From: Candidatus Mediterraneibacter surreyensis
Lineage (GTDB): Bacteria; Bacillota; Clostridia; Lachnospirales; Lachnospiraceae
Reading direction: 5' to 3'
NCBI GenBank assembly: GCA_019118885.1
Contig: DWYB01000026.1
Location: forward strand, 23,387 to 87,386
Length of the DNA stretch: 64,000 nt
A program made the translations under genes and the position numbers. Positions 1-64,000 of the stretch are shown one piece after another. Each line of letters opens with the position of its first letter. The first letter of the stretch is position 1. Below the pieces are notes generated by a model. It did no database searches. It was not told the origin of the DNA and saw nothing but the letters and a program-made list of their open reading frames with translations.

Positions 1-153
1 CTGTCTTTGAGTCAGATCAGTTCTGGCTTTCAGAGAGTAGAGCACCATAAGTTCCGGATAGCCGATTCCACATCGGGCAGCCCACCGGGTATATAGAACT
101 GTTCCTTTCGCCCATGCGGAGTATAGTTGACAGATATTGAATAATTCAGACAT
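1..153 (-). CDS. MarR-family transcriptional regulator (partial, C-terminus off window)
   Basis: The first 51 residues of a MarR-like regulator are visible; the frame runs open to the window edge. They resemble the N-terminal dimerisation helix and the start of the winged helix (TRWAARCGIGYPELMVLYSL, then LTQRQ). The ATG at 153 follows a GGAGGG ribosome site at 8-nt spacing. A perfect consensus promoter and two palindromes lie just upstream, as expected for an autorepressed MarR gene. Its ligand and regulon cannot be told, because neither the ligand pocket nor any downstream gene is in the window. Confidence 0.75.
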   Translation of the reverse strand, partial: MSELFNICQLYSAWAKGTVLYTRWAARCGIGYPELMVLYSLKARTDLTQRQ

Positions 154-169
154 ATCACACCCTCCAAAT

Positions 170-206
170 AGTATTTGTAAATACTAAATAAGTATTTGCA
201 AATACT
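170..206. promoter_or_regulatory. Tandem palindromic operators of the MarR-type gene
   Basis: AGTATTTGTAAATACT (170-185) and the perfect palindrome AGTATTTGCAAATACT (191-206) are spaced 21 bp start to start, two helical turns. They lie downstream of the -10 box of the marR promoter, over the expected transcription start and leader. Two repressor dimers could therefore bind the same DNA face. Autorepression is inferred. Confidence 0.85.
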
Positions 207-235
207 ATTATAGAGGAGGAAAATCAAACTGTCAA
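207..235 (-). promoter_or_regulatory. Sigma-A promoter of the MarR-type gene
   Basis: On the minus strand, TTGACA (230-235) and TATAAT (207-212) are separated by exactly 17 bp. This is a full consensus promoter, so strong unless repressed. The adjacent palindromes fit tight repression. Confidence 0.85.
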
Positions 236-250
236 GAATAATATAAGCAG

Positions 251-281
251 AAAAATACCGGCAGATCATGTGACCTGCCGG
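251..281 (-). terminator. Rho-independent terminator of mazG
   Basis: CCGGCAG (258-264) pairs with CTGCCGG (275-281). In the minus direction the stem is followed by TATTTTT. It sits 9 bp past the mazG stop. Confidence 0.8.
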
Positions 282-289
282 CAGCCGGT

Positions 290-775
290 TTATTCCGTTC
301 CTTTGTTGAACCCTTTCCGCTCCTTTGCCTTATCGATCAGCTCTTTTGCTTCTTCGAATGCTTCGGGGAGGTATTCTTCTGTCCATTCCTTCCCGGTCTT
401 TTCCTTTTTCTTGATCTCTTCCCAGCTCTCTTTTGTTCCGTCAGTGCCCGGGCCGTCCGAATCGCCGAAGACGTGCGGGTGGCGGCGGATCATTTTGTCG
501 ATAATGGACTGGATCACGTCATCCATGGTGAAGAGACCTTCCTCCTCCGCAATCCGGGCGTGGAGCACTACCTGCATGAGCAGGTCGCCCAGCTCTTCTT
601 TCAGATTGTCGGCGTCTCCGGTCTGATCCAGTATGTTGATCCCGCAGATTACCTCGGCTGCTTCCTCGATACACGTCTTTTTCAGGCTCATATGGGTCTG
701 CGCACGATCCCACGGGCATCCGTCCGGAGCCCGCAGACGTGCAATGACTTCTTCGAATTCCTCAAATTTTGTCAT
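290..775 (-). CDS. mazG: MazG-family nucleoside triphosphate pyrophosphohydrolase
   Basis: A 161-residue all-alpha NTP pyrophosphatase that hydrolyses (d)NTPs to monophosphate and pyrophosphate, a housecleaning role. The N-terminus has the family opening around LRAPDGCPWDRAQTH. Metal-binding acidic motifs are visible at about residues 37-41 (EEAAE) and 60-64 (EELGD). The length equals one MazG domain, whereas E. coli MazG has two. The ATG at 775 follows an AGGAGAT site. It is monocistronic with its own terminator and has no functional link to its neighbours. Confidence 0.9.
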   Translation of the reverse strand: MTKFEEFEEVIARLRAPDGCPWDRAQTHMSLKKTCIEEAAEVICGINILDQTGDADNLKEELGDLLMQVVLHARIAEEEGLFTMDDVIQSIIDKMIRRHPHVFGDSDGPGTDGTKESWEEIKKKEKTGKEWTEEYLPEAFEEAKELIDKAKERKGFNKGTE

Positions 776-874
776 TTTCTGAATCTCCTATGCTTCGTAA
801 TCACTATTTGCTCACACACTATTTTTATCTTACTATGTTTGAAAGAGAGGTGCAAGGCAGAGGACATGAAAAAG

Positions 875-914
875 AAAAGATCCCGTAAATCCATCAGGAT
901 GAACGGGATCTTTT
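875..914. terminator. Bidirectional terminator downstream of the sugar ABC operon
   Basis: AAAAGATCCCGT (875-886) and ACGGGATCTTTT (903-914) form a 12-bp stem with U tracts on both strands. It lies 15 bp past the stop of the ATPase gene and ends the leftward sugar operon. The rest of 776-874 holds only the mazG leader. Confidence 0.85.
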
Positions 915-928
915 CTCAAGGAATGTAG

Positions 929-2029
929 TTACTCTTCTGTGTAATTCACACCTGTCTCTTTATCAAAGAAGTGCATCTTTGACGGCATAAATACGAAGTT
1001 GATTCTGTCGCCGATCTGGCTGATCTCATATTTGGATACACGGGCTACGGCCTGAGTGCCGCCGAAGTTGAAATACAGGTTGTTCTCATTACCCATAACT
1101 TCTGTGTCCGTAATGACTGCATGCTGGGCGTTGTCTTTATTGAGCTCCATGTTCTGTGCATCCATCTTGATATCCTCGCCGCGGATGCCGAGTATCATTT
1201 CGCCCTGGCGTCCGTTCAGTTTCTTCATCATACCGTCAGAAAGTGTCATAGTGCTGCCGTCAGCAAATTTTACGGTATCTTTGTCAACTGTCACGTCGAA
1301 GAAGTTCATCTGCGGAGATCCGATGAATCCGGCTACGAACTGGTTTACCGGATGATCGTAGAGCTCCATCGGTTTGCCGACCTGCTGGATCACGCCGTCC
1401 TTCATGATGACGATACGGTCAGCCATTGTCATAGCCTCTACCTGATCATGTGTTACATAGATCGTAGTAGCGCCGATCTGTCTGTGGAGCTTGCTGATCT
1501 CTGTCCTCATGCTGACACGGAGTTTCGCATCAAGGTTTGAGAGTGGCTCATCCATAAGGAACACTTTAGAGTTCTTTACAATTGCACGTCCGAGCGCAAC
1601 CCTCTGGCGCTGGCCGCCGGAGAGGTTTTTCGGTTTACGGTAGCGGTATTCTTCAAGACCGAGGATTTTGATCGCCCAGTCTACTTTCTGTTTGATCTGG
1701 TCTGCCGGCATTTTCATGTTCTTCAGGCCGTAACCGATGTTTTTCTCAACGGTCATATGAGGATAGAGGGCGTAGTTCTGGAATACCATTGAAATGCCTC
1801 TGTCTCTCGGAGCCACATCATTTACTTTTTTGCCGTCGATATAGAGCTCCCCGCCTGTGATCTCCTCAAATCCGGCGATCATACGGAGAGTTGTCGATTT
1901 TCCGCAGCCGGACGGGCCGACAAATGCGATGAATTCTTTTTCCTCCACATTAAGAGTGAAGTTGTCTACTGTATTCTTATTTGATCCGGGATACATTTTA
2001 CATACATTTTTAAATTCTATAAAACTCAT
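929..2029 (-). CDS. ugpC: Carbohydrate ABC importer ATPase, MalK/MsmX/UgpC type
   Basis: A 366-residue cytoplasmic ATPase that powers sugar uptake with the two permeases upstream. Walker A GPSGCGKST is at about residues 38-46, the signature LSGGQRQRVALGRA near 136, and Walker B VFLMDEPLSNLD near 155. The C-terminal third is a MalK-type TOBE regulatory domain. The ATG at 2029 has an AAGGAAGGATAAGGAA leader; an in-frame start 12 codons earlier would overlap the permease and lacks a ribosome site. Such ATPases often serve several sugar transporters, so the substrate is inferred from the GH32 gene. The symbol follows family naming, not proven glycerol-phosphate transport. Confidence 0.92.
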   Translation of the reverse strand: MSFIEFKNVCKMYPGSNKNTVDNFTLNVEEKEFIAFVGPSGCGKSTTLRMIAGFEEITGGELYIDGKKVNDVAPRDRGISMVFQNYALYPHMTVEKNIGYGLKNMKMPADQIKQKVDWAIKILGLEEYRYRKPKNLSGGQRQRVALGRAIVKNSKVFLMDEPLSNLDAKLRVSMRTEISKLHRQIGATTIYVTHDQVEAMTMADRIVIMKDGVIQQVGKPMELYDHPVNQFVAGFIGSPQMNFFDVTVDKDTVKFADGSTMTLSDGMMKKLNGRQGEMILGIRGEDIKMDAQNMELNKDNAQHAVITDTEVMGNENNLYFNFGGTQAVARVSKYEISQIGDRINFVFMPSKMHFFDKETGVNYTEE

Positions 2030-2033
2030 TTCC

Positions 2034-2885
2034 TTATCCTTCCTTTGAACCTGTTGATGTAACACCTTCTACGATCTGTTTTGAGAACAGGGAGTAGATG
2101 ATGATGACTGGTATTGTGATCAGGGTAATAACTGCAAGCGTCTGTCCCATTGTTGTATTCTCATTGGATGTAATAGAGTTCAAACCGATCTGAGCGGTCA
2201 GCAGGTCGCTTGATGTAAATACCAGTGACGGCCAGAGGTAATCGTTCCATACATTCAGGAAAGTAAATACGCTGACGGTTGCCACAACTGTTTTGGACAT
2301 CGGCAGAACCATGGTGAAGAAATATTTCACAGGTCCGCAGTAGTCGAGCTGCGCTGCCTCGTATACATCATCCGGCAGACTGACAAATACCTGCCGGAAC
2401 AGGAAAATGTTGAACGGGTTTACAATCAAAGGCAGGATATAACCGATGATCGTGTTCAGTAGACCGGCTTTCGCGATGATCAGGAAGTGGATCGTGATGA
2501 CCGTCTCTGTCGGTACGATCAGGAGCATGATGATGATCATGAGCCACTGATCGCGGAACGGGAAATTGATCTTGGCAAGAGCATATCCGGCAAGGCCGTT
2601 TACGATAATGCTCAGGACGATCAGGATTGCCGCGTACAAAAGTGTGTTGCCCATATATCTCAGGAAACTTGTATCTGTAATAATGGAAACATAGTTGTCA
2701 AAGAAGTTTCCGTTTAGTGCCGGCGGGATAAAGGCCGCGACTGAATTCATATCCGCCGTGATCGCCGCATCCGGCTTAAAGGAGTTTGCAAGCATCCAGA
2801 TGACCGGGAACAGGAAGAAGATCGAGAGCACCAGCAGGACAGCTACAAGGATCCAGTTAATTCGCTTTTGCTTTTTTGTTACCAT
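2034..2885 (-). CDS. Sugar ABC transporter permease, MalG-like
   Basis: A 283-residue inner-membrane permease with six predicted helices. The cytoplasmic EAA loop that docks the ATPase is at about residue 186 (DVYEAAQLDYCG, then VLPMSKTVV). The start overlaps the 3' end of the MalF-like gene by 29 bp, so the two are translationally coupled. AAGGAGGAG precedes the ATG. It pairs with the MalF-like subunit to form the channel for a sugar delivered by the lipoprotein at 3760-5082. Confidence 0.93.
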   Translation of the reverse strand: MVTKKQKRINWILVAVLLVLSIFFLFPVIWMLANSFKPDAAITADMNSVAAFIPPALNGNFFDNYVSIITDTSFLRYMGNTLLYAAILIVLSIIVNGLAGYALAKINFPFRDQWLMIIIMLLIVPTETVITIHFLIIAKAGLLNTIIGYILPLIVNPFNIFLFRQVFVSLPDDVYEAAQLDYCGPVKYFFTMVLPMSKTVVATVSVFTFLNVWNDYLWPSLVFTSSDLLTAQIGLNSITSNENTTMGQTLAVITLITIPVIIIYSLFSKQIVEGVTSTGSKEG

Positions 2886-3756
2886 GTTTTCTCTCCTCCT
2901 TGTCCTTAGTCAATACATTCTGAATAATCGTCAGGATTACAACGAATACGGTAAATACGATAGCCATAGTGGACGCGAGTCCCATCTCCCAGTTGACTGT
3001 ACCTGTCTCGTAAATATCGTATACGATCGTGTAGGTTGAGTGATCCGGGCCGCCTCCGGTCATTACCATTGGCTGTACCAGCATTCGGAATGCGCCGATC
3101 GTAACTGTGATAAATACGAAGATACACAGCGGCTTCAGTTCCGGAAGCGTGATATCTCTGAATTTCTGCCATCCGCTGGCATGATCCATCTCTGCCGCCT
3201 CATAGAGTGCGGGATTGATGTTCTGCAGACCTCCCAGGAAGATGATCATCTGGTAGCCGACACCCTGCCATACGCTCATGATCGCGATGGAGGGAAGCGC
3301 CTGATTGGCACTGTGGATAAACGGCTGCGGGTCGATACCGAAGTTCCCGAGCAGCGTATTTAAAATACCTTCCGGGCTGTAGATCTGCATCCACAGTGTG
3401 GATACAACAGCCAGAGACATAACTACAGGTACGAAAAACGCTACTTTAAAATATTTCTTGCAGTGCGCCGCTTTATTGATCGCCAGGGCGAGCAGAAGAG
3501 CGCCGCCGCACTGAAGCGGTACGATTATGATAACGAATTTTACGGTGTTTAAAAATGACTGTACAAAAAGGTCGTCTTTAAAAATATTTATGTAGTTTTC
3601 CAGTCCCACAAAATGCGTCAGCTCAGGATTCAGTGCGAAGTAATCGGTAAAACTGAATCCGAATGTAAGCAGCATCGGCAGGAATAAAAACAGTGTCAGC
3701 AGTACAAGTGCAGGCCCGAAAAACGCCATTCCTAAGATTGAATTCTTTTTCTTCAT
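2857..3756 (-). CDS. Sugar ABC transporter permease, MalF-like
   Basis: A 299-residue permease with an N-terminal membrane helix (AFFGPALVLLTLFLFLPMLL), a periplasmic-side loop, and an EAA motif near residue 195 (ALYEAAEMDHASGWQKF, then ITLPELKP). It follows the binding-protein gene by 3 bp and overlaps the MalG-like gene. It belongs to the CUT1 oligosaccharide importer family. With GH32 and LacI next door, the likely cargo is sucrose or short fructans. Confidence 0.93.
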   Translation of the reverse strand: MKKKNSILGMAFFGPALVLLTLFLFLPMLLTFGFSFTDYFALNPELTHFVGLENYINIFKDDLFVQSFLNTVKFVIIIVPLQCGGALLLALAINKAAHCKKYFKVAFFVPVVMSLAVVSTLWMQIYSPEGILNTLLGNFGIDPQPFIHSANQALPSIAIMSVWQGVGYQMIIFLGGLQNINPALYEAAEMDHASGWQKFRDITLPELKPLCIFVFITVTIGAFRMLVQPMVMTGGGPDHSTYTIVYDIYETGTVNWEMGLASTMAIVFTVFVVILTIIQNVLTKDKEERKHGNKKAKAN

Positions 3757-3759
3757 ATT

Positions 3760-5082
3760 TTATTCCCTCGTATAACGTTCCAATTTCTGATCTATTCGTT
3801 CCACAGCTTTGTCAAGCTCCTGATCCACATCTTTTCCACTTAAGGCAACGCTTTCCAGAACCTCCTGGAAACTAGTGCTCACCTGCGGATATACCGGAGT
3901 CTTCGGACGGGGATGCCCATAATTACTCAGCTGATTATAAAGAGCGCTGTAGTTCTCGTCTGTCTGGAAAACGTCGATATTTTCAAATGCTTCATATGTA
4001 GACGGGAAGTTCTTTGTCATATCCCAGATGCGGATGCCGCTATCCACGCCGCTCATCCATTTGACAAGCTCTGTGGCGCCTTCGATATCCTTTGTTTCAG
4101 AGGATGCGGCAAATGCCCATGAGCCGGTCGGCGTATATGTTCCGCCATCCCAGTTATCGCTGACGATATAAGGAGCGACTCCGAGATTGATATCGGGATA
4201 GCTTGTATATATTGTGTTGACTTCCCATGCTCCGTCGAATTTGAAAGCAGCCCGTCCGCTCTCAAAGAGATTATCAATAGGAGCCTGAGACATATAGCCG
4301 TTTTCCACGATAGTCCGGAAATACTCCATAGCTGCTTTTGTCTGGTCTGAATTGAAATAACCGTCCACAGTCAGCCCGTCATCGCTTACAAGCTCGCCGC
4401 CGCCGGACCATACAAACGGAGCGTAGTAGTAGATACTTGTCTCGCCCACCGGGAATGTCATGTCAAGCGGGTAACCGCCTTTCTCATCCATGAGCGGTTT
4501 AAGTTCCTCGAGAATATCAAGAAATTCCGACCATGTCCACGGATGGTCTGCATCCGGGATCTCGATTCCGGCTTCCTCGATGATGTCTTTATTATAGTAG
4601 AATCCCACGCTGGACTCCATGACACCGAGGGCGTAAAGATCGTCGTTTACCGTTCCCTGCTCGATGATCGAGGGAAGATATTCGCTTTCTTCTTCCTCTG
4701 TCAGGTCAGCCAGAGGCTGGATGATACCGTTGGCTGCGTATGCAGAGATGTTCGGTCCGTCTACTGTAAGGACGTCCGGCAGTCCGCCTGCCATGACGGA
4801 AGCATTTACTTTATCAGAGTAACCGCCGCCGCTGTCATTTCTCGGTACGAACTCAATGTCTGCAAAATACTGTCCGTCATAAGCCTCGTTAAAAGTTTCT
4901 ACCGATTCTTTGTAAGCCTGGCCCTCCTCAGTGTCCTCGATTGAGTGAACCCATATGGAGAGGTACTCTTCGCCCTCGTCATATCCTGCGATATCTCCCG
5001 GCTCGGGATCTTTCTGATGACAGCCGGATAGACAGGCCGCAGCGAAGAGTGTAACCGTCAGGTACAGCAATCGTTTTCTCAT
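3760..5082 (-). CDS. Extracellular sugar-binding lipoprotein (family 1)
   Basis: A 440-residue solute-binding protein. The N-terminus is a type II signal peptide with lipobox LSGC (Cys at about residue 21), so the mature protein is lipid-anchored outside the membrane. The remainder has the family-1 fold, with the landmark ESSVGFYYNKDIIEEAGIE and tryptophan-rich sugar-site segments. An AAAGGAGGAG site precedes the ATG. It is the first gene of the leftward operon, and its promoter region is covered by LacI-type operators. The specificity (sucrose, kestose, inulin-type oligomers) is inferred. Confidence 0.92.
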   Translation of the reverse strand: MRKRLLYLTVTLFAAACLSGCHQKDPEPGDIAGYDEGEEYLSIWVHSIEDTEEGQAYKESVETFNEAYDGQYFADIEFVPRNDSGGGYSDKVNASVMAGGLPDVLTVDGPNISAYAANGIIQPLADLTEEEESEYLPSIIEQGTVNDDLYALGVMESSVGFYYNKDIIEEAGIEIPDADHPWTWSEFLDILEELKPLMDEKGGYPLDMTFPVGETSIYYYAPFVWSGGGELVSDDGLTVDGYFNSDQTKAAMEYFRTIVENGYMSQAPIDNLFESGRAAFKFDGAWEVNTIYTSYPDINLGVAPYIVSDNWDGGTYTPTGSWAFAASSETKDIEGATELVKWMSGVDSGIRIWDMTKNFPSTYEAFENIDVFQTDENYSALYNQLSNYGHPRPKTPVYPQVSTSFQEVLESVALSGKDVDQELDKAVERIDQKLERYTRE

Positions 5083-5118
5083 TCCATCTCCTCCTTTTTA
5101 TTGATGAATCTATAATGA

Positions 5119-5151
5119 AACCGTTACGTTACCGGTTAAGTAACCGGTTAC
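5119..5151. promoter_or_regulatory. LacI-family operators in the divergent promoter region
   Basis: GTAACCGGTTAC (5140-5151) is a perfect 12-bp palindrome with the central CG typical of LacI-family operators. A near copy (TTACCGGTTAA) lies at about 5129-5139 and half-site-like AACCGTTAC at 5119-5127. A further AACGGTTAC lies at 5203-5211 near the lacI start. The cluster sits just upstream of the likely binding-protein promoter and could control both directions. Confidence 0.75.
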
Positions 5152-5154
5152 TTG

Positions 5155-5184
5155 TTGATTTTTTAATTCATATTCTGATATACT
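5155..5184 (+). promoter_or_regulatory. Probable promoter of the lacI-type gene
   Basis: TTGATT (5155-5160) and TATACT (5179-5184) are spaced 18 bp. The first operator palindrome ends 3 bp before the -35 box and another half-site lies downstream, which fits autoregulation. Confidence 0.5.
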
Positions 5185-5255
5185 GTAATCAATCAGAGGT
5201 AGAACGGTTACCTGAGAAACCATAGTTCTATCCATAATATGTGAGGCGTAACAAT

Positions 5256-6281
5256 ATGAAAACAAAGAAAGTAACATTTGCAGATATTGCAAAGTATACC
5301 GGATTTTCCAAAACAACGATCTCCAGATATTTTAACGATCCGGATTCGCTGACTCTGGAGAACCAGCAGAAGATTGCCGACGCGCTGGATGCACTTGATT
5401 ACAAGGAAAATAAGGTGGGAAGGATCCTTGCCAGCGGAAGGACAGAGTTTATAGGACTTATTATACCGAACCTTTATATGCACTACTATTCAGAGATGCT
5501 GAGCCAGATCCTTGCTACATATGAAACTTACGGATATAAATTCCTTGTTTTTGCGGGAAATGAGAAGGCGGATATTGAGAGAAAATATATTGAAGAACTG
5601 ATGGCTTACAATATAGAAGGAATGATCGTATTAAGTCCGACGATTCCTTCTGAGGAGCTTGCATCTTATAATGTACCGGTGGTAGGGATTGAGAGAGAAG
5701 ACAGGTATATCTCCAGTGTCAACACAGACAATTATATGGGCGGCGTGCAGGCGGCCAGTCTGCTGAGAAATAGTGACTGCGATATCCTGATCCATGTAAA
5801 CGGCAATATTCCGGACACATCTCCGGCTTCAGGGCGTATCAAAGGATTTGTAGATGTCTGCGAGGAATACAATGTTCCATATGAGCTGATCCTGACACAT
5901 CTAGGAAACACATTTGAAAAAAACAGAAGTAAAATAGAAGAAATTGTGGCGCTTCTGGAGAAAAAGTATCCGGACAAGAAGAAAGGAATTTTTATGCCCA
6001 ATGATACCCATGCAAATGTATTGCTGAATTACCTGTTCCAGAAATATGGAAAGCTTCCGGAAACATATCAGATTATTGGTTTTGATAATTCTCCGATTTC
6101 CAGAGAAGCTGTTATTCCGACGAGTACAGTGGGACAGCAGATTTCTCTGATCGCAAATGAAGCAATGAAAATACTGTCGGACCAGATGGAGGAACGGAAA
6201 AAAAGAAGACCAGCCCCCTTAAAGGAGCCGGTACATAAGATCATTCCACCGATTCTGATCCGCAGGGAAACTACGGCGTAA
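5256..6281 (+). CDS. LacI-family transcriptional regulator of the fructoside locus
   Basis: 341 residues. The N-terminal helix-turn-helix and hinge (TFADIAKYTGFSKTTISRYF, then LDALDYKENKVGRILASGR) are at residues 6-55. The rest is a periplasmic-binding-like effector domain (IGLIIPNLYMHYYSEML onward). The ATG at 5256 sits 9 nt after GAGG; an upstream in-frame GTG at 5241 would precede that ribosome site. It is divergent from the ABC operon and 80 bp upstream of the GH32 gene, so it probably controls both. The effector is likely a fructoside or its phosphate (inferred). Confidence 0.92.
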   Translation: MKTKKVTFADIAKYTGFSKTTISRYFNDPDSLTLENQQKIADALDALDYKENKVGRILASGRTEFIGLIIPNLYMHYYSEMLSQILATYETYGYKFLVFAGNEKADIERKYIEELMAYNIEGMIVLSPTIPSEELASYNVPVVGIEREDRYISSVNTDNYMGGVQAASLLRNSDCDILIHVNGNIPDTSPASGRIKGFVDVCEEYNVPYELILTHLGNTFEKNRSKIEEIVALLEKKYPDKKKGIFMPNDTHANVLLNYLFQKYGKLPETYQIIGFDNSPISREAVIPTSTVGQQISLIANEAMKILSDQMEERKKRRPAPLKEPVHKIIPPILIRRETTA

Positions 6282-6361
6282 GCGAAGCTCCCGGAGTAAT
6301 CCGGTTCAGTTTAATATATTTAAAAAATACAAAGAAAATATGCAAAAAGGAGAACAGACGC

Positions 6362-7852
6362 ATGAGCCAGATTTTACGTGATGCAAGAAAATATGAAGAG
6401 ACGAGAGAAAGACAGATAAAGGATGAGCCGAGGCCGGCGTTTCATCTGTCAACCCGGGTGGGATGGCTGAATGATCCCAACGGATTCTCGTATTATAATG
6501 GAGAGTACCATCTGTTTTACCAGTATCATCCTTATAATTCCCACTGGGGACCGATGCACTGGGGACACGCGGTGAGCAGCGACCTGCTTCACTGGAAATA
6601 TCTGCCGGCAGCACTCGCTCCGGATACGGACTACGACAGGGACGGCTGCTTTTCGGGCAGCGCTGTCAGCCTGGATGACGGCAGGCAGATGCTGATGTAT
6701 ACCGGGGTAGTCAAGGAGACCCAGCCGGACGGAAGTACAAGAGAAGTGCAGAGACAGTGCATTGCCATAGGCGACGGGACAGATTATGTGAAATATCCAG
6801 GGAATCCGGTCCTTGATGAAAATGATCTCCCCGAAGGAGGAAGCCGGTTCGATTTCCGTGATCCGAAGATCTGGCGGGCGCCGGACGGAACATTCCGCTG
6901 TGTGGCAGGAAACTGTACGCCGGACAAAGATGGAAGGATCCTTCTTTTCAGCAGTGAGGACGGTCTGAAGTGGAAGTTTGAAAAAACACTGATCAGCAAT
7001 AACGGACGTTTCGGACGGATGTGGGAATGTCCGGATTTCTTTGAACTGGATGGTAAACAGGTCCTTCTTGTAAGCCCGCAGGATATGCTTCCGCAGGGGT
7101 TTGAATACCATAATGGAAATGGAACCGTATGCATTATAGGAAATTACGATAACGAGACAGATACATTTATTGAAGAGAAGAATCAGGCGATCGATTACGG
7201 AATCGACTTCTATGCTCCGCAGACCGTGGTGGCGCCGGACGGACGGCGGATCATGATCGGCTGGATGCAGAACTGGGATACGTGCAATCTGCATTCCCCG
7301 GAGCGTCCATGGTTCGGGCAGATGAGCCTGCCAAGAGAACTTTCCGTGAAAAACGGACGCCTGATCCAGAAACCGGTCCGTGAACTTGAACAGATGCGGA
7401 CGAATAAGGTGAGTTACGAAAATGTGGAGGTGTCTGATGTGATCCGGCTTGATGGAATGAAAGGCCGCCGGATCGATATGGAACTGACGCTGCGCCCGGC
7501 AGAAGGAGAAGAGCTGTACCGAAAGTTTGCCGTACGTTTTGCCCAGAACGATACATGCCACACGGCTGTCAGCTTCCGGCCCCACGAATCCATCCTGAAA
7601 GTTGACCGGAAGTTTTCGGGCTCCAGAAGAGCGATCATTCATCAGCGCAGAAGTCTGGTCAACAGCGAAAACGGCAGGATTACAATGCGCATCATACTGG
7701 ATAATTTCAGCGTTGAGATATTTGTAAACAACGGAGAGCATGTGCTTTCGGCGACATTGTATACGGATTTATCCGCAGACGGAATTTTGTTCTACGCAGA
7801 CGGAAAAGCAGTGATCGATGTTGTAAAATATGATCTTGATTTCGAGGCATAA
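6362..7852 (+). CDS. GH32 beta-fructofuranosidase / sucrose-6-phosphate hydrolase-like
   Basis: A 496-residue glycoside hydrolase family 32 enzyme that releases fructose from sucrose or short fructans. Its five-bladed propeller carries the three family acids: nucleophile Asp38 in WLNDPNG, the stabiliser Asp167 in FRDP, and acid/base Glu222 in WECPD. A C-terminal beta-sandwich follows (from about residue 350). There is no signal peptide, so it acts inside the cell on imported sugar. The ATG follows AAAAAGGAG. Linkage to an ABC importer rather than a PTS favours unphosphorylated substrates. Confidence 0.95.
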   Translation: MSQILRDARKYEETRERQIKDEPRPAFHLSTRVGWLNDPNGFSYYNGEYHLFYQYHPYNSHWGPMHWGHAVSSDLLHWKYLPAALAPDTDYDRDGCFSGSAVSLDDGRQMLMYTGVVKETQPDGSTREVQRQCIAIGDGTDYVKYPGNPVLDENDLPEGGSRFDFRDPKIWRAPDGTFRCVAGNCTPDKDGRILLFSSEDGLKWKFEKTLISNNGRFGRMWECPDFFELDGKQVLLVSPQDMLPQGFEYHNGNGTVCIIGNYDNETDTFIEEKNQAIDYGIDFYAPQTVVAPDGRRIMIGWMQNWDTCNLHSPERPWFGQMSLPRELSVKNGRLIQKPVRELEQMRTNKVSYENVEVSDVIRLDGMKGRRIDMELTLRPAEGEELYRKFAVRFAQNDTCHTAVSFRPHESILKVDRKFSGSRRAIIHQRRSLVNSENGRITMRIILDNFSVEIFVNNGEHVLSATLYTDLSADGILFYADGKAVIDVVKYDLDFEA

Positions 7853-7886
7853 TAGTACAGATTTATAGTATAGAATGGTTTTTTAC

Positions 7887-7924
7887 AGAGCAGAGTATCT
7901 ATGAGAGGTATTCTGCTCTTTTAT
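7887..7924 (+). terminator. Terminator after the GH32 gene
   Basis: A 14-bp stem with a few G-U pairs (7887-7900 with 7906-7919), a 5-nt loop and a TTTTATT tail. It closes the lacI-GH32 unit. Confidence 0.88.
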
Positions 7925-7956
7925 TAACAATTTTTTAACAATGATTTCGAAAAATA

Positions 7957-7985
7957 TTGCCGAAAACTGCCCGTTCCGTTATAAT
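7957..7985 (+). promoter_or_regulatory. Promoter of the 5-oxoprolinase operon
   Basis: TTGCCG (7957-7962), a 17-bp spacer and TATAAT (7980-7985), 36 bp upstream of the NRAMP-like gene. No operator-like palindrome is evident nearby. Confidence 0.75.
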
Positions 7986-8021
7986 TTAACCGTTAGTTTA
8001 ATTATGAAAGGATGAGAAATT

Positions 8022-9242
8022 ATGGAAAAGACAAACAAAAAAAGCCTCAGCGTTCTGATCGGCGCAGCCTTTCTGATGGCAACTTCCGCCATCGGACCAG
8101 GATTCCTCACCCAGACGGGTCAATTTACCGGGAGCCTGAAAGCGAGCTTCGGATTCGTTATTTTGATATCTGTCATTTTATCAGCCATTGTCCAGCTCAA
8201 TGTATGGCGCGTGCTCTGTGTGTCCGGCATGAGAGGACAGGACGTGGCAAACAAGGTTCTTCCCGGACTTGGCTATGTGGTAGCGTTTCTGGTTGTCGCA
8301 GGCGGACTTGTATTTAATATCGGTAACGTAGGCGGAGGCGCCCTCGGCTTTAACACGCTGCTGGGCATACCGGAGAAAGTCGGCTGCTTTATCGCAGGCG
8401 GCGTAGCGATCGTCATCTTCCTGATGAAGAACGCGCTGAATGCGATGGATACACTGACAAAGATCCTCGGCGGCATCATGATCGTCGTGATCTTCGTTGT
8501 GATCGTGATCGTTCAGCCGCCGTTTGGGATGGCGCTGAAAGAGACCGTCATGCCGACAGCTCCGATGGACGAGCTTGGAACCGCGATCCTGACGCTTCTC
8601 GGCGGAACAGTAGGCGGATATATCACATTTTCAGGCGCCCATCGTCTGATCGACGCAGGTATCACGAAGAAAGAGAATCTCAAAGAGATCAACAAGAGTT
8701 CTGTTATGGGAATCGGCATCGCCACGATCGTGCGCGTGTTCCTGTTCCTTGCGATCCTCGGCGTTGTAGTTGCGACAGCCACATCACCGGCGCATACGCT
8801 TGATCCGGACAATCCGGCGGCAGACGCGTTCCGCATCGGCGCAGGAGAGATCGGCTACCGTTTCTTCGGACTGGTACTGCTCTGTGCGGCAATCACATCG
8901 ATCGTGGGATGCGCTTATACTTCCGTGTCTTTCTTAAAGACATTCCACAAGAGTATTGAGAAATATGAGAATGTGTTTATTATTTTATTTATCGCATTGA
9001 GTACAGTTGTTATGGCAGTTCTCGGACAGCCGGCAGTCCTGCTCGTCCTTGCTGGAGCGGTGAACGGCCTGATCCTGCCGATCACACTGGGCGTATGCCT
9101 GATCGCCTCCAAGAAGAAATCCATCATGGGCGAGGACTACAAGCACCCGACATGGCTTCTGATCTGCGGTATCGTGGTCGTGATCGTATCCGCATACCTC
9201 GGGATCAGGACGTTCGGAACGAATTTAAGCCAGCTTCTCTGA
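8022..9242 (+). CDS. NRAMP-superfamily carrier lacking the metal-site motifs
   Basis: A 406-residue membrane protein with about eleven hydrophobic helices of NRAMP type, first gene of the pxp operon. Ordinary NRAMP metal carriers have DPGN in helix 1 and MPH in helix 6. Here helix 1 reads GPGFLTQTGQFTGSLKAS and helix 6 GGTVGGYITFSGAHRL, so both metal-coordinating motifs are absent. The order resembles the B. subtilis ycsG-kipI-kipA region, where YcsG is of this type. Uptake of an organic acid such as 5-oxoproline is inferred from context. AAAGGATGAG precedes the ATG. Confidence 0.85.
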   Translation: MEKTNKKSLSVLIGAAFLMATSAIGPGFLTQTGQFTGSLKASFGFVILISVILSAIVQLNVWRVLCVSGMRGQDVANKVLPGLGYVVAFLVVAGGLVFNIGNVGGGALGFNTLLGIPEKVGCFIAGGVAIVIFLMKNALNAMDTLTKILGGIMIVVIFVVIVIVQPPFGMALKETVMPTAPMDELGTAILTLLGGTVGGYITFSGAHRLIDAGITKKENLKEINKSSVMGIGIATIVRVFLFLAILGVVVATATSPAHTLDPDNPAADAFRIGAGEIGYRFFGLVLLCAAITSIVGCAYTSVSFLKTFHKSIEKYENVFIILFIALSTVVMAVLGQPAVLLVLAGAVNGLILPITLGVCLIASKKKSIMGEDYKHPTWLLICGIVVVIVSAYLGIRTFGTNLSQLL

Positions 9243-9261
9243 TTATGTAAAGGAGATTGAA

Positions 9262-9990
9262 ATGAACGAAATCAAAATCTGTACTGCCGGGGATTCCTCT
9301 CTCCTGATCGAATTCGGTCAGGAGATTTCCCCGGAGATCAACGCGCAGATCACGGCGCTGGTGCGCATGATCAAGGCACAGCATATTGAGGGAGTCACTG
9401 ACATGATCCCCGCTTTCGCATCTCTGCTTATCAATTATGATCCCAGAGTGGTAAGCTATGCCGGCCTACGCGCGCGTATGGAGAAGCTTCTGAAGCTGGA
9501 GATCAGCGGGGAAGCTTCGGAATCAAGAATCTTTGAAATCCCGGTCTGCTACGGCGGGGAATACGGTCCGGATCTTCAGAATATCGCGGATCATGCGGGA
9601 CTGACTCCGGAAGAAGTGATTCAGATCCACAGCGGAAAAGATTATCTGATCTATATGCTTGGATTCCTTCCCGGTTTTTCCTATCTGGGAGGACTGGACG
9701 AGAGGATACACACCCCAAGACTTGCCAATCCGAGGATACGTATCCCGGCGGGAAGCGTGGGAATCGGAGGCTCCCAGACCGGCATTTATCCGCTGGATTC
9801 TCCCGGAGGATGGCAGCTTCTCGGCATGACGCCGGTAAAGACTTATGATCCGGGGAGAGAGGTGCCGATCCTTTTTGAAGCAGGAGACTATATCCGGTTT
9901 GTCCCTGTGACAGAAGAGGAGTATCTGGAAATAAAGAAACAGGTGGATGAAGGCACATATCAGTGTGTGATCCATCAGAAAGGAGTGTAA
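9262..9990 (+). CDS. pxpB: 5-oxoprolinase subunit B (KipI/allophanate-hydrolase subunit 1 family)
   Basis: 242 residues, with the family opening ICTAGDSSLLIEFGQEIS and the core HSGKDYLIYMLGFLPGFSYL, then PRLANPRIRIPAGSVGIGG. In E. coli PxpB and PxpC form the catalytic pair of ATP-dependent 5-oxoprolinase, returning pyroglutamate to glutamate. The same fold forms half of the carboxyltransferase domain of urea carboxylase. It lies 19 bp after the carrier and 3 bp before pxpC. AAAGGAGA precedes the start. Confidence 0.92.
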   Translation: MNEIKICTAGDSSLLIEFGQEISPEINAQITALVRMIKAQHIEGVTDMIPAFASLLINYDPRVVSYAGLRARMEKLLKLEISGEASESRIFEIPVCYGGEYGPDLQNIADHAGLTPEEVIQIHSGKDYLIYMLGFLPGFSYLGGLDERIHTPRLANPRIRIPAGSVGIGGSQTGIYPLDSPGGWQLLGMTPVKTYDPGREVPILFEAGDYIRFVPVTEEEYLEIKKQVDEGTYQCVIHQKGV

Positions 9991-9993
9991 TCT

Positions 9994-10998
9994 ATGGGCT
10001 TTCGTGTTTTAAAAGGCGGGATGCTGACAACAGTGCAGGATCTTGGAAGAACCGGCTATCAGAGTCAGGGGTTCAGTGTTTCCGGCGTCATGGATGTCCG
10101 CTCCTTTAAGATTGCCAATCTGCTTCTGGACAACCCGGAGAATGAGGCGGTGCTGGAATTTACCCTGATGGGACCCAGTCTGGAATTTACCTCAGAGACG
10201 ATCATCGCCATCACCGGCGGGGATTTCCAGCCCCGTGTGAACAAGAAACCTGTGAAGATGTACACTGCCCTATATATGCATAAAGGAGATATCCTGGAAT
10301 TTGCGGGGTGCCGTACAGGAAGCCGGGGATATATTGCATTTTCCAGTTATCTTGATATACCGGTAGTCATGGGCAGCCGTTCAACGAATATTAAATGCGG
10401 GATCGGAGGCTTCAAAGGACGCAGACTGAAAGACGGGGACTATATCGGCTTCCGTATCAAGAGAAGATATCTTCCGTACTTCCTCTCAAGAAGTCTGGAT
10501 CTGGATGAGTTTGACTACGACGAAGTGACTCTTCGTGTTGTGATGGGACCGCAGGAGGATGTGTTTACCAATGCGGGCAGAGAGACGTTCCTGAATTCAG
10601 AATACACCGTGACTAACGAGTTTGACCGGATGGGATGCAGGCTTGAAGGTCCGTTTATCGCATATAAGACAACGGCGGATATTATATCAGACGGTATTGC
10701 GTTTGGCTCCGTGCAGGTACCGAGCCACGGGAAGCCTATCGTGCTCCTTTCCGACCGCCAGACAACCGGCGGATATGCAAAGATAGCAACTGTGATCTCG
10801 GTGGATATTCCGAAGCTTGCACAGTGTAAGACAGATAACAAAGTGCGCTTTAAAGCCGTGACAGTCGAAGAAGCCCAGCAGCTTCTGCTCGACGAAGTGG
10901 CCGGACTCAATGAACTGCGCAGGCAGATCTATCAGCCATGCAGGGAAGTGCTTGAGTGCCGTCTGGTAGCAAAGCGCCTCAGCAAACTGTTTCAGTAA
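9994..10998 (+). CDS. pxpC: 5-oxoprolinase subunit C (KipA/allophanate-hydrolase subunit 2 family)
   Basis: 334 residues, with the family markers GMLTTVQDLGRTGYQSQGFS at the N-terminus and LSDRQTTGGYAKIATVIS near residue 250. It pairs with PxpB in a cyclophilin-like heteromer. The length is usual. An AAAGGAG site ends just before the TAATCT leader of the ATG at 9994. It is followed after 26 bp by the biotin carrier gene, which suggests a biotin-linked complex. Confidence 0.92.
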   Translation: MGFRVLKGGMLTTVQDLGRTGYQSQGFSVSGVMDVRSFKIANLLLDNPENEAVLEFTLMGPSLEFTSETIIAITGGDFQPRVNKKPVKMYTALYMHKGDILEFAGCRTGSRGYIAFSSYLDIPVVMGSRSTNIKCGIGGFKGRRLKDGDYIGFRIKRRYLPYFLSRSLDLDEFDYDEVTLRVVMGPQEDVFTNAGRETFLNSEYTVTNEFDRMGCRLEGPFIAYKTTADIISDGIAFGSVQVPSHGKPIVLLSDRQTTGGYAKIATVISVDIPKLAQCKTDNKVRFKAVTVEEAQQLLLDEVAGLNELRRQIYQPCREVLECRLVAKRLSKLFQ

Positions 10999-11024
10999 AT
11001 GAGAAAAAGATAGGAGTAACCGAT

Positions 11025-11447
11025 ATGGATTTGGAAAAGATCGAAAAACTGGTAAATATTATTGAAAAGTCTTCCATGCTGGAGTTCAGCATTCAGGAGG
11101 GTGATACAAAGATCAAGATGAGCCGCAGAGGCAGTGCAGGGACGCCGGGAGAACCGCTTACCGTTGTGAAGACAGAGGCTCCGGCTGAAGAGACCGTAGA
11201 TGAGAATTATATTGTCTCCCCGATTGTGGGCACATTTTATTCTGCTCCGTCTCCGGATGCTGAGGCGTTTGTCAAGGTCGGCGATGTGGTGAAAGCAGGA
11301 CAGACAGTGTGTATCCTTGAGGCCATGAAACTGATGAATGAGATCGAGAGTGATTATGACTGCGAGATCGAGGCGGTTCTCGTCAGCAACGAACAGAAAG
11401 TAGAGTACGGGCAGCCGCTCTTCAAGGTAAAGAAGCTGTCGGACTAA
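11025..11447 (+). CDS. accB: Biotin carboxyl carrier protein
   Basis: 140 residues. An AccB-like N-terminal helix (residues 1-30) and a short charged linker lead to a biotinyl domain (about 62-140) with EAMKLMNE; Lys102 is the biotinylation site. The ATG at 11025 follows TAGGAG. The frame stays open upstream into pxpC, but that part overlaps pxpC and has no ribosome site. With AccC next to it and no accA/accD here, it probably serves a pxp-linked carboxylase rather than fatty-acid synthesis. Confidence 0.92.
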   Translation: MDLEKIEKLVNIIEKSSMLEFSIQEGDTKIKMSRRGSAGTPGEPLTVVKTEAPAEETVDENYIVSPIVGTFYSAPSPDAEAFVKVGDVVKAGQTVCILEAMKLMNEIESDYDCEIEAVLVSNEQKVEYGQPLFKVKKLSD

Positions 11448-11459
11448 GGAGGAGTGCTG

Positions 11460-12806
11460 ATGTTTCAGAAAATATTGATCGCAAACCGCGGGGAGATCGC
11501 CGTCAGGATCATCCGTGCCTGCCGGAATATGGGAATCCGCAGCGTGGCGGTTTATTCAAAGGAAGATAAGGACAGTCTTCACGTACAGCTGGCTGATCAG
11601 AGGATCTGTATCGGCGAGGGGCCGGCAAAGAACAGTTACCTCAATATGGAGCGTATTGTGACGGCGGCTCTTAATATGGGCGCCGATGCGATCCATCCGG
11701 GATTCGGCTTCCTGTCGGAGAACGCAGATTTTGTCCGGCTCTGTGAGAAGAACGGGCTGACGTTTATCGGACCGAAAGCAGACGTGATCGACAGCATGGG
11801 AAATAAGTCCCACGCGCGTAAAACCATGATGGAAGCGGGCGTTCCGGTGGTGCCGGGGACAAAAGAACCGGTGTATGATGCAGAAACAGGTATCAAGCTG
11901 GCAGAAGAGATCGGATATCCGGTCATGATCAAAGCATCATCAGGCGGCGGCGGAAAGGGAATGCGTGTGGCAAAATCCTCCGATGAGTTTGAATTCCAGT
12001 TTAATATGGCTCAGAGAGAGTCCGCTAATGCATTCGGCGACGACACGATGTACATTGAGAAATTCATCGAGAATCCCCGTCATGTGGAGATTCAGGTTAT
12101 GGGAGATAAATTCGGCAATGTGGTGGCTCTCGGCGAACGTGACTGCTCGGTGCAGAGAAACCATCAGAAGCTGATCGAGGAGTCTCCGTCTCCGGCAATT
12201 AATGATGTGATCAGAAATGCCATGAACCGTGATGCTGTTCTTGCGGCTAAGACGGTAAACTATACCAATGCGGGAACGATAGAGTTCATTCTTGACCCGA
12301 AGGGGACATACTATTTTATGGAAATGAATACCCGTATACAGGTGGAGCACGGCGTTACGGAGATGGTCACAGGCACAGATCTGATCATTGAGCAGATCAG
12401 GGTAGCTATGGGAGAACCTTTAAGCTTTAATCAGGAAGGTATCCGGCTTACCGGCCATGCGATCGAGTGTCGGATCAACGCGGAGATCCCGGAGAAGAAC
12501 TTTATGCCAAGCCCCGGCGTGGTGAAGCACCTCCATCTTCCTGCCGGAAACGGCGTGCGGGTGGATACGGCGCTCTACACAGGCTACAGGATTCCTTCGG
12601 AGTATGACTCTATGATCGCCAAAGTTATCGTACATGCGCCGGACCGCAATGCCGCGATCCAGAAGATGCGCTCTGCACTGGATGAGATGGTGATCATGGG
12701 AGTAGAGACGAATCTGGACTTCCAGTACCAGATCATGCGCAATCCGGAGTTCTGCGCCGGAAATGCGGATACCGGATTTATTGAGCGGATGCTCAGACTG
12801 GACTAA
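11460..12806 (+). CDS. accC: Biotin carboxylase
   Basis: 448 residues, the normal AccC length. It carboxylates biotin on the carrier using ATP and bicarbonate. The N-terminal domain (ILIANRGEIAVRIIRACRNM), ATP-grasp P-loop (KASSGGGGKGMRVA, near 160), ERDCSVQRNHQKLIEE (near 225) and EMNTRIQVEH (near 288) with its catalytic Arg are all intact. The ATG at 11460 has AAGGAGG at 6-7 nt; an upstream GTG at 11454 would collide with that site. No carboxyltransferase of AccAD type is nearby, so the partner is presumably PxpB/PxpC. Confidence 0.94.
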   Translation: MFQKILIANRGEIAVRIIRACRNMGIRSVAVYSKEDKDSLHVQLADQRICIGEGPAKNSYLNMERIVTAALNMGADAIHPGFGFLSENADFVRLCEKNGLTFIGPKADVIDSMGNKSHARKTMMEAGVPVVPGTKEPVYDAETGIKLAEEIGYPVMIKASSGGGGKGMRVAKSSDEFEFQFNMAQRESANAFGDDTMYIEKFIENPRHVEIQVMGDKFGNVVALGERDCSVQRNHQKLIEESPSPAINDVIRNAMNRDAVLAAKTVNYTNAGTIEFILDPKGTYYFMEMNTRIQVEHGVTEMVTGTDLIIEQIRVAMGEPLSFNQEGIRLTGHAIECRINAEIPEKNFMPSPGVVKHLHLPAGNGVRVDTALYTGYRIPSEYDSMIAKVIVHAPDRNAAIQKMRSALDEMVIMGVETNLDFQYQIMRNPEFCAGNADTGFIERMLRLD

Positions 12807-12830
12807 TCAAAGAAAGAAGTGTGAATAAAT

Positions 12831-13601
12831 ATGTATAAAGTTGATTTAAACAGTGATCTTGGAGAGAGCTTCGGACGCTATACGCTGGGAATGGATGAAA
12901 AGATCATTCCGCTGATCTCTTCGGCGAATATCGCATGCGGATTCCACGCGTCAGACCCTGTCGTGATGATGGAGTCTGTCAGCAGGACGAAAGCTGCAGG
13001 CATCCGTATCGGCGCTCATCCGGGCTTCCCGGATCTGATGGGATTCGGACGCAGAAATATGGCTGTTTCCCCGGCTGAGGCAAAGGCGTATACACTGTAC
13101 CAGATCAGCGCTCTGGGCGGGATGTGCCAGGCTCAGGGGATGAAGCTGCAGCATGTGAAACCCCACGGGGCAATGTACAATATGGCGGCGAAAGACTATG
13201 ATCTGTCCCTTGCCATCTGCGAAGCCATCAAGGAATATGATCCGGAGCTGATCGTGATGGGACTTTCGGGAAGCGAGACGATCCGTGCGGCAAAAGACTG
13301 CGGCTTAAAGACAGCCAGCGAAGTATTCGCAGACCGCGGTTATGAGGAGGACGGCAACCTGGTAAACCGCAGGAAAGAGGGCGCGTTTATCCGCGATGAA
13401 GAGGAAGCGATAGCCAGAGTGATCCGCATGGTGAAAGAAGGAAAAGTTACCGCCGTTACAGGAAAGGATATTGAGATCCAGGCAGATTCCGTATGTGTGC
13501 ACGGAGATGGAGAGAAAGCTCTTCTCTTTGTGGAGAAGATCCGCGGCGCTCTCAAAGAAGAGGGAATAGAGATTGCACCGCTTGCCAAGGTCTGCCGGTA
13601 A
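12831..13601 (+). CDS. pxpA: 5-oxoprolinase subunit A (LamB/YcsF family)
   Basis: 256 residues. It opens VDLNSDLGESFGRYTLGMDE and continues IPLISSANIACGFHASDP and IGAHPGFPDLMGFGRR, the classic LamB/YcsF signature. HVKPHGAMYNMAA adds conserved histidine and proline residues. PxpA is proposed to activate or open the lactam ring together with PxpBC. It is the last gene of the operon and is followed by a probable terminator. Confidence 0.93.
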   Translation: MYKVDLNSDLGESFGRYTLGMDEKIIPLISSANIACGFHASDPVVMMESVSRTKAAGIRIGAHPGFPDLMGFGRRNMAVSPAEAKAYTLYQISALGGMCQAQGMKLQHVKPHGAMYNMAAKDYDLSLAICEAIKEYDPELIVMGLSGSETIRAAKDCGLKTASEVFADRGYEEDGNLVNRRKEGAFIRDEEEAIARVIRMVKEGKVTAVTGKDIEIQADSVCVHGDGEKALLFVEKIRGALKEEGIEIAPLAKVCR

Positions 13602-13636
13602 AATTTTCTGTTAGAAGAATAAGCATTGAATAAGAA

Positions 13637-13680
13637 GTGGCATTGGTCGAATCTTCGACCACTGCCGATTCTTTTTCTTT
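13637..13680 (+). terminator. Probable terminator of the pxp operon
   Basis: GGTCGAA (13645-13651) pairs with TTCGACC (13654-13660), with outer GGCA/TGCC pairing and a T-rich tail (13669-13680). The 2-nt gap means the top pairs must open to form a loop. Confidence 0.6.
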
Positions 13681-13685
13681 TGGAA

Positions 13686-13901
13686 AGTTATGGAAGTGTA
13701 GTAAGAAGTGTTTGTCGCTGTGTAGAGGAACCCCGGTTTATATTTCAGATAGAGAATACATATTCCGGGGATGTCCGATTTGACGATAACGGGCTCCCGC
13801 TGTCGGATCGTGAGGGGCATGGGTACGGTGTGCGTTCAGTGGCAGCGTTTTGCAGGAAAGTTCATGCATTTGTGATGATAAGGAAAAAGACATCGGTATG
13901 A
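13686..13901 (+). pseudogene. Remnant of an AgrC-like GHKL histidine kinase (C-terminal fragment)
   Basis: Translation gives PRFIFQIENTYSGDVRFDD, then GLPLSDREGHGYGVRSV, the N-box/G-box end of a quorum-type GHKL kinase ATPase domain. No sensor or dimerisation domain precedes it, and the frame dissolves after about 13859 (FCRK). Homology is clear from about 13731. It lies directly before a LytTR fragment, so this is a decayed two-component locus. Confidence 0.7.
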
Positions 13902-13910
13902 TAAGAAAGA

Positions 13911-14165
13911 GTGCTGTTGAAGCTTTCAAACGGCACAACGGTAGAAACAAACGCTACATTATCGAACCTTTTGGAAATGCTGAAAGAATACGGCTGTTTT
14001 TATCTCCCGCACAGGGCCTATATCGTGAACCTCGATTATATATACGGCCTGGCTACCAGGGAGATTACCATGGCTGATGGAGAAAGAGTACCTGTTTCCA
14101 GAGGCAGATATAAAGATATCAAAACAGTGTATCTTGATTATATGGCAGGAAAATATTTTAAGTGA
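13911..14165 (+). pseudogene. Remnant of a LytTR response regulator (DNA-binding domain only)
   Basis: 84 residues match a LytTR domain (LKLSNGTTVETNATLSNLLE, then FYLPHRAYIVNLDYIYGL and RVPVSRGRYKDIK). The receiver domain is missing: an in-frame stop lies three codons upstream of the GTG at 13911, and only a weak AGAAAGA site precedes it. Order and content suggest an internal deletion that joined kinase and regulator tails. A free LytTR protein cannot be fully excluded. Confidence 0.7.
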
Positions 14166-14186
14166 TATCCCGGGAGGATGACAGAC

Positions 14187-14666
14187 ATGGGTAAAAAAGA
14201 CGAAAAGACAAATGTTATGCGTATATTAGAACAGAAGAAAATCTCTTACCAGAGTTATAATTATCTGAGTACCGGAGCTATGAGCGGTGTGGAAGTGGCG
14301 CAGGCGCTGGGCGAGGATCCCCAAATTGTGTTCAAGACACTGGTCACAGTGGGAAAGTCAAAGGAACACTATGTGTTTGTAATTCCGGTGGAAAAGGAAC
14401 TGAACTTAAAGAAAGCGGCAAAGAGTGTGGGGGAGAAAAGTATTGAGATGATCAAACAGAAAGAACTTCTGCCGCTGACCGGATATGTCCACGGCGGATG
14501 TTCGCCCATTGGCATGAAGAAGCAGTTTTCCACGACCATCGACAAGAGCGCGGAGAATCATGAGAAGATTATTTTCAGTGCGGGAAAGATCGGATATCAG
14601 GTGGAAGTGTCGCTGGAGGATCTGAGGAGAGTAATCCGTTTTCAGATGGCAGAAGTAACTGAGTAG
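14187..14666 (+). CDS. ybaK: Cys-tRNA(Pro)/Cys-tRNA(Cys) deacylase, YbaK/EbsC type
   Basis: 159 residues of the YbaK editing-domain family, which hydrolyses mischarged aminoacyl-tRNA in trans. Seen are VFKTLVTVGKSKEHYVFVIP with the conserved Lys, and GYVHGGCSPIGMKKQF with the substrate-site Gly-Gly. The ATG at 14187 is 9 nt after GGAGG; an in-frame ATG at 14178 abuts that site and is less likely. It stands alone between decayed genes and a terminator. Confidence 0.9.
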   Translation: MGKKDEKTNVMRILEQKKISYQSYNYLSTGAMSGVEVAQALGEDPQIVFKTLVTVGKSKEHYVFVIPVEKELNLKKAAKSVGEKSIEMIKQKELLPLTGYVHGGCSPIGMKKQFSTTIDKSAENHEKIIFSAGKIGYQVEVSLEDLRRVIRFQMAEVTE

Positions 14667-14696
14667 TGGGAGTATACAGAAAACACAATACACAGG

Positions 14697-14731
14697 GAAC
14701 CGGGATCATCAGAATCCCGGTTCTGTTTTTT
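14697..14731 (+). terminator. Terminator after ybaK
   Basis: GAACCGGGAT (14697-14706) pairs with ATCCCGGTTC (14714-14723), with a 7-nt loop, then GTTTTTTT (T run 14725-14731). Confidence 0.9.
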
Positions 14732-14733
14732 GG

Positions 14734-14762
14734 GTGACACAGCTATGCGGATATGGTATATT
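14734..14762 (+). promoter_or_regulatory. Promoter of the peptide/nickel-type ABC operon
   Basis: GTGACA (14734-14739), 17 bp, TATATT (14757-14762), directly behind the ybaK terminator. I looked for a cobalamin riboswitch in this short leader and saw none. Confidence 0.65.
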
Positions 14763-14804
14763 TATCAAAGGGCATTTTCAGGACAGAGAGGAGAGTGAGT
14801 GACA

Positions 14805-15737
14805 ATGCTTCGTTATACGTGCAAAAGGATACTGACAGGCATCCTCTCACTTTTCGTACTTGTAACCGTGACGTTTTTTCTTGTACGGCTTATCCCCGGC
14901 AGTCCGTTTCGGCAGGGCGGTGTATCAGAACAGGTAGTGGAGGCTATTGAGAAAGAATACGGATTGGATGAACCGCTCCTGATACAGTACCTTTCATATA
15001 TAGGAAATCTGCTGCATGGAAACTTTGGAATTTCCTACCAGGATCCGGCGACCCGGGTGACGGATATCATTGGGAGGGCATGGCCGGTTACGGCTTCGAT
15101 TGGCGTTACGGCGCTTGTCGTATCGGTTCTTCTTGGTACGGGATCCGGTATTTTGAAAGCTGTGTCGAAGAGAAATTGTGTAAAGGAGATGATTTCGGCT
15201 GTCGGGATGCTGGCAGCAGGGATTCCGAGTTTCGCGGCGGCGATCCTCCTTCTCCTGATATTCAGCGTGAAGCTGAAATGGCTGCCTGCTTCGGGACTCT
15301 TAAGCCCTGCCCACTATATACTTCCTGTGACGGCGCTTTCCCTTTATCCGGCTGCAATGATCGCCAGACTGACTGCAAACGCCCTTGACAGGGAACTGAA
15401 GAAAGATTACATATTGTTTGCCAGGGCAAAGGGGGTGGGAAGATGGAGGATTATTTTAACACATGCTCTGAAGAATGCGTATCTTCCCGTTCTTAATTAT
15501 GTGGGTCCGGCTTCGGCTGCTCTGCTGACCGGAAGTTTTGTGATTGAGAGTATTTTCACGATTCCCGGTCTTGGCAGGGAGTTTGTGGGATCCATTACAA
15601 ACCGTGATTATACGTTGATCCTTGGACTGACAATTTTTATGGGGGCTGTGGTCATTCTCGTCAACCTGCTCACCGACCTTTTGTGCGCGTGGCTGGATCC
15701 GCAGACACGCAGGGCATATCAGGAAGAAAAGATATAA
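14805..15737 (+). CDS. Oligopeptide/nickel-type ABC permease, DppB-like
   Basis: 310 residues with an N-terminal helix (TGILSLFVLVTVTFFLVRLI, then PGSPFRQ), typical of DppB/NikB, and an EAA loop near residue 200 (RAKGVGRWRIILTHALKNA, then PVLNYVGP). It is the first gene of importer-plus-cobamide operon 14805-21741. An AGAGGAGA site precedes it; GTG at 14799 is an alternative start. Substrate unknown: family members carry peptides, nickel or other small ligands. Confidence 0.88.
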   Translation: MLRYTCKRILTGILSLFVLVTVTFFLVRLIPGSPFRQGGVSEQVVEAIEKEYGLDEPLLIQYLSYIGNLLHGNFGISYQDPATRVTDIIGRAWPVTASIGVTALVVSVLLGTGSGILKAVSKRNCVKEMISAVGMLAAGIPSFAAAILLLLIFSVKLKWLPASGLLSPAHYILPVTALSLYPAAMIARLTANALDRELKKDYILFARAKGVGRWRIILTHALKNAYLPVLNYVGPASAALLTGSFVIESIFTIPGLGREFVGSITNRDYTLILGLTIFMGAVVILVNLLTDLLCAWLDPQTRRAYQEEKI

Positions 15738-15751
15738 GGAAGGAGTCTGCT

Positions 15752-16606
15752 ATGCTGCAGCGGATACAACGACATTGGAAAAACTACATATGCGGCAGCC
15801 CAATGGCAATAGCGGGATGTGTGATACTGGGAATATGGATTTTCCTTTCAATCGCAGTGCCTCTGTTTGGCCCATGGTCTTTTTCCGAACAGAATGCCGA
15901 GATACGCAATCAGGGCGCTTCCATTCTCCATTGGTTCGGTACAGACCGGTTCGGCAGGGATCTGTTTACCCGTGTGTGGTACGGGGCAGGAATCAGTCTG
16001 GCTGTCGGTATCGCCAGCGCAGTGATAAACGGCGTCATCGGCGTACTCTACGGTGCAGCAGCAGGATATGCGGGCGGACGTACGGACATGATCCTTATGC
16101 GGGCGGCGGACATTATTTCCGCGATTCCATCCATGCTTTATGTGATCCTCATCACGCTTGTGCTTGGAGCAGGTACATTCAGTATCATATTAGGACTGTG
16201 TATTGCAGGATGGATCAGTATGGCTCGGATTGTCAGAGGAGAGATCATCAAACTGAAAGGGATGGAGTATACTTATGCGGCACGGATGGAAGGAATTTCT
16301 TCTTTCCGTATTCTGACGGTGCACCTGCTGCCGAATGTGGCGGGAACGATTGTTGTGAACATGATTTTTCTTGTGCCCCAGGCCATATTCACCGAGGCTT
16401 TTTTAAGTTTCCTGGGTGTGGGGATTGCCGCGCCGGCAGCCAGTCTGGGTACGATCATCCAGGAGGCGAGAAGCCAGATGACGCTTTATCCGTATCAGAT
16501 GATATATCCGCTCCTTGTTCTCTGCGTGATGCTCCTTGCCCTGAACATGGTGGGAAATGCGGTGGAACAAAAGACAGCTGACAGGAGAGGAAGCAGATCA
16601 GTATGA
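15752..16606 (+). CDS. Oligopeptide/nickel-type ABC permease, DppC-like
   Basis: 284 residues. It has the DppC-type N-terminal helix, then the motif LHWFGTDRFGRDLFTRVWYG characteristic of this subunit, and the EAA loop (TYAARMEGISSFRILTVHLL, then PNVAGTIVVN). The ATG at 15752 follows AAGGAGT; a longer frame reaching 15683 overlaps the DppB-like gene without a ribosome site. It overlaps the ATPase gene by ATGA. Confidence 0.9.
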   Translation: MLQRIQRHWKNYICGSPMAIAGCVILGIWIFLSIAVPLFGPWSFSEQNAEIRNQGASILHWFGTDRFGRDLFTRVWYGAGISLAVGIASAVINGVIGVLYGAAAGYAGGRTDMILMRAADIISAIPSMLYVILITLVLGAGTFSIILGLCIAGWISMARIVRGEIIKLKGMEYTYAARMEGISSFRILTVHLLPNVAGTIVVNMIFLVPQAIFTEAFLSFLGVGIAAPAASLGTIIQEARSQMTLYPYQMIYPLLVLCVMLLALNMVGNAVEQKTADRRGSRSV

Positions 16607-18351
16607 GTGTGCTGGACGTAGAGAATTTGAGCGTGAGATATCTGACGGAAGATAACGCTTCGGACATCATAAATAATATCAGTCTTAAAGTAGAGGAAGG
16701 CGAGATCGTCGGTCTGGTGGGAGAATCAGGTTCGGGAAAGAGCACGGCGATGCGGGCCGTGATGGGGCTTCTCGGCGAGAATGCGTCCGTCAGTTCTGAC
16801 AGGATTACAATCTGCGGACAAACGCCGGTTCCCGGCCAGAATGTGGCAATGATCTTTCAGGATTCTTTAAGCTGCCTGAACCCTTCCGTTAAGATCGGCA
16901 GGCAGCTTAAGGAGACGGTGCAGATCAGGAGAAAGTGCGGCAGGAAAGAAGCTTCAGCGCGTTCGAAAGAACTGCTGGATCTGGTGGGGATTCGCAATCC
17001 GTCTCTTAGGATGCGCCAGTACCCTTTTGAGCTTTCCGGAGGGATGCGCCAGAGAGTTGTACTTGCGATCGCCCTTGCATGCGAGCCTGAGCTTATCATA
17101 GCAGATGAACCCACAACAGCTCTTGATGCAGTTGTACAGGCACAGATTATTCTGCTTTTAAAGCGTGTGGTAAAAGAGACAAAGACCTCCTTGCTTCTGG
17201 TCAGTCATGATATGGGCGTGATAGCAGCTATGTGCAGCAGAGTTTATGTCATGCATCAGGGGAAGATAGTGGAGAACGGCACAGCAGAAGATATCTTTTA
17301 TGCACCGGTTCAGGAATATACAAGGCGTCTGCTGAAAGATGCGCAGGGTGGCAGACCGAAACGCACGCGGGAGAAAAAAGAAGCCGGTCAGGAAAACCTG
17401 ATTTTCAGGATGGAGCATGTGACAAAAAACTTTAGCGCAAACGAAGGAGTCAGGGATCTCTCTATGGAGATCCGGGAAAGCGAAGTGTTTGCCCTTGTAG
17501 GCGAAAGCGGAAGCGGTAAGACAACCACGGCCAGAATACTTGCCGGAATACAGATGGAAGATGAAGGAACTTTGTATTATCGGGGCAAGGTCCTTGACAG
17601 GAGACGAAGGATGGATTCGCTGGGGGGCAGAGTTCAGATGGTATTCCAGGATCCGTATACCGCTTTGAATCCCTGTCTTACCGTGCGTCAGATGCTGGAG
17701 GAGGCCCTTGGGGCGACTGCAGGAGGAAATGCGCAGAAGATTGAGGATATACTCAATCTGACCGGTCTTTCACAGGAGGACGCAGACCGATATCCCCGGG
17801 ATTTTTCAGGCGGGCAGCGTCAGAGGATCGGGATTGCGCGGGCCCTGATCGTAGAACCGGAACTCCTTGTATGCGATGAAGCGCTGTCCTCCCTGGATGC
17901 ATCTGCACGGGAGCGGATACTGGAACTGCTCCTGCGCATACAGAAAAGGATCGGTTTTGCCTGCCTTTTCATTTCCCATGATATACATGTGGTGAAAAGG
18001 ATCAGTGATCGTGCGGGGGTCATGTACGAAGGACGTATAGTGGAGACAGGGGAGACGAAGAAAATCTGTTCGGATCCATGGCATCCCTATACGAAACAGC
18101 TTATGGAGGCTGTTCCGGAAGCAGATCCCATCAGATCCGCTAAGATAAAAGCTGTACCAGAGACGGACAGAGGGAAAGTGGCTGCTTCCGGCTGCCCTTT
18201 TGCCGGAAGATGCGGCTATGTGATGGAGTGCTGCACAGAGGAAGTACCGGAAAGCTACAGGTTTGGAGACAGGGAAGTGTCGTGTTTCCTGTATTCTGAA
18301 AAGCACAGCGGCAGGCGGGGGAAAGGATACAAGATGAGTTCACAGATATAA
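16603..18351 (+). CDS. Fused double ABC ATPase (DppD-DppF type)
   Basis: 582 residues holding two complete ATPase domains that are usually separate proteins. Domain 1 has Walker A GESGSGKST at 40-48 and LSGGMRQRVVLAIALA. Domain 2 has GESGSGKTTT near 300, FSGGQRQRIGIARALI and LLVCDEALSSLD. The C-terminus carries the Opp/Dpp-type extension with a cysteine group (CPFAGRCGYVMECC, then CFLY), which in relatives binds an Fe-S cluster. A fused ATPase is also seen in GsiA-like transporters. Start coupled by ATGA. Confidence 0.92.
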   Translation: MSVLDVENLSVRYLTEDNASDIINNISLKVEEGEIVGLVGESGSGKSTAMRAVMGLLGENASVSSDRITICGQTPVPGQNVAMIFQDSLSCLNPSVKIGRQLKETVQIRRKCGRKEASARSKELLDLVGIRNPSLRMRQYPFELSGGMRQRVVLAIALACEPELIIADEPTTALDAVVQAQIILLLKRVVKETKTSLLLVSHDMGVIAAMCSRVYVMHQGKIVENGTAEDIFYAPVQEYTRRLLKDAQGGRPKRTREKKEAGQENLIFRMEHVTKNFSANEGVRDLSMEIRESEVFALVGESGSGKTTTARILAGIQMEDEGTLYYRGKVLDRRRRMDSLGGRVQMVFQDPYTALNPCLTVRQMLEEALGATAGGNAQKIEDILNLTGLSQEDADRYPRDFSGGQRQRIGIARALIVEPELLVCDEALSSLDASARERILELLLRIQKRIGFACLFISHDIHVVKRISDRAGVMYEGRIVETGETKKICSDPWHPYTKQLMEAVPEADPIRSAKIKAVPETDRGKVAASGCPFAGRCGYVMECCTEEVPESYRFGDREVSCFLYSEKHSGRRGKGYKMSSQI

Positions 18352-18366
18352 AAGAGGAGATATGAC

Positions 18367-19983
18367 ATGAAGAAAAGACTGACAGCATTAATTACTACTG
18401 TGGCGCTATTATGTACGGGAGGAATGACCGGATGTGTTACGGCGGACCCCTCGTCAGATGGAGCGGGCAGAGGAATCACGGTAGCGATCAGCAGCGATAC
18501 GGGAACAATGGATCCGGCAGGATCCATCGCTTTGACGTATCTGGCTTACTCGGTGAGCGCTCTTGATGAACTGCTTACCTATGATGAGGATGGTGAGATC
18601 GAATACCGGGCAGCAGAGAGTTATGAAGTAAATAATGACTCAACTGTCTGGACTTTCCACTTAAGAGAGGATGCCCTCTGGTCGGACGGATCCCCGGTGA
18701 CGTCCGCTGATTTTCTTAATACCATCACCCGCGCTCTTGACCCGGCCTCCGGCAGCGGATATGCAAATTACCTGTTCCCTATAGAAAATGCGGAAGATAT
18801 CTATAATGGAGAAGCAGATATGAGTGCACTGGGCGTGGAGACGCCGGATGACTATACGCTGGTGTTTTATCTGACTGAGCCGTGTGTTTATTTCCTTGAT
18901 CTTCTGCGTCTTCCCGTATATACGCCGTCCTGTTCGCAGTATGCTGATTCGGTGGACAGCGGATGGGATAAGGAGGCTGATACAAGCCTGGCAAACGGGC
19001 CGTTTTGTCTGGCCGAATATGTTCCGGATCAGTATTTTGTCCTTGAAAAAAACGAATATTACTGGAATGCGCAAGCCGTCAATCTGGATACGATCACTTA
19101 TCGGTTCTTTGACGATACTCAGTCTATGGCAAATGCCTATGAGGCAGGGGAGGTGGATGTGGCTTCATCCCTTTCGTCTGCAGTCATGGAGGCTTATGAA
19201 GGATCCGAGGATCTCTTTGTGACGGATCAGATAGCCACACGGTATATCTATATGAATTTGAATGTAAAACCGCTTGACGATGTGAGGGTCAGGGAGGCGA
19301 TCAATCTTGCTATAGACAGAGAAGACCTCTGCAAGATCGTGGGAAGTGATACGGAACCAACCTATAATCTGGTGGCAAAATACATGAAAGACAAGTCCAC
19401 GGGAGAGTATTTTGTCGATGAAGCGGAGCAGCCTTTCGAGGAGAATATACAGCGCGCTCAGGAGCTGTTGGCGCAGGCAGGATATCCCAACGGTGAAGGA
19501 TTCCCGGAACTTACATACAACTATCCGACTCTGGAAATGGATTCCGATACAGCCCAGGTGATCCAGGAACAGCTGAAAGAGAACTTGAACATCACCGTCA
19601 ATCTTGAAGCACAGGAACTTCAGGCAAATTATTCTACCCGCTACTCAGGAAATTTTGATCTGTGCAGGATGAACTGGACGGCGGATTTTGCCGATCCGTA
19701 TACTTATCTGTCCATGCTGCTGTCCAACAGCACCTATAACTGCAGCGGTATTAATGATCCGAAATATGACGCTCTCGTAGAAAAGTCAAATTCAGAAGCG
19801 GATCCTGCAAAGCGTTCATCATTGCTCCATCAGGCTGAGCAGCTCGCAGTAGGCGAACAGTTCTACATTATTCCGCTGTATGCCATGAAGAGCGTAAATC
19901 TGGTGGATCCGGATATTACCGGTATCCGGCAGATACCGGCGAGCGGGGCGCTGGAATACCGGTATGCGGATATCAGTGGATAG
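18367..19983 (+). CDS. Peptide/nickel-type solute-binding lipoprotein (family 5)
   Basis: 538 residues. Signal peptide with lipobox MTGC (Cys23), then a family-5 binding protein: ISSDTGTMDPAGSIALTYLA, SYEVNNDSTVWTFHLRED, and AINLAIDREDLCKIVG. It captures the ligand outside the cell for the two permeases. It begins 15 bp after the ATPase gene with AGAGGAG. The following cobU and cbiC genes make nickel, cobalt or a corrinoid-related ligand possible, but peptides remain equally likely. Confidence 0.9.
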   Translation: MKKRLTALITTVALLCTGGMTGCVTADPSSDGAGRGITVAISSDTGTMDPAGSIALTYLAYSVSALDELLTYDEDGEIEYRAAESYEVNNDSTVWTFHLREDALWSDGSPVTSADFLNTITRALDPASGSGYANYLFPIENAEDIYNGEADMSALGVETPDDYTLVFYLTEPCVYFLDLLRLPVYTPSCSQYADSVDSGWDKEADTSLANGPFCLAEYVPDQYFVLEKNEYYWNAQAVNLDTITYRFFDDTQSMANAYEAGEVDVASSLSSAVMEAYEGSEDLFVTDQIATRYIYMNLNVKPLDDVRVREAINLAIDREDLCKIVGSDTEPTYNLVAKYMKDKSTGEYFVDEAEQPFEENIQRAQELLAQAGYPNGEGFPELTYNYPTLEMDSDTAQVIQEQLKENLNITVNLEAQELQANYSTRYSGNFDLCRMNWTADFADPYTYLSMLLSNSTYNCSGINDPKYDALVEKSNSEADPAKRSSLLHQAEQLAVGEQFYIIPLYAMKSVNLVDPDITGIRQIPASGALEYRYADISG

Positions 19984-19994
19984 AAGGTGATAGA

Positions 19995-21032
19995 ATGATG
20001 GAACTGGTCATCGGAGGCAGCGGAAGCGGAAAATCTGCCTATGCAGAGAAATGCATCTGCAGGCTGCACAGTGAGTCCTGTACGGAAGCTGTGGGCAGGA
20101 ACAGAGAAACTTCTCTTTACTATATAGCCGATATGATCCCCTACGGTCGGGAAACTGTGAAAAAGATAGAAGCTCATCGGAAAATGCGCTCAGGCAAAGG
20201 ATTTGTAACGCTTGAGTGGTATGTGAATCTGCCGGGAAAACTTACTGACCCGGATGCGCCGGATCTGAAAGGATCCTGCGTTTTGCTGGAGTGCATTTCC
20301 AATCTTACAGCCAATGAAATGTATGAACCCGACGGCGCGGAAAACACAGGGAAAGATCCCGGGGAAACTATTATGGATGGTGTGCGTATGTTAAAGGACC
20401 GATGTGCCCATCTCGTGGTGGTGACCAACGATGTGTTCCGGGAGTCCGAGCCGGATACGGAAGAAATGTCAGCCTATAAGGAAAATCTGGGAAAGATCAA
20501 TCGTGCTCTGGCAGAGATGGCGGATCGGGTGACAGAAGTGGTATACGGGGCGCCGGTCTGCATAAAAACAGGTTCAGATACAGCAGCTGGAACACGGGAA
20601 CAGATAACAGGAATCCGTACAGCGACAGATGTAACGAAAGAGAGAGGAAAGTACAGAATGAAATTTATAACAGGCGGCGCATATCAGGGAAAACTTGATT
20701 ATGCCAGGAAATTGTATCCGGACGCAGAATGGGCGGACGGAGCCAGATGCTCTCTTCAGGAGATTCTGTCCTGTAAAGCTGTGAACCACTTTCATCTTTT
20801 CGTAAGGAGGTGGATTCAGGAAGGCAGGACACATCAGGAGCTGACCAGAGAAATCCTTGAGAAAAACAAAGACCTTATCATCGTGTGTGATGACATCGGA
20901 TGTGGCCTTGTGCCTGTGGATGCTTTTGAGAGAGAATACAGAGAAGCCGTCGGCCGTATCTGTACCGAATTTGTAAAGCATGCGGACGAAGTGTATCGCG
21001 TGACATGCGGTATTGGAGAGCGTATCAGTTAG
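19995..21032 (+). CDS. cobU: Tandem CobU fusion: adenosylcobinamide kinase/guanylyltransferase plus second CobU-like domain
   Basis: 345 residues, about twice a normal CobU. The first half (1-195) has P-loop GGSGSGKS (7-14), KIEAHRKMR near 56 with the candidate guanylylation His, and LVVVTNDVF. The second half begins near residue 222 with MKFITGGAYQGKLDYARKLY, a P-loop variant, and ends IIVCDDIGCGLVPVD, also CobU-like but shorter. The internal Met at 20658 has its own AGAGAGGAAA site, so a separate second product may be made. The enzyme phosphorylates adenosylcobinamide and adds GMP in the nucleotide-loop assembly of B12. Confidence 0.88.
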   Translation: MMELVIGGSGSGKSAYAEKCICRLHSESCTEAVGRNRETSLYYIADMIPYGRETVKKIEAHRKMRSGKGFVTLEWYVNLPGKLTDPDAPDLKGSCVLLECISNLTANEMYEPDGAENTGKDPGETIMDGVRMLKDRCAHLVVVTNDVFRESEPDTEEMSAYKENLGKINRALAEMADRVTEVVYGAPVCIKTGSDTAAGTREQITGIRTATDVTKERGKYRMKFITGGAYQGKLDYARKLYPDAEWADGARCSLQEILSCKAVNHFHLFVRRWIQEGRTHQELTREILEKNKDLIIVCDDIGCGLVPVDAFEREYREAVGRICTEFVKHADEVYRVTCGIGERIS

Positions 21033-21093
21033 TGAAGATTGGGAGGATCAGATCGTGTTGACCGGATTATATTGACAGCGAAAGGAGACTCAT

Positions 21094-21741
21094 ATGTTAA
21101 ATGAATTGGAGCAGGTACTGCCTGCTGATATTGAAAAGAGAAGCTTTGAGATCATTACGGAAGAACTGGGGGACAAAGAACTGCTCCCGGGAACAGAGCC
21201 TGTTGTAAAGCGTTGTATCCATACAAGCGCGGATTTCGACTATGCAGATAATCTTGTGTTTTCTGACAATGTGGTAGAACGTGCATTAAACGCCCTTAGA
21301 AACGGCGCTTCCATAGTGACGGATACACAGATGGCGAAAGCCGGGATTAACAAGAAACGTCTGGCACAGTACGGGGGAGAAGTCCACTGCTTTATGTCTG
21401 ACGAGGATGTGGCACAGGCGGCTAAGAAGAACGGTACGACCCGGGCAGCGGCATGTATGGACAAGGCGGCAGCCCTGTATCAGACCGGAGAGCAGGACAG
21501 AGGGCTGATCTTTGCCATCGGAAACGCACCCACTGCACTTGTACGTCTCTACGAACTGATCAATGAAGGAAAACTAAATCCTGAGCTGATCATCGGGGCG
21601 CCGGTTGGGTTTGTCAATGTGGTGCAATCGAAAGAATTGATCCTGACGCTGAAAGAAATTCCGTATATCGTTGCGAGAGGACGAAAAGGCGGGAGCAATA
21701 TCGCAGCGTGCATCTGTAATTCGCTGCTGTATATGCTTTGA
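21094..21741 (+). CDS. cbiC: Cobalt-precorrin-8 methylmutase
   Basis: 215 residues of the CbiC/CobH family, which moves a methyl from C11 to C12 of the corrin ring. The catalytic His is His43 in KRCIHTSADFDY; VTDTQMAKAGI and ELIIGAPVGFVNVVQSKE are conserved. The gene has a GAAAGGAG site and follows cobU by 61 bp. Other ring-forming genes are not in the window. A precorrin-2 dehydrogenase-like gene lies 1.5 kb downstream behind an unrelated ATPase. Confidence 0.95.
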   Translation: MLNELEQVLPADIEKRSFEIITEELGDKELLPGTEPVVKRCIHTSADFDYADNLVFSDNVVERALNALRNGASIVTDTQMAKAGINKKRLAQYGGEVHCFMSDEDVAQAAKKNGTTRAAACMDKAAALYQTGEQDRGLIFAIGNAPTALVRLYELINEGKLNPELIIGAPVGFVNVVQSKELILTLKEIPYIVARGRKGGSNIAACICNSLLYML

Positions 21742-21815
21742 TCCGGCTTTTTGCTGCGTATGTATGGTTTGTATGGTTTCACAAAAAGAATCGATAACGA
21801 TAACAAGATAAAATA

Positions 21816-21860
21816 AAATTTTGGCTATTCTAAAATGACATTTTGGAATAGCCAAAATTT
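21816..21860. repeat. Long inverted repeat upstream of the AAA ATPase gene
   Basis: AAATTTTGGCTATTC (21816-21830) and GAATAGCCAAAATTT (21846-21860) are perfect 15-bp arms. Inner AAAAT/ATTTT pairing leaves a 3-nt loop. It abuts the -35 box of the next promoter, and GGCTAT recurs just before the -10 at 21882. It may be a terminator for cbiC, an operator, or both; there is no clear T run on the plus strand. Confidence 0.7.
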
Positions 21861-21861
21861 A

Positions 21862-21890
21862 TTGACGTAGAGCAAAGAACTGGCTATACT
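21862..21890 (+). promoter_or_regulatory. Promoter of the AAA/DUF4143 ATPase gene
   Basis: TTGACG (21862-21867), 17-bp spacer, TATACT (21885-21890). It starts 1 bp after the inverted repeat, so a protein bound there would block RNA polymerase. Confidence 0.75.
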
Positions 21891-21961
21891 AAATATATAA
21901 TTTACTTTAGACAAATATTTTCTGGAAAAAGAGATAAAATATCTGTAAAGGAGGGTGAATG

Positions 21962-23245
21962 ATGACATATATCAAAAGAGTGGCAGAAAAAACGTTTTCA
22001 CAGATATCAAAAATGTTTCCGGTACTTTTGTTAACCGGACCGCGTCAGATCGGTAAGACTACTTTACTGCAGAAGCTGTCTGATGAAGAAGGCGATTCGG
22101 GAATAAACAGAAAATATGTAACTCTGGATGATCCTGATGCAAGATATCTGGCGAAGACAGACCCAGCCTTGTTTCTGCAGAGATATTCACCGCCAGTTCT
22201 GATTGACGAGATCCAATATGCGACAGAATTGCTCCCTTATATCAAAATGAGTGTGGATCGTTCAAGACAAAAAGGCGCTTTCTGGCTTACGGGTTCTCAG
22301 GTTTTCAGACTGATGAAAAATGTAAGTGAAAGTCTGGCTGGCCGGGTTGGAATTGTGAATCTTCTAGGACTTTCTGATGCTGAAATTTATCAGACTCCAA
22401 GCGAACCGTTCTCTACCGATCCGGATCGTCTGATGGAGCGTATGACAATTATAAAACCTCGCGGATTGAACGAAATATATGAAAGGATATTTAAAGGTTC
22501 CATGCCGGAACTTTATGCGAATGACAAGATTGACTGGGAAACCTATTACCGTTCTTATGTCGATACGTATCTTCGGCGTGATATCCGGGAGCTTGCACAA
22601 GTTGCCGATGAAATGCAGTTTTATAATTTCATGACTGTTGTGGCAGCTCATACATCGAAACCCGTTATATATGAGGAATTGGCAGGAGCTGCGGGAATAT
22701 CGGCTCCAACTGCGAAAAAATGGCTGTCCATTCTTGTTTCATCCCACATTGTTGCTCTGGTTCAGCCCTATCACAACAATGTTTTAAAGAGAGTCGTAAA
22801 AATGCCGCTGCTTCATTTCCTGGATACGGGTCTGGCTGCATATCTTCTTAAATGGGGGAATCCGCAGGCGCTTGAAAAAGGGGCTATGTCAGGTGCGTTT
22901 TTTGAGAGTTATGTATTTTCGGAAATATATAAAAGTTATCTGAATGCAGGAAAACAACCGCCTTTATATTATTACAGAGATAAAGATCAAAAAGAGATCG
23001 ATCTCCTAATTTATCAAAATGGAATATTATGTCCGGTTGAGATAAAAAAAGCAGCTTCCCCGGGAAAAACGGCGGTTAAGAATTTCCGCGTTTTAGAGCC
23101 TCTGAGCAGATCGGATACAGGAGAAAAATTTGAAGAGCTGGAGACCTTAAAAGTAGAGATCGGACCGGGAAGCGTAATATGTATGGCGAATGATATCCTG
23201 CCTGTAGACCGTAAAAACTGGTATGTGCCGGCATGGCTGATTTGA
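21962..23245 (+). CDS. AAA_14/DUF4143 ATP-binding protein
   Basis: 427 residues. Walker A GPRQIGKTT is near residues 26-34 and Walker B PPVLIDEIQYA near 80, with an arginine-rich region (SYVDTYLRRDIRELAQV). A winged-helix-like segment (YEELAGAAGISAPTAKKWLS) and a C-terminal DUF4143 nuclease-like module (KEIDLLIYQNGILCPVEIKK) follow. The DLL...VEIKK acidic/lysine pattern resembles PD-(D/E)xK folds. Function is unknown; these proteins are scattered as accessory genes. The second of two adjacent ATGs fits the AAAGGAGGG spacing best. It has its own promoter, separating it from cbiC. Confidence 0.88.
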   Translation: MTYIKRVAEKTFSQISKMFPVLLLTGPRQIGKTTLLQKLSDEEGDSGINRKYVTLDDPDARYLAKTDPALFLQRYSPPVLIDEIQYATELLPYIKMSVDRSRQKGAFWLTGSQVFRLMKNVSESLAGRVGIVNLLGLSDAEIYQTPSEPFSTDPDRLMERMTIIKPRGLNEIYERIFKGSMPELYANDKIDWETYYRSYVDTYLRRDIRELAQVADEMQFYNFMTVVAAHTSKPVIYEELAGAAGISAPTAKKWLSILVSSHIVALVQPYHNNVLKRVVKMPLLHFLDTGLAAYLLKWGNPQALEKGAMSGAFFESYVFSEIYKSYLNAGKQPPLYYYRDKDQKEIDLLIYQNGILCPVEIKKAASPGKTAVKNFRVLEPLSRSDTGEKFEELETLKVEIGPGSVICMANDILPVDRKNWYVPAWLI

Positions 23246-23259
23246 ATGGAGCAGAAAAG

Positions 23260-23712
23260 ATGGAAAGACCTTATTTCCCAATGTTTATAGACCTTACGGA
23301 TAAAAAGATATTGGTTGCAGGGGGCGGAACGATCGCTCTGCGCCGTGTCAGGACGCTGCTTAAGTTTGGGACGGATATTCATGTAATCGCGCCGGAACTC
23401 TGTGAAGAACTGACACAGATGGAAGAAGAAGGGAAGATCACGGCAGAGCATAGAGAATACCGCACCGGGGATATCGACGACTCTCAGATCGTTCTGGCGA
23501 CTACGGACGACCATGAGGTAAACCGAAAGATATGGGAAGAGTGCCGGGCTGCCGGTATCATAGTAAATGCAGCGGATGATAAAGAACTGTGCGATTTCTA
23601 TTTCCCGTCAGTGGTGATGACGGATGATACTGTGATCGGGATTAACTGCGGGGGTATGAATCATGCAAAAGTAAAAGAGACGCGGATAAAAATAGAGAAG
23701 GCGGTCAGATAG
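23260..23712 (+). CDS. Precorrin-2 dehydrogenase / sirohydrochlorin ferrochelatase-like (CysG N-terminal type)
   Basis: 150 residues. A Rossmann fold with NAD site (KKILVAGGGTIALRRVRTLL) and conserved VNAADDKELCDFYFPSVV match the SirC/Met8 N-terminal region, which oxidises precorrin-2 to sirohydrochlorin. It is shorter than Met8-type enzymes and lacks most of the C-terminal domain, as SirC-like forms do. The ATG at 23260 has GGAG at 8 nt; an ATG at 23233 overlapping the ATPase gene is possible. It fits the corrinoid theme upstream. Confidence 0.87.
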   Translation: MERPYFPMFIDLTDKKILVAGGGTIALRRVRTLLKFGTDIHVIAPELCEELTQMEEEGKITAEHREYRTGDIDDSQIVLATTDDHEVNRKIWEECRAAGIIVNAADDKELCDFYFPSVVMTDDTVIGINCGGMNHAKVKETRIKIEKAVR

Positions 23713-23746
23713 ATGGCTGAACTACTGCATAAATATAAATAAATGA

Positions 23747-23775
23747 TTGCCAAAACTTTATATTTTGTTTATAAT
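23747..23775 (+). promoter_or_regulatory. Promoter of putP
   Basis: TTGCCA (23747-23752), 17-bp spacer, TATAAT (23770-23775). The leader to the putP ATG is about 110 nt and has no obvious gene. Confidence 0.8.
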
Positions 23776-23891
23776 TAGTCCCATATTGTGTCTTGGGATA
23801 CTTCTGACCCCGTTGTGGCAGCATGGTTTACGAGGCACAGAGAAAAAGATGCCGGATATTCCGGTATCGTACACAGAAAGGACTATATGGA

Positions 23892-25451
23892 ATGGGAGAT
23901 ACTTTACAGATTCTGACTGCCATGATCATCTATATGGCGGCGGTTATCATTATTGGTATTACATTTGCAAGAAAAGCGAATGCCAGTTCAGACGCTTATT
24001 TCCTCGGAGGGAGAAGTCTCGGCCCGTGGGTGACGGCTATGAGCGCGGAGGCGTCGGACATGTCCGGATGGCTCCTCATGGGTCTGCCGGGTGTGGCGTA
24101 CTGGTGCGGTATTGCAGACGCGGCATGGACAGCTATCGGTCTGGCAGCAGGTACATACATCAACTGGCTGATCGTATCCAAGCGTCTGCGCCGTTACAGT
24201 GAGAAAGCAGGAAATGCGATCACACTGCCGGAATATTTTTCCAACCGTTTTCATGAGAAAAAGAAAGTGATCATGACGATCGCGGCAGTGTTTATCCTGA
24301 TCTTCTTTACCGTGTATGCGGCAAGCTGTCTTGTGACATGCGGCAAGCTTTTCTCTACATTATTCGGTATGCCGTACATTCCGATGATGATCGTGGGCGC
24401 GGTGTTCGTACTGATTTATACGATCATCGGGGGCTTCCTTGCGGAGAGCGCTTCGGATTTTATGCAGGCGATCGTTATGATAGTAGCGCTCGCTGTGATC
24501 GTTCTTGTAGGAACATACTCGGCAGGAGGCCTTGGCGCGGTGATTGACAATGTGAAAGACATCCCGGGATTTCTTGAATTCTTCGGCATGGCGACACCCC
24601 AGACTGTAGATGGTGTACAGCAGGCTGCAAACGGGGTTCCTCTGTTCGGTGAGGCTGCTCCTTACGGGATTATTTCTGTCGTATCCATGCTGGCATGGGG
24701 ACTTGGATACTTCGGAGTTCCGCAGGTGCTTCTAAGATTTATGGCGATCCGTCATGAAGACGAGCTCACCCGCTCCCGCCGTATTGCGACGGTATGGGTG
24801 TTGATCTCACTTACGATCGCCGTATTTATCGGTGTAATGGGACGTGCGCTTTATCCGACGGCGCTGACCACCTCTTCAGATGCAGAGAATGTGTTTATTC
24901 TGCTGTCCACAAACCTGCTTCCGCCGCTGATTGCCGGTTTTGTGATGGCGGGAATCCTTGCGGCAACGATTAGTTCCTCGGATTCTTATCTGCTGATTGC
25001 GGCGTCCGCGTTTGCAAAGAACATCTATCAGGGCCTGTTTCGTAAGAAAGCGTCCGATAGGGAAGTGCTCAACATCTCAAGGCTGACACTGCTCCTGATT
25101 GCGGTTGTGGCAATCATTATCGCACTGGATGAAAATAGTGTTATCTTTACAATCGTAAGCTTTGCCTGGGCCGGATTCGGCGCTACGTTCGGGCCGCTGA
25201 TGCTATTCAGCCTGTTCTGGAAGAGAACTACAAGAGCCGGTGCGATTGCCGGTATGCTTGGCGGCGCCGGAATGGTATTTGTCTGGAACCTGCTTGTACG
25301 TCCGCTGGGCGGTATCTGGGATATCTACGAACTGCTTCCGGCATTTATCTTTTCCTGCCTGTGCATCGTAGTGGTATCTCTGTTGTCACCGAAGCCGTCA
25401 GAGGAGATGGAGAGAGAATTTGAAGAAGTAAAAGCGATGGGAAGAAAATAA
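23892..25451 (+). CDS. putP: Sodium/proline symporter
   Basis: 519 residues, about 13 membrane helices, SSS family. Helix 2 carries the sodium/proline landmark (YFLGGRSLGPWVTAMSAEAS, then DMSGWLLMGLPG). SSSDSYLLIAASAFAKNIY near residue 365 is another family signature. The ATG at 23892 follows AGAAAGGA; longer in-frame starts have no ribosome site. It is a single gene with its own promoter and terminator, taking up proline coupled to sodium for nutrition or osmotic balance. Confidence 0.95.
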   Translation: MGDTLQILTAMIIYMAAVIIIGITFARKANASSDAYFLGGRSLGPWVTAMSAEASDMSGWLLMGLPGVAYWCGIADAAWTAIGLAAGTYINWLIVSKRLRRYSEKAGNAITLPEYFSNRFHEKKKVIMTIAAVFILIFFTVYAASCLVTCGKLFSTLFGMPYIPMMIVGAVFVLIYTIIGGFLAESASDFMQAIVMIVALAVIVLVGTYSAGGLGAVIDNVKDIPGFLEFFGMATPQTVDGVQQAANGVPLFGEAAPYGIISVVSMLAWGLGYFGVPQVLLRFMAIRHEDELTRSRRIATVWVLISLTIAVFIGVMGRALYPTALTTSSDAENVFILLSTNLLPPLIAGFVMAGILAATISSSDSYLLIAASAFAKNIYQGLFRKKASDREVLNISRLTLLLIAVVAIIIALDENSVIFTIVSFAWAGFGATFGPLMLFSLFWKRTTRAGAIAGMLGGAGMVFVWNLLVRPLGGIWDIYELLPAFIFSCLCIVVVSLLSPKPSEEMEREFEEVKAMGRK

Positions 25452-25467
25452 ACAAGACCTGATACAG

Positions 25468-25502
25468 GGCAGCAGTTGCGGGAACTGCTGCCTTGTTTTT
25501 TT
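25468..25502 (+). terminator. Terminator after putP
   Basis: GGCAGCAGTT (25468-25477) pairs with AACTGCTGCC (25483-25492), then a 7-T run. In 25503-25616 I see no gene, only a GC-rich stretch with a short ACGGC/GCCGT hairpin. Confidence 0.9.
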
Positions 25503-25616
25503 GTGCGATAAGACCGGCAAGCGGCTGCCGTGCTTGCATGAGCAGACATTTGCCTGGCAACGTACAGCGAACGGCTTTGCCGTGAGCTGCCCGAGGCATC
25601 GCGTCCGAAAATTATT

Positions 25617-25645
25617 TTGTAAAAGAGAGACTTCTGATATATTAT
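25617..25645 (+). promoter_or_regulatory. Promoter of the aldo/keto reductase gene
   Basis: TTGTAA (25617-25622), 17-bp spacer, TATTAT (25640-25645), 25 bp before the AAAGGAGG-led ATG. Confidence 0.65.
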
Positions 25646-25669
25646 AAAAAGTAAAGGAGGCTGACAGAT

Positions 25670-26800
25670 ATGGGAAATTACTTGGGAAAAGACATACCAA
25701 AGCTGGGATTCGGACTGATGCGGCTTCCCATGGACGGCGATGTGATAGATCTTGAGAAGACGAAAGAAATGACAGACTGTTTCCTGGAAGCAGGATTCCG
25801 ATACTTTGACACAGCATACGGCTATAATGACGGAGAGTCGGAAAAGGCGGCAAAAGCCGCGCTGGTCGATCGTTACCCGAGGGAGAGTTTCCTGCTTGCC
25901 ACGAAACTGCCTGCATGGGCGGGGGCAAAGAGCAGGGAAGAAGCACAGAGGATGTTCTATACTTCGCTGGAACGGACCGGAGCCGGATATTTTGACTTTT
26001 ACCTGTTACATAATCTGGGCGAGGAGAGAACGCATTTCTTCGATGATTATGGAATATGGGATTTCCTGCAGGAGAAGAAAAAAGAGGGACTGATCCGTCA
26101 TCTCGGCTTTTCCATGCACGACAAAGCCGAGGTGCTTGATCAGATACTGACAGAGCATCCGGAGATGGAGTTCGTTCAGCTGCAGATCAACTATGCGGAC
26201 TGGGATGATCCGTCCGTGGAATCGAGAAAATGTTACGAAGTCGCACGGAAACACGGAAAGCCGGTCATCATTATGGAACCGGTCAAAGGCGGTACTCTGG
26301 CGAATCCTCCGAAAGAGGCGGCAGAGCTTTTTAAATCGGCAGATCCGGATGCCTCACCTTCTTCATGGGCAATACGTTTCGCGGCGTCTCTGGACGGGGT
26401 GATTACTGTGTTATCCGGCATGTCGGATATGCAGCAGATGGAAGACAATATTTCTTATATGAAAGATTTCAGACCGCTTTCTGGAGAAGAACAGAAAGTC
26501 ATTGAAAAGGCAAGAGAAATCTTTAACTCCGTGCCGAAAGTTCCGTGTACTGCCTGTGCATACTGTATGAAAGGATGTCCGAAGCACATAGCAATCTACG
26601 GGACATTTCAGGCAGTGAATATTTATAACATGTATAATGACCTGCCGGGAGCAAAGCACAAATATGAATGGAACACTGCCGGCCACGGCTGGGGCAGGGC
26701 TTCAGAATGTATTCAGTGCGGAAAATGTGAACAGGTCTGTCCGCAGCATATCCATATCAGAGATGAGCTGAAACGGGCGGCAAAGATTCTGGGAAAATAG
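25670..26800 (+). CDS. Aldo/keto reductase with C-terminal ferredoxin-like domain
   Basis: 376 residues. The N-terminal TIM barrel carries the AKR catalytic set: Asp47 and Tyr52 in FDTAYGYND, Lys in LLATKLPAW and His in YLLHNL. The C-terminal part (from about 285) has two cysteine clusters, CTACAYCMKGCP and CIQCGKCEQVCP, predicted to bind two [4Fe-4S] centres. Such AKR-ferredoxin fusions are common in anaerobes and may use ferredoxin instead of NADPH. Substrate unknown. It lies 57 bp before the AmmeMemoRadiSam genes and may share their transcript. Confidence 0.92.
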   Translation: MGNYLGKDIPKLGFGLMRLPMDGDVIDLEKTKEMTDCFLEAGFRYFDTAYGYNDGESEKAAKAALVDRYPRESFLLATKLPAWAGAKSREEAQRMFYTSLERTGAGYFDFYLLHNLGEERTHFFDDYGIWDFLQEKKKEGLIRHLGFSMHDKAEVLDQILTEHPEMEFVQLQINYADWDDPSVESRKCYEVARKHGKPVIIMEPVKGGTLANPPKEAAELFKSADPDASPSSWAIRFAASLDGVITVLSGMSDMQQMEDNISYMKDFRPLSGEEQKVIEKAREIFNSVPKVPCTACAYCMKGCPKHIAIYGTFQAVNIYNMYNDLPGAKHKYEWNTAGHGWGRASECIQCGKCEQVCPQHIHIRDELKRAAKILGK

Positions 26801-26857
26801 GAAACATATCAAAAATCCGGCGCCGCCTGCGGGCCGGAAGAGAAAGGAGAGGTTCTT

Positions 26858-28246
26858 GTGTCAGTGAAAGGTGCAGTGATGGTTCCCCATCCGCCGCTGA
26901 TCGTACCGGAGATTGGGCACGGAGAGGAACGCAAGATACAGGCTACGATAGATTCCTATCATCGTGCCGCGCAGAAGATTGCGGAGTGGAGGCCGGATAC
27001 AGTTGTTGTAATCTCACCTCATTCCGTGATGTATGCGGATTATTTTCACATTTCGCCGGGCAGCGGGGCAAAGGGAAACTTTGCCCGGTTCCGTGCGCCT
27101 CAGGTGAAATTTCAGGCGGATTATGACACGGAGTTCGTGGAAATGCTCTGCCGGGAGACAGAGGCAAGGGACATCCCTGCCGGGACATTGGGAGAACGGG
27201 ATAAAAGTCTGGATCACGGAACAATGGTTCCTCTCTATTTTCTGGATCAGTATGATACAGATTATAAGCTGGTGCGCATTGGTCTGTCAGGACTGCCGCT
27301 GACGAAACATTACGAGTTGGGACAGTGTATCAAAAAGGCTGCAGAGCTGCTGGAGCGGGATGTGGTGGTCATCGGAAGCGGCGATCTGTCTCACAAGTTA
27401 AAGGAAGACGGACCATATGGATTTCAGAAAGAAGGATCAGAGTATGACGAGCGGATCATGGATGTGATGGGAAGGGCCGCGTTCGGAGAATTGTTTGACT
27501 TCTCAGAGAATTTCTGTGAGAAAGCAGCAGAGTGCGGTCACCGGTCGTTTACGATCATGGCAGGAGCCCTTGACGGTCTTGCGGTAAAGACAGAGAAACT
27601 GTCTCATGAGGGCACGTTCGGCGTCGGGTACGGTGTGTGTATTTACGAAGTGACGGGCAAAGATGCGGACCGGTTTTTTCTGGAAGAATACCGCCAAAGA
27701 GAAGAAGAAAAAGCAAGAAAGAGGAAAAACGCCGAGGATCCGTTTGTACGGCTGGCAAGAAAAACGATTGAGACATATGTGGAAACAGGCGAGAAAATCA
27801 GAGTACCGGAAGGACTGCCGGAGGAGATGTATTCCCGCCGGGCGGGAGTGTTCGTATCACTGAAAGAGGATGGCCGGCTCAGAGGATGTATCGGGACGAT
27901 CGCGCCGGCCCGCGGCAGCATAGCAGAAGAGATCATAGAGAATGCCATCAGTGCAGCTACAAAAGATCCAAGATTCCATGCGGTAGAGCCGGAGGAACTT
28001 GAACGGCTTGTGTACAGTGTGGATGTACTGGGAGATACGGAGAAGATCAGTTCGCCGGAAGAACTGGATGTGAAGCGTTACGGGGTCATTGTGAGCAGAG
28101 GATACAGACGGGGACTTCTTCTGCCGAATCTTGAAGGCGTGGACACAGTGGAGGAACAGATCGAGATTGCAAGACAGAAGGCAGGGATTCCTGAAGATGC
28201 GGAGGATATCACTCTGGAGCGCTTTGAGGTGGTGAGACATTATTGA
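26858..28246 (+). CDS. AmmeMemoRadiSam proteins B and A fused (MEMO/LigB-like + AMMECR1)
   Basis: 462 residues. Residues 1-265 are a MEMO1/LigB-like domain with candidate metal ligands in VPHPPLIVPE, SPHSVMYADYFHI and GSGDLSHKL. Residues 285-462 are an AMMECR1 domain, including VFVSLKEDGRLRGCIGTIAP. The two proteins are usually separate. It starts with GTG after AAAGGAGAGG, and the final TGA overlaps the TTG start of the radical SAM gene. The three families co-occur widely in bacteria and archaea, but the reaction they carry out together is, to my knowledge, not firmly established. Confidence 0.93.
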   Translation: MSVKGAVMVPHPPLIVPEIGHGEERKIQATIDSYHRAAQKIAEWRPDTVVVISPHSVMYADYFHISPGSGAKGNFARFRAPQVKFQADYDTEFVEMLCRETEARDIPAGTLGERDKSLDHGTMVPLYFLDQYDTDYKLVRIGLSGLPLTKHYELGQCIKKAAELLERDVVVIGSGDLSHKLKEDGPYGFQKEGSEYDERIMDVMGRAAFGELFDFSENFCEKAAECGHRSFTIMAGALDGLAVKTEKLSHEGTFGVGYGVCIYEVTGKDADRFFLEEYRQREEEKARKRKNAEDPFVRLARKTIETYVETGEKIRVPEGLPEEMYSRRAGVFVSLKEDGRLRGCIGTIAPARGSIAEEIIENAISAATKDPRFHAVEPEELERLVYSVDVLGDTEKISSPEELDVKRYGVIVSRGYRRGLLLPNLEGVDTVEEQIEIARQKAGIPEDAEDITLERFEVVRHY

Positions 28247-29115
28247 AGACAGAAATCAGCCGCAGCAATGGCGCGGAAAATACGAGTACGGCAGCCATCT
28301 GTCCGGTCTGCCCGCACCACTGCAGATTAACGGACGGACAGTATGGCAGATGCAAAGCGAGAAAGAATGACAAAGGAAAAATCATCTGCGATAATTACGG
28401 AAAAGTGACAGCTCTTGCGCTGGATCCGATTGAGAAAAAGCCGTTGAGGCATTTCTTCCCGGGAAGACTGATATTGTCTGTAGGAAGTTACGGCTGCAAT
28501 CTGTCCTGTCCGTTCTGTCAGAATTATGAGATTTCCATGATAAGACCGGAAAATACCGGCTGGCGAATGATGCAGCCGGAGGAACTTGCAGATCTGGCGG
28601 AAGACTGCCGCGACAGAGGGAATATCGGCGTGGCGTTTACCTACAATGAGCCGCTGGCGGGATATGAGTTCGTCCGGGATACTGCCCGTCTTGTACATGA
28701 GCGCGGGATGAAAAACGTACTGGTCACCAACGGGACGGCGGAGATCCCTGTATTGGAAGAAATCCTGCCCTATATTGACGCCATGAACATTGATCTGAAA
28801 GGATTTACAGAGGAGTATTACCATAAACTGGGTGGCAGTCTTGAGACGGTGAAGATTTTTATCCGGCGTGCCGCGGAGCGATGTCATGTGGAACTGACGA
28901 CCCTTATTGTGCCGGGAGAGAATGACTCTGTGGAGGAGATGGAGCAGGAGGCAGAATGGATCGCATCCGTGAGTCCCGAAATCGTGCTCCATGTGACAAG
29001 ATTTTTCCCGAGATACCGGATGACGGACCGGAAGGCTACGGATGTGAAAGAAGTATACCGGCTTCGGGATGCGGCAGGAAAGTATCTGAAATATGTATAT
29101 ACGGGAAACTGCTGA
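28243..29115 (+). CDS. amrS: AmmeMemoRadiSam system radical SAM enzyme
   Basis: 290 residues. The radical SAM triad C85-C89-C92 lies in GCNLSCPFCQNYE. An N-terminal cysteine group (C20, C23, C27, C37) looks like a second metal site. IGVAFTYNEPLAGYEF and MNIDLKGFTEEYYHKLGG are markers of the AmrS/PflA-like group. It starts with TTG overlapping the previous stop, with GAGGTGG upstream, so translation is coupled to the MEMO-AMMECR1 fusion. Substrate unknown. Confidence 0.93.
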   Translation: MKTEISRSNGAENTSTAAICPVCPHHCRLTDGQYGRCKARKNDKGKIICDNYGKVTALALDPIEKKPLRHFFPGRLILSVGSYGCNLSCPFCQNYEISMIRPENTGWRMMQPEELADLAEDCRDRGNIGVAFTYNEPLAGYEFVRDTARLVHERGMKNVLVTNGTAEIPVLEEILPYIDAMNIDLKGFTEEYYHKLGGSLETVKIFIRRAAERCHVELTTLIVPGENDSVEEMEQEAEWIASVSPEIVLHVTRFFPRYRMTDRKATDVKEVYRLRDAAGKYLKYVYTGNC

Positions 29116-29133
29116 ATGAAGACACATCTAAAC

Positions 29134-29164
29134 AAGCGCAGAAGAGTTTTTATCTTCTGCGCTT
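29134..29164. terminator. Bidirectional terminator between amrS and the PHP gene
   Basis: AAGCGCAGAAGA (29134-29145) pairs with TCTTCTGCGCTT (29153-29164) between convergent genes. The stem covers the last codons of the PHP gene. Confidence 0.8.
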
Positions 29165-29872
29165 TGTCAGTGCATTGAGTATAACGGGTATTTCTCTTGA
29201 TTCTGCATAAAGCCGGTACTCCGGTTCATGGATATCCTCAAGATAATGGGCGTCGGAACAGCAGATCACATTGCATTTTTCAAAATACGGATGCTCCCGC
29301 CTGACTCGGTGCAGATTTTTAAAATCATGGAATTCTGCACAGGAAAATGTACTTCCGGGCGGGACGAAACCTAAGTTGGAGATCAGGCTTGTGGAGGATT
29401 TATCTACATGGGCCGGATAGGCGATACCGTGACAGGAGCCCGCCAGAGAAAATACGTCATCAAAAGCGATAGATGTCGCATTAATGAGCAGATTGTCTAC
29501 AGTACCGATTATTTCATCTTTCTTGTTCATGACCTGCTGTTTCCCGAAAATATCTTCCCGGTTTCGGATCGGCAGCAGTCTCTCATGCACAAGCGTGTCA
29601 AATACAAGGGCGTCTTCCAGTTCAGGAAACAGACAGATCACATGGACCTCTTCCTGCGTTGTAAGTTCCATGCCGGGGATTACAGTCACGCCGTACTTTT
29701 CCCCGTGGTACATGGCGGCAGGGCAGTTCCTGCAGGAATTGTGATCTGTGAGAGCGATCACATCAAGCCCTTTGACTGCCGCCATCCCGACGATGTTGGC
29801 AGGCGTCATGTCATCGTCCCCGCAGGGGGAGAGGCAGGAGTGGATATGCAGGTCATAATAGAGCGGGATCAT
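29150..29872 (-). CDS. PHP-domain phosphoesterase
   Basis: 240 residues of the PHP superfamily of metal-dependent phosphoesterases. Metal-site histidines are at YDLHIHSCLSPCGDDD (His8, His10), then ALTDHNSCRN, and CSDAHYLEDI near the C-terminus. It is the last gene of the leftward operon with a sensory-type hydrogenase, coupled by ATGA to the DRTGG gene. The natural substrate is unknown; a nucleotide or other phosphorylated signal is possible in this signalling context (inference). Confidence 0.88.
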   Translation of the reverse strand: MIPLYYDLHIHSCLSPCGDDDMTPANIVGMAAVKGLDVIALTDHNSCRNCPAAMYHGEKYGVTVIPGMELTTQEEVHVICLFPELEDALVFDTLVHERLLPIRNREDIFGKQQVMNKKDEIIGTVDNLLINATSIAFDDVFSLAGSCHGIAYPAHVDKSSTSLISNLGFVPPGSTFSCAEFHDFKNLHRVRREHPYFEKCNVICCSDAHYLEDIHEPEYRLYAESREIPVILNALTKRRR

Positions 29873-30201
29873 GACACACCTGCTTCGTAGATTTCAAGGC
29901 CGATGTCAAATATGGGAAGTTTTGTTGAGAGTATGGCGATTCCTTCCTCTTCCGCCTTCGCCAGGGTTCCCTCGTCCATCCCGATGCCTTCCGCAAGGAC
30001 GATGCAGGCCACATCTGCAAGAGCTGCCACAGCCAGAGTGTTCTTATTCCCCATAACAGTTACCCAGACGCTGTCGGAGGGAGCTTTTCCCATGGCGATG
30101 CTCAAGAGATCGCAGCAGAATACTTTTGATATTTCACGGTCCGGATTTCCTTTGACCAGGACTTTACATTCCGGCAGTTCCAGCAGGGTATTTAATTTCA
30201 T
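29869..30201 (-). CDS. DRTGG-domain protein (second copy)
   Basis: 110 residues with the DRTGG-like alpha/beta fold: VKGNPDREISKVFCCDLLS, then TVMGNKNTLAVAALADVACI and GIAILSTKLPIFDIGLEIYE. DRTGG domains occur beside CBS domains and in phosphotransacetylases and probably bind a small ligand. A related protein opens the same operon at 32137-32481. AGGAGAAGAAAAGAT precedes the ATG. Paired occurrence beside hydrogenase-like genes suggests a sensing or scaffold role; no catalysis is evident. Confidence 0.8.
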   Translation of the reverse strand: MKLNTLLELPECKVLVKGNPDREISKVFCCDLLSIAMGKAPSDSVWVTVMGNKNTLAVAALADVACIVLAEGIGMDEGTLAKAEEEGIAILSTKLPIFDIGLEIYEAGVS

Positions 30202-30255
30202 ATCTTTTCTTCTCCTTTTGTTCTTCTGAATTTTTTGATAATTGGTCAGACTCTG

Positions 30256-31665
30256 TCACGACCGGCGAAGATTGCCCGGTACACCAAACGAGGCAAGCTC
30301 CGTGGTCAGCTCCCTGATGTATTTGGAGAGCATCTCGTCCTCCTCCCCGGACAATGAGCTGCCCGCATTTTTTCCCTGGGTCAGTTCTTCAATCTTATGC
30401 GAGAGATCCGCGATGTTCGCGCGCAGGACATAGATACAGTCATTTGGAGTTGCCTCGCCACGGACAATGTCTTCCGCCAGTGTCTGGCAGGTGGGAGCTC
30501 CGCAGGAACCGCAGTCAAGGCCGGGAAATCTGGCAGTCAGATTCTCTACATCGCTCATCATCTTCAGACTTTCCTTAAATGTATTTCCAAGACGGAAGAC
30601 CGGCTCATATTCTACGTTGTCCGCCCAGTACATATTCTGAATTTCAGGGTTATCTTCCAGATGGTTTTTGGACACAGGCTGATATTTTGTCAGACGTTTT
30701 GTCTTTGTCATAGCTATATATGCGTTCTCAACTGTGAGGGTACCGCCTACACAGCCGCCGTTGCAGGCATTTAGCTCAACAAAGGTAAGACCGTGCAGCT
30801 TCTCGTCTTCCAGTTCTTCAAGCACTCTTAAGATATTTACGATGCCGTCTGCCGCAAGGTAGCTGTCGGCGAGAAGTCCGCCTGCTTCTCCGCCTGCATT
30901 GCTCCAGCCGATACCGATGCGCCCGGAGTGGGAGAGAGGCTTAAGCTGGCTCTCGTCATGCTTCATGTGTGGGAGAAGAAGGGGATATACATCCTTGATC
31001 GCCACTACATTGTCGATATTGCTCTTCTCGATCCCGAGGGGAGATTTTGCATATGAGACTTTGGAAGGACAGGGGGAGATGAAGATGATCCCGATCTCTT
31101 CCGGTTTCAGCCCGGTCTTTTTCATTGCCCGAGCACGCGCAATCTCCGCCGCTACCTCTACCGGAGCCTTGATGGGAAGAAGCCGGGAGATGAGCGCGGG
31201 GAATTTTACCCGGATCAGCCGGATAACGGACGGACAGGCGGAACTGATAAAGGGTGCCTCGTCCATATGCTGCTTGATGTATTCCCTGGAGGCCTCGGAC
31301 ACCAGCTCCGCTGCGGCGCTGACTTCATAGACGTCGTCAAACCCAAGTTTCAGCAGAGCATTCAGGACAATATCTACGTTTGTCAGGTTATTATACTGGG
31401 CATAGAGCGAAGGCGCCGGAAGGGCTACCGTATATTTGAAATTATTGATCACGGAGAGCGGGTCGTAGACAGGAATCTTGGCGTGATGCGGGCAGTAGCG
31501 GATGCACCGGCCGCAGTCGATACAGAACTTGTCTATGATATGCGCTTTTCCGTTATGTACCCGGATTGCCTGGGTGGGGCAGTATTTGATGCAGTTGATG
31601 CATCCCTGGCAGGCGGATTCCCGAAGGCGCACGGAACGCATGAATTTATTATTGTCCACAGGCAC
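30256..31665 (-). CDS. Sensory-type [FeFe] hydrogenase-like protein (group D-like, no PAS)
   Basis: 469 residues. An N-terminal 2x[4Fe-4S] ferredoxin (CQGCINCIKYCP, CIDCGRCIRYCP) precedes an H-cluster domain with atypical loops: SSACPS (141-146), ISPCPSK and NACNGGCVGG. In textbook enzymes loop 1 is TSCCPxW and its first Cys relays protons; here that position is Ala143. The C-terminal CGSCGAPTCQTLAEDIVRGE (near 400) is a further Fe-S domain. These traits match putative H2-sensing hydrogenases of the HydS kind. GTG start at 31665 (or 31659). It sits with RsbW-like, DRTGG and PHP genes and diverges from the bifurcating hydrogenase operon. Confidence 0.9.
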   Translation of the reverse strand: MPVDNNKFMRSVRLRESACQGCINCIKYCPTQAIRVHNGKAHIIDKFCIDCGRCIRYCPHHAKIPVYDPLSVINNFKYTVALPAPSLYAQYNNLTNVDIVLNALLKLGFDDVYEVSAAAELVSEASREYIKQHMDEAPFISSACPSVIRLIRVKFPALISRLLPIKAPVEVAAEIARARAMKKTGLKPEEIGIIFISPCPSKVSYAKSPLGIEKSNIDNVVAIKDVYPLLLPHMKHDESQLKPLSHSGRIGIGWSNAGGEAGGLLADSYLAADGIVNILRVLEELEDEKLHGLTFVELNACNGGCVGGTLTVENAYIAMTKTKRLTKYQPVSKNHLEDNPEIQNMYWADNVEYEPVFRLGNTFKESLKMMSDVENLTARFPGLDCGSCGAPTCQTLAEDIVRGEATPNDCIYVLRANIADLSHKIEELTQGKNAGSSLSGEEDEMLSKYIRELTTELASFGVPGNLRRS

Positions 31666-31710
31666 TTTCTCCTTTCTTCAGATCTCTTATTCTGATTTTA
31701 CGTGATCAGT

Positions 31711-32136
31711 TTATTGTAGATTCACTTTCATGGTAATAGTGGTTCCCTGTCCTACTACGGTATCGATCTGCATTTCATCGGAATAACGCTTCATATTCGG
31801 AAGGCCCATTCCGGCTCCGAATCCAAGTGAGCGGACTTCCTCGCGGGCGGTGGAGTAACCTTCCTGCATGGCTCTGTCGATATCCGGGATTCCCGGACCT
31901 TTGTCCGCGAGTACCATCGTGATATCCGTATCCGAGATGGTGACCGTGATCGTGCCGCCGTCTGCGTGGATCACCATATTGATCTCACCTTCATACATGG
32001 CGATGGCAGTCCTTCGGATGGCATCGCTGCCGACTCCCAGCATCTTCAGTTTGTTTTTGACAGAACTGCTGGCCTCACCTGCACGGGTGAAATCATTGCC
32101 GTCAATAATATAAGTAAAGATAAGCTGATCTCCCAT
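31711..32136 (-). CDS. RsbW/anti-sigma-like GHKL ATPase
   Basis: 141 residues, a lone ATP-binding domain of the anti-sigma-factor kinase kind. N-box AMYEGEINMVIHA, G1 DKGPGIPDID and G2 GAGMGLPNMKRYSDEM are present; no transmembrane or dimerisation part exists. In known partner switches such proteins phosphorylate an anti-anti-sigma factor and bind a sigma factor. Neither partner is seen in the operon. A PP2C/SpoIIE phosphatase at 50238-51413 could be the opposing enzyme (inference). The ATG is adjacent to the DRTGG stop. Confidence 0.88.
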   Translation of the reverse strand: MGDQLIFTYIIDGNDFTRAGEASSSVKNKLKMLGVGSDAIRRTAIAMYEGEINMVIHADGGTITVTISDTDITMVLADKGPGIPDIDRAMQEGYSTAREEVRSLGFGAGMGLPNMKRYSDEMQIDTVVGQGTTITMKVNLQ

Positions 32137-32481
32137 TCAGGCACCTCCCCGCAGTCCGTTTTCATAGAGGATGCCGCAGGCGGTGAACATAAAGTGCTCC
32201 GTCGCGAGAACAGCGATGGACTTGCCTCTTGCCAGGGCCAGCATGTTCTCATCCGGCATCTTGCCGCGTACAAAAATAATGCAGCATATATCCAGCATCT
32301 CCGCCGTACGTACCACCTGAGGATTACAAAGTCCGGTGATGAGTACGGAACATTTCCCGCAGTAAGCCAGGACATCACTCATCATATCGGCTGAAAAAAC
32401 GAATTGTACATCCAGATCGCCAAGCTCCTCTCCGTAGAGAAATTTGGCATCAAGGACTTTCTGCATTTCTCTGATTGTCAT
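32137..32481 (-). CDS. DRTGG-domain protein (first copy)
   Basis: 114 residues, a DRTGG-like fold (VQFVFSADMMSDVLAYCGKC, then LITGLCNPQVVRTAEMLDIC and IAVLATEHFMFTACGILYE). It is the first gene of the leftward operon, with AGGAGGACTT before the ATG. It differs clearly from the second copy at 29869 (for example four extra Cys), so the two may have distinct ligands. Function unknown. Confidence 0.8.
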   Translation of the reverse strand: MTIREMQKVLDAKFLYGEELGDLDVQFVFSADMMSDVLAYCGKCSVLITGLCNPQVVRTAEMLDICCIIFVRGKMPDENMLALARGKSIAVLATEHFMFTACGILYENGLRGGA

Positions 32482-32525
32482 AAGTCCTCCTCAAAGAATA
32501 AAATCGAACATTTTCCGTCTCAGTC

Positions 32526-32554
32526 AGTATAACATCCGTATATTTAAAAAGCAA
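32526..32554 (-). promoter_or_regulatory. Possible promoter of the leftward hydrogenase-signalling operon
   Basis: On the minus strand TTGCTT (32549-32554), 17-bp spacer and TATACT (32526-32531), 45 bp before the DRTGG start. The -35 box is weak, suggesting dependence on an activator. Confidence 0.45.
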
Positions 32555-32665
32555 TAATTGTATAAACATCAAAACATAAAAGAAGCTATTGTATAAATAT
32601 TCGGAAAAATAATATATATTTATATTATGTACAAAATTTTCATACTTTTTAAGTGGCATATTGGG

Positions 32666-32679
32666 ATATCATATGATAT
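32666..32679. promoter_or_regulatory. Perfect palindrome in the divergent hydrogenase promoter region
   Basis: ATATCATATGATAT is a 14-bp perfect palindrome, 54 bp upstream of hndA. It overlaps the spacer of a weak candidate promoter (GTGGCA at 32653, TATGAT at 32677). I looked for the Rex motif TTGTTAA-N4-TTAACAA in 32482-32732 and saw none, so a different regulator is implied if it is an operator. Confidence 0.5.
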
Positions 32680-32732
32680 GATTGTCTTAATGAGCACAAA
32701 ACTGTTACTAATACAGAATTGGAGGTTGAAGA

Positions 32733-33227
32733 ATGGCAGCAAAGAAAGGAACTGTTCCGTTTTCCGGAACGAAAGAGCAGGAGGAGGCTCTGACGAAAGC
32801 GATCAATGAGCTGAAAAGCGAAAAGGGCGCTCTCATGCCTATCCTGCAAAAGGCACAGGACATATATGGATATCTTCCTTATGAAGTCCAGAAGATGATT
32901 TCAGACCAGACGGGAATTCCCATGGAAAAGATTTACGGCGTCACTACGTTTTATTCCCAGTTCACGCTGAATCCAAAAGGAAAATACAGGATTTCCGTCT
33001 GTCTTGGCACGGCGTGTTACGTGAAAGGCTCCGGGGACATTTACAATGCACTGATGGAGAAGCTGGGCATTGTAGGCGGAGAGTGCACGCCGGACGGCAA
33101 ATTTTCTCTGGATGCATGCCGCTGCGTAGGGGCCTGCGGACTCGCACCGGTTATGATGATCAACGATGAAGTTTACGGACGTCTCACAGTGGACGACATA
33201 GACGGCATCCTGGCGAAGTACGAATAG
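32733..33227 (+). CDS. hndA: Bifurcating hydrogenase subunit, NuoE-like (HydC/HndA)
   Basis: 164 residues. A NuoE-type thioredoxin-like [2Fe-2S] protein, cysteines in VCLGTACYVKG and DACRCVGACGLAP. The N-terminal helical part (LMPILQKAQDIYGYLP) is normal for NuoE. It is the first gene of the NADH/ferredoxin-linked [FeFe] hydrogenase operon and passes electrons to the NuoF-like flavoprotein. AATTGGAGG precedes the ATG. Confidence 0.93.
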   Translation: MAAKKGTVPFSGTKEQEEALTKAINELKSEKGALMPILQKAQDIYGYLPYEVQKMISDQTGIPMEKIYGVTTFYSQFTLNPKGKYRISVCLGTACYVKGSGDIYNALMEKLGIVGGECTPDGKFSLDACRCVGACGLAPVMMINDEVYGRLTVDDIDGILAKYE

Positions 33228-33230
33228 TCC

Positions 33231-33791
33231 ATGATGCCGGAAATATCTCTGAATATTCTGGATGTGGCGGAGAATTCCGTGCGTGCACGCGCATCTCTGA
33301 TCGAGATCGCCGTATCTGTACAGCCAAAGGAAGATACGCTGTCCGTTACTATAACAGACAACGGATGCGGGATGTCGGCGGATCAGGTGAAACGCGCACA
33401 GGATCCGTTCTTTACGACGAGAACGACACGGATCGTAGGCCTGGGCCTTCCGTTTTTCAAGCAGGCGGCGGAATGTACGGGAGGAAGCTTCCAGATTGAT
33501 TCAGAAAAAGGAAAGGGAACGACAGTGAGCGCGGTATTCGTATTATCACATATTGACAGAATGCCGCTGGGCGATATCAGTTCTACCATACATACTCTGA
33601 TCGTCTTTAATGAACAGATAGACTTTAAATATACTTATGAATACGAAGATAAGAGTTTTACGCTTGATACCCGGGAAATGAGAGAAATGCTGGGCGATGA
33701 GATCTCATTTATGGAACCCGAGGTATCTCTGTTTATCTGGGAGTATCTGGATAATAACAAGAATGAGACAGATGGTGGAGCTGAAATATAA
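33231..33791 (+). CDS. Kinase-like GHKL ATPase of the hydrogenase operon
   Basis: 186 residues. N-box LNILDVAENSVRARA, G1 TDNGCGMSADQ, F/G2 DPFFTTRTTRIVGLGLPFFK. There is no phosphoacceptor His domain, so it is an isolated ATPase with a C-terminal extension (IHTLIVFNEQIDFKYTYEYE). It lies 3 bp after hndA; start at either of two adjacent ATGs, probably by coupling. Such ATPases recur inside clostridial hydrogenase operons, and their role is unclear. Confidence 0.85.
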   Translation: MMPEISLNILDVAENSVRARASLIEIAVSVQPKEDTLSVTITDNGCGMSADQVKRAQDPFFTTRTTRIVGLGLPFFKQAAECTGGSFQIDSEKGKGTTVSAVFVLSHIDRMPLGDISSTIHTLIVFNEQIDFKYTYEYEDKSFTLDTREMREMLGDEISFMEPEVSLFIWEYLDNNKNETDGGAEI

Positions 33792-33874
33792 GACAATGTA
33801 ACAATGTGACAATGTAACAGTTCAGCCCGCGCCATTCGCAAAGCTGCACTGTTGTACAGAAATGGAGGAATCAT

Positions 33875-34255
33875 ATGAAATCTCTTGAAGAATTACGCGC
33901 GATCAGAGCGAAGATGCAGGGAAAGGTCGGAGTGCGCGCGGAGAATGCGGATCAGATCCGTGTAGTTGTAGGAATGGCAACCTGCGGGATCGCAAGCGGC
34001 GCGAGACCAGTGCTGACCGCCCTCTCTGATGCGGTGCAGGAACAGAACTTAAGCGAGAAGATCTGTGTGACGCAGACCGGCTGCATCGGCCTGTGCCAGT
34101 ACGAACCTATTGTGGAAGTTATGGAACCGGGAAAAGAGAAAGTCACTTATGTGAAAATGACTCCCGAGAAAGCTCTGGAGGTGCTGCGTCTTCATCTGAT
34201 CGACGGACAGGTAGTGACGAAATACACTCTGGGCGCGGCACAGAACAGCCTGTAG
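33875..34255 (+). CDS. hndB: Bifurcating hydrogenase [2Fe-2S] subunit (HndB-like)
   Basis: 126 residues of thioredoxin-like ferredoxin type, with cysteines in VVGMATCGIASGARPV and TQTGCIGLCQYEPIVEVM. It is the small fourth subunit seen in HndABCD. AATGGAGG precedes the ATG. The 83-bp gap before it holds three tandem ACAATGTRAC-like units (from 33793), of unknown meaning. Confidence 0.9.
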   Translation: MKSLEELRAIRAKMQGKVGVRAENADQIRVVVGMATCGIASGARPVLTALSDAVQEQNLSEKICVTQTGCIGLCQYEPIVEVMEPGKEKVTYVKMTPEKALEVLRLHLIDGQVVTKYTLGAAQNSL

Positions 34256-34293
34256 AAATCAGGCAAAATACAGAGAAAAGGAGGCAGAAATAT

Positions 34294-36081
34294 ATGTATC
34301 GTTCACACGTACTCGTCTGCGGCGGAACCGGATGTACTTCTTCCGGCAGCCAGCGGATCCGGGAGAGACTGGAAAAAGAGATCGCAGCCAACGGGCTGTC
34401 CGAAGAAGTCGGCGTTGTTAAGACCGGATGTTTCGGACTTTGCGCGCTGGGGCCGATCATGATCGTATATCCGGAAGGCACTTTTTATTCGATGGTTCAG
34501 GAGGACGATATCCCCGAGATCGTCTCTGAACACCTGCTGAAGGGAAGAGTTGTCACGCGGCTGCTCTATGATGAGACGACCAAGACAGACAAGATCATCC
34601 CGCTCAATGAGACGAATTTCTATAAAAAACAGCACAGGGTGGCGCTGAGAAACTGCGGCGTGATCAATCCTGAAAATATCGAAGAATACATAGGAACCGG
34701 CGGCTATGAGGCGCTTGGTATCGTTCTTACGGAGAAGAAGCCTGAAGAGGTGATTCAGATTCTTCTGGACAGCGGTTTAAGAGGAAGAGGAGGCGCCGGA
34801 TTTCCCACAGGATTAAAGTGGAAGTTTGCCGCGGCAAATGAAGCGGATCAGAAATATGTCTGCTGTAATGCAGATGAGGGAGACCCGGGAGCATTTATGG
34901 ACCGTTCCATCCTTGAGGGCGATCCCCATGCAGTGCTGGAGGCTATGGCCATTGCAGGCTATGCCATCGGAGCGTCGCAGGGCTATATCTATGTGCGCGC
35001 TGAGTATCCGATCGCAGTAAAGCGTCTTGAGATTGCCATAAACCAGGCGAGAGAATACGGACTGCTTGGCAAAAATATATTTGACAGCGGATTTGATTTC
35101 GATATTGAATTAAGACTTGGCGCCGGAGCGTTTGTATGCGGAGAGGAGACCGCTCTTATGACCTCCATCGAAGGAAACAGAGGCGAGCCCCGGCCACGCC
35201 CGCCGTTTCCGGCACTCAAAGGTCTTTTCCAGAAGCCGACTATCTTAAATAACGTGGAGACATTCGCTAATATTCCGCAGATCATCGTAAACGGTCCGGA
35301 ATGGTTTGCATCTATGGGAACGGAGAATTCAAAGGGAACGAAAGTGTTTGCCCTGGGCGGCAAGATCCACAACACAGGACTTGTGGAAGTTCCTATGGGA
35401 ACAACGCTCCGGGAGATCGTGGAGGAGATCGGAGGCGGTATCCCGAACGGCAAGAAGTTCAAGGCAGCACAGACCGGCGGACCGTCAGGCGGATGTATCC
35501 CTGCGGAGCACCTGGATGTGCCCATCGATTATGATAACCTGAAAAAGATCGGCTCCATGATGGGATCCGGCGGACTGATCATTATGGATGAGGATACCTG
35601 TATGGTGGATATTGCCAAGTTCTTCCTCGAATTTACCGTGGATGAGTCCTGCGGCAAGTGTACGCCGTGCCGGATCGGTACGAGACGTATGCTGGAGATT
35701 CTTGAGAAGATCACAAAAGGGCAGGCGACCATGGAAGATCTGGATAAGCTGGAAGAACTCTGCTATCATCTTCAGTCCAGTTCGCTGTGCGCCCTCGGAC
35801 AGACAGCGCCCAATCCGGTGCTCTCCACACTGCGCTACTTCAGGGATGAATATATCGCTCATATTGTGGATAAAAAATGTCCGGCGGGAGTTTGTAAGGA
35901 TCTGCTTCAGTTTAAGATCGATCCTGATAAATGTAAGGGATGTACGCTCTGCGCAAGGACATGTCCGGCGGATGCGATCATCGGTTCGGTAAGAGAAGTA
36001 CATATGATCAACCCCGAGAAATGCTTAAAGTGCGGCGCCTGCATAGAAAAATGCCGGTTCGGCGCGATCTACAAAGAATAA
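34294..36081 (+). CDS. hndC: Bifurcating hydrogenase flavoprotein subunit, NuoF-like (HydB/HndC)
   Basis: 595 residues. In order: thioredoxin-like [2Fe-2S] domain (Cys9, Cys14), FMN/NADH-binding NuoF core (GRGGAGFPTGLKW near 165; CNADEGDPGAFMDRS), SLBB segment, NuoF [4Fe-4S] site (CGKCTPCRIGTRR near 453), and a C-terminal 2x[4Fe-4S] ferredoxin (CKGCTLCARTCP, CLKCGACIEKC). This is the site where electrons from NADH and ferredoxin are combined or split. The ATG at 34294 follows AAAGGAGG; a frame open to 34093 overlaps hndB and is not used. Confidence 0.95.
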   Translation: MYRSHVLVCGGTGCTSSGSQRIRERLEKEIAANGLSEEVGVVKTGCFGLCALGPIMIVYPEGTFYSMVQEDDIPEIVSEHLLKGRVVTRLLYDETTKTDKIIPLNETNFYKKQHRVALRNCGVINPENIEEYIGTGGYEALGIVLTEKKPEEVIQILLDSGLRGRGGAGFPTGLKWKFAAANEADQKYVCCNADEGDPGAFMDRSILEGDPHAVLEAMAIAGYAIGASQGYIYVRAEYPIAVKRLEIAINQAREYGLLGKNIFDSGFDFDIELRLGAGAFVCGEETALMTSIEGNRGEPRPRPPFPALKGLFQKPTILNNVETFANIPQIIVNGPEWFASMGTENSKGTKVFALGGKIHNTGLVEVPMGTTLREIVEEIGGGIPNGKKFKAAQTGGPSGGCIPAEHLDVPIDYDNLKKIGSMMGSGGLIIMDEDTCMVDIAKFFLEFTVDESCGKCTPCRIGTRRMLEILEKITKGQATMEDLDKLEELCYHLQSSSLCALGQTAPNPVLSTLRYFRDEYIAHIVDKKCPAGVCKDLLQFKIDPDKCKGCTLCARTCPADAIIGSVREVHMINPEKCLKCGACIEKCRFGAIYKE

Positions 36082-36096
36082 GGGAGGGCAGTGAGA

Positions 36097-37839
36097 ATGG
36101 AAAATGTGAATTTAAAGATAAACGGCCTGAATGTAACTGCGCCCGCAGGTTCTACGATCCTTGAGGCGGCACAGGCGGCGGGCATCCGTATCCCTACGCT
36201 GTGCTATTTAAAAGAGATCAATGAGATCGGCGCATGCCGTATGTGTGTGGTGGAAGTAAAAGGGGCGAGAAATCTGGTGGCGGCATGCGTCTACCCGGTG
36301 TCCGAGGGCATGGAAGTGCTGACCAATACGAAGAAACTGCTGGAATCCAGAAGGAGAACGCTGGAACTTCTCCTGTCCAACCACGATAAGAAATGTCTCT
36401 CCTGCGTGCGCAGCGGTCACTGTGAACTACAGGAACTCTGCCAGGAGCTGGGCGTGACGGACGAGGATTATTTCGCAGGCGAATCGCCTCATTATGAACT
36501 GGATGAGAGTGCGGTACATATGGTACGGGATAATAATAAATGTATCCTCTGCCGGAGATGTTCGGCCGTATGTGAGAAAGTACAGAGCGTCGGCGTTATC
36601 GGGCCCAACAACAGAGGGTTTGCAACATTTATCGGATCGCCATTTGATATGGGGCTGGGTGATACGAGCTGCGTATCCTGCGGCCAGTGCATTGCCGCCT
36701 GTCCTACCGGCGCCCTTTATGAGAAGAGCAATATTGACGACGTCCTCGAAGCGATTGCCGACGAGACGAAGCATGTGGTCGTTCAGCCCGCTCCGTCCGT
36801 GCGCGCGGCGCTGGGCGAAGAGTTCGGCTATCCCATGGGAACAGATGTGGAAGGAAAGATGGCTGCGGCGCTTAGAAGGATCGGATTTGATAAAGTGTTC
36901 GATACGGATTTCAGCGCTGACCTTACAATTATGGAAGAGGCGCATGAGTTCCTTGACCGTGTAAGAAACGGGGGCGTCCTGCCGATGATGACGTCCTGCT
37001 CGCCGGGATGGATCAAATACTGCGAGCACTATTATCCGGATCAGCTGGCGCATCTGTCCAGCTGCAAGTCGCCCCAGCAGATGTTTGGTGCAATTACCAA
37101 GACATATTACGCTGAAAAGATGGGAATCGCTCCGGAAGATATCGTCTGCGTCAGCGTGATGCCGTGTACGGCAAAGAAATTCGAGATCCGGAGAGACGAC
37201 CAGTATGCGGCGGGAGTGCCGGATGTGGATATCTCTATCACCACAAGAGAACTGGCGCGTCTGATCCGTAAAGTGGGGATTGATTTCCGCAGCCTGCCGG
37301 ATGAAGCATTTGACGATCCTCTCGGTGAATCCTCAGGCGCCGGCGTTATCTTCGGAGCTACCGGCGGAGTGATGGAAGCGGCGCTTCGAACCGCTGTGGA
37401 AGAACTGACCGGAGAAACGCTGGACAAAGTCGAGTTCATGGAAGTCCGTGGAACAGACGGAATCAAAGAGGCGACTTACCATGTAGCCGGAATGGACGTA
37501 AAAGTGGCGGTTGCTTCCGGACTTTCCAATGCAAAGATCATCATGGATAAAGTGCGTTCCGGCGAGGCGGACTATCATTTCATCGAGATCATGTGCTGCC
37601 CGGGCGGATGCGTAAACGGCGGCGGACAGCCTCAGGTGCATGCAGACGTGCGCAACTTCACGGACGTGAAAGCAATCCGCGCGAAAGCCCTCTACGATAA
37701 CGACGCGGCAAAGACGATCCGAAAATCCCATGAAAACTCGTCCATCAAGAAAGTATATCACGAGTATCTGGGAGCACCGGGGAGCGAGAAGGCACATCAT
37801 ATACTGCATACAACCTATGTAAAACGTACCATTAATTAA
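36097..37839 (+). CDS. hndD: [FeFe] hydrogenase catalytic subunit (HydA/HndD)
   Basis: 580 residues. N-terminal [2Fe-2S] (Cys36, Cys47, Cys50), His-Cys3 [4Fe-4S] (CLSCVRSGHCELQ), 2x[4Fe-4S] (CILCRRCSAVC, CVSCGQCIAAC), then the H-cluster domain with TSCSPGW (near 300), MPCTAKKFE and EIMCCPGGCVNGGGQP, and the C-terminal small-subunit-like tail. Loop 1 has Ser where the textbook motif TSCCPxW has its second Cys; I believe this occurs in multimeric enzymes but cannot check. The ATG at 36097 follows AGGGAGGG. It is the catalytic partner of hndA-C, making or using H2. Confidence 0.95.
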   Translation: MENVNLKINGLNVTAPAGSTILEAAQAAGIRIPTLCYLKEINEIGACRMCVVEVKGARNLVAACVYPVSEGMEVLTNTKKLLESRRRTLELLLSNHDKKCLSCVRSGHCELQELCQELGVTDEDYFAGESPHYELDESAVHMVRDNNKCILCRRCSAVCEKVQSVGVIGPNNRGFATFIGSPFDMGLGDTSCVSCGQCIAACPTGALYEKSNIDDVLEAIADETKHVVVQPAPSVRAALGEEFGYPMGTDVEGKMAAALRRIGFDKVFDTDFSADLTIMEEAHEFLDRVRNGGVLPMMTSCSPGWIKYCEHYYPDQLAHLSSCKSPQQMFGAITKTYYAEKMGIAPEDIVCVSVMPCTAKKFEIRRDDQYAAGVPDVDISITTRELARLIRKVGIDFRSLPDEAFDDPLGESSGAGVIFGATGGVMEAALRTAVEELTGETLDKVEFMEVRGTDGIKEATYHVAGMDVKVAVASGLSNAKIIMDKVRSGEADYHFIEIMCCPGGCVNGGGQPQVHADVRNFTDVKAIRAKALYDNDAAKTIRKSHENSSIKKVYHEYLGAPGSEKAHHILHTTYVKRTIN

Positions 37840-38524
37840 ATTCGTGTTTGTTCCAGCAATCATATGATGTTTCGAATAAAAAATATCAGATAGAGAAGCT
37901 GACGCAGAAAAAAGGGGAACTGCATCGCCATGCCGGCCCGCTTTACCTCAAAGATTTGAATGGGTGTAACGGCGAAAGGAAATGCGCGTCCATTGGAACT
38001 TGCATTTCCTTTCACCTAACATCCAGAACAAATGCTTTTCGGAACGCTCCTGCCTTAATGCATGGCTCACGCAGTTCCCCTTTTTTCTGCTGTTTCATCC
38101 AATCTGTTCGTTTTTCTGTCCGGTCATCACGAAGATTCCTGAACAAATACTCATAGAAACGGGAAGAGAGTGGAACGTTTTCGATAAAGCGCCCTTTTCT
38201 TCCCGTTTTTATGAATGTTTGTTTATAGGATACGCTGCGAGTAATCGGAAAATCTGCCATCTGATGCGCCAGCTGTGAGAAGCGGATACTGTATAAGCCA
38301 TGCATTAAGGCAGGAGCGTTCCGAATACACCTGGTTCTCCCTGTTAGAAAAAGCAAATGCAAGTTCCAATGGACGAGCATTTGCTTTTTCGTTACAGGGA
38401 TTCCAGGGGACGAGGAGAAGCGGGCCGGCATGGCGCTACAGTATCCGTTTCTTACGGCGTCCGTAATTCAGATCAGATCCCTTTTCTGTTTTCTGCAGAG
38501 TAATCTATATAACAAACACAAATT
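37839..38524. repeat. Structured repeat element A (inverted relative to B)
   Basis: A 686-bp non-coding element between two convergent stop codons. Ends are AATTCGTGTTTGTT and AACAAACACAAATT (terminal inverted repeats). Hairpins: GAAAGGAAATGC/GCATTTCCTTTC (37974-37985, 38002-38013), GAAAAAGCAAATGC/GCATTTGCTTTTTC (38347-38360, 38377-38390), and a central 26-bp imperfect stem (38142-38167, 38198-38223). The 16-nt loops of the first two are complementary at 15 of 16 positions. The sequence matches the reverse complement of element B. Apparent small ORFs are read through these hairpins and I do not call them genes. Confidence 0.9.
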
Positions 38525-38526
38525 AA

Positions 38527-40626
38527 CTACTCAAACACATTCCCATAGAATTCCCCGTTCTTATACTGAACCTCTATATAATCCTCCTGAGATTTCCCGT
38601 CATCGAGGATTCCGCCTGAATACGGGCGGAAGTGTTCCAGAAGAAGAGTGATATCTTCCTGAGCCGTGACGGAGATCGTTATCTCTGAATCATAGAAGAG
38701 TAAATCTGCCGTATCAGAGAGTTGAGAGATCAAATTACTGAACTTGCCGCTCTTAACAGAATCATTGTAGAGGTAGACTGTGACGCCGGACACATCTTCA
38801 GGGTCAACACGGCTGCGCAGCGTATATCCGTAATCCTCCAGCAGTGCAAGCGTATTCGTATATTCCGGATACAGGTATAATTGCGATACATTGATTGGAA
38901 AACCGTCACTGAAATAGGAGTTCCCGGTGTTGTATGAAGGGCCGGTCTTATCTATAGTCTGTTCAGTCTGTTCCGGGTCAGGTATTTGAACAGAGAGTTC
39001 ACCTATGGGAACAGAGTTTATGAGCGTATCGGCGCTGACATTCAGGATATCTTTTTCATATGCTTCCAGAAGGGCGTTCCGCTGCTCTTTATCCAGTTTC
39101 ATTTGATCCGGTATACCATAGATATCGGACAGAGCGATGGATATTACGGAGTTTTTATCAAGGTGGAAGTAAGGAAAGAGCTCTTTTCTGTAGTTCTGAT
39201 TATCCAGCACCTCTTCCAACGCGGCGGCAGCGTCTTCATATCTGACAGGATACTGCCTCGATACAACCCGTCCGCCTGAGATTTTATAACGGAATAATGC
39301 GTTAATATAATCTGGGTTATCCTGTGCATCGATACCGTTTTCCAGATTTTCGATTCCGGAGCGTGCCAGAGTATAGAGGACATCTGTCTCTTCTTTGGGA
39401 GCAAAATATCCAAGCTCGGATTCGAAAGGATATTCAAGATCCGGATAACTAAAATAGTAGCTGAAGGAATCCGGCCGGAAACAGATGGCTTCCACCTTAT
39501 CTTCGTTCGGTATATAGGTATCATAACCGAGAAGATCAAACCGGAAGATACACAGAACCGCCATGACGCCGGCAACCGCTATAAGGGAGGATTTCCAGCC
39601 TCTGAGGAGCTGTTTCAGATCCAGGGTATATATGAATTCGATCACAGCGCAGAGGATGACAGCTGCCAGGAGACTCAGGAGAAAGATCCATCCGGTACCG
39701 TCGAGCAGCATGAGCTTCTGGACCGCAAGGCTGACAAACAGTGCGGTCGGGATGCAGATCAGTACTTTCAGCACAGGAGCAACAGCAGGAAATGCAATGG
39801 AATTCCCTGCAGCCTCTGACGGGTAAATCCGGTAGAGGAGTACCGCACATATGATAAGCAGAGCGGATATAAGTATCGCCGCGGCAGCCGGACCGACATG
39901 GAGGCTGCCGGTGGCCCCCTCTGTGATCAGGGAACTGAACAATTCATAAGGAGAAAGGTAACTGGCAAGTTTCTGAGGCAGTGTGGAGCTCAGATCATAG
40001 CTGTAGTAACTCTTGAAAAAGGCCAGTTCCAGCGAAGAAGCCAGGGCAAATATCATGGTGGGATATACAATTACCGCCAGCGCTGCCAACAGTCCGGTGA
40101 CAGTCCTTCCCGTTACCATAACGGCGAAGACAGAAGCATTATAAATGACAAAAAACGCCAGGATGCCGCCAAGGGCGGCTACAGCAGAATATTGTACAAG
40201 CCGGGCGGTCATAAGTCCGTTTACCGCGCCTGCTATTATAGTCAGTATACTGCAGATCATATATGGAACAAGAAAGATGATCAGTCCGGACAGGTAGGTT
40301 GTGGCAAACCATGTTGTGCGTTTCACAGGAAGAGAGTGGAAAAAGTCCAGCCTCTCTCTGGAGTGGATATAGCCGAAACCGGTCAGGGCGGTAAGAACGG
40401 CTAACACTGCAATCGCCCCGGCAAGAGAGCGCAGGTTATTCCCGTTTATTAGACCGGGAAAATAAGCGATAAGGTCTGATGCAGAATCTGTGTATGTACT
40501 TAGAAAGAGCATTGTATAAACAGGCATAGCCAGAAAGAGAACAATGCTTGTCAATGCGAGAAGCCATCCTCTGTGTTTGATGTCCGCACGAATTAGTTTA
40601 ATGTAAGAAATAGTCTTTGACGTCAT
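38527..40626 (-). CDS. ABC transporter membrane protein with large extracytoplasmic domain
   Basis: 699 residues. Helices in the N-terminal half (LLALTSIVLFLAMPVYTMLF; LAGAIAVLAVLTALTGFGYI) form an ABC-2-like permease including SRERLDFFHSLPVKR. After about residue 355 a soluble, acidic domain of 340 residues follows. The same architecture occurs in the paralogue at 55876-57897. The ATG at 40626 follows GGAGGTGG; an upstream in-frame start has no ribosome site. It overlaps the ATPase gene by 29 bp. Probably an exporter or antibiotic-response transporter of YtrCD-like kind (inferred). Confidence 0.85.
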   Translation of the reverse strand: MTSKTISYIKLIRADIKHRGWLLALTSIVLFLAMPVYTMLFLSTYTDSASDLIAYFPGLINGNNLRSLAGAIAVLAVLTALTGFGYIHSRERLDFFHSLPVKRTTWFATTYLSGLIIFLVPYMICSILTIIAGAVNGLMTARLVQYSAVAALGGILAFFVIYNASVFAVMVTGRTVTGLLAALAVIVYPTMIFALASSLELAFFKSYYSYDLSSTLPQKLASYLSPYELFSSLITEGATGSLHVGPAAAAILISALLIICAVLLYRIYPSEAAGNSIAFPAVAPVLKVLICIPTALFVSLAVQKLMLLDGTGWIFLLSLLAAVILCAVIEFIYTLDLKQLLRGWKSSLIAVAGVMAVLCIFRFDLLGYDTYIPNEDKVEAICFRPDSFSYYFSYPDLEYPFESELGYFAPKEETDVLYTLARSGIENLENGIDAQDNPDYINALFRYKISGGRVVSRQYPVRYEDAAAALEEVLDNQNYRKELFPYFHLDKNSVISIALSDIYGIPDQMKLDKEQRNALLEAYEKDILNVSADTLINSVPIGELSVQIPDPEQTEQTIDKTGPSYNTGNSYFSDGFPINVSQLYLYPEYTNTLALLEDYGYTLRSRVDPEDVSGVTVYLYNDSVKSGKFSNLISQLSDTADLLFYDSEITISVTAQEDITLLLEHFRPYSGGILDDGKSQEDYIEVQYKNGEFYGNVFE

Positions 40627-41503
40627 AACCGGCCACCTCCGTTTCACTGATAAATATTTCTTCGAGAGTAAGGGGCAGAACCTCGATAAACAGAGGGTTC
40701 TGCGCTTCTGCAATGCGCAGGACTTCCGAGCGCTCTCCACGGACTGTGAGAGTCAGCAAAGATCCGGTGCGTTCCAGCTTAACGACGCGCAGGTTCCTTA
40801 AAAGTTCCTGCTCGCGGTGAGCATCCTGGATCACACATTGAAGTTTACAGATATTACATTTGATCTGGTCAAGGTCCTGTGTGAGCAGCAGCTTTCCCTG
40901 ATGGAGAAGCCCCACATTGTCGCAGATGTCTTCCAGTTCCCTGAGATTGTGGGAAGAGATCACGGGGGTAAAATCCCGGTTCATGATCTCGGCGGCAAAC
41001 AGGCTTTTGACCGCCTGGCGCACTACAGGGTCAAGTCCGTCAAATGTCTCATCGCACAACAGATATTTCGTACCGGCGCACAGACCAAGAAGGATTGACA
41101 CCTGTTTTTTCATACCTTTTGAGAAAGCGTTGATTCTGCGGTTGGTATCCAGATTAAAGATTTTGGTCAGAGAATCGAATTGCTTTGTGTTAAAGGCCGG
41201 GTAGACTGTCATATAGTAATCCCTCATTTCTTTCAGGTCTGCATTCTGAAAAAAGTAGGGAGAGTCAGATAAGAAACAAATCTGGGATTTTATATCCGGG
41301 TTTTCGAATACCGGGTCTCCATCTACAAGGAGTTCTCCGCTGTCAGGACGGATAATCCCGCTGATCATGCGAAGCAGTGTGCTTTTCCCCGCACCGTTTG
41401 ATCCGATCAGACCGAATACCATACCCTCGCGAATCGTGCCGGTTACATGATCTACAGCGTGTATATTGTGAAATGTCTTGTCAAGGTCTTTCAGTTCGAT
41501 CAT
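40598..41503 (-). CDS. ABC transporter ATPase, YtrB-like
   Basis: 301 residues. Walker A GSNGAGKST near residues 34-42, a signature degenerated to FSKGMKKQVSILLGL, and Walker B YLLCDETFDGLDP. It has a C-terminal extension of about 90 residues. It forms a transporter with the membrane protein that follows; the GntR regulator precedes it with ATGA overlap. The sequence is close to the ATPase at 54966-55901, indicating an old duplication. Confidence 0.92.
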   Translation of the reverse strand: MIELKDLDKTFHNIHAVDHVTGTIREGMVFGLIGSNGAGKSTLLRMISGIIRPDSGELLVDGDPVFENPDIKSQICFLSDSPYFFQNADLKEMRDYYMTVYPAFNTKQFDSLTKIFNLDTNRRINAFSKGMKKQVSILLGLCAGTKYLLCDETFDGLDPVVRQAVKSLFAAEIMNRDFTPVISSHNLRELEDICDNVGLLHQGKLLLTQDLDQIKCNICKLQCVIQDAHREQELLRNLRVVKLERTGSLLTLTVRGERSEVLRIAEAQNPLFIEVLPLTLEEIFISETEVAGYDVKDYFLH

Positions 41504-41874
41504 CTGATATCCTCCTCCTGATACAGTCCATCCAGGACTGTAATGTATTCTGAACGTGTAATTCCAAGCTCTTTGCCCTGCCTGAGAAGCTGACGGATCT
41601 CTTCCAGCAGGGAATGTTTTTTATTTTCTGCAAGTTTTGCAGTGTCCGATACATAATTACCGCGTCCTCTGACCGGATAGATATAGCCTTGCTGTTCCAA
41701 CAGTGCAAAGGCTTTCTGTATAGTGTTCGGATTGATGGAAAGCTCCACGGCGAGGGAGCGCACAGAGGGCATCTGGCTGCCCGGGGGCAGCGCTCCTCTC
41801 AGGATCAAAGCCTGGAAACGCTCTGCAATCTGCTCGTAAAGCGGCAGTTTGCTTTGATAGTCGATTGTGATCAT
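41500..41874 (-). CDS. GntR-family regulator, YtrA subfamily
   Basis: 124 residues, the short form typical of YtrA: a winged helix (YEQIAERFQALILRGALPPG, then MPSVRSLAVELSINPNTIQK) and a brief dimerisation tail (LLEEIRQLLRQGKELGITRS). Such regulators repress the ABC operon they head and often respond to cell-wall antibiotics. Promoter and operator are visible upstream at 41909-41962. Confidence 0.92.
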   Translation of the reverse strand: MITIDYQSKLPLYEQIAERFQALILRGALPPGSQMPSVRSLAVELSINPNTIQKAFALLEQQGYIYPVRGRGNYVSDTAKLAENKKHSLLEEIRQLLRQGKELGITRSEYITVLDGLYQEEDIR

Positions 41875-41908
41875 AGTATCCCTCTTCTTTTTTATATAAC
41901 TGTTTGAA

Positions 41909-41931
41909 GTGTACTAATGCTAATAGTACAC
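41909..41931. promoter_or_regulatory. Probable operator of the YtrA-type GntR regulator
   Basis: GTGTACTA (41909-41916) and TAGTACAC (41924-41931) form an 8-bp inverted repeat with a 7-bp spacer. It begins 3 bp downstream of the -10 box, over the expected transcription start, as in YtrA-type operators. Confidence 0.8.
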
Positions 41932-41933
41932 AT

Positions 41934-41962
41934 AACATACCATAGAAGATATGGAAAGTCAA
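41934..41962 (-). promoter_or_regulatory. Promoter of the GntR-ABC operon
   Basis: Minus-strand TTGACT (41957-41962), 17-bp spacer, TATGTT (41934-41939). Confidence 0.7.
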
Positions 41963-41989
41963 TATTGATGAAATTCGTTGATGTTTATC

Positions 41990-42018
41990 TTGTGAATCCG
42001 GAAGAATAGTGGTATGAT
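41990..42018 (+). promoter_or_regulatory. Promoter of the folate operon
   Basis: TTGTGA (41990-41995), 17-bp spacer, TATGAT (42013-42018). Transcription would start near 42025, just before a hairpin. Confidence 0.6.
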
Positions 42019-42027
42019 GTACATCGT

Positions 42028-42054
42028 CGTAAAGGGTTAGAAGATCCCTTTACG
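42028..42054 (+). promoter_or_regulatory. 5'-leader hairpin of folC
   Basis: CGTAAAGGG (42028-42036) and CCCTTTACG (42046-42054) form a perfect 9-bp stem with a 9-nt loop at the expected 5' end of the mRNA. It has no T tail, so it is not a terminator. It may protect the 5' end; it does not match the THF riboswitch layout that I know. Confidence 0.55.
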
Positions 42055-42093
42055 AGGAAACACAAACAGAATACGGAAAGGAAACGAAAGAAC

Positions 42094-43401
42094 GTGACCT
42101 ATAGAGAAGCAAGGGTATATTTGGACGAGATGTCGAAATACGGAAGTGTACTTGGCTTGGAGACGATTCGAGGTCTGTTGCGTGAACTTGGGAATCCCCA
42201 GGATGATTTGAAGTTCATACATATTGCAGGAACGAATGGCAAGGGATCTGTGCTTGCATACACTTCGATGATATTGAGTGAGGCAGGATACAGGATCGGG
42301 CGGTATGTTTCACCGACAGTGGTTTCCTATCTGGAGCGGATACAGGTTGACGCGAAATGGATATCAGAAGAGAAATTCGCTGAACTGACAGAGAGAGTAA
42401 GAAACGCTATTGCCCGGCTTGAAGCTGCGGGGGAGAATATTCCCACAGTTTTTGAGATAGAAACGGCAATAGCTTTTTTGTATTTTAAGGAAATGAAATG
42501 CGATCTGGTGGTGCTGGAAGCGGGGCTTGGCGGAGAGCTGGACGCAACGAACATCATCCGGAACACGATCTGTGCAGTCTTTGCCAGCATCAGCAGGGAT
42601 CATCTGGGCATTCTCGGGAATACGCTCACGGAGATTGCGGAGAATAAGGCAGGTATCATAAAGCCCGGCTGCGCGGTGATCTCGGCACGTCAGAAAGACA
42701 GTGTGTCCGGCATTTTAAAAAGCAGAGCGGAAAGTTACGGCTGCAGATATGCAGAGGCGGAACCGGAACTTGCAGAAGTGGAAAAGGAAGATTACCACGG
42801 AATGTATTTTTCCTATAAAGACTTCCGGTCGCTGCACACGGTTATGGCGGGGAAGAACCAGATCGGAAATGCGGCCGCTGCTCTGGAGGTAGTCTGTGCG
42901 CTGAGAAACGACGGATATAAGATTCCGGATGATGCCGTAAAAAGAGGGCTGGAGCGGACGCAGTGGCCGGGGAGATTCAGCTGTGTCGGGGAATCTCCTG
43001 TATTTATCCTGGACGGGGCTCATAATGAGGATGCGGCGCTCAAACTAAGGGAATCTGTTGAGGCATATTTCCCCGGGCGCAGGCTGATCGGTATTATGGG
43101 AGTATTTAAAGACAAAGAGTATGAGAAGATTGCACAGACAATGGGGCCGCTTATGTCGGTGATCTACGCGGTGGATCTCCCGGATGAAAAAAGAGGGCTC
43201 CCGTCGGAAAAGCTTGCAGAAGTGCTTGAAAAATACTGTTCCTGCGTAAAGCGTCCGACTGGATACGGACAAAGAGCAGGAGTGGATTCTGCAGTGCAGG
43301 CAGCGCTTCTTGAGGCAAAGAAAGATGATGTGATACTCGCATTCGGCTCGCTGTCCTATCTGTATCAGGTAAAGGCAGCATATGACAGAGCTGTATGGTA
43401 A
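42094..43401 (+). CDS. folC: Folylpolyglutamate synthase / dihydrofolate synthase
   Basis: 435 residues. Adds glutamate to dihydropteroate and folates. Mur-ligase-type P-loop [16 protein letters not shown] near residue 43, [15 protein letters not shown] near 138, and the C-terminal [12 protein letters not shown] near 306 are conserved. It starts with GTG after GGAAAGGAAACG. First gene of the folate operon folC-folE-HD-folP-folBK. Confidence 0.94.
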
Positions 43402-43420
43402 AAGAAAAGAGGAAAGAAAA

Positions 43421-43990
43421 ATGATCGATCATAATAAGATAGAGCAGGCAGTGAGACTTTTCCTTGAGGGAATCGGAGAGGACGTCTCGCGGGAGGGCTT
43501 AATAGATACGCCGGACCGTATCGCCAGGATGTGTGAAGAGCTGTACGGAGGCATGGAAGAGGATGCGGCGGCACATCTGTCAAAGACGTTTTCCGTTGAC
43601 AGCAGCGAGATGGTAATAGAAAGGGACATTCAGTTTTATTCTACCTGCGAACATCATATCCTGCCGTTTTACGGGAAAGCGCATATTGCCTACATTCCGG
43701 ACGGAAAGGTTGTAGGATTGAGCAAGCTGGCAAGGACAGTGGAAGTATTTTCCAGAAGACTGCAGCTCCAGGAGCAGCTTACCGGACAGATTGCAGACGC
43801 ATTAATGGAGCATATGCAGCCGAAAGGAGCGCTTGTGATGATCGAGGCGGAGCATATGTGCATGACCATGCGCGGGATCAAAAAGCCGGGCAGCAGGACA
43901 GTGACGATGGCAAAGCGGGGCGTGTTTGAAAGTGATCCGGCTCTGGAGGAACGTTTCTTCCGGATGTTGAATATGGGAACTGCAAAATAA
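43421..43990 (+). CDS. folE: GTP cyclohydrolase I
   Basis: 189 residues. Zinc and catalytic motif [20 protein letters not shown] near residue 75, [14 protein letters not shown], and [16 protein letters not shown] near 150. It converts GTP to dihydroneopterin triphosphate, the first pterin of folate synthesis. ATG at 43421 after GAGGAAAG; 19 bp follow folC. Confidence 0.96.
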
Positions 43991-44021
43991 TCTCCGGCCG
44001 GATGAAGCAGGAGGACAGATT

Positions 44022-44522
44022 ATGGACAAAATGAGACGAGTGAACGCGATCCTTAACGCTCAGTTGTACCGCAGATGTTACGGACGTCTGGAGAAGCTTG
44101 AAAGAGAAAGGATCTTCTGTTGTCATCAGATGCCACATCTGCTGGATGTGGCAAGGATTGCATACATTTTGAATATTGAACAGAAACTTGGGATTGAGAA
44201 AGAGGTGATCTATGCGGCTGCGATCCTTCATGATATCGGGAAAGCGGAACAGTATGAAAGGAAAACGCCGCATGAACAGTCAGGAGAGAAGATCGCCCTT
44301 GAGATTCTGGATTCGCTTCCTGCCGATGTGGCGTTTCCGGAGGAGGAGAAGCGGATGATCCTGACAGCTATCCGCGGGCACCGGAAACTAAGAGAGAATG
44401 CAGAACCTTTGGAAAGACTGCTCTATATAAGCGACAAGGCATCACGGATGTGCTTTGCCTGCCCGGCGGAGGACGAATGTGACTGGAGCAGGGAGAAGAA
44501 AAATATGGAGCTGAAAATATAG
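44022..44522 (+). CDS. HD-domain phosphohydrolase within the folate operon
   Basis: 166 residues. HD signature: His39 (HQMPHLLDVARIAYIL), His70-Asp71 (AAAILHDIGKAEQYER). A C-terminal cysteine group (MCFACPAEDECDW) may bind metal. HD proteins cleave phosphoester or pyrophosphate bonds. It lies between folE and folP, and no NUDIX-type dihydroneopterin triphosphate pyrophosphatase is in the operon, so it is a candidate for that missing step (inference). ATG after GCAGGAGGAC. Confidence 0.85.
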   Translation: MDKMRRVNAILNAQLYRRCYGRLEKLERERIFCCHQMPHLLDVARIAYILNIEQKLGIEKEVIYAAAILHDIGKAEQYERKTPHEQSGEKIALEILDSLPADVAFPEEEKRMILTAIRGHRKLRENAEPLERLLYISDKASRMCFACPAEDECDWSREKKNMELKI

Positions 44523-44550
44523 ACTGGAAAATGAGAAACAAGGAGATAGC

Positions 44551-45363
44551 ATGATGAGGATAGGCAGCAGGGAATTTGATACGGAACACCAGACATATAT
44601 TATGGGCATTCTGAATGTAACGCCTGATTCGTTCTCGGACGGAGGAAAGTACAGCCGGATCGATGCGGCGCTTGCCCATGCAGAGAAGATGATCCGCGAC
44701 GGTGCGGATATTATCGATGTGGGCGGGGAGTCCACCCGTCCGGGTCATATGCAAATCACGGATGAGGAAGAGACGGCAAGAGTCGTGCCGGTCATAGAAG
44801 CCTTGAAGGCGCGGTTTGACACACCTGTTTCCGTGGATACTTACAAGAGCGCTGTAGCGCGGGAGGCGCTGAAGGCAGGAGCAGATCTGGTCAATGATAT
44901 ATGGGGGCTTAAATACGATCCGCAAATGGCGGGGCTTATTGCAGAGAGCGGCGCGGCGTGCTGTTTGATGCACAACCGGAACAATACGGATTACAGAGAG
45001 TTTATCCCGGAATTCCTGGACGATATGAGAGAGTGCGTCAGGCTGGCGGATGAGGCCGGCATTGCCTGGGATAAGATCATTCTTGATCCGGGAGTGGGAT
45101 TCGGTAAGACATATGAGATGAATCTGGAGGTCATCAGCCGTCTGGAAGTGATGCATGAATTAGGGCTTCCAATTCTGCTTGGTACTTCGAGAAAATCGGT
45201 GATCGGACTGACGCTTGATCTGCCGCCGGAAGAGCGGGAAGAGGGTACCCTTGTGACTACGGTGTTCGGAGTACAGAAAGGATGTGCCTTTGTACGTGTA
45301 CACGATGTAGAGAAAAATAAGCGGGCAATCAGGATGACGCGGGCACTGATGAACTTGAACTGA
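44551..45363 (+). CDS. folP: Dihydropteroate synthase
   Basis: 270 residues, TIM barrel. MGILNVTPDSFSDGGKY near residue 20, DIIDVGGESTRPGH near 52, LVNDIWGL near 112, and DPGVGFGKTYEMNL near 172. It joins 4-aminobenzoate to hydroxymethyl-dihydropterin diphosphate and is the sulfonamide target. AAGGAG precedes two adjacent ATGs. 28 bp follow the HD gene. Confidence 0.95.
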   Translation: MMRIGSREFDTEHQTYIMGILNVTPDSFSDGGKYSRIDAALAHAEKMIRDGADIIDVGGESTRPGHMQITDEEETARVVPVIEALKARFDTPVSVDTYKSAVAREALKAGADLVNDIWGLKYDPQMAGLIAESGAACCLMHNRNNTDYREFIPEFLDDMRECVRLADEAGIAWDKIILDPGVGFGKTYEMNLEVISRLEVMHELGLPILLGTSRKSVIGLTLDLPPEEREEGTLVTTVFGVQKGCAFVRVHDVEKNKRAIRMTRALMNLN

Positions 45364-45432
45364 GCTGGTTCATATCGTTTAGTATGGTTCTGTAAGTAAG
45401 TACAGCTAACAGTAGCGGGAGAGGATAAAAGA

Positions 45433-46245
45433 ATGGATAAGATAAAGATCGAAGATCTGGAAGTATTTGCAAATCACGGTGTTTTCCCGGAGGAGAATAC
45501 GCTGGGGCAGAAGTTCGTCGTGTCAGCTGTTCTGTATACAGACACGAGAAAAGCAGGAAAGAAAGACGATCTGACCGCCTCCATTCACTATGGGGAAGTC
45601 AGTGCGTTTATTGAAATGTGGCTGAAAAAGCATACGTACAAACTTCTGGAGAGTGCGGCGGAGAATCTGGCGGAAGAACTTCTCCTGAAATATCCGGGAA
45701 TGAGGGCAATCCGGCTTGAGATCAAGAAACCGTGGGCGCCGATCCGGCTTCCCCTTAAGACTGTGAGCGTGGAGATCGAGCGGGCGAAACATACCGCATA
45801 TATTGCCATGGGCTCTAATATGGGCGACCGGGAAAAGTATATCAAAGACGCGGTGAAGATGCTTGATTCACTCAGGGGATGCGCAGTAAAGAGAGTGTCG
45901 GATCTGATCGAGACGCCGCCTTACGGCGTGACGGATCAGGATGATTTCCTCAACGGATGTCTGGAGCTTGAGACGCTTCTGACGCCGCGGGAACTGCTGA
46001 CTGAGTTGAACCAAATTGAGGCGGAGGCGGGGCGTGAACGTATTGTTCACTGGGGACCGCGCACACTGGATCTGGATATCATTTTCTATGACGATATAAC
46101 TGTTCAGGAAAAAGACTTGTGCATCCCCCATGTGGAGATGCACAAGAGAAAATTCGTATTGGAGCCTCTCTCACTGATTGCTCCGTACAAGCGGCATCCG
46201 GTGTACGGGAAGACCGTGACGGAGATGCTGGGAGAGCTGGAATAG
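45433..46245 (+). CDS. folK: Fused dihydroneopterin aldolase / HPPK (FolB-FolK)
   Basis: 270 residues. Residues 1-118 are FolB (IEDLEVFANHGVFPEENTLG with its catalytic Glu/His region; TYKLLESAAENLAEELL). Residues 120-270 are FolK (AYIAMGSNMGDREKYI; GPRTLDLDIIFYDDI). The fusion does two consecutive steps. It ends the folate operon, 13 bp from a convergent gene. AGGATAAAAGA precedes the ATG. Confidence 0.95.
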   Translation: MDKIKIEDLEVFANHGVFPEENTLGQKFVVSAVLYTDTRKAGKKDDLTASIHYGEVSAFIEMWLKKHTYKLLESAAENLAEELLLKYPGMRAIRLEIKKPWAPIRLPLKTVSVEIERAKHTAYIAMGSNMGDREKYIKDAVKMLDSLRGCAVKRVSDLIETPPYGVTDQDDFLNGCLELETLLTPRELLTELNQIEAEAGRERIVHWGPRTLDLDIIFYDDITVQEKDLCIPHVEMHKRKFVLEPLSLIAPYKRHPVYGKTVTEMLGELE

Positions 46246-46258
46246 TTGAAAACTTATT

Positions 46259-47683
46259 TTATTCCTTTACTTTCACATACAGCTCCGGCGTGTCTGCGGC
46301 TGCCGCGCCGGTGTCAAAATACTCCATGTACGCGCTGCCCAGCCGGTCTTTGTCAACGACATAAACTGAGACGCACTCTTCTTCTTCGCCCGGGTCAAGG
46401 GTTGTAAAGAGTACGGATTTGCCCCCGTTATCCGGCGCACTCTGGTAGATGGGGAATCCGTCCGCCGTGAGACCTGCCCAGCCTGACTCGGCGGGCCCTG
46501 CTGTAAGGTCCGGATCAAGGAGCGTATAATCTCCGCTCTCATTCTTATCGAGATACCGGAGGAAAGGTGAGAGATAGACGTCCATCGCTGTATCCCCGGT
46601 ATTTCTGAGTTTTGTCTTTACAATGATAAAAGCTGCGTCTGTGCTCTCAGTCGTTTTGCCGCCATCTCCGGTAAAGCGTTCATGAGGCTTCAGTGAGCCG
46701 TCTTCATTCAGATATTCCCCCAGAACGGAAGCAGAATCATCAATAAAGTTCTCTTTCGGGAAGTCATCAAAGGACAGGGCGTCCGTGACCTGAATATCCT
46801 CCGTCTGATACTCAATTCCCTGATAAATCGGGTACGCGTTTCCGTCAATTGTCAGTGTGTCATTGATTCCGCGGATATGATCGCCAGAGACGATGGTCGA
46901 CGCCGCAGCTTCCTTATTTGCTTCTTCGTGTTCTCGGTTGAGTTCTGCAATTTCTTCTTCCGTCGGATAGGGAACCGTGGTATCGAGGACTTCGATGTCC
47001 AGTCCTTCCGCAATCTTTTCGGCTTCGTCCGCCGCAAGACCGGTTCCATCCAGGTATACATGTACGGCATATCCCCATTCCTCATTAAAAAGGTAGAGAT
47101 CCTGCTGTGTATCATCACTGTCGATATAGTCGGTATTTTCCTGAGTGAAGATGTCTACGCTCATCCCCTGTATCTCAATCGTTTTGACATAGCTGTCTTT
47201 GTTGATCGCTACCTGAAGTGAGGAATCCGACGTCCTGCTTTCCAGATAGAGCTCGGCTGCATTGTACGGGATGATCGTCATGCTTCCTTCCGTCTTTTCG
47301 TTGTACCATTTGCTCTCATACGGACCGTCTGTCTGATAGATATAACCCTCCGGAACATAGCCCGGTGTGACGCGGATCTCGTGGGCCTCTTTCTCTGAGG
47401 GATCGACATTGAGCGCATAGGTGAGATAGTCGCCGTTCTGTGTAAGACGGGCGCTGACAAACTGTCCGGCAGCGTATACCGTAACTCCAAGACCTGCGAT
47501 CAGGGCGGCCGCTGCGGCGATGGTCACCCAGGCTTTTCTCTTTTTCCTGCGGGCAGGACGAAAGTCGGAAAGAATTCCGAGACTTTTATACGTGTCACGG
47601 ATCCGCTGGTCAACAGAGCCCGGGATTTCCGTATTACTCTTTAAAATGCGTTCCATTTCTTCCGGTGAATAGTTGTTTTTCAA
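46259..47683 (-). CDS. Membrane-anchored anti-sigma-like protein paired with the ECF sigma factor
   Basis: 474 residues. The cytoplasmic N-terminus (about 60 residues: YSPEEMERILKSNTEIPGSV) leads to one membrane helix (KAWVTIAAAAALIAGLGVTV, residues 52-72) and a large extracellular domain. Size and topology fit DUF4179/RsiV-like anti-sigma proteins. TTG at 47683 has GGAGGAAC at 7 nt; no ATG fits as well. The sigma gene ends 20 bp upstream, so a sigma/anti-sigma pair is inferred. Confidence 0.82.
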   Translation of the reverse strand: MKNNYSPEEMERILKSNTEIPGSVDQRIRDTYKSLGILSDFRPARRKKRKAWVTIAAAAALIAGLGVTVYAAGQFVSARLTQNGDYLTYALNVDPSEKEAHEIRVTPGYVPEGYIYQTDGPYESKWYNEKTEGSMTIIPYNAAELYLESRTSDSSLQVAINKDSYVKTIEIQGMSVDIFTQENTDYIDSDDTQQDLYLFNEEWGYAVHVYLDGTGLAADEAEKIAEGLDIEVLDTTVPYPTEEEIAELNREHEEANKEAAASTIVSGDHIRGINDTLTIDGNAYPIYQGIEYQTEDIQVTDALSFDDFPKENFIDDSASVLGEYLNEDGSLKPHERFTGDGGKTTESTDAAFIIVKTKLRNTGDTAMDVYLSPFLRYLDKNESGDYTLLDPDLTAGPAESGWAGLTADGFPIYQSAPDNGGKSVLFTTLDPGEEEECVSVYVVDKDRLGSAYMEYFDTGAAAADTPELYVKVKE

Positions 47684-47703
47684 ATGAGTTCCTCCTCTCT
47701 GAT

Positions 47704-48252
47704 TCAATTCTGATGAACGGCTTCCAGGTCCGTCCACACTTCTTTGAATTTCATTCGTCCTCTGGAGAGACGTGTCTTTACCGTGTTCTCTTCCATGTCG
47801 AGAAGCTGCGCGATCTCACTGACTTTGAATCCCTCTCCGTAGTACAGAAGAAGCACGGTACGATATTTCTCGTCAAGGGAATTCATAAGCTCCTGAAATT
47901 CACAGTTGCCAAGCTCCGTGCTGACTTCTCCGTACTCGGGAAATTCGCTTACCGGATGTTCCTTTTTGTTTTTGCGTATAATATCGATGCATTTGTTGAT
48001 CAGGATGCGTGTCATCCAGGTACGGAAATATTCCGGATCGGCAAGATGCCGGATCGACCGGTAGCATGTTTCAATCGTATCCTGAATAGCGTCGGCGATA
48101 TCTTCGTCGCTGGTAAAATAGGAGCGGGCGATTTTGTACATGCTCTGCTTATTTATCTCCATCAGCCGGACAAATGACCGGGCATCGCCCTGCTGAGCTT
48201 TTTTGACAAGATATTTCAGGGAAGATCCCTCCTTTCTTTCTGCGGGGTGCAT
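47704..48252 (-). CDS. ECF-type RNA polymerase sigma factor
   Basis: 182 residues. Region 2 (YKIARSYFTSDEDIADAIQD, then FRTWMTRILINKCID) and region 4 (LDEKYRTVLLLYYGEGFKVS, then MEENTVKTRLSRGRMKFKEV) are complete. ATG at 48252 after AAGGGAGA; a shorter form from a TTG after GAAAGGAGGG is possible. An ECF-type promoter lies 73 bp upstream, suggesting autoregulation as for SigM/SigV/SigW. Confidence 0.92.
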   Translation of the reverse strand: MHPAERKEGSSLKYLVKKAQQGDARSFVRLMEINKQSMYKIARSYFTSDEDIADAIQDTIETCYRSIRHLADPEYFRTWMTRILINKCIDIIRKNKKEHPVSEFPEYGEVSTELGNCEFQELMNSLDEKYRTVLLLYYGEGFKVSEIAQLLDMEENTVKTRLSRGRMKFKEVWTDLEAVHQN

Positions 48253-48324
48253 GGCTTTCTGTCTCCCTTTTCGGCAGATTATGGCAGCGCTGCGTTTTGT
48301 GTTCTGTAACTGTTACATAAATTA

Positions 48325-48351
48325 GACGGAGCATACGGGGAAAAGGTTTCA
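48325..48351 (-). promoter_or_regulatory. ECF-type promoter of the sigma/anti-sigma operon
   Basis: Minus-strand TGAAAC (48346-48351), 17-bp spacer, CGTC (48325-48328). This matches the B. subtilis SigM/SigV/SigW class consensus (TGAAAC, 16-17 bp, CGTM). The remaining intergenic DNA to 48524 holds an isolated TTGACA (48455-48460) for the rightward hydrogenase gene, with no good -10 box. Confidence 0.7.
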
Positions 48352-48524
48352 CATATGCCGGTATTTTATCACAGTTTATATCCGTATTTTATCAGGAAAT
48401 ATTGTTGCTTCCGTTTGAATAGTGTGGATATTATGATTGCTCTCTGGTAAAATATTGACAATAGAGAAAAATACTCGTTTATGAGAAATAAGTACGGAAA
48501 ATAAAATGACAGGAGGATAGGTGA

Positions 48525-50234
48525 ATGCAGGTCATTGACTTTAAAGACGCCAGGTGCCGCCATTGCTATAAATGTGTGCGTCATTGCGCGGTAAAGGCCA
48601 TATCAGTGCGGGATGAACAGGCACGCATCATGGTGGATCACTGTATCAACTGCGGGCGTTGTCTGGAAGTCTGTCCGCAGAATGCAAAGACGTTTGCCAG
48701 CGATATGGAGCGGGTGAAAGATTATCTGAGACAGGGATATAAAATAATCATATCTATAGCCCCGTCTTACGCCGGAGTGCTGGATTTTGACCGGCCGGGG
48801 CAGGTGGTGGACGCCCTGCAGCGGCTTGGATTTTATGAAGTGAGGGAGACGGCAGAGGGGGCGGCTCTCGTAACCGATGAGTATAAAAAGCTTGTCAGAC
48901 AAGGAGAGATGCCTAATATTATTACTACATGCTGCCCCAGCGTAAATGATCTGATCGAAAAATATTATCCGGACTGCGCAAAGCTGATGGCGCCGGTAGT
49001 TTCTCCCATGATTGCTCACGGCCGCTATATTAAAAAACTGTACGGTCCGGATGTAAAAGTTGTCTTTCTTGGTCCCTGTATTGCAAAGAAGCAGGAAGCC
49101 ATCGGAGATGAGAGAGTGCGTGGGGCCATCGATGCGATTCTGACGTTTGAAGAGCTGGCGCTTTGGCTGAGAGAGTCCGGGATCGATCTTCACTCCTGCG
49201 AAGATAAGCCCATGGGAAATCCGGATCCGAAGATCAATCGCCTGTATCCGGTCAGCGGCGGTGTGATCCAGTCCGTAATTACTGAGGAGGATGTAGACGG
49301 ATATCATAAAGTATTTGTAGACGGACTCGAAAACTGTATGGAAATGCTGGAATGTCTGAGAAAAGGAGAACTGGATCACTGCTTTATCGAGGCAAACGTG
49401 TGTGAAGGCGGCTGCGCCAAAGGACCTGCCTCTGCACACTGGAATACATCTTATGTGAAGACAAAGGTAAAGATAGAGAATGTGGTTTCTTACAAGGCTG
49501 CCCGGGATCTGCCCCATATGAGTCGTGAGGAGATGTATAAGAAATTCGGGGACCGCAGTATTTCCGATCTCCAGCCGTCAGAGGAACAGATTACCAGGAT
49601 TCTGCGCTCCACCGGGAAATATGCGCCGGAAGATGAATTAAACTGCGGTGCATGCGGGTATTCTACCTGCCGGGAGAAAGCGGTGGCCGTATTCCAGGGG
49701 AAAGCCGAACTGTCCATGTGCATGCCTTATGCTCTGGCACAGGCAGAGTCCATGTCCAATGTAGTCATGGATGTGACGCCGAATATGATCTTTGTCATAG
49801 GAAATGACATGAAGATCCTCGACTGCAACAGGAAAGGTCAGGATCTGTTAGGTGTCGGGCATGAGGAAGCGATCCAGAGATATATCTTTGAGTTTATTGA
49901 AGCGGAAGATGTTGAGACGGCGCTGCTTACCAGAGAACCTGTATTTCGCAAAAAGGTGAAGCTCGACAAAGGAAAGATTATTGCGGAGGAAACCATTGTA
50001 TACATAGAGAAACTGGACGCCGTTCTTGTTATGTTCCGGGATGTGACGAGGGAGGAAAAGGTCAGGGAACAGCATTATAATCTAAAGGTGGAGACCGTGG
50101 AGATGGCTCAGAAAGTCATTGAGAAGCAGATGATGGTCGCTCAGGAGATTGCAGGTCTGCTGGGGGAGACGACTGCGGAGACGAAAGTGACGCTGACGAA
50201 ACTCAGGGATTCGATCCTGAATGAGGAGGACTAG
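48525..50234 (+). CDS. Sensory [FeFe] hydrogenase with PAS domain (HydS, group C-like)
   Basis: 569 residues. N-terminal 2x[4Fe-4S] ferredoxin (CRHCYKCVRHCA, CINCGRCLEVCP), then an H-cluster domain with loops TTCCPS (134-139), LGPCIAKKQE and EANVCEGGCAKGP. A further Fe-S domain follows (CGACGYSTC near 371), then a PAS domain (about 400-505) and a helical tail. Both loop-1 cysteines are kept, unlike the group D-like protein at 30256. ATG after GGAGGATAG. The downstream phosphatase starts 3 bp later. H2 sensing by the PAS-linked H-cluster is inferred from the known HydS family. Confidence 0.93.
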   Translation: MQVIDFKDARCRHCYKCVRHCAVKAISVRDEQARIMVDHCINCGRCLEVCPQNAKTFASDMERVKDYLRQGYKIIISIAPSYAGVLDFDRPGQVVDALQRLGFYEVRETAEGAALVTDEYKKLVRQGEMPNIITTCCPSVNDLIEKYYPDCAKLMAPVVSPMIAHGRYIKKLYGPDVKVVFLGPCIAKKQEAIGDERVRGAIDAILTFEELALWLRESGIDLHSCEDKPMGNPDPKINRLYPVSGGVIQSVITEEDVDGYHKVFVDGLENCMEMLECLRKGELDHCFIEANVCEGGCAKGPASAHWNTSYVKTKVKIENVVSYKAARDLPHMSREEMYKKFGDRSISDLQPSEEQITRILRSTGKYAPEDELNCGACGYSTCREKAVAVFQGKAELSMCMPYALAQAESMSNVVMDVTPNMIFVIGNDMKILDCNRKGQDLLGVGHEEAIQRYIFEFIEAEDVETALLTREPVFRKKVKLDKGKIIAEETIVYIEKLDAVLVMFRDVTREEKVREQHYNLKVETVEMAQKVIEKQMMVAQEIAGLLGETTAETKVTLTKLRDSILNEED

Positions 50235-50237
50235 AGT

Positions 50238-51413
50238 ATGAGCGTGAGTATCGATGTGGCGTGGAAGAGCCTGAATAAACACCAGGAGGAACTCTGCGGA
50301 GACAAGGTGGAAGTGCTGAAGACGGAAGATTCTGATATCGTGATCCTGGCGGACGGAATGGGGAGCGGTGTCAAGGCGAATATACTGGCTACATTGACGT
50401 CCAAGATTCTCGGAACCATGCTGAACGAAGGGGCGCAGATCGAGTCATGCGTTGAGACAATCGCAAAGACACTTCCCATATGTAAGGAACGTAAAGTGGC
50501 TTATGCTACATTTTCCATCCTGCAGATCTTTCATAATGGAAAAGCATATCTGGTGGAATTCGACAATCCGTCCTGTGTGTTCATCCGTGACGGCCAAATC
50601 GTGGATTATCCCTATGAAGTTCGGGAGATCAGCGGAAAAAAAATCCACGAATACAGATTTGCGGTAAAAAAGAACGACTGTTTTGTCCTGATGAGCGACG
50701 GAGTTATTTATGCAGGCGCGGGCTCCATTCTGAATCTTCAGGGATGGACATGGGAAGCCATGGCAGAATATACATTGAAATGCACGAAGAAAACATTGTC
50801 TGCATCCAGGCTTGCCGTCATGCTCAGCCAGGCATGTGAGGAACTCTACGAGGATAAGCCGGGAGATGATACTACGGTTGCGGTGGCACGGGTCATTGAG
50901 CGGCGTGTAGTCAATATATTTACCGGTCCGCCGAAAAACAAAGAGGACGATGAACTCCTGATGCATGAGTTTATGAATGCCGAAGGGAAAAAAGTAGTGG
51001 CGGGGGGAACAAGCGCCAATATCGCTGCGCGCATACTTGGGCGGGAGATCACAACGAAAGTGGACAGTCGCAATCCGGATGTGCCGCCTATGGCCGAGAT
51101 CGAGGGAATCGATCTCGTAACAGAGGGAGTCCTGACCCTGAGCAGGAGCCTGAAACTTCTGAAAAAATACCTCAGTGATGAGTTCGATGCCGAATTCTTT
51201 GACGAACTGGACGCGAACAATGGAGCATCCCGGCTCGCCAAGCTTCTTATAGAGGAGTGCACAGAACTGAATCTTTTCGTAGGAACAGCGGTCAACGAGG
51301 CTCATAAAGAATCCGGGCTGAACTTTGACCTGAGCATGAGACAGAACCTGGTGGATCAACTGATCCGGACGGCAGAAGAGATGGGGAAACATGTGAGGGT
51401 GAAGTACTATTGA
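50238..51413 (+). CDS. SpoIIE/PP2C-type serine phosphatase
   Basis: 391 residues. The first 225 form a PP2C-like phosphatase: VILADGMGSGVKAN (metal Asp), VLMSDGVIYAGAGS and DKPGDDTTVAVARV. The last 160 residues are an extra helical domain with no family I recognise. Tight coupling to the PAS hydrogenase implies that the hydrogenase controls its activity. A substrate would be a Ser-phosphorylated anti-anti-sigma-type protein, none seen here. GAGGAGGAC precedes the ATG. Confidence 0.9.
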   Translation: MSVSIDVAWKSLNKHQEELCGDKVEVLKTEDSDIVILADGMGSGVKANILATLTSKILGTMLNEGAQIESCVETIAKTLPICKERKVAYATFSILQIFHNGKAYLVEFDNPSCVFIRDGQIVDYPYEVREISGKKIHEYRFAVKKNDCFVLMSDGVIYAGAGSILNLQGWTWEAMAEYTLKCTKKTLSASRLAVMLSQACEELYEDKPGDDTTVAVARVIERRVVNIFTGPPKNKEDDELLMHEFMNAEGKKVVAGGTSANIAARILGREITTKVDSRNPDVPPMAEIEGIDLVTEGVLTLSRSLKLLKKYLSDEFDAEFFDELDANNGASRLAKLLIEECTELNLFVGTAVNEAHKESGLNFDLSMRQNLVDQLIRTAEEMGKHVRVKYY

Positions 51414-51994
51414 AATTCGTGTTTGTTGTATAAATTACTCTGTAAAAAGCAGAACAGTGCTGATCTGAATTGCGGACGCTGTGAGAAGCGGTTACTGTAA
51501 CGCCATGCCGGCCCGTTTCTCCTCATCCCCTGGAATCCCTGTAACGAAAAAGCAAATGCTCGTCCATTGGAACTTGCATTTGCTTTTTCTAACCTGCAGT
51601 GTATCTTATCAACAAACATTCGTAAAAACGGGAAGAAATGGTGGCTTTATCGAGAAAGTTCCACTCTCGTCCTGTTTTTATAAGTGTTTGTTCAGAAATC
51701 TTTGTGGTGACCGGACGAAAAACGATCAGACTGGATGAGGCAGCAGAAAAAAGGAAAACTGCGTGAGCCATGCATCAAGGCAGGAGCGTTCCGAAAAGCA
51801 TTTGTTCTGGATGTTAGGTGAAAGGAAATGCAAGTTCCAATGGACGAGCATTTCCTTTCGCCGTTACATCCATTCAAATCTTTGAGGAGAAGCGGGCCGG
51901 CATGGCGATGCAGTTTCCCTTTTTTCTGCGTCAGCTTATCTATTTGATATTTTTTATTCGAAATATCATATGATCTCTGGAACAAACACGAATT
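51414..51994. repeat. Structured repeat element B
   Basis: 581 bp between convergent stops, a relative of element A in inverse orientation. Termini AATTCGTGTTTGTT and AACAAACACGAATT. Hairpins: GAAAAAGCAAATGC/GCATTTGCTTTTTC (51546-51559, 51576-51589) and GAAAGGAAATGC/GCATTTCCTTTC (51820-51831, 51848-51859); their 16-nt loops (51560-51575, 51832-51847) are perfectly complementary. A central imperfect stem is at 51611-51633/51670-51692. B is about 105 bp shorter than A. The right terminus supplies bases of the deacetylase stop codon. Confidence 0.9.
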
Positions 51995-52817
51995 ACCTTA
52001 CAAGCTCCCCCAAAGGCCGTACCTGATACCCCATTTCCTCCCATTTTGTGAGCAGCTCATCCAGAATAGCAGCGTTTGTCGAGGAGGTGCTGTGGAGGAG
52101 TACGATGGCTCCGGGATGGATCCGGCCAAGGAGTTTGTCGAAGGCTTCTTCTTTTGTTGGCTGGTCGTCCGTATACCAGTCTACATATGCCAGACTCCAG
52201 AAGAATGTCTTATATCCCAGATCTTTTGCCATCTGGAGATTGGCTTCGTTATATTTTCCCTGGGGTGGGCGGTAGTATTTGGTCATTTCCTGTCCGGTTA
52301 TATCACGGAAAGCATCTTCTACTGTTACCATTTCTTCTTTAAAAGATTCCATGTCCGCTATCTGTGACATATCGGGGTGGTGCCATGTATGGTTTCCTAC
52401 GACGTGCCCTTCTTCCGTCATTCTGCGGACCAGTTCCGGTTCTGATTCAATATAGGTTCCGACGACGAAAAATGTGGCCGATACATTATGCTTCTTCAGG
52501 GCATCCAGTATGGCGGCGGTATTTCCGTTTTCATATCCTGCGTCGAATGTAAGATAAATGACCTTTTCATCGGTATCCTGGGCATAGTAAGCGTCATATT
52601 GAGCCAGCTCTTCCATAGAGGCGTTGCCTGTGGGCGTTTGCCCCTCCTCCTGGAAACTCAGTCCCCAGTTCCCTTCTTCTGATGCAAAAACAGTTTCTGA
52701 CAGGAAAGCGGCTCCGGTTCCTATCAGGTATGCGCCGGTAAAAAGCAGTACAAAAGAAAGGAACTTGATTATCAGAGATTTGTTCATAAGCAGTGCGTAC
52801 AATGAGGTTTTTGACAT
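51993..52817 (-). CDS. Polysaccharide deacetylase (NodB/PdaA-like)
   Basis: 274 residues. An N-terminal membrane helix (LIIKFLSFVLLFTGAYLIGT) anchors a NodB domain facing outward. Motif 1 YLTFDAGYENGNT has the catalytic Asp but Ala where many have Asp; HTWHHPD supplies the metal histidines; RPPQGKYN and LLHS complete the set. This resembles PdaA-type peptidoglycan deacetylases. No strong ribosome site precedes ATG 52817; an internal ATG at 52787 is an alternative. The final TAA lies in the end of element B. Confidence 0.88.
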   Translation of the reverse strand: MSKTSLYALLMNKSLIIKFLSFVLLFTGAYLIGTGAAFLSETVFASEEGNWGLSFQEEGQTPTGNASMEELAQYDAYYAQDTDEKVIYLTFDAGYENGNTAAILDALKKHNVSATFFVVGTYIESEPELVRRMTEEGHVVGNHTWHHPDMSQIADMESFKEEMVTVEDAFRDITGQEMTKYYRPPQGKYNEANLQMAKDLGYKTFFWSLAYVDWYTDDQPTKEEAFDKLLGRIHPGAIVLLHSTSSTNAAILDELLTKWEEMGYQVRPLGELVR

Positions 52818-52863
52818 TGTATGAAAGCCGGAGCGGATTTAGAACCGGTTGTTTTCCGGCATA

Positions 52864-52897
52864 TTTTCTGATGATACATATTGCGTTTTCTGATGAT
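52864..52897. repeat. Direct repeat in the deacetylase/HAD intergenic region
   Basis: TTTTCTGATGAT occurs at 52864-52875 and 52886-52897, 22 bp apart (two turns). It lies between divergent genes and may be a regulator site; no known box matches. Confidence 0.45.
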
Positions 52898-52972
52898 GCA
52901 GATACGGTAGACATTTCACGGAAAGGATAGTAGAATGTTAACTGGAATTTAGAAAATGGGATGGAGACTGCT

Positions 52973-53764
52973 ATGAAAAAATCAGTTTTATTCTTTGATA
53001 TCGATGGCACCTTACTAAGTGAAAAAACCAAGGTGATTCCGGAGAGTGCGATAAGAGCGCTTGACACGGCAAAAAAGGCGGGGCATCTTCTGTTTATTAA
53101 TACAGGACGGACGGTCTGCAGCATACCGGCTGAGCTTCGCAGATTTCCTTTTGACGGTTATCTGTGCGGATGCGGAACTCATCTGTTCTTTCATGATGAA
53201 GAACTTCTGGCACATTCACTTCCAAAAGAGAGAGGAAGAGCGATCATTGATAAATTGTTCGAGTGTAATCTGGGAGGAATTGCGGAAGGACCCGAAGACG
53301 TCTATTTCCCCAGCCGTATCTCAAGGTTTGATCCGCTGGAATCATCAAGACGATATTTCCGTGAGAGAGGGATGGGGATCGAGTGCCCTATTGAGAGAAA
53401 TGAGTTTATTTATGATAAGCTGTTTGTGTATGCGGATGAGAAGAGTGACTTGAAGAAATTTCTTGACTTTATCGATGAAGATATGGAGGCGATGGAACGG
53501 GGCGAAAATGCATACGAGGTGATACAGAAAGGATACTCCAAGGCAACGGCGTGTGAGTTCATGCTGGACAGGCTGGGAATGACGAAAGACCAGGCATATG
53601 TGTTTGGAGACAGCAGCAATGATCTGGCAATGTTTGAGTTTGCTGTTCATGCAGTGGCTATGGGAGTGCATGACAGGATACTGGATCCTTATACCGAGTT
53701 TGTGACAAAAGCGGTGGAAGAGGACGGGATCGCATATGCCATGGAGCATTATGGATTGATATAA
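52973..53764 (+). CDS. HAD-superfamily phosphatase, Cof type
   Basis: 263 residues. HAD motifs: nucleophile FFDIDGTLL (Asp9, Asp11), motif II INTGRT, Lys in QKGYSKATACEF and motif IV FGDSSNDLAMFEFA. The cap between motifs II and III is of type C2b. Cof-type enzymes dephosphorylate sugar phosphates or flavin/pyridoxal phosphates; substrate unclear. The ATG at 52973 follows GGAG at 6 nt, better than the ATG at 52961. It is 31 bp before the 2-hydroxyacid dehydrogenase gene. Confidence 0.9.
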   Translation: MKKSVLFFDIDGTLLSEKTKVIPESAIRALDTAKKAGHLLFINTGRTVCSIPAELRRFPFDGYLCGCGTHLFFHDEELLAHSLPKERGRAIIDKLFECNLGGIAEGPEDVYFPSRISRFDPLESSRRYFRERGMGIECPIERNEFIYDKLFVYADEKSDLKKFLDFIDEDMEAMERGENAYEVIQKGYSKATACEFMLDRLGMTKDQAYVFGDSSNDLAMFEFAVHAVAMGVHDRILDPYTEFVTKAVEEDGIAYAMEHYGLI

Positions 53765-53795
53765 ACTGATACAGGTAAAAGAGGTGTAAAAGACA

Positions 53796-54779
53796 ATGAA
53801 AATTTTTGTATACAGTTACAGAGAATTTGACGAAGCAGAGTATTTTCAGAAGTTTTCAGAGGAGTATGGCGTGGAACTCGGTATTTCTACAGATGATCCG
53901 ACAATGGAAAATGCATATCTTGCAGAGGGATATGAGTATGTGAGCATTATTACAACGAAGATTGACGCAGAGCTGATGGAGCGATTTCGTGAGCTGGGCG
54001 TGAAGATGATCTCTACCCGCACCATCGGCTATGATCATGTGGATATTGCAGCGGCGAAGCGTCTTGGCATGCATGTGAGCAATGTATCGTATTCACCGGA
54101 ATGTGTGGCGGACTATACGGTTATGCTGATGCTCATGTCAATCCGTAAGATGAAGAGGATCATGCAGAGGGAGGAGATCAATGACTTCTCTCTTCCGGGC
54201 ATTCAGGGCAGAGAACTGCCGAACTTTACGGTAGGCGTTCTTGGAACAGGAAGGATCGGACGTGCAGTGATCCGTGATCTTTCCGGATTCGGCTGTAAGA
54301 TCTATGCTTATGACAAATATGAAAACGATTCGGTGAAAGAGTATGCGCAGTATGCGGATCTGGATACAATTTACAGAGAGTGTGACCTCATTACGCTGCA
54401 TATGCCGCTGCTCGATGATAACTTCCATCTGATCGACGGCGATGCCATAGCCAAGATGAAAGACGGCGTTGTGATCGTCAATACGGCGAGGGGCGGACTG
54501 ATTGACACGAAAGCTCTGATCGAAGGAATTGAGTCAGGGAAGATCAGCGCTGCCGGTCTGGACGTGATCGAGGATGAGTTCGGTATGTATTATTATGACA
54601 GAAAGTCTGACATACTGAGTAAGAGGGATCTGTACATTTTACGGGGATTTCCGAATGTCATCGTCACACCGCATATGGCGTTTTACACAGATCAGGCGGT
54701 AAGCGATATGGTGAAGAATTCTATGCTCAGCTGTATTTACCATGCAGAGGGAAAAGAAGACCCGTGGGCGGTAGTCTGA
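53796..54779 (+). CDS. D-isomer 2-hydroxyacid dehydrogenase (D-lactate dehydrogenase-like)
   Basis: 327 residues. NAD-binding GVLGTGRIGRAVIRDL near residue 149, catalytic Arg in NTARGGLIDTKAL near 230, Glu in VIEDEFG near 258 and His in TPHMAFYTDQAV near 290. YGYDHVD-type substrate-site residues occur (TIGYDHVDIAAAK). Closest in style to D-lactate or VanH-type enzymes. Reduces 2-oxoacids to the D-2-hydroxyacid with NADH. GAGGTG precedes the ATG. Confidence 0.9.
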   Translation: MKIFVYSYREFDEAEYFQKFSEEYGVELGISTDDPTMENAYLAEGYEYVSIITTKIDAELMERFRELGVKMISTRTIGYDHVDIAAAKRLGMHVSNVSYSPECVADYTVMLMLMSIRKMKRIMQREEINDFSLPGIQGRELPNFTVGVLGTGRIGRAVIRDLSGFGCKIYAYDKYENDSVKEYAQYADLDTIYRECDLITLHMPLLDDNFHLIDGDAIAKMKDGVVIVNTARGGLIDTKALIEGIESGKISAAGLDVIEDEFGMYYYDRKSDILSKRDLYILRGFPNVIVTPHMAFYTDQAVSDMVKNSMLSCIYHAEGKEDPWAVV

Positions 54780-54805
54780 CCGTCGGTTTCATTTGAGTTT
54801 TAAGG

Positions 54806-54880
54806 CTCCGGAATAACGCGGTATCAGCCATGCAGAGAGAGGTATGGCTGATACGCATTCCGGAGTCTTTTATCTTTTGC
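54806..54880 (+). terminator. Strong terminator after the dehydrogenase gene
   Basis: CTCCGGAAT (54806-54814) pairs with ATTCCGGAG (54857-54865), and GTATCAGCCAT (54821-54831) pairs with ATGGCTGATAC inside. The tail is TCTTTTATCTTTT. Confidence 0.9.
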
Positions 54881-54899
54881 CGGATATATTACTATATGC

Positions 54900-54928
54900 T
54901 TTAAACGGACATCAATATATATTATAAT
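54900..54928 (+). promoter_or_regulatory. Promoter of the second ABC operon
   Basis: TTTAAA (54900-54905), 17-bp spacer, TATAAT (54923-54928). The region is very AT-rich, and no GntR-type inverted repeat like that at 41909 is present. Confidence 0.55.
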
Positions 54929-54965
54929 TATTACAAAAATATTAAATAAATTAAGGAGATATTAC

Positions 54966-55901
54966 ATGATAAGCGTGAAAGAGCTTACAAAGATATTCGG
55001 TACAAACCGGGCAGTGGATCGGATTTCACTTGATGTCCCGGAAGGAATGATGTTTGGCCTGCTTGGGACAAACGGTGCGGGAAAGACGACGCTCCTCCGG
55101 CTGCTCTCAGGGATACTGGAGCCGGATTCGGGGGAAATACTTGTAGATGACGAACCTTTAAGCGCTGCGTCAGAGAAGATATTTTACCTGCCGGATACGC
55201 CGTATTATTTTCCGAATGCCTCAATGGAGCAGATGACGAAGTTCTATCAGAGCCAGTATCCCCAAATGGATGCAGAGGGAGTAAGCTATATGGCAGAATC
55301 TCTGAATCTGGATATGAGGCAGCCTCTGCGGACATTTTCCAAGGGGATGAAGAGGCAGGCTTTTCTGATCCTGGCGCTTAGTGCCGGGACGAAATATCTG
55401 CTGTGCGACGAGGTGTTTGACGGACTGGATCCGATCGCCGCGGATGTAATGAAGGGTCTTTTCCGGCAGGAGATGAAAGAGCGCAGATTTACCGTGGTCG
55501 TAGCTTCCCACAAATTGTATGAGCTGGAGGATATCTGTGGAAACATCGCGATCCTGCATAAAGGAGGGCTGGTGACTGCCGGAGATATGCGCATACAGGC
55601 CGGAGATATGTGGAAATATCAGTGCGCATTTTGGCAGGACGATGCAGATGATAACCGGACGGATGCCGGAGAGAAGATGCAGGAGATTACGGACAGGCTG
55701 GCACGGGAACTTGATATTGTACGCATCAGTTCAGAAGGCACTTTCCTTACACTGACTGCAAGGGGAGAGAAAGAGAAAATTCTGGAAAAGCTGAATGAGG
55801 AGCATCCGTGCGTATTAAATGAAATACCTATGAGTCTTGAAGAAATCTTTATCGCGGAAATGGAGGTGAAAGGATATGACATCTGCAAAGTGCTTCATTA
55901 A
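54966..55901 (+). CDS. ABC transporter ATPase, YtrB-like (second copy)
   Basis: 311 residues. Walker A GTNGAGKTT near 34-42, signature FSKGMKRQAFLILALSAG, Walker B YLLCDEVFDGLDP. A C-terminal extension (about 215-311) corresponds to that of the ATPase at 40598, with 16 extra residues. AAGGAGATATTAC precedes the ATG. It overlaps the membrane gene by 26 bp. Unlike its paralogue it has no GntR gene next to it. Confidence 0.92.
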   Translation: MISVKELTKIFGTNRAVDRISLDVPEGMMFGLLGTNGAGKTTLLRLLSGILEPDSGEILVDDEPLSAASEKIFYLPDTPYYFPNASMEQMTKFYQSQYPQMDAEGVSYMAESLNLDMRQPLRTFSKGMKRQAFLILALSAGTKYLLCDEVFDGLDPIAADVMKGLFRQEMKERRFTVVVASHKLYELEDICGNIAILHKGGLVTAGDMRIQAGDMWKYQCAFWQDDADDNRTDAGEKMQEITDRLARELDIVRISSEGTFLTLTARGEKEKILEKLNEEHPCVLNEIPMSLEEIFIAEMEVKGYDICKVLH

Positions 55902-57897
55902 CTGGATGAAAGAAGCGGGCAGAGGCCATCTTGTGGCTGTGCTGGGCTGGGGATCACTCATCCTCTACAGCATCCTCGCCGTCACGCGGCTGAGCTTTGA
56001 TACACAGAGTACATATTTCGGGATCGGGGGCACTGTTCTGGAACTCCGGTGGATCTGCATGGGACTGGGAATCCTCACAGCGTTTATCGAGTTCTTTTAT
56101 CTGTTCAGGCAGAGACAGCAGGACTTTTACTACAGTCTTCCGGTCAGCCGGGGTACCGTATTTTGGAGCCGGTATGTACACGGGCTTTTTCATGTGCTTG
56201 TGCCGTTGATTCTCGTTATGGCAGTTTGCGGGCTTTATCAGGCAGCCATAGATCCTCAGTTCGGGCCTTATGTAGGGAGTTATACCCTGAAGAGCATTCT
56301 TGTCTATGGGGCATCGTATCTGATCTTTTATCATTTGGGAATCCTGTGCATCGTAATCTGCGGGAATATCGTATCTGCCATTGCGGTCTGTGCGGCCGGA
56401 ATCCTGTACTTCCCGATATTGACAGGAAATATCTGTATTACGCTTTCGGAAAATTATTTTATTTCATATTATAAGAATCCGCTTCTTGAACGGCTTTACA
56501 CTGTCCTGTCACCGGAGCGGCTGACAGCAGACCTGACGGGGATGAGTGTGTTTGAAAAGCCTTTCGTGCTTTCCTTTACACCGGGAATGTCTTCTATAGC
56601 AGCTGCAGTCCTGTGGATCGGGATTCCGTTTGTACTGTTTGCATTTGCGCAGGGGAAGAGAAAGACGGAGAGAACAGGAAGGATTTTTGTCTTTGCATTG
56701 GCGGAGCGGACTGTCCAGCTGCTGATATCATTCCTGGCAGGATTGTGGATCTTCAGTTTTCTTTCTGATTTCAATTTTATGGGAGCAGCCTCTGTCGGTA
56801 TCGGCAATCTGATCGCTTGTGCTGCAGGCGGCGTGTGCGCTGCTCTTGTGATACACTGTCTGCTGGAATATGCGGTGCAGGGCACGGGAGCAAAGCTTTT
56901 GCGAAGAAAGTGGCAGCTTGCAGTATCAGCCGTGGCAGTGCTTGCCGCCGGCCTGGCATTTCCGGCAGGGGCGTCTGCCTACGATTCATACTTCCCTGAA
57001 GATGCCGGAAGCGTAGGGATCAGCATCGACGGAATCGGAATGGATTACTGGACATACAGCGAAGTGTCAGGAAAAAGGGAAACATATGAGACAAATGCGC
57101 AGTTAAATGAGTACCGGTTGAAAGGTGAAGGACGGACGGCAGTGCTCGGGTGGCTGCAGGAGATTATCCGTAATGATCCGGGCGAGAATGAAGGAGCAGA
57201 CGACGCCCCTTATACACGAGCGAAAGTCTGTTATTATATGTCTGATGGCAGTACATGTTACCGCTCTTATCCTTTGAACAGGGAGCAGGTCGAAATGTTT
57301 GCCGCCGTTTATGAGACAGATGAGTACAGACAGATCGCTTATCCGGCTGTGACACTTGAGGATGTATCCGATGACCGTTTTACATGGGAGGACGGAGTAA
57401 AAGGAGCCGCCCTTCAGATCACAGGAGATCAGAAAGAAGCGCTTCTTAACGTATACCGTGAGGATGTATCCGGGCTTCGGATGGAACAGCTTGAAGAAGA
57501 GCTCCCCTGCGGATATGTGAGAATCAAATCTTCTAAGAACGGAGAGATTACGGATATGTTTGTCTATCCGTTCTTTGAGCGCACGTGCAAACTCCTCGGA
57601 GAATACGGTGTTGACACGGAGAAGACTCTGGGAGACTATGAGGTGGATTCTATACAGGAGATGGAATCTCTTCCTGCAGCCGGCACAGGCGGACTGTCAT
57701 CAGGCGGCACGCATATGAATTATTATGAACAGGCGGATGAAGTGGCGGAACTGAAGCAGAAGCTGGTTCCTGATGAGCTGGATATCCAGCCGCTTCTTTA
57801 CCCGCTGGATCATTCTTCGGACATTGATGTTTCGGTGGTGGACGAGGAAACGACTTCTATCATTCATGTGAGTTGTGTACAGCACAAAGGCGAGTGA
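55876..57897 (+). CDS. ABC transporter membrane protein with large extracytoplasmic domain (second copy)
   Basis: 673 residues. Helices over residues 15-365 form the permease half, with RQRQQDFYYSLPVSRGTVFW matching SRERLDFFHSLPVKR of the 38527 paralogue. The C-terminal 300 residues are soluble and acidic (YDSYFPEDAGSVGISIDGIG onward). GGAGGTGAAAGG precedes the ATG. Together with the preceding ATPase it makes a complete, unidentified transporter. Confidence 0.88.
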   Translation: MTSAKCFINWMKEAGRGHLVAVLGWGSLILYSILAVTRLSFDTQSTYFGIGGTVLELRWICMGLGILTAFIEFFYLFRQRQQDFYYSLPVSRGTVFWSRYVHGLFHVLVPLILVMAVCGLYQAAIDPQFGPYVGSYTLKSILVYGASYLIFYHLGILCIVICGNIVSAIAVCAAGILYFPILTGNICITLSENYFISYYKNPLLERLYTVLSPERLTADLTGMSVFEKPFVLSFTPGMSSIAAAVLWIGIPFVLFAFAQGKRKTERTGRIFVFALAERTVQLLISFLAGLWIFSFLSDFNFMGAASVGIGNLIACAAGGVCAALVIHCLLEYAVQGTGAKLLRRKWQLAVSAVAVLAAGLAFPAGASAYDSYFPEDAGSVGISIDGIGMDYWTYSEVSGKRETYETNAQLNEYRLKGEGRTAVLGWLQEIIRNDPGENEGADDAPYTRAKVCYYMSDGSTCYRSYPLNREQVEMFAAVYETDEYRQIAYPAVTLEDVSDDRFTWEDGVKGAALQITGDQKEALLNVYREDVSGLRMEQLEEELPCGYVRIKSSKNGEITDMFVYPFFERTCKLLGEYGVDTEKTLGDYEVDSIQEMESLPAAGTGGLSSGGTHMNYYEQADEVAELKQKLVPDELDIQPLLYPLDHSSDIDVSVVDEETTSIIHVSCVQHKGE

Positions 57898-57930
57898 CGG
57901 AAGTCAGAAGAAAATGAAAGAAATTTTAGT

Positions 57931-57958
57931 GAAAAAGGGCAGGCGGCTGCTCTTTTTC
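57931..57958 (+). terminator. Terminator of the second ABC operon
   Basis: GAAAAAGGGCAG (57931-57942) pairs with CTGCTCTTTTTC (57947-57958) around GCGG, with the T run inside the stem. It lies 33 bp after the stop. Confidence 0.75.
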
Positions 57959-58032
57959 CAGTGACGACAGGATTCTTCCTTTTTCTTACTGCTGCAGTGG
58001 TATACTGTGGCAAACATACGAAAAGGAGGAAC

Positions 58033-58785
58033 ATGATGACAAAGAAGAAAAAGATCATTCTTATCACAGTTATATTGGCTGTTATCATTGCAGCAGGGGC
58101 TTCTGCCGGTATTTATCTGTATATCAACCGGTTCGACGCAGGGGAATATGTACAGGCGGTTCTGGATACATCCTACAAAAATAAAACGGATCAGTATGTG
58201 GAGATTACCGGAATTTCCAAGGAGGAAGCGGAAAAGATATTTGAGGACAATCTGGATGCTACCATGGCGGGCTTTGAGAGTTCTGAGATGCCGGAGGAGA
58301 TGATGCCCAGGTACCGGGAACTCTTCGGAGAGATCGCCGGAAAGGTCAGTTATACGATCGGGGAGCCTGAAAAACAGGTGGATGGCACATATACAGTGCC
58401 GGTCATTATCAAACCGATCACGCTTTTTACTGATACATATAAGACGTTCCAGACACGGGCTCAGGAGTATGCTCAGGAAGTCACAGACAGCGTGATGAAT
58501 GGCGGTGAGATGCCGACAGATGAAGAAATGCAGAGCCAGATCTATCAGATTTATTATGATGTACTTAAAGAACGTGTGGACTCCGGAATGCTGTACGGCG
58601 GAGCAAGAAATGTGACACTGCGTGTCACAAAGAACGGCAGCAGGGAGTTTACGATCAATCAGGAGGATATGGATAAGCTGGATTCCATGCTGATCGAGAG
58701 TGTGGATACTGGGGAAGGAGAGGCGGAAGAAGGACAGAAGCAGACGGCTGAGAATGAAAGCACAGAGAAAAATTCCGAAGAATAA
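58033..58785 (+). CDS. Membrane-anchored protein of unknown function
   Basis: 250 residues. A lysine-rich start (MTKKKK) and one membrane helix (IILITVILAVIIAAGASAGI) are followed by an acidic extracellular domain (residues 35-225) and a Glu-rich tail (GEGEAEEGQKQTAENESTEK). Starts at one of two adjacent ATGs behind AAAAGGAGG. I do not recognise the domain, though it recalls DUF5105-like anchored proteins. It lies alone between terminators. Confidence 0.8.
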   Translation: MMTKKKKIILITVILAVIIAAGASAGIYLYINRFDAGEYVQAVLDTSYKNKTDQYVEITGISKEEAEKIFEDNLDATMAGFESSEMPEEMMPRYRELFGEIAGKVSYTIGEPEKQVDGTYTVPVIIKPITLFTDTYKTFQTRAQEYAQEVTDSVMNGGEMPTDEEMQSQIYQIYYDVLKERVDSGMLYGGARNVTLRVTKNGSREFTINQEDMDKLDSMLIESVDTGEGEAEEGQKQTAENESTEKNSEE

Positions 58786-58821
58786 AATAGAGCTTAACAA
58801 TATTGCCAGGAAGTATTAAAA

Positions 58822-58858
58822 ATTTCCCCTAAGGTTTTGCTTAAACCATAGGGGAAAT
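58822..58858. terminator. Bidirectional terminator
   Basis: ATTTCCCCTA (58822-58831) and TAGGGGAAAT (58849-58858), with inner GGTTT/AAACC pairing. T-rich tails occur on both strands, ending two convergent genes. Confidence 0.88.
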
Positions 58859-58895
58859 CTTTTCTATATCTTATATTTATGTTTTGGGGAAATAT

Positions 58896-59078
58896 TTAGG
58901 AATTCTTTGCCTTTAAGAAATCAACATCTTCCTTCAGATCGAGTACAAGCTTCAGAACAACGGATCTATTTTCTTTCATTACACCGAGATCGTTCTTTAT
59001 TGGGTGAAGTTCAGAACTGAGTTTTTTGTCCAATAACTCAGAGATAGCTAATAGCATTTTGTTGTCATTTTCGTTCAT
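58896..59078 (-). CDS. Small coiled-coil protein
   Basis: 60 residues, mostly charged helix (MLLAISELLDKKLSSELHPI, then KLVLDLKEDVDFLKAKNS), with heptad-like leucines. The ATG at 59078 has AAGGAGAT at 8 nt. It has its own downstream terminator, and an inverted repeat (AAATGTC/GACATTT at 59141-59158) lies upstream. Short proteins of this kind are familiar in Clostridia but have no known role. Confidence 0.65.
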   Translation of the reverse strand: MNENDNKMLLAISELLDKKLSSELHPIKNDLGVMKENRSVVLKLVLDLKEDVDFLKAKNS

Positions 59079-59181
59079 CCTGTCATCTCCTTCCAAGTTC
59101 CGTTCATCACCAGTGGAACTACTTTATCATGGATTCTGAGAAATGTCCATTGACATTTCCGACAAACCTGGCTGTTGAGAA

Positions 59182-60099
59182 TCAGGCTGTTGGATTCTGA
59201 CATGGATATGCCGGGAAGTTTATTTTTACCCGTATCATTCCGTCTTTATACTCCGCCGAAATTTCCCCGCTCATCTGCTCAGTCAGCACTTTTGCGATAG
59301 AGAGCCCGAGTCCGGTCGATTCTGCTGAGGCAGTCTCCACGGTGTAGAAGCGATTGAAGAGACGTCCCACCTTGATTTCGTCAAGTTGAGATGCATGATT
59401 GGCGAAAGTAATTTCGCCATCTTCATTTAAGGTAATGACAAGATCCCCGTCACTGTATTTGACCGCATTATTGATAATATTTCCGAAGACACGGGAGAGG
59501 GCATTGCGGTTAAGCATCCGGCTTATTTTCTGTTCTGGCATGGTTATTTCAGGCGTGATATGCTTCTGTTTCAGAGAGGCATAAAGGGCCGAGATGCTGT
59601 CCTCCAGACAACGATTGAGGATTACCGGTTCATCAGGGGTTCCGCCTGATACAGTAGTAAATACCGAATAGCGGAACAGTTCTTCCGTGAGCTGGCGCAT
59701 ATTTTCTGTGCGTCCCCGGATAATCTTCAGATAACGGCTGACTGCTTCGGACGTTTCCTCCCGGTCGAGAAGATCCAGATAACCGCAGATGGCAGTCAGG
59801 GGTGTACGCAGATCATGGGAAATATTAGTGACGGCATTTTTCAGATCCTGATCACCCTGCTGACAGCGGCGGCGGTCATCCTGAAGCAGCAGAAGTTCCC
59901 TGTTGATGCTGTCGGCCAGTTTTCTCATATGCCGGTCGCGGCTGGAAATATCGATCAGGGTGTTGGTATCTGACCTTACCCGGTCGGCAAAGGCGTCAGC
60001 AATTTCGTCTGCTGATTTTTTCAGCAGACAGATCTTGATGATCAGTATGAGAATGATGAGTGTCAGTATGCCGATCAGGCAGCAAAGCCAGAATACCAT
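59182..60099 (-). CDS. Sensor histidine kinase
   Basis: 305 residues. One N-terminal membrane helix (WLCCLIGILTLIILILIIKI), a short linker, HisKA with phosphoacceptor (VTNISHDLRTPLTAICGYLD, near 95), then HATPase with N-box GNIINNAVKYSDGD and G-box STGLGLSIAKVL. Without an extracellular sensor it probably reads the ABC transporter itself, as in small peptide-antibiotic sensing modules. Last gene of the RR-ABC-HK operon. GGAGGACTT precedes the ATG. Confidence 0.93.
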   Translation of the reverse strand: MVFWLCCLIGILTLIILILIIKICLLKKSADEIADAFADRVRSDTNTLIDISSRDRHMRKLADSINRELLLLQDDRRRCQQGDQDLKNAVTNISHDLRTPLTAICGYLDLLDREETSEAVSRYLKIIRGRTENMRQLTEELFRYSVFTTVSGGTPDEPVILNRCLEDSISALYASLKQKHITPEITMPEQKISRMLNRNALSRVFGNIINNAVKYSDGDLVITLNEDGEITFANHASQLDEIKVGRLFNRFYTVETASAESTGLGLSIAKVLTEQMSGEISAEYKDGMIRVKINFPAYPCQNPTA

Positions 60100-60153
60100 G
60101 TTAAGTCCTCCATTGCAGACAGTCTGCAGCCTTTACTGTTACGTGTAAACTGT

Positions 60154-60996
60154 CTATTTTATATCTTTCTTCTTGAATACAAACATTCCGACTCCGGTAG
60201 ATACGATAATGATGCTTGCGGAGTAAGCGGCGAGCAGTCCGGGAGATTGCGCCGTTCCGCCGGCCTGTGTGATATTGACTGCCTGACCTGTGGGGAGGAA
60301 ATCGTTGAAAAACTGGTATATTTCCCGTTCTGTTCCACGCAGATAGGAGGGATTCGGTACGTCATCAGCCATCTCAACCTTTCCGGTTTCTGTATTTAAT
60401 CCAAAACCGGGATAAACTTCAGGCTGGCTCAGCCTGCTCGTAATATAAAGTGAAATAACGAGCAGACAGAAGGCAGTCAGGATATTGATAATGGCCGTCA
60501 GAGCTTTATTCTGACATAACATCGCAGTAAGGGCGCAAAGAGCGGTGAAAGCGATAGACATAACAAAACTGCATAAAACCAGTATCACGGTGCCTTTCAG
60601 AATGCCTGTATCGATTGTATAGAGAGGCAGTCCGGCGACAATTACACCTACAATATAGCTGATGCAGAACCCAAGCCCGGCGGTTGAGCAGACGATAAGG
60701 TTAGACAAATAGATACAAGTCCTTGTGTGTCCGATGATCATTTTGTTGCGTATGGTGCCATCACTGTATTCTGTTCCCACAAAAAGGCTGACAAACGCAG
60801 GGATAAGGATGGCAACTGTAAGGGCATAGATAAAGAGTACATTTGTGATCTGTGCTTCATAATCTCCGTACTGACGAGTGGAAATGTAATTCATTACCGC
60901 CATGAATACTCCAAATAAAAACATCCCGATCATACAGATCCAGAAAAATTTATTTTTCTTTAATTTCGCGAAATCCGCGGATAACAGTCTACTCAT
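60154..60996 (-). CDS. ABC-2 type permease (peptide-antibiotic resistance-like)
   Basis: 280 residues with six hydrophobic segments (FFWICMIGMFLFGVFMAVMN; LTVAILIPAFVSLFVGTEYS, and so on). FVGTEYSDGTIRNKMIIGHT is typical of ABC-2 permeases of the bacitracin/lantibiotic immunity group. It overlaps the ATPase gene by 8 bp. With the adjacent response regulator and kinase it forms a four-gene sensing and export module. Confidence 0.9.
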   Translation of the reverse strand: MSRLLSADFAKLKKNKFFWICMIGMFLFGVFMAVMNYISTRQYGDYEAQITNVLFIYALTVAILIPAFVSLFVGTEYSDGTIRNKMIIGHTRTCIYLSNLIVCSTAGLGFCISYIVGVIVAGLPLYTIDTGILKGTVILVLCSFVMSIAFTALCALTAMLCQNKALTAIINILTAFCLLVISLYITSRLSQPEVYPGFGLNTETGKVEMADDVPNPSYLRGTEREIYQFFNDFLPTGQAVNITQAGGTAQSPGLLAAYSASIIIVSTGVGMFVFKKKDIK

Positions 60997-61906
60997 TTCG
61001 ATTCCCTCCTCCGATCAGATTGACATAATAGCTCTCAAGGCTCTCCTCGCGTTCATCAAGGGAGATGATGTCACATCCCTGATCTGCCAGAGCGAGTGCA
61101 AGCTGTGATACGTTTATCTTGGCGAAGATGTCCGCCATTGTGTCGGAGAGAATACTGTATTCCAGATCCATTTCATCGAGCACCCGTGAGAGGGCACGGA
61201 CGTCGGATACCTGTACGCGGATACATTTGCGGCAGGCAGCGTCCAGCTCGGCGGCGCTCATTTCTTTTACCATGTGTCCGCTGTCGATGAAACCGTAGTG
61301 GGTAGCGAGGCGGGAGAGCTCATCTAAGATATGACTGGAAATAAGAAAGGTGATCCCTTTTTCACGGTTCAGCTTCAGGATCAGTTCCCTCATTTCGATG
61401 ATGCCCTGCGGATCCAGTCCGTTGACAGGTTCATCGAGGATGAGAAAGTCAGGATTTCCTGCCAGTGCGATGGCGATACCGAGCCGCTGCTTCATGCCGA
61501 GAGAGAAGTGCTTCGCTTTCTTCTTCCCGGTATTTTCAAGTCCGACAAGCCGGAGAAGCTCCGGGATGCTGTCAAAGGACGGCAGACCAATGATACGGTA
61601 TTGTTCCTTCAGATTATCCTCGGCTGTCATATCCTGATAGATAGACGGAGTTTCTACTACCGCGCCCATTCTCCGGCGGCATCTGTTGATGCCGGGATCG
61701 TTGTTTTCGGTTCCGTAGATGGCATAGCTTCCGGCGGAAGGCTCCTGAAGTCCGCATACGAGGCGGATAAATGTAGTTTTTCCTGCGCCGTTTTTTCCTA
61801 CAAATCCATAGATGGCTCCCTTGGGAACATGGATGGAGAAGTCGTTCAGCGCTTTGGAGTTCTTATAGCGTTTGCCCAGTGACCGGGCTGTCAGAATATA
61901 ATCCAT
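60989..61906 (-). CDS. ABC transporter ATPase, BcrA-like
   Basis: 305 residues. Walker A GKNGAGKTT near residues 35-43, signature FSLGMKQRLGIAIALAG, Walker B FLILDEPVNGLDPQG. The C-terminal part includes LDEREESLESYYVNLIGG, as in BcrA-like proteins. The ATG at 61906 follows AAGGAGG; an in-frame GTG at 61945 has no ribosome site. Four GTTAAG-type direct repeats lie 61-101 bp upstream. Confidence 0.93.
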   Translation of the reverse strand: MDYILTARSLGKRYKNSKALNDFSIHVPKGAIYGFVGKNGAGKTTFIRLVCGLQEPSAGSYAIYGTENNDPGINRCRRRMGAVVETPSIYQDMTAEDNLKEQYRIIGLPSFDSIPELLRLVGLENTGKKKAKHFSLGMKQRLGIAIALAGNPDFLILDEPVNGLDPQGIIEMRELILKLNREKGITFLISSHILDELSRLATHYGFIDSGHMVKEMSAAELDAACRKCIRVQVSDVRALSRVLDEMDLEYSILSDTMADIFAKINVSQLALALADQGCDIISLDEREESLESYYVNLIGGGNRNE

Positions 61907-61966
61907 AATTTCAGCCTCCTTGATGTTACTATCTTTATCTGACACCGGACATTTTACTGCGCGGCG

Positions 61967-62007
61967 GTTAAGAAAGCAGTTAAGGAAACAGTAAAGAAAC
62001 AGTTAAG
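61967..62007 (-). promoter_or_regulatory. Tandem direct repeats, likely OmpR-type response-regulator box
   Basis: GTTAAG at 61967 and 61979, GTAAAG at 61991 and GTTAAG at 62002: four units with 12, 12 and 11 bp periodicity. This is the pattern bound by OmpR/PhoB-family dimers. It lies between the response-regulator stop and the ABC ATPase start, so it could drive an internal promoter for the ABC-kinase genes. Confidence 0.75.
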
Positions 62008-62008
62008 A

Positions 62009-62677
62009 TTACAGATCTTCATTTAGTTTAAAGCCAATCCCCCAGACAGCCTCGATATAATCTTTTCCCTCGACGGCTTTTAGTTTCTTCCGGAGATTGC
62101 TGATATGGACTTTCAGGGAACGCTCCGTGCAGTCAGGCGTATCTTCGCTGATCCGGTCCAGCATTACAGATTTCGTGATGACCTGTGACGGGTTGGCCAT
62201 AAGCAGTTTAAGTATGGCGTATTCGGTCTGTGTCAGCCTGACCGGCATATCTGCAACTGTTACGGCATGGGAATCCGTATTCATGCGGATCGCATCGAAA
62301 GAGAGAATCCCGGATGGTTTCCGGCCGGTGCTTTTTCGAAGCTGTACAGTGATGCGTGCCAGAAGTTCGGAAGTATCAAAGGGCTTAGTAATATAATCCG
62401 CCGCTCCGCCCAGAAGAAGATCTACTTTATCGGAGATTTCGGCTTTGGCGCTCACGATGATCACAGGAATATCTTTGATGAGTGGAAGAAGTTCCTCGCC
62501 GCTTAAGCCCGGAAGCATCAGGTCCAGCAGGATGAGATCCGGACAGCGGGAGGAGAGATACAGAAGTGCTTCCGTGCCGGAGTAGGCACGCCCAACATTG
62601 TAGTTTTCCTTTGAGAGGAGTTCTTCCAGCATATCGCCGATATATACATCATCATCTACGATCAGTATTGTTTTCAA
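62009..62677 (-). CDS. OmpR-family response regulator
   Basis: 222 residues. Receiver (TILIVDDDVYIGDMLEELLS; phospho-Asp in LILLDLMLPG; switch Lys in YITKPFDTSE) and a winged-helix output domain (TQTEYAILKLLMANPSQVIT; TERSLKVHISNLRKKL). The TTG start at 62677 has GGAGG at 8 nt; an upstream ATG at 62707 is not preceded by one. First gene of the RR-ABC-permease-kinase operon, partner of the kinase at 59182. Confidence 0.92.
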   Translation of the reverse strand: MKTILIVDDDVYIGDMLEELLSKENYNVGRAYSGTEALLYLSSRCPDLILLDLMLPGLSGEELLPLIKDIPVIIVSAKAEISDKVDLLLGGAADYITKPFDTSELLARITVQLRKSTGRKPSGILSFDAIRMNTDSHAVTVADMPVRLTQTEYAILKLLMANPSQVITKSVMLDRISEDTPDCTERSLKVHISNLRKKLKAVEGKDYIEAVWGIGFKLNEDL

Positions 62678-62768
62678 GATGATTACCTCCGTGTAATATT
62701 TGGTCACGGTTTATTTTAGACAGAAAGAGTGGGAAATTCAAGATAGAAGATGAGAGCAGATACAAAAA

Positions 62769-62805
62769 CATCAGGCGAATGGATTTTATTTTCATACGCC
62801 TGATG
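62769..62805 (-). terminator. Terminator of the amt-glnB operon
   Basis: CATCAGGCG (62769-62777) pairs with CGCCTGATG (62797-62805). In the minus direction it is followed by TTTTTG. It sits 50 bp past the glnB stop. Confidence 0.85.
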
Positions 62806-62854
62806 CTTCTAAGAAGGTTGTTAAGAATGTATATATATTGGCTTAATTAAGCCC

Positions 62855-63214
62855 TTAGTCATGCTGCGACTGCAGCGCGTCGTATCCCGTCTCCTGGGTG
62901 CGGATCTTCATAGCGCTTCTGATCTCGTAGCTGAAAATCTTGCCGTCGCCCACATCACCTGTGAAAGCGGCCTCCCGAATGGTTTCGATCACTTTCTTCT
63001 CCCATTCCTCGGATGATACGACGATTTCGAATTTGACCTTCGGCTGAAGTACAATATCAACCTCGGATCCTCTGACTACTTCTTTATATCCTCTCTGGAC
63101 ACCACATCCCATTACCTGAGATACGGTGATACCGTTGACTTCTATCTGATTGAGGGCGTCTTTGACGTCCTCGAACATTTCTTCCCTGACGATTGCTTCT
63201 ACTTTAATTAACAT
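62855..63214 (-). CDS. glnB: PII nitrogen-regulatory protein
   Basis: 119 residues with the PII fold: VEAIVREEMFEDVKDALNQI, T-loop GCGVQRGYKEVVRGSEVDIV, B-loop TGDVGDGKIFSYEIRSAMKI. The T-loop tyrosine that E. coli uridylylates (Tyr51, in ELYRG) is Val here (EVVRG), so that modification is not possible, although a Tyr lies a few residues earlier. AGGAGGAGC precedes the ATG. It follows amt and probably gates the ammonium channel. Confidence 0.92.
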   Translation of the reverse strand: MLIKVEAIVREEMFEDVKDALNQIEVNGITVSQVMGCGVQRGYKEVVRGSEVDIVLQPKVKFEIVVSSEEWEKKVIETIREAAFTGDVGDGKIFSYEIRSAMKIRTQETGYDALQSQHD

Positions 63215-63259
63215 AATATGCTCCTCCTATCCTTTCATTATTATATGGCATAATCCGGT

Positions 63260-64000
63260 TTAGTCGAAACCATTAAAGGACGGATAAGCCTGCTCGCCGT
63301 GCTGTGTGACATCAAGTCCAAGAGCTTCCTCTTTCTCATCGACACGAAGTTTCGTAAAGATACGGATAATGCCGATGCAGATCAGGGAACCGACAACTGC
63401 CACTGCGATCGTTACGAGAATACTGATGATCTGAGCAACGAAAAGTCTTGTTTCACCGAATACAAGGCCGTCCCACTGAGCAACGGAGTTAATAGAACTC
63501 TGTCCGAACAGTCCGGTTGCAATACCACCCCAGATACCGCCGATGCCATGGCATCCAAATGCGTCAAGGGCGTCGTCAATTTTCAGTTTATGCTTGATGA
63601 TATTCATCATAAAGTAGCAGATCGGGCTTACAAGAGCGCCGATGATAAAGGATGACCAGATCGGCACGAAGCCTGCACCAGGTGTGATTGCCACCAGTCC
63701 GACTACCAGACCGGTAGAAGCACCTACAAGTGTCGGTTTTCCGTCTTTGATCGTATCGATCAGCATCCATGAAAGAAGTGCTGTTGCAGCGGAAATAGAT
63801 GTTGTCATAAATGCATGTGCTGCAAGTCCGTCTGCTGCAAGTGCGCTTCCTGCGTTGAACCCGTACCAGCCAAACCACAGAAGAGCGGCTCCGAGAACAA
63901 CGAAAGGAATATTGTGAATGCGGTAAGAAGTCTTCTCATAGCCGCGTCTTCTGCCAAGATAAATGGCGAGTACAAGTGCGCTCACACCGGAACTGATATG
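63260..64000 (-). CDS. amt: Ammonium transporter (partial, N-terminus off window)
   Basis: 247 codons of the C-terminal part are present, stop included; the frame continues past the right edge. Family marks: HISSGVSALVLAIYLGRRRG, IPFVVLGAALLWFGWYGFNA, and DALDAFGCHGIGGIWGGIAT with the twin-His pore region. A cytoplasmic tail (KLRVDEKEEALGLDVTQHGE) would contact the PII protein encoded next. Carries ammonium/ammonia across the cell membrane. Confidence 0.95.
   Translation of the reverse strand, partial: HISSGVSALVLAIYLGRRRGYEKTSYRIHNIPFVVLGAALLWFGWYGFNAGSALAADGLAAHAFMTTSISAATALLSWMLIDTIKDGKPTLVGASTGLVVGLVAITPGAGFVPIWSSFIIGALVSPICYFMMNIIKHKLKIDDALDAFGCHGIGGIWGGIATGLFGQSSINSVAQWDGLVFGETRLFVAQIISILVTIAVAVVGSLICIGIIRIFTKLRVDEKEEALGLDVTQHGEQAYPSFNGFD

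Follow-up and report, generated by a model that had tools for sequence, protein, structure and literature searches.

Element A, a palindromic stretch of 686 bp located between two convergent genes in the window (the whole 64,000-nucleotide stretch of the Candidatus Mediterraneibacter surreyensis genome that was analysed), was found to be an inverted pair of one folding module of about 187 nt with a centre hairpin between the two modules, and the structure of this module is under strong selection. As the best explanation, held with about even confidence, we propose that this element is a non-autonomous intergenic repeat of the MITE/REPIN-like type, of which the modules are predicted to form a shared 3' boundary of the convergent transcripts.

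Element A (37839-38524, without strand assignment) was delimited by blastn and by inverted-repeat search. Its left terminal inverted repeat (TIR), AATTCGTGTTTGTT at 37839-37852 on the plus strand, was identified by repeat search and TIR pattern counts, and its right TIR, AATTTGTGTTTGTT in minus-strand letters at 38511-38524, by repeat search; these 14-bp ends are 93% complementary to each other. With the covariance model R1, module 1 of L type was located at 37904-38091 on the minus strand (198.2 bits) and module 2 of R type at 38272-38457 on the plus strand (182.5 bits), both directed outward, while the echoes on the opposite strands were as low as 43.2 bits for module 1 (plus strand) and 34.3 bits for module 2 (minus strand). 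The conserved core of module 1, at 37938-38050 on the minus strand (core model R2 match, converted from G000:C60:61324-61436; alignment A4), includes G.A pairs in tandem and a U.G pair that does not vary, in common with other genera, and that of module 2 lies at 38313-38423 on the plus strand (converted from L001:1975-2085). Inverted arms mark the apical 16-nt loops of module 1 (37986-38001, minus strand), which has a 4-bp stem of its own (alignment pairs 95-106 to 98-103), and of module 2 (38361-38376, plus strand); both hairpins (stems GAAAGGAAATGC and GAAAAAGCAAATGC) are present, and their loops are reverse complements at 15 of 16 positions. The centre hairpin at 38142-38223, detected by inverted-repeat search and not assigned to a strand, has 41-nt arms of 76% complementarity. 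Both the long inverted arms, with 80% over 60 nt, 72% over 64 nt and 92% over 38 nt, and the energy of the RNA fold (-319.1 kcal/mol, where shuffled sequences have a mean of -187.3; z = -19, 20 shuffles) are far from what chance would give.

The left neighbour of element A is a hydA-like gene for the [FeFe]-hydrogenase large subunit (36091-37839, plus strand; Pfam Fe_hyd_lg_C, E = 5.8e-101), the stop codon of which touches the element at +1 relative to its end. On the right, the convergent gene for a DUF6449 membrane protein (38527-40740, minus strand; Pfam DUF6449, E = 5.6e-18) has its stop 2 nt away from the element. This membrane protein resembles, by eye, an ABC permease.

A second copy in the window, the 581-bp element B (51414-51994, without strand assignment), was detected by blastn between the convergent ORFs 50238-51413 (plus) and 51993-52817 (minus). 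It carries one complete L-type module at 51742-51929 on the plus strand (R1, 195 bits) and a truncated module, the best-matching part of which lies at 51541-51593 on the minus strand (R1 partial match, 44.6 bits). Its TIRs match without mismatch, and its 16-nt loops are reverse complements at all 16 positions. The TIRs common to both elements and the complementary loops are as claimed in the earlier note on this DNA; the loops are complementary because nearly the same module sequence is read on opposite strands. Of its description of the element as nested and palindromic, the second term stands but the first does not, as element B is located outside element A, as an independent copy that has lost a part.

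By blastn, ten copies of at least 677 bp, element A included, were found in the 90-contig genome at 84-100% identity, together with numerous partial copies; among 61 genomes (this one included), 24 gave matches, every one within the same genus. The 14-bp TIRs were detected at both ends with at most one mismatch in 14 of 15 copies of this genome, the ends of the remaining one (L060) being degenerate, and the TIR pattern with up to 2 mismatches gave 54 matches in the genome against 11 for a reversed control pattern. With R1, 31 matches of at least 168.5 bits were obtained in this genome, and the remaining 24 were weaker opposite-strand echoes, fragments or hybrids. Both blastn and R1 thus identify a multi-copy repeat, in agreement with the MITE-like unit that had been suggested beforehand.

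Selection on structure, which the earlier note had proposed, was examined with modules hand-picked for diversity out of 63 places among 43 loci, aligned in the inward orientation (A1, 28 modules) and in the outward orientation (A2, 27 modules). In A2, standard pairs occupy 96.4% of 1778 cells and changes on both sides were observed in 52 of 67 pairs; none of 500 shuffles attained any of the five measures. When the partners were slid by 1-3 columns, pairing fell to 40-50% and the double-change cells decreased from 449 to 56-117. RNAalifold on A1 indicated double changes in 36 of 48 pairs. When events were counted on a tree (FastTree, with ancestors inferred by parsimony; A1, 47 pairs), double changes from one Watson-Crick pair to another numbered 83, spread over 32 pairs, against a mean of 3.3 and a maximum of 12 in 300 trials with re-dealt 3' partners. 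In the checks that had been suggested (BLASTN, alignment with covariance model, and comparison with Rfam), the copies proved numerous, the covariation strong and Rfam without a family at cut-off, and the outcome was not the two isolated copies, the lack of covariation or the match to a known repeat that had been named as grounds against a structured family. The module is a rod of about 187 nt with a fast-evolving closing helix, the conserved core and an apical hairpin. ORFs inside element A are short and overlapping (63-139 aa only), and protein coding appears unlikely in view of the indels of 1-3 nt inside the modules and the structure-preserving double changes.

The folding strand was deduced from the mismatches of wobble type. 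In the inward orientation of A1, A.C was observed 53 times and G.T 14 times (L type 13:4, R type 29:3, two sequences of genome G027 11:7); the ratio was 41 to 14 with the apical pair left out and 33 to 10 when tree events were counted, and the asymmetry was reversed in 1 of 10,000 bootstraps over pairs. This inward excess of A.C over G.T in both types indicates that the outward strand is the folding strand for each module. A single very long foldback, as once envisaged, is thereby not supported as the selected structure: the asymmetry indicates independent folding of the two modules, with the outward strand used in each. The kissing loops put forward with it were rejected and are not needed, since each 16-nt loop closes on its own 4-bp stem, of which one pair (97-104) covaries (U-G 12, G-C 6, U-A 5 and C-G 4 in 27 sequences). 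Folding of single-stranded DNA (ssDNA) would give the same G.T asymmetry, and the wobble bias therefore does not tell RNA from ssDNA.

The alignment of the core spans the own genus plus three sequences of genus g59. Within it, the tandem G.A/A.G positions are invariant in all 21 aligned cores, as is one U.G pair, which is also invariant in all 27 modules of A2; these positions sit between covarying helices. Within the genus, 43 of 58 genomes gave R1 matches at E <= 1e-6 and 15 gave none; the counts per genome, from 1 to at least 45 (G027), are inflated by opposite-strand echoes and are therefore unsafe as copy numbers alone. One other genus was matched by R1 in 150 genomes of the family, and nothing further was found in 246 genomes of the order. 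With the core model R2, 5 of 397 genomes of the family were matched, namely the own genome, two from g59 and one each from g266 and g338, and among 295 genomes of the order the own genome only; these large R1 and R2 searches were performed with stricter filters, by which weak matches are lost. The g59 and g266 loci that were read look like single palindromes, with the exception of L089 (g59), an inverted pair. Exact pattern matches occur in at least 103 stretches; among the matches listed, most are in Mediterraneibacter records, including many chicken-gut MAGs, M. catenae and M. glycyrrhizinilyticus, and some carry the name Lachnoclostridium, Ruminococcus ([Ruminococcus] faecis among them) or Lachnospiraceae.

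This large and clear covariation signal in gut bacteria has no family at cut-off in Rfam 15: at the gathering score, no match was obtained in the whole window or in seven related loci, and a known Rfam family was accordingly rejected as its identity. With permissive settings, 11 matches were obtained for the element, each to a eukaryotic family and far under its cut-off, the best being mir-3718 on the centre hairpin (34.6 bits; cut-off 78). A description of the family was not found in the one collection of papers covered for structured repeats in Lachnospiraceae or Mediterraneibacter; in the main text of PMC11109978, the terms Ruminococcus, Blautia, Dorea, Lachno and palindrom are absent.

The site of the element with respect to genes is frequently between convergent stop codons. 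An inbound frame of at least 100 codons stops at -6 to +2 nt of the element at 24 of 30 ends of 15 elements in this genome. Both ends abut such stops in 10 of the 15, with at most 7 nt left outside the element; one end does so in L003, L006, L009 and L060, and neither in L059. The L059 copy comes after an apparent ordinary terminator. For comparison, 304 kb of the same genome, comprising the window and 12 hand-picked stretches with genes called by codon score, contain 20 convergent pairs among 258 neighbouring pairs; two of these contain elements A and B, and the remaining 18 have spacers of -13 to 234 nt, 3 of which are 10 nt or less. One of these 18 (L456, 193 nt) has an AATTCG-like end at its start and is a candidate for a small element. 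As judged with a cruder ORF caller, the ORF ahead of a module is convergent for 64 of 96 modules in named loci and codirectional for 25, and 7 modules have no such ORF.

An intrinsic terminator, defined as a short G+C-rich stem with a run of T after it, was not detected between 37800 and 38560 (shuffles, mean 0.9). For the elaborate terminator suggested in the earlier note, the position is suitable and no canonical terminator is present, but two g59 copies lie apparently within operons. These are single modules, one between grpE and dnaK, on the opposite strand, and one between pgk and tpiA, on the same strand, with gene names assigned by eye, and they indicate that in g59 a module need not act as a terminator. 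Position, symmetry and the lack of any other terminator recognisable by scan are shared with bidirectional intrinsic terminators; in contrast to these, besides the apparent operon copies, the element is without the short G+C stem plus T tract and has conserved internal loops and a rod of about 187 nt.

The spacer downstream of hydA was compared across the genus, the hydA 3' end being located in 50 of 58 genomes and 30 loci being read. An AAATTC-like end starts at the hydA stop in 14 loci by pattern and in six more by eye (L241, L248, L252, L256, L260 and L263), and these 20 spacers run on, by eye, into several different palindromic types. No intrinsic terminator was detected within 170 nt in any of the 20, the contigs of L239, L240 and L243 ending earlier, whereas 6 of the 10 other hydA spacers contain one, indicating that the element occupies the place of a terminator at hydA. 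The hydA gene and the same convergent-gene homologue are separated by a spacer of about 90-130 nt in L242, L249, L258 and L261.

We infer that the modules act as RNA at transcript 3' ends and are mobilised in trans. The transcript of gene A would cross the far module in the folding sense just before becoming antisense to gene B, and that of gene B would, as the mirror case, cross the opposite module in the folding sense. The pair of modules would then serve as a symmetric 3' boundary, through termination, 3'-end processing or protection, standing in for ordinary terminators. Several observations speak against this reading: the lack of a terminator-like site in the element, the location of its one promoter-like site at the right end, the g59 modules apparently within operons, the 25 modules with a codirectional ORF, and the five of 15 elements in which an abutting inbound stop is missing at one end or both. 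Copies would spread through some enzyme acting in trans and, once placed, would be retained and also recombine among themselves. If the modules act as RNA, they would represent 3'-end devices of a new kind, serving convergent genes, and would explain how compact genomes keep transcripts from running into one another. Only tentatively do we extend this to the genus as a whole, where exchangeable structured RNA modules might fill the stop-to-stop convergent spacers of Mediterraneibacter within shared ends, with one outward-folding module towards each gene, replace terminators and spread as selfish cassettes.

Prokaryotic MITEs, as described in PMC10969869, are intergenic and multi-copy with TIRs of 4-30 bp and transcripts predicted to fold stably, and QMITE2 of Coxiella is mostly located in 3' UTRs. 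The element has TIRs, intergenic position and multiple copies in common with QMITE, Chunjie and BOX/RUP, but it is 686 bp long where MITEs are typically below 500 bp, its covariation reflects selection on two separate strand-specific folds, and most copies in this genome fit precisely between two stop codons. It also differs in target duplication: none of 14 copies of this genome (L060, with degenerate ends, left out) has direct repeats of at least 4 nt beyond its TIRs, and duplication of this kind was rejected. An AATT duplication may be hidden within the palindromic tips. In nine stretches of the 90-contig draft with TIR matches and without an R1 module, no long ORF was seen between the paired ends.

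The main rival to the 3'-boundary reading, which we regard as possible though rather improbable, is that the modules are ssDNA hairpins at transposition ends, read by a transposase in trans with the 3' end outward and without any role as RNA; REPs/REPINs or IS200/IS605 ends would be its models by analogy. An inverted doublet with TIRs, in multiple copies and intergenic, is in line with such ends, the outward strand bias is expected just as much for ssDNA, and cargo genes between two outward modules resemble a composite unit. Against it, no encoded or adjacent transposase was seen. For the one candidate checked, the RAYT-like (Y1_Tnp) proteins, the R1 model had no match at 15 loci, and at the 7 loci that were read the RAYT-like gene is flanked by a different REP family, with repeats of the GGGGACGTAGT..ACTACGTCCCC type; mobilisation by RAYT was rejected on these grounds. 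Movement also appears not to be very frequent, as at least 7 of the 15 elements of this genome (L001, L003, L005, L006, L009, L058 and L059) share both flanks with a sister-species locus, 12 sister loci being compared; these seven copies probably predate the species split.

REPINs, as defined in PMC3116915, consist of two inverted hairpin units, are intergenic, non-autonomous and multi-copy, and are predicted to fold as ssDNA or mRNA. The element is likewise an inverted doublet of hairpin-forming units in intergenic space, but the covarying rod of about 187 nt is larger than the 20-40 bp given for REPs in PMC3733652, one kind of ends can enclose a pair of modules from different families, and the RAYT-like gene of the genus is flanked by another repeat at the 7 loci that were read. 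Acting as ssDNA, the modules would be unusually large for strand-specific structured transposon ends. The RNA and ssDNA readings make opposite predictions for 3'-end mapping. A phage or plasmid origin was rejected, with one weak phage match (an unannotated 4.9-kb record) and no plasmid; exact matches to a 17-nt core were absent from viral contigs, and a 15-nt pattern occurs in at least 120 stretches of these.

It is unlikely that the module is the body of a trans-acting, protein-binding small RNA transcribed from the centre of the element, with the copies serving dosage or selfish spread. The core residues kept over the genus and three g59 sequences, to which two further genera are added by R2 matches, resemble a binding site. 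The one promoter-like site in the element (shuffles, mean 1.5), however, is at its right end and not in the centre, the two modules of L178 are only 37 nt apart, and a housekeeping RNA is hardly expected in tens of copies in some genomes with none matched in 15 of 58.

The arrangement of modules was counted in 80 named loci, with opposite-strand echoes set aside. All 23 two-module loci have the order minus then plus, that is, outward, the second module being weak in L178; the gap between paired modules ranges from 37 nt, in L178, to 1769 nt, and widely spaced pairs enclose genes. Three different centres were observed at one locus in related species (flank orthology by eye): one CPBP-like gene in L081 (Pfam 19.8 bits, below the cut-off of 22.4), DUF2000 plus CPBP-like in L184 (the latter by eye), and RelB/ParE plus DUF2000 in L208 (DUF2000 by eye). 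At a second locus there are two, a surface-protein-like ORF in L134 (by eye) and 166 bp in L055. Downstream of the outward cargo genes there is a module in sense, on both sides in L184 and L208 and for the single gene in L081.

Integron attC sites are strand-specific imperfect palindromes located after genes, with variable cargo, and the element is similar in these respects. In contrast to attC, the fold here forms on the coding strand of the gene that precedes it, and the pairs point outward. That the outward modules are recognised, in an attC-like role, for exchange of the content between them and for inversion is in our view quite unlikely. The different centres at the two loci above are in its favour, as are the different palindromic types within the one slot after hydA and the module order at the sister-species hydA, where by eye the other module comes first. 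The sister-species locus L212, which unites the left flank of L010 with the left flank of L008, is a rearrangement at the repeats and also speaks for such recognition; homologous recombination between copies of 84-91% identity, however, accounts for these swapped flanks. Palindromes this large are prone to quasi-palindrome correction, but a neutral foldback, that is, a decaying MITE with double changes made by template switching in palindromes and no selection, is very improbable, as strand-symmetric mutation should not yield the wobble bias of 33:10, correction would tend to erase the invariant non-complementary core residues, and the core in four genera would be left unexplained.

At least four palindromic kinds of module were seen, the L/R type of element A among them, the strand bias being examined in two (the L/R type and X). 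In a second element type of about 745 bp, which has the same ends as element A, an R1 module is partnered by X, a palindromic module of another kind. In the inward orientation, module X gave A.C 49 against G.T 14 over the 104 pairs found by both strand folds (10 sequences), and A.C 55 against G.T 54 over all 117 pairs of a one-strand fold that favours G.U by construction; module X folds outward too. Three other palindromic stretches were observed in an 868-bp element, again with the same ends.

Recombination between copies of the element was suggested by a sister-species element (locus L212), of which the flanks correspond to the left neighbours of two different elements of the window's own genome (L008 and L010). 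This combination suggests a chromosomal rearrangement via recombination between element copies. Within the own genome, a shortened copy of 311 bp (L049; G000:C58:91470-91780) was also detected, in which the two halves meet near the apical loops of both modules, as if the inner part had been lost through slippage at the palindrome. In the draft genomes represented by L239, L240, L241, L243, L245 and L254, the contig ends approximately 80-220 nt into the spacer following hydA, the hydrogenase gene on the left side of element A. Such breaks are expected if repeats interrupt assembly, and the copy numbers of the element in MAGs may be underestimated.

The ends of R1 elements are shared by other elements. 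Module X (L187, L050-L053 and L438-L441) represents a second family of palindromic modules between the same ends, and its strand bias is outward as in R1 modules; no Rfam match was obtained for module X in the locus scanned (L187). An 868-bp element with the same ends (L437:1274-2141) carries three palindromic stretches, and stop codons are located within 5 nt on both sides; a 233-bp element with these ends (L057:1045-1277) carries one GGTATGTATTG-type palindrome.

The RAYT-like Y1_Tnp gene, encoding a protein of 255-301 aa, was found at 15 loci (L422-L436), mostly as a single copy per genome. Inverted repeats flank this gene at 14 of the 15 loci, the exception being L434, which carries a different Y1_Tnp protein. 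At the seven loci with flanks read, these repeats are GGGGACGTAGT..ACTACGTCCCC-type REPs. Within the genus, the RAYT-like gene and these REPs constitute a RAYT-REP system of their own.

Variable genes are enclosed between paired outward modules at L081/L164, L184, L208/L127 and L134, including CPBP-like, DUF2000 and RelB/ParE toxin-antitoxin genes and a surface protein-like ORF; L081/L164, L184 and L208/L127 are apparently one locus in related species. Positions 56-183 of the element query matched MT838801.1:17-143 (72%, E = 3e-6); this 4.9-kb 'Bacteriophage sp.' record carries no annotation and originates from human faeces.
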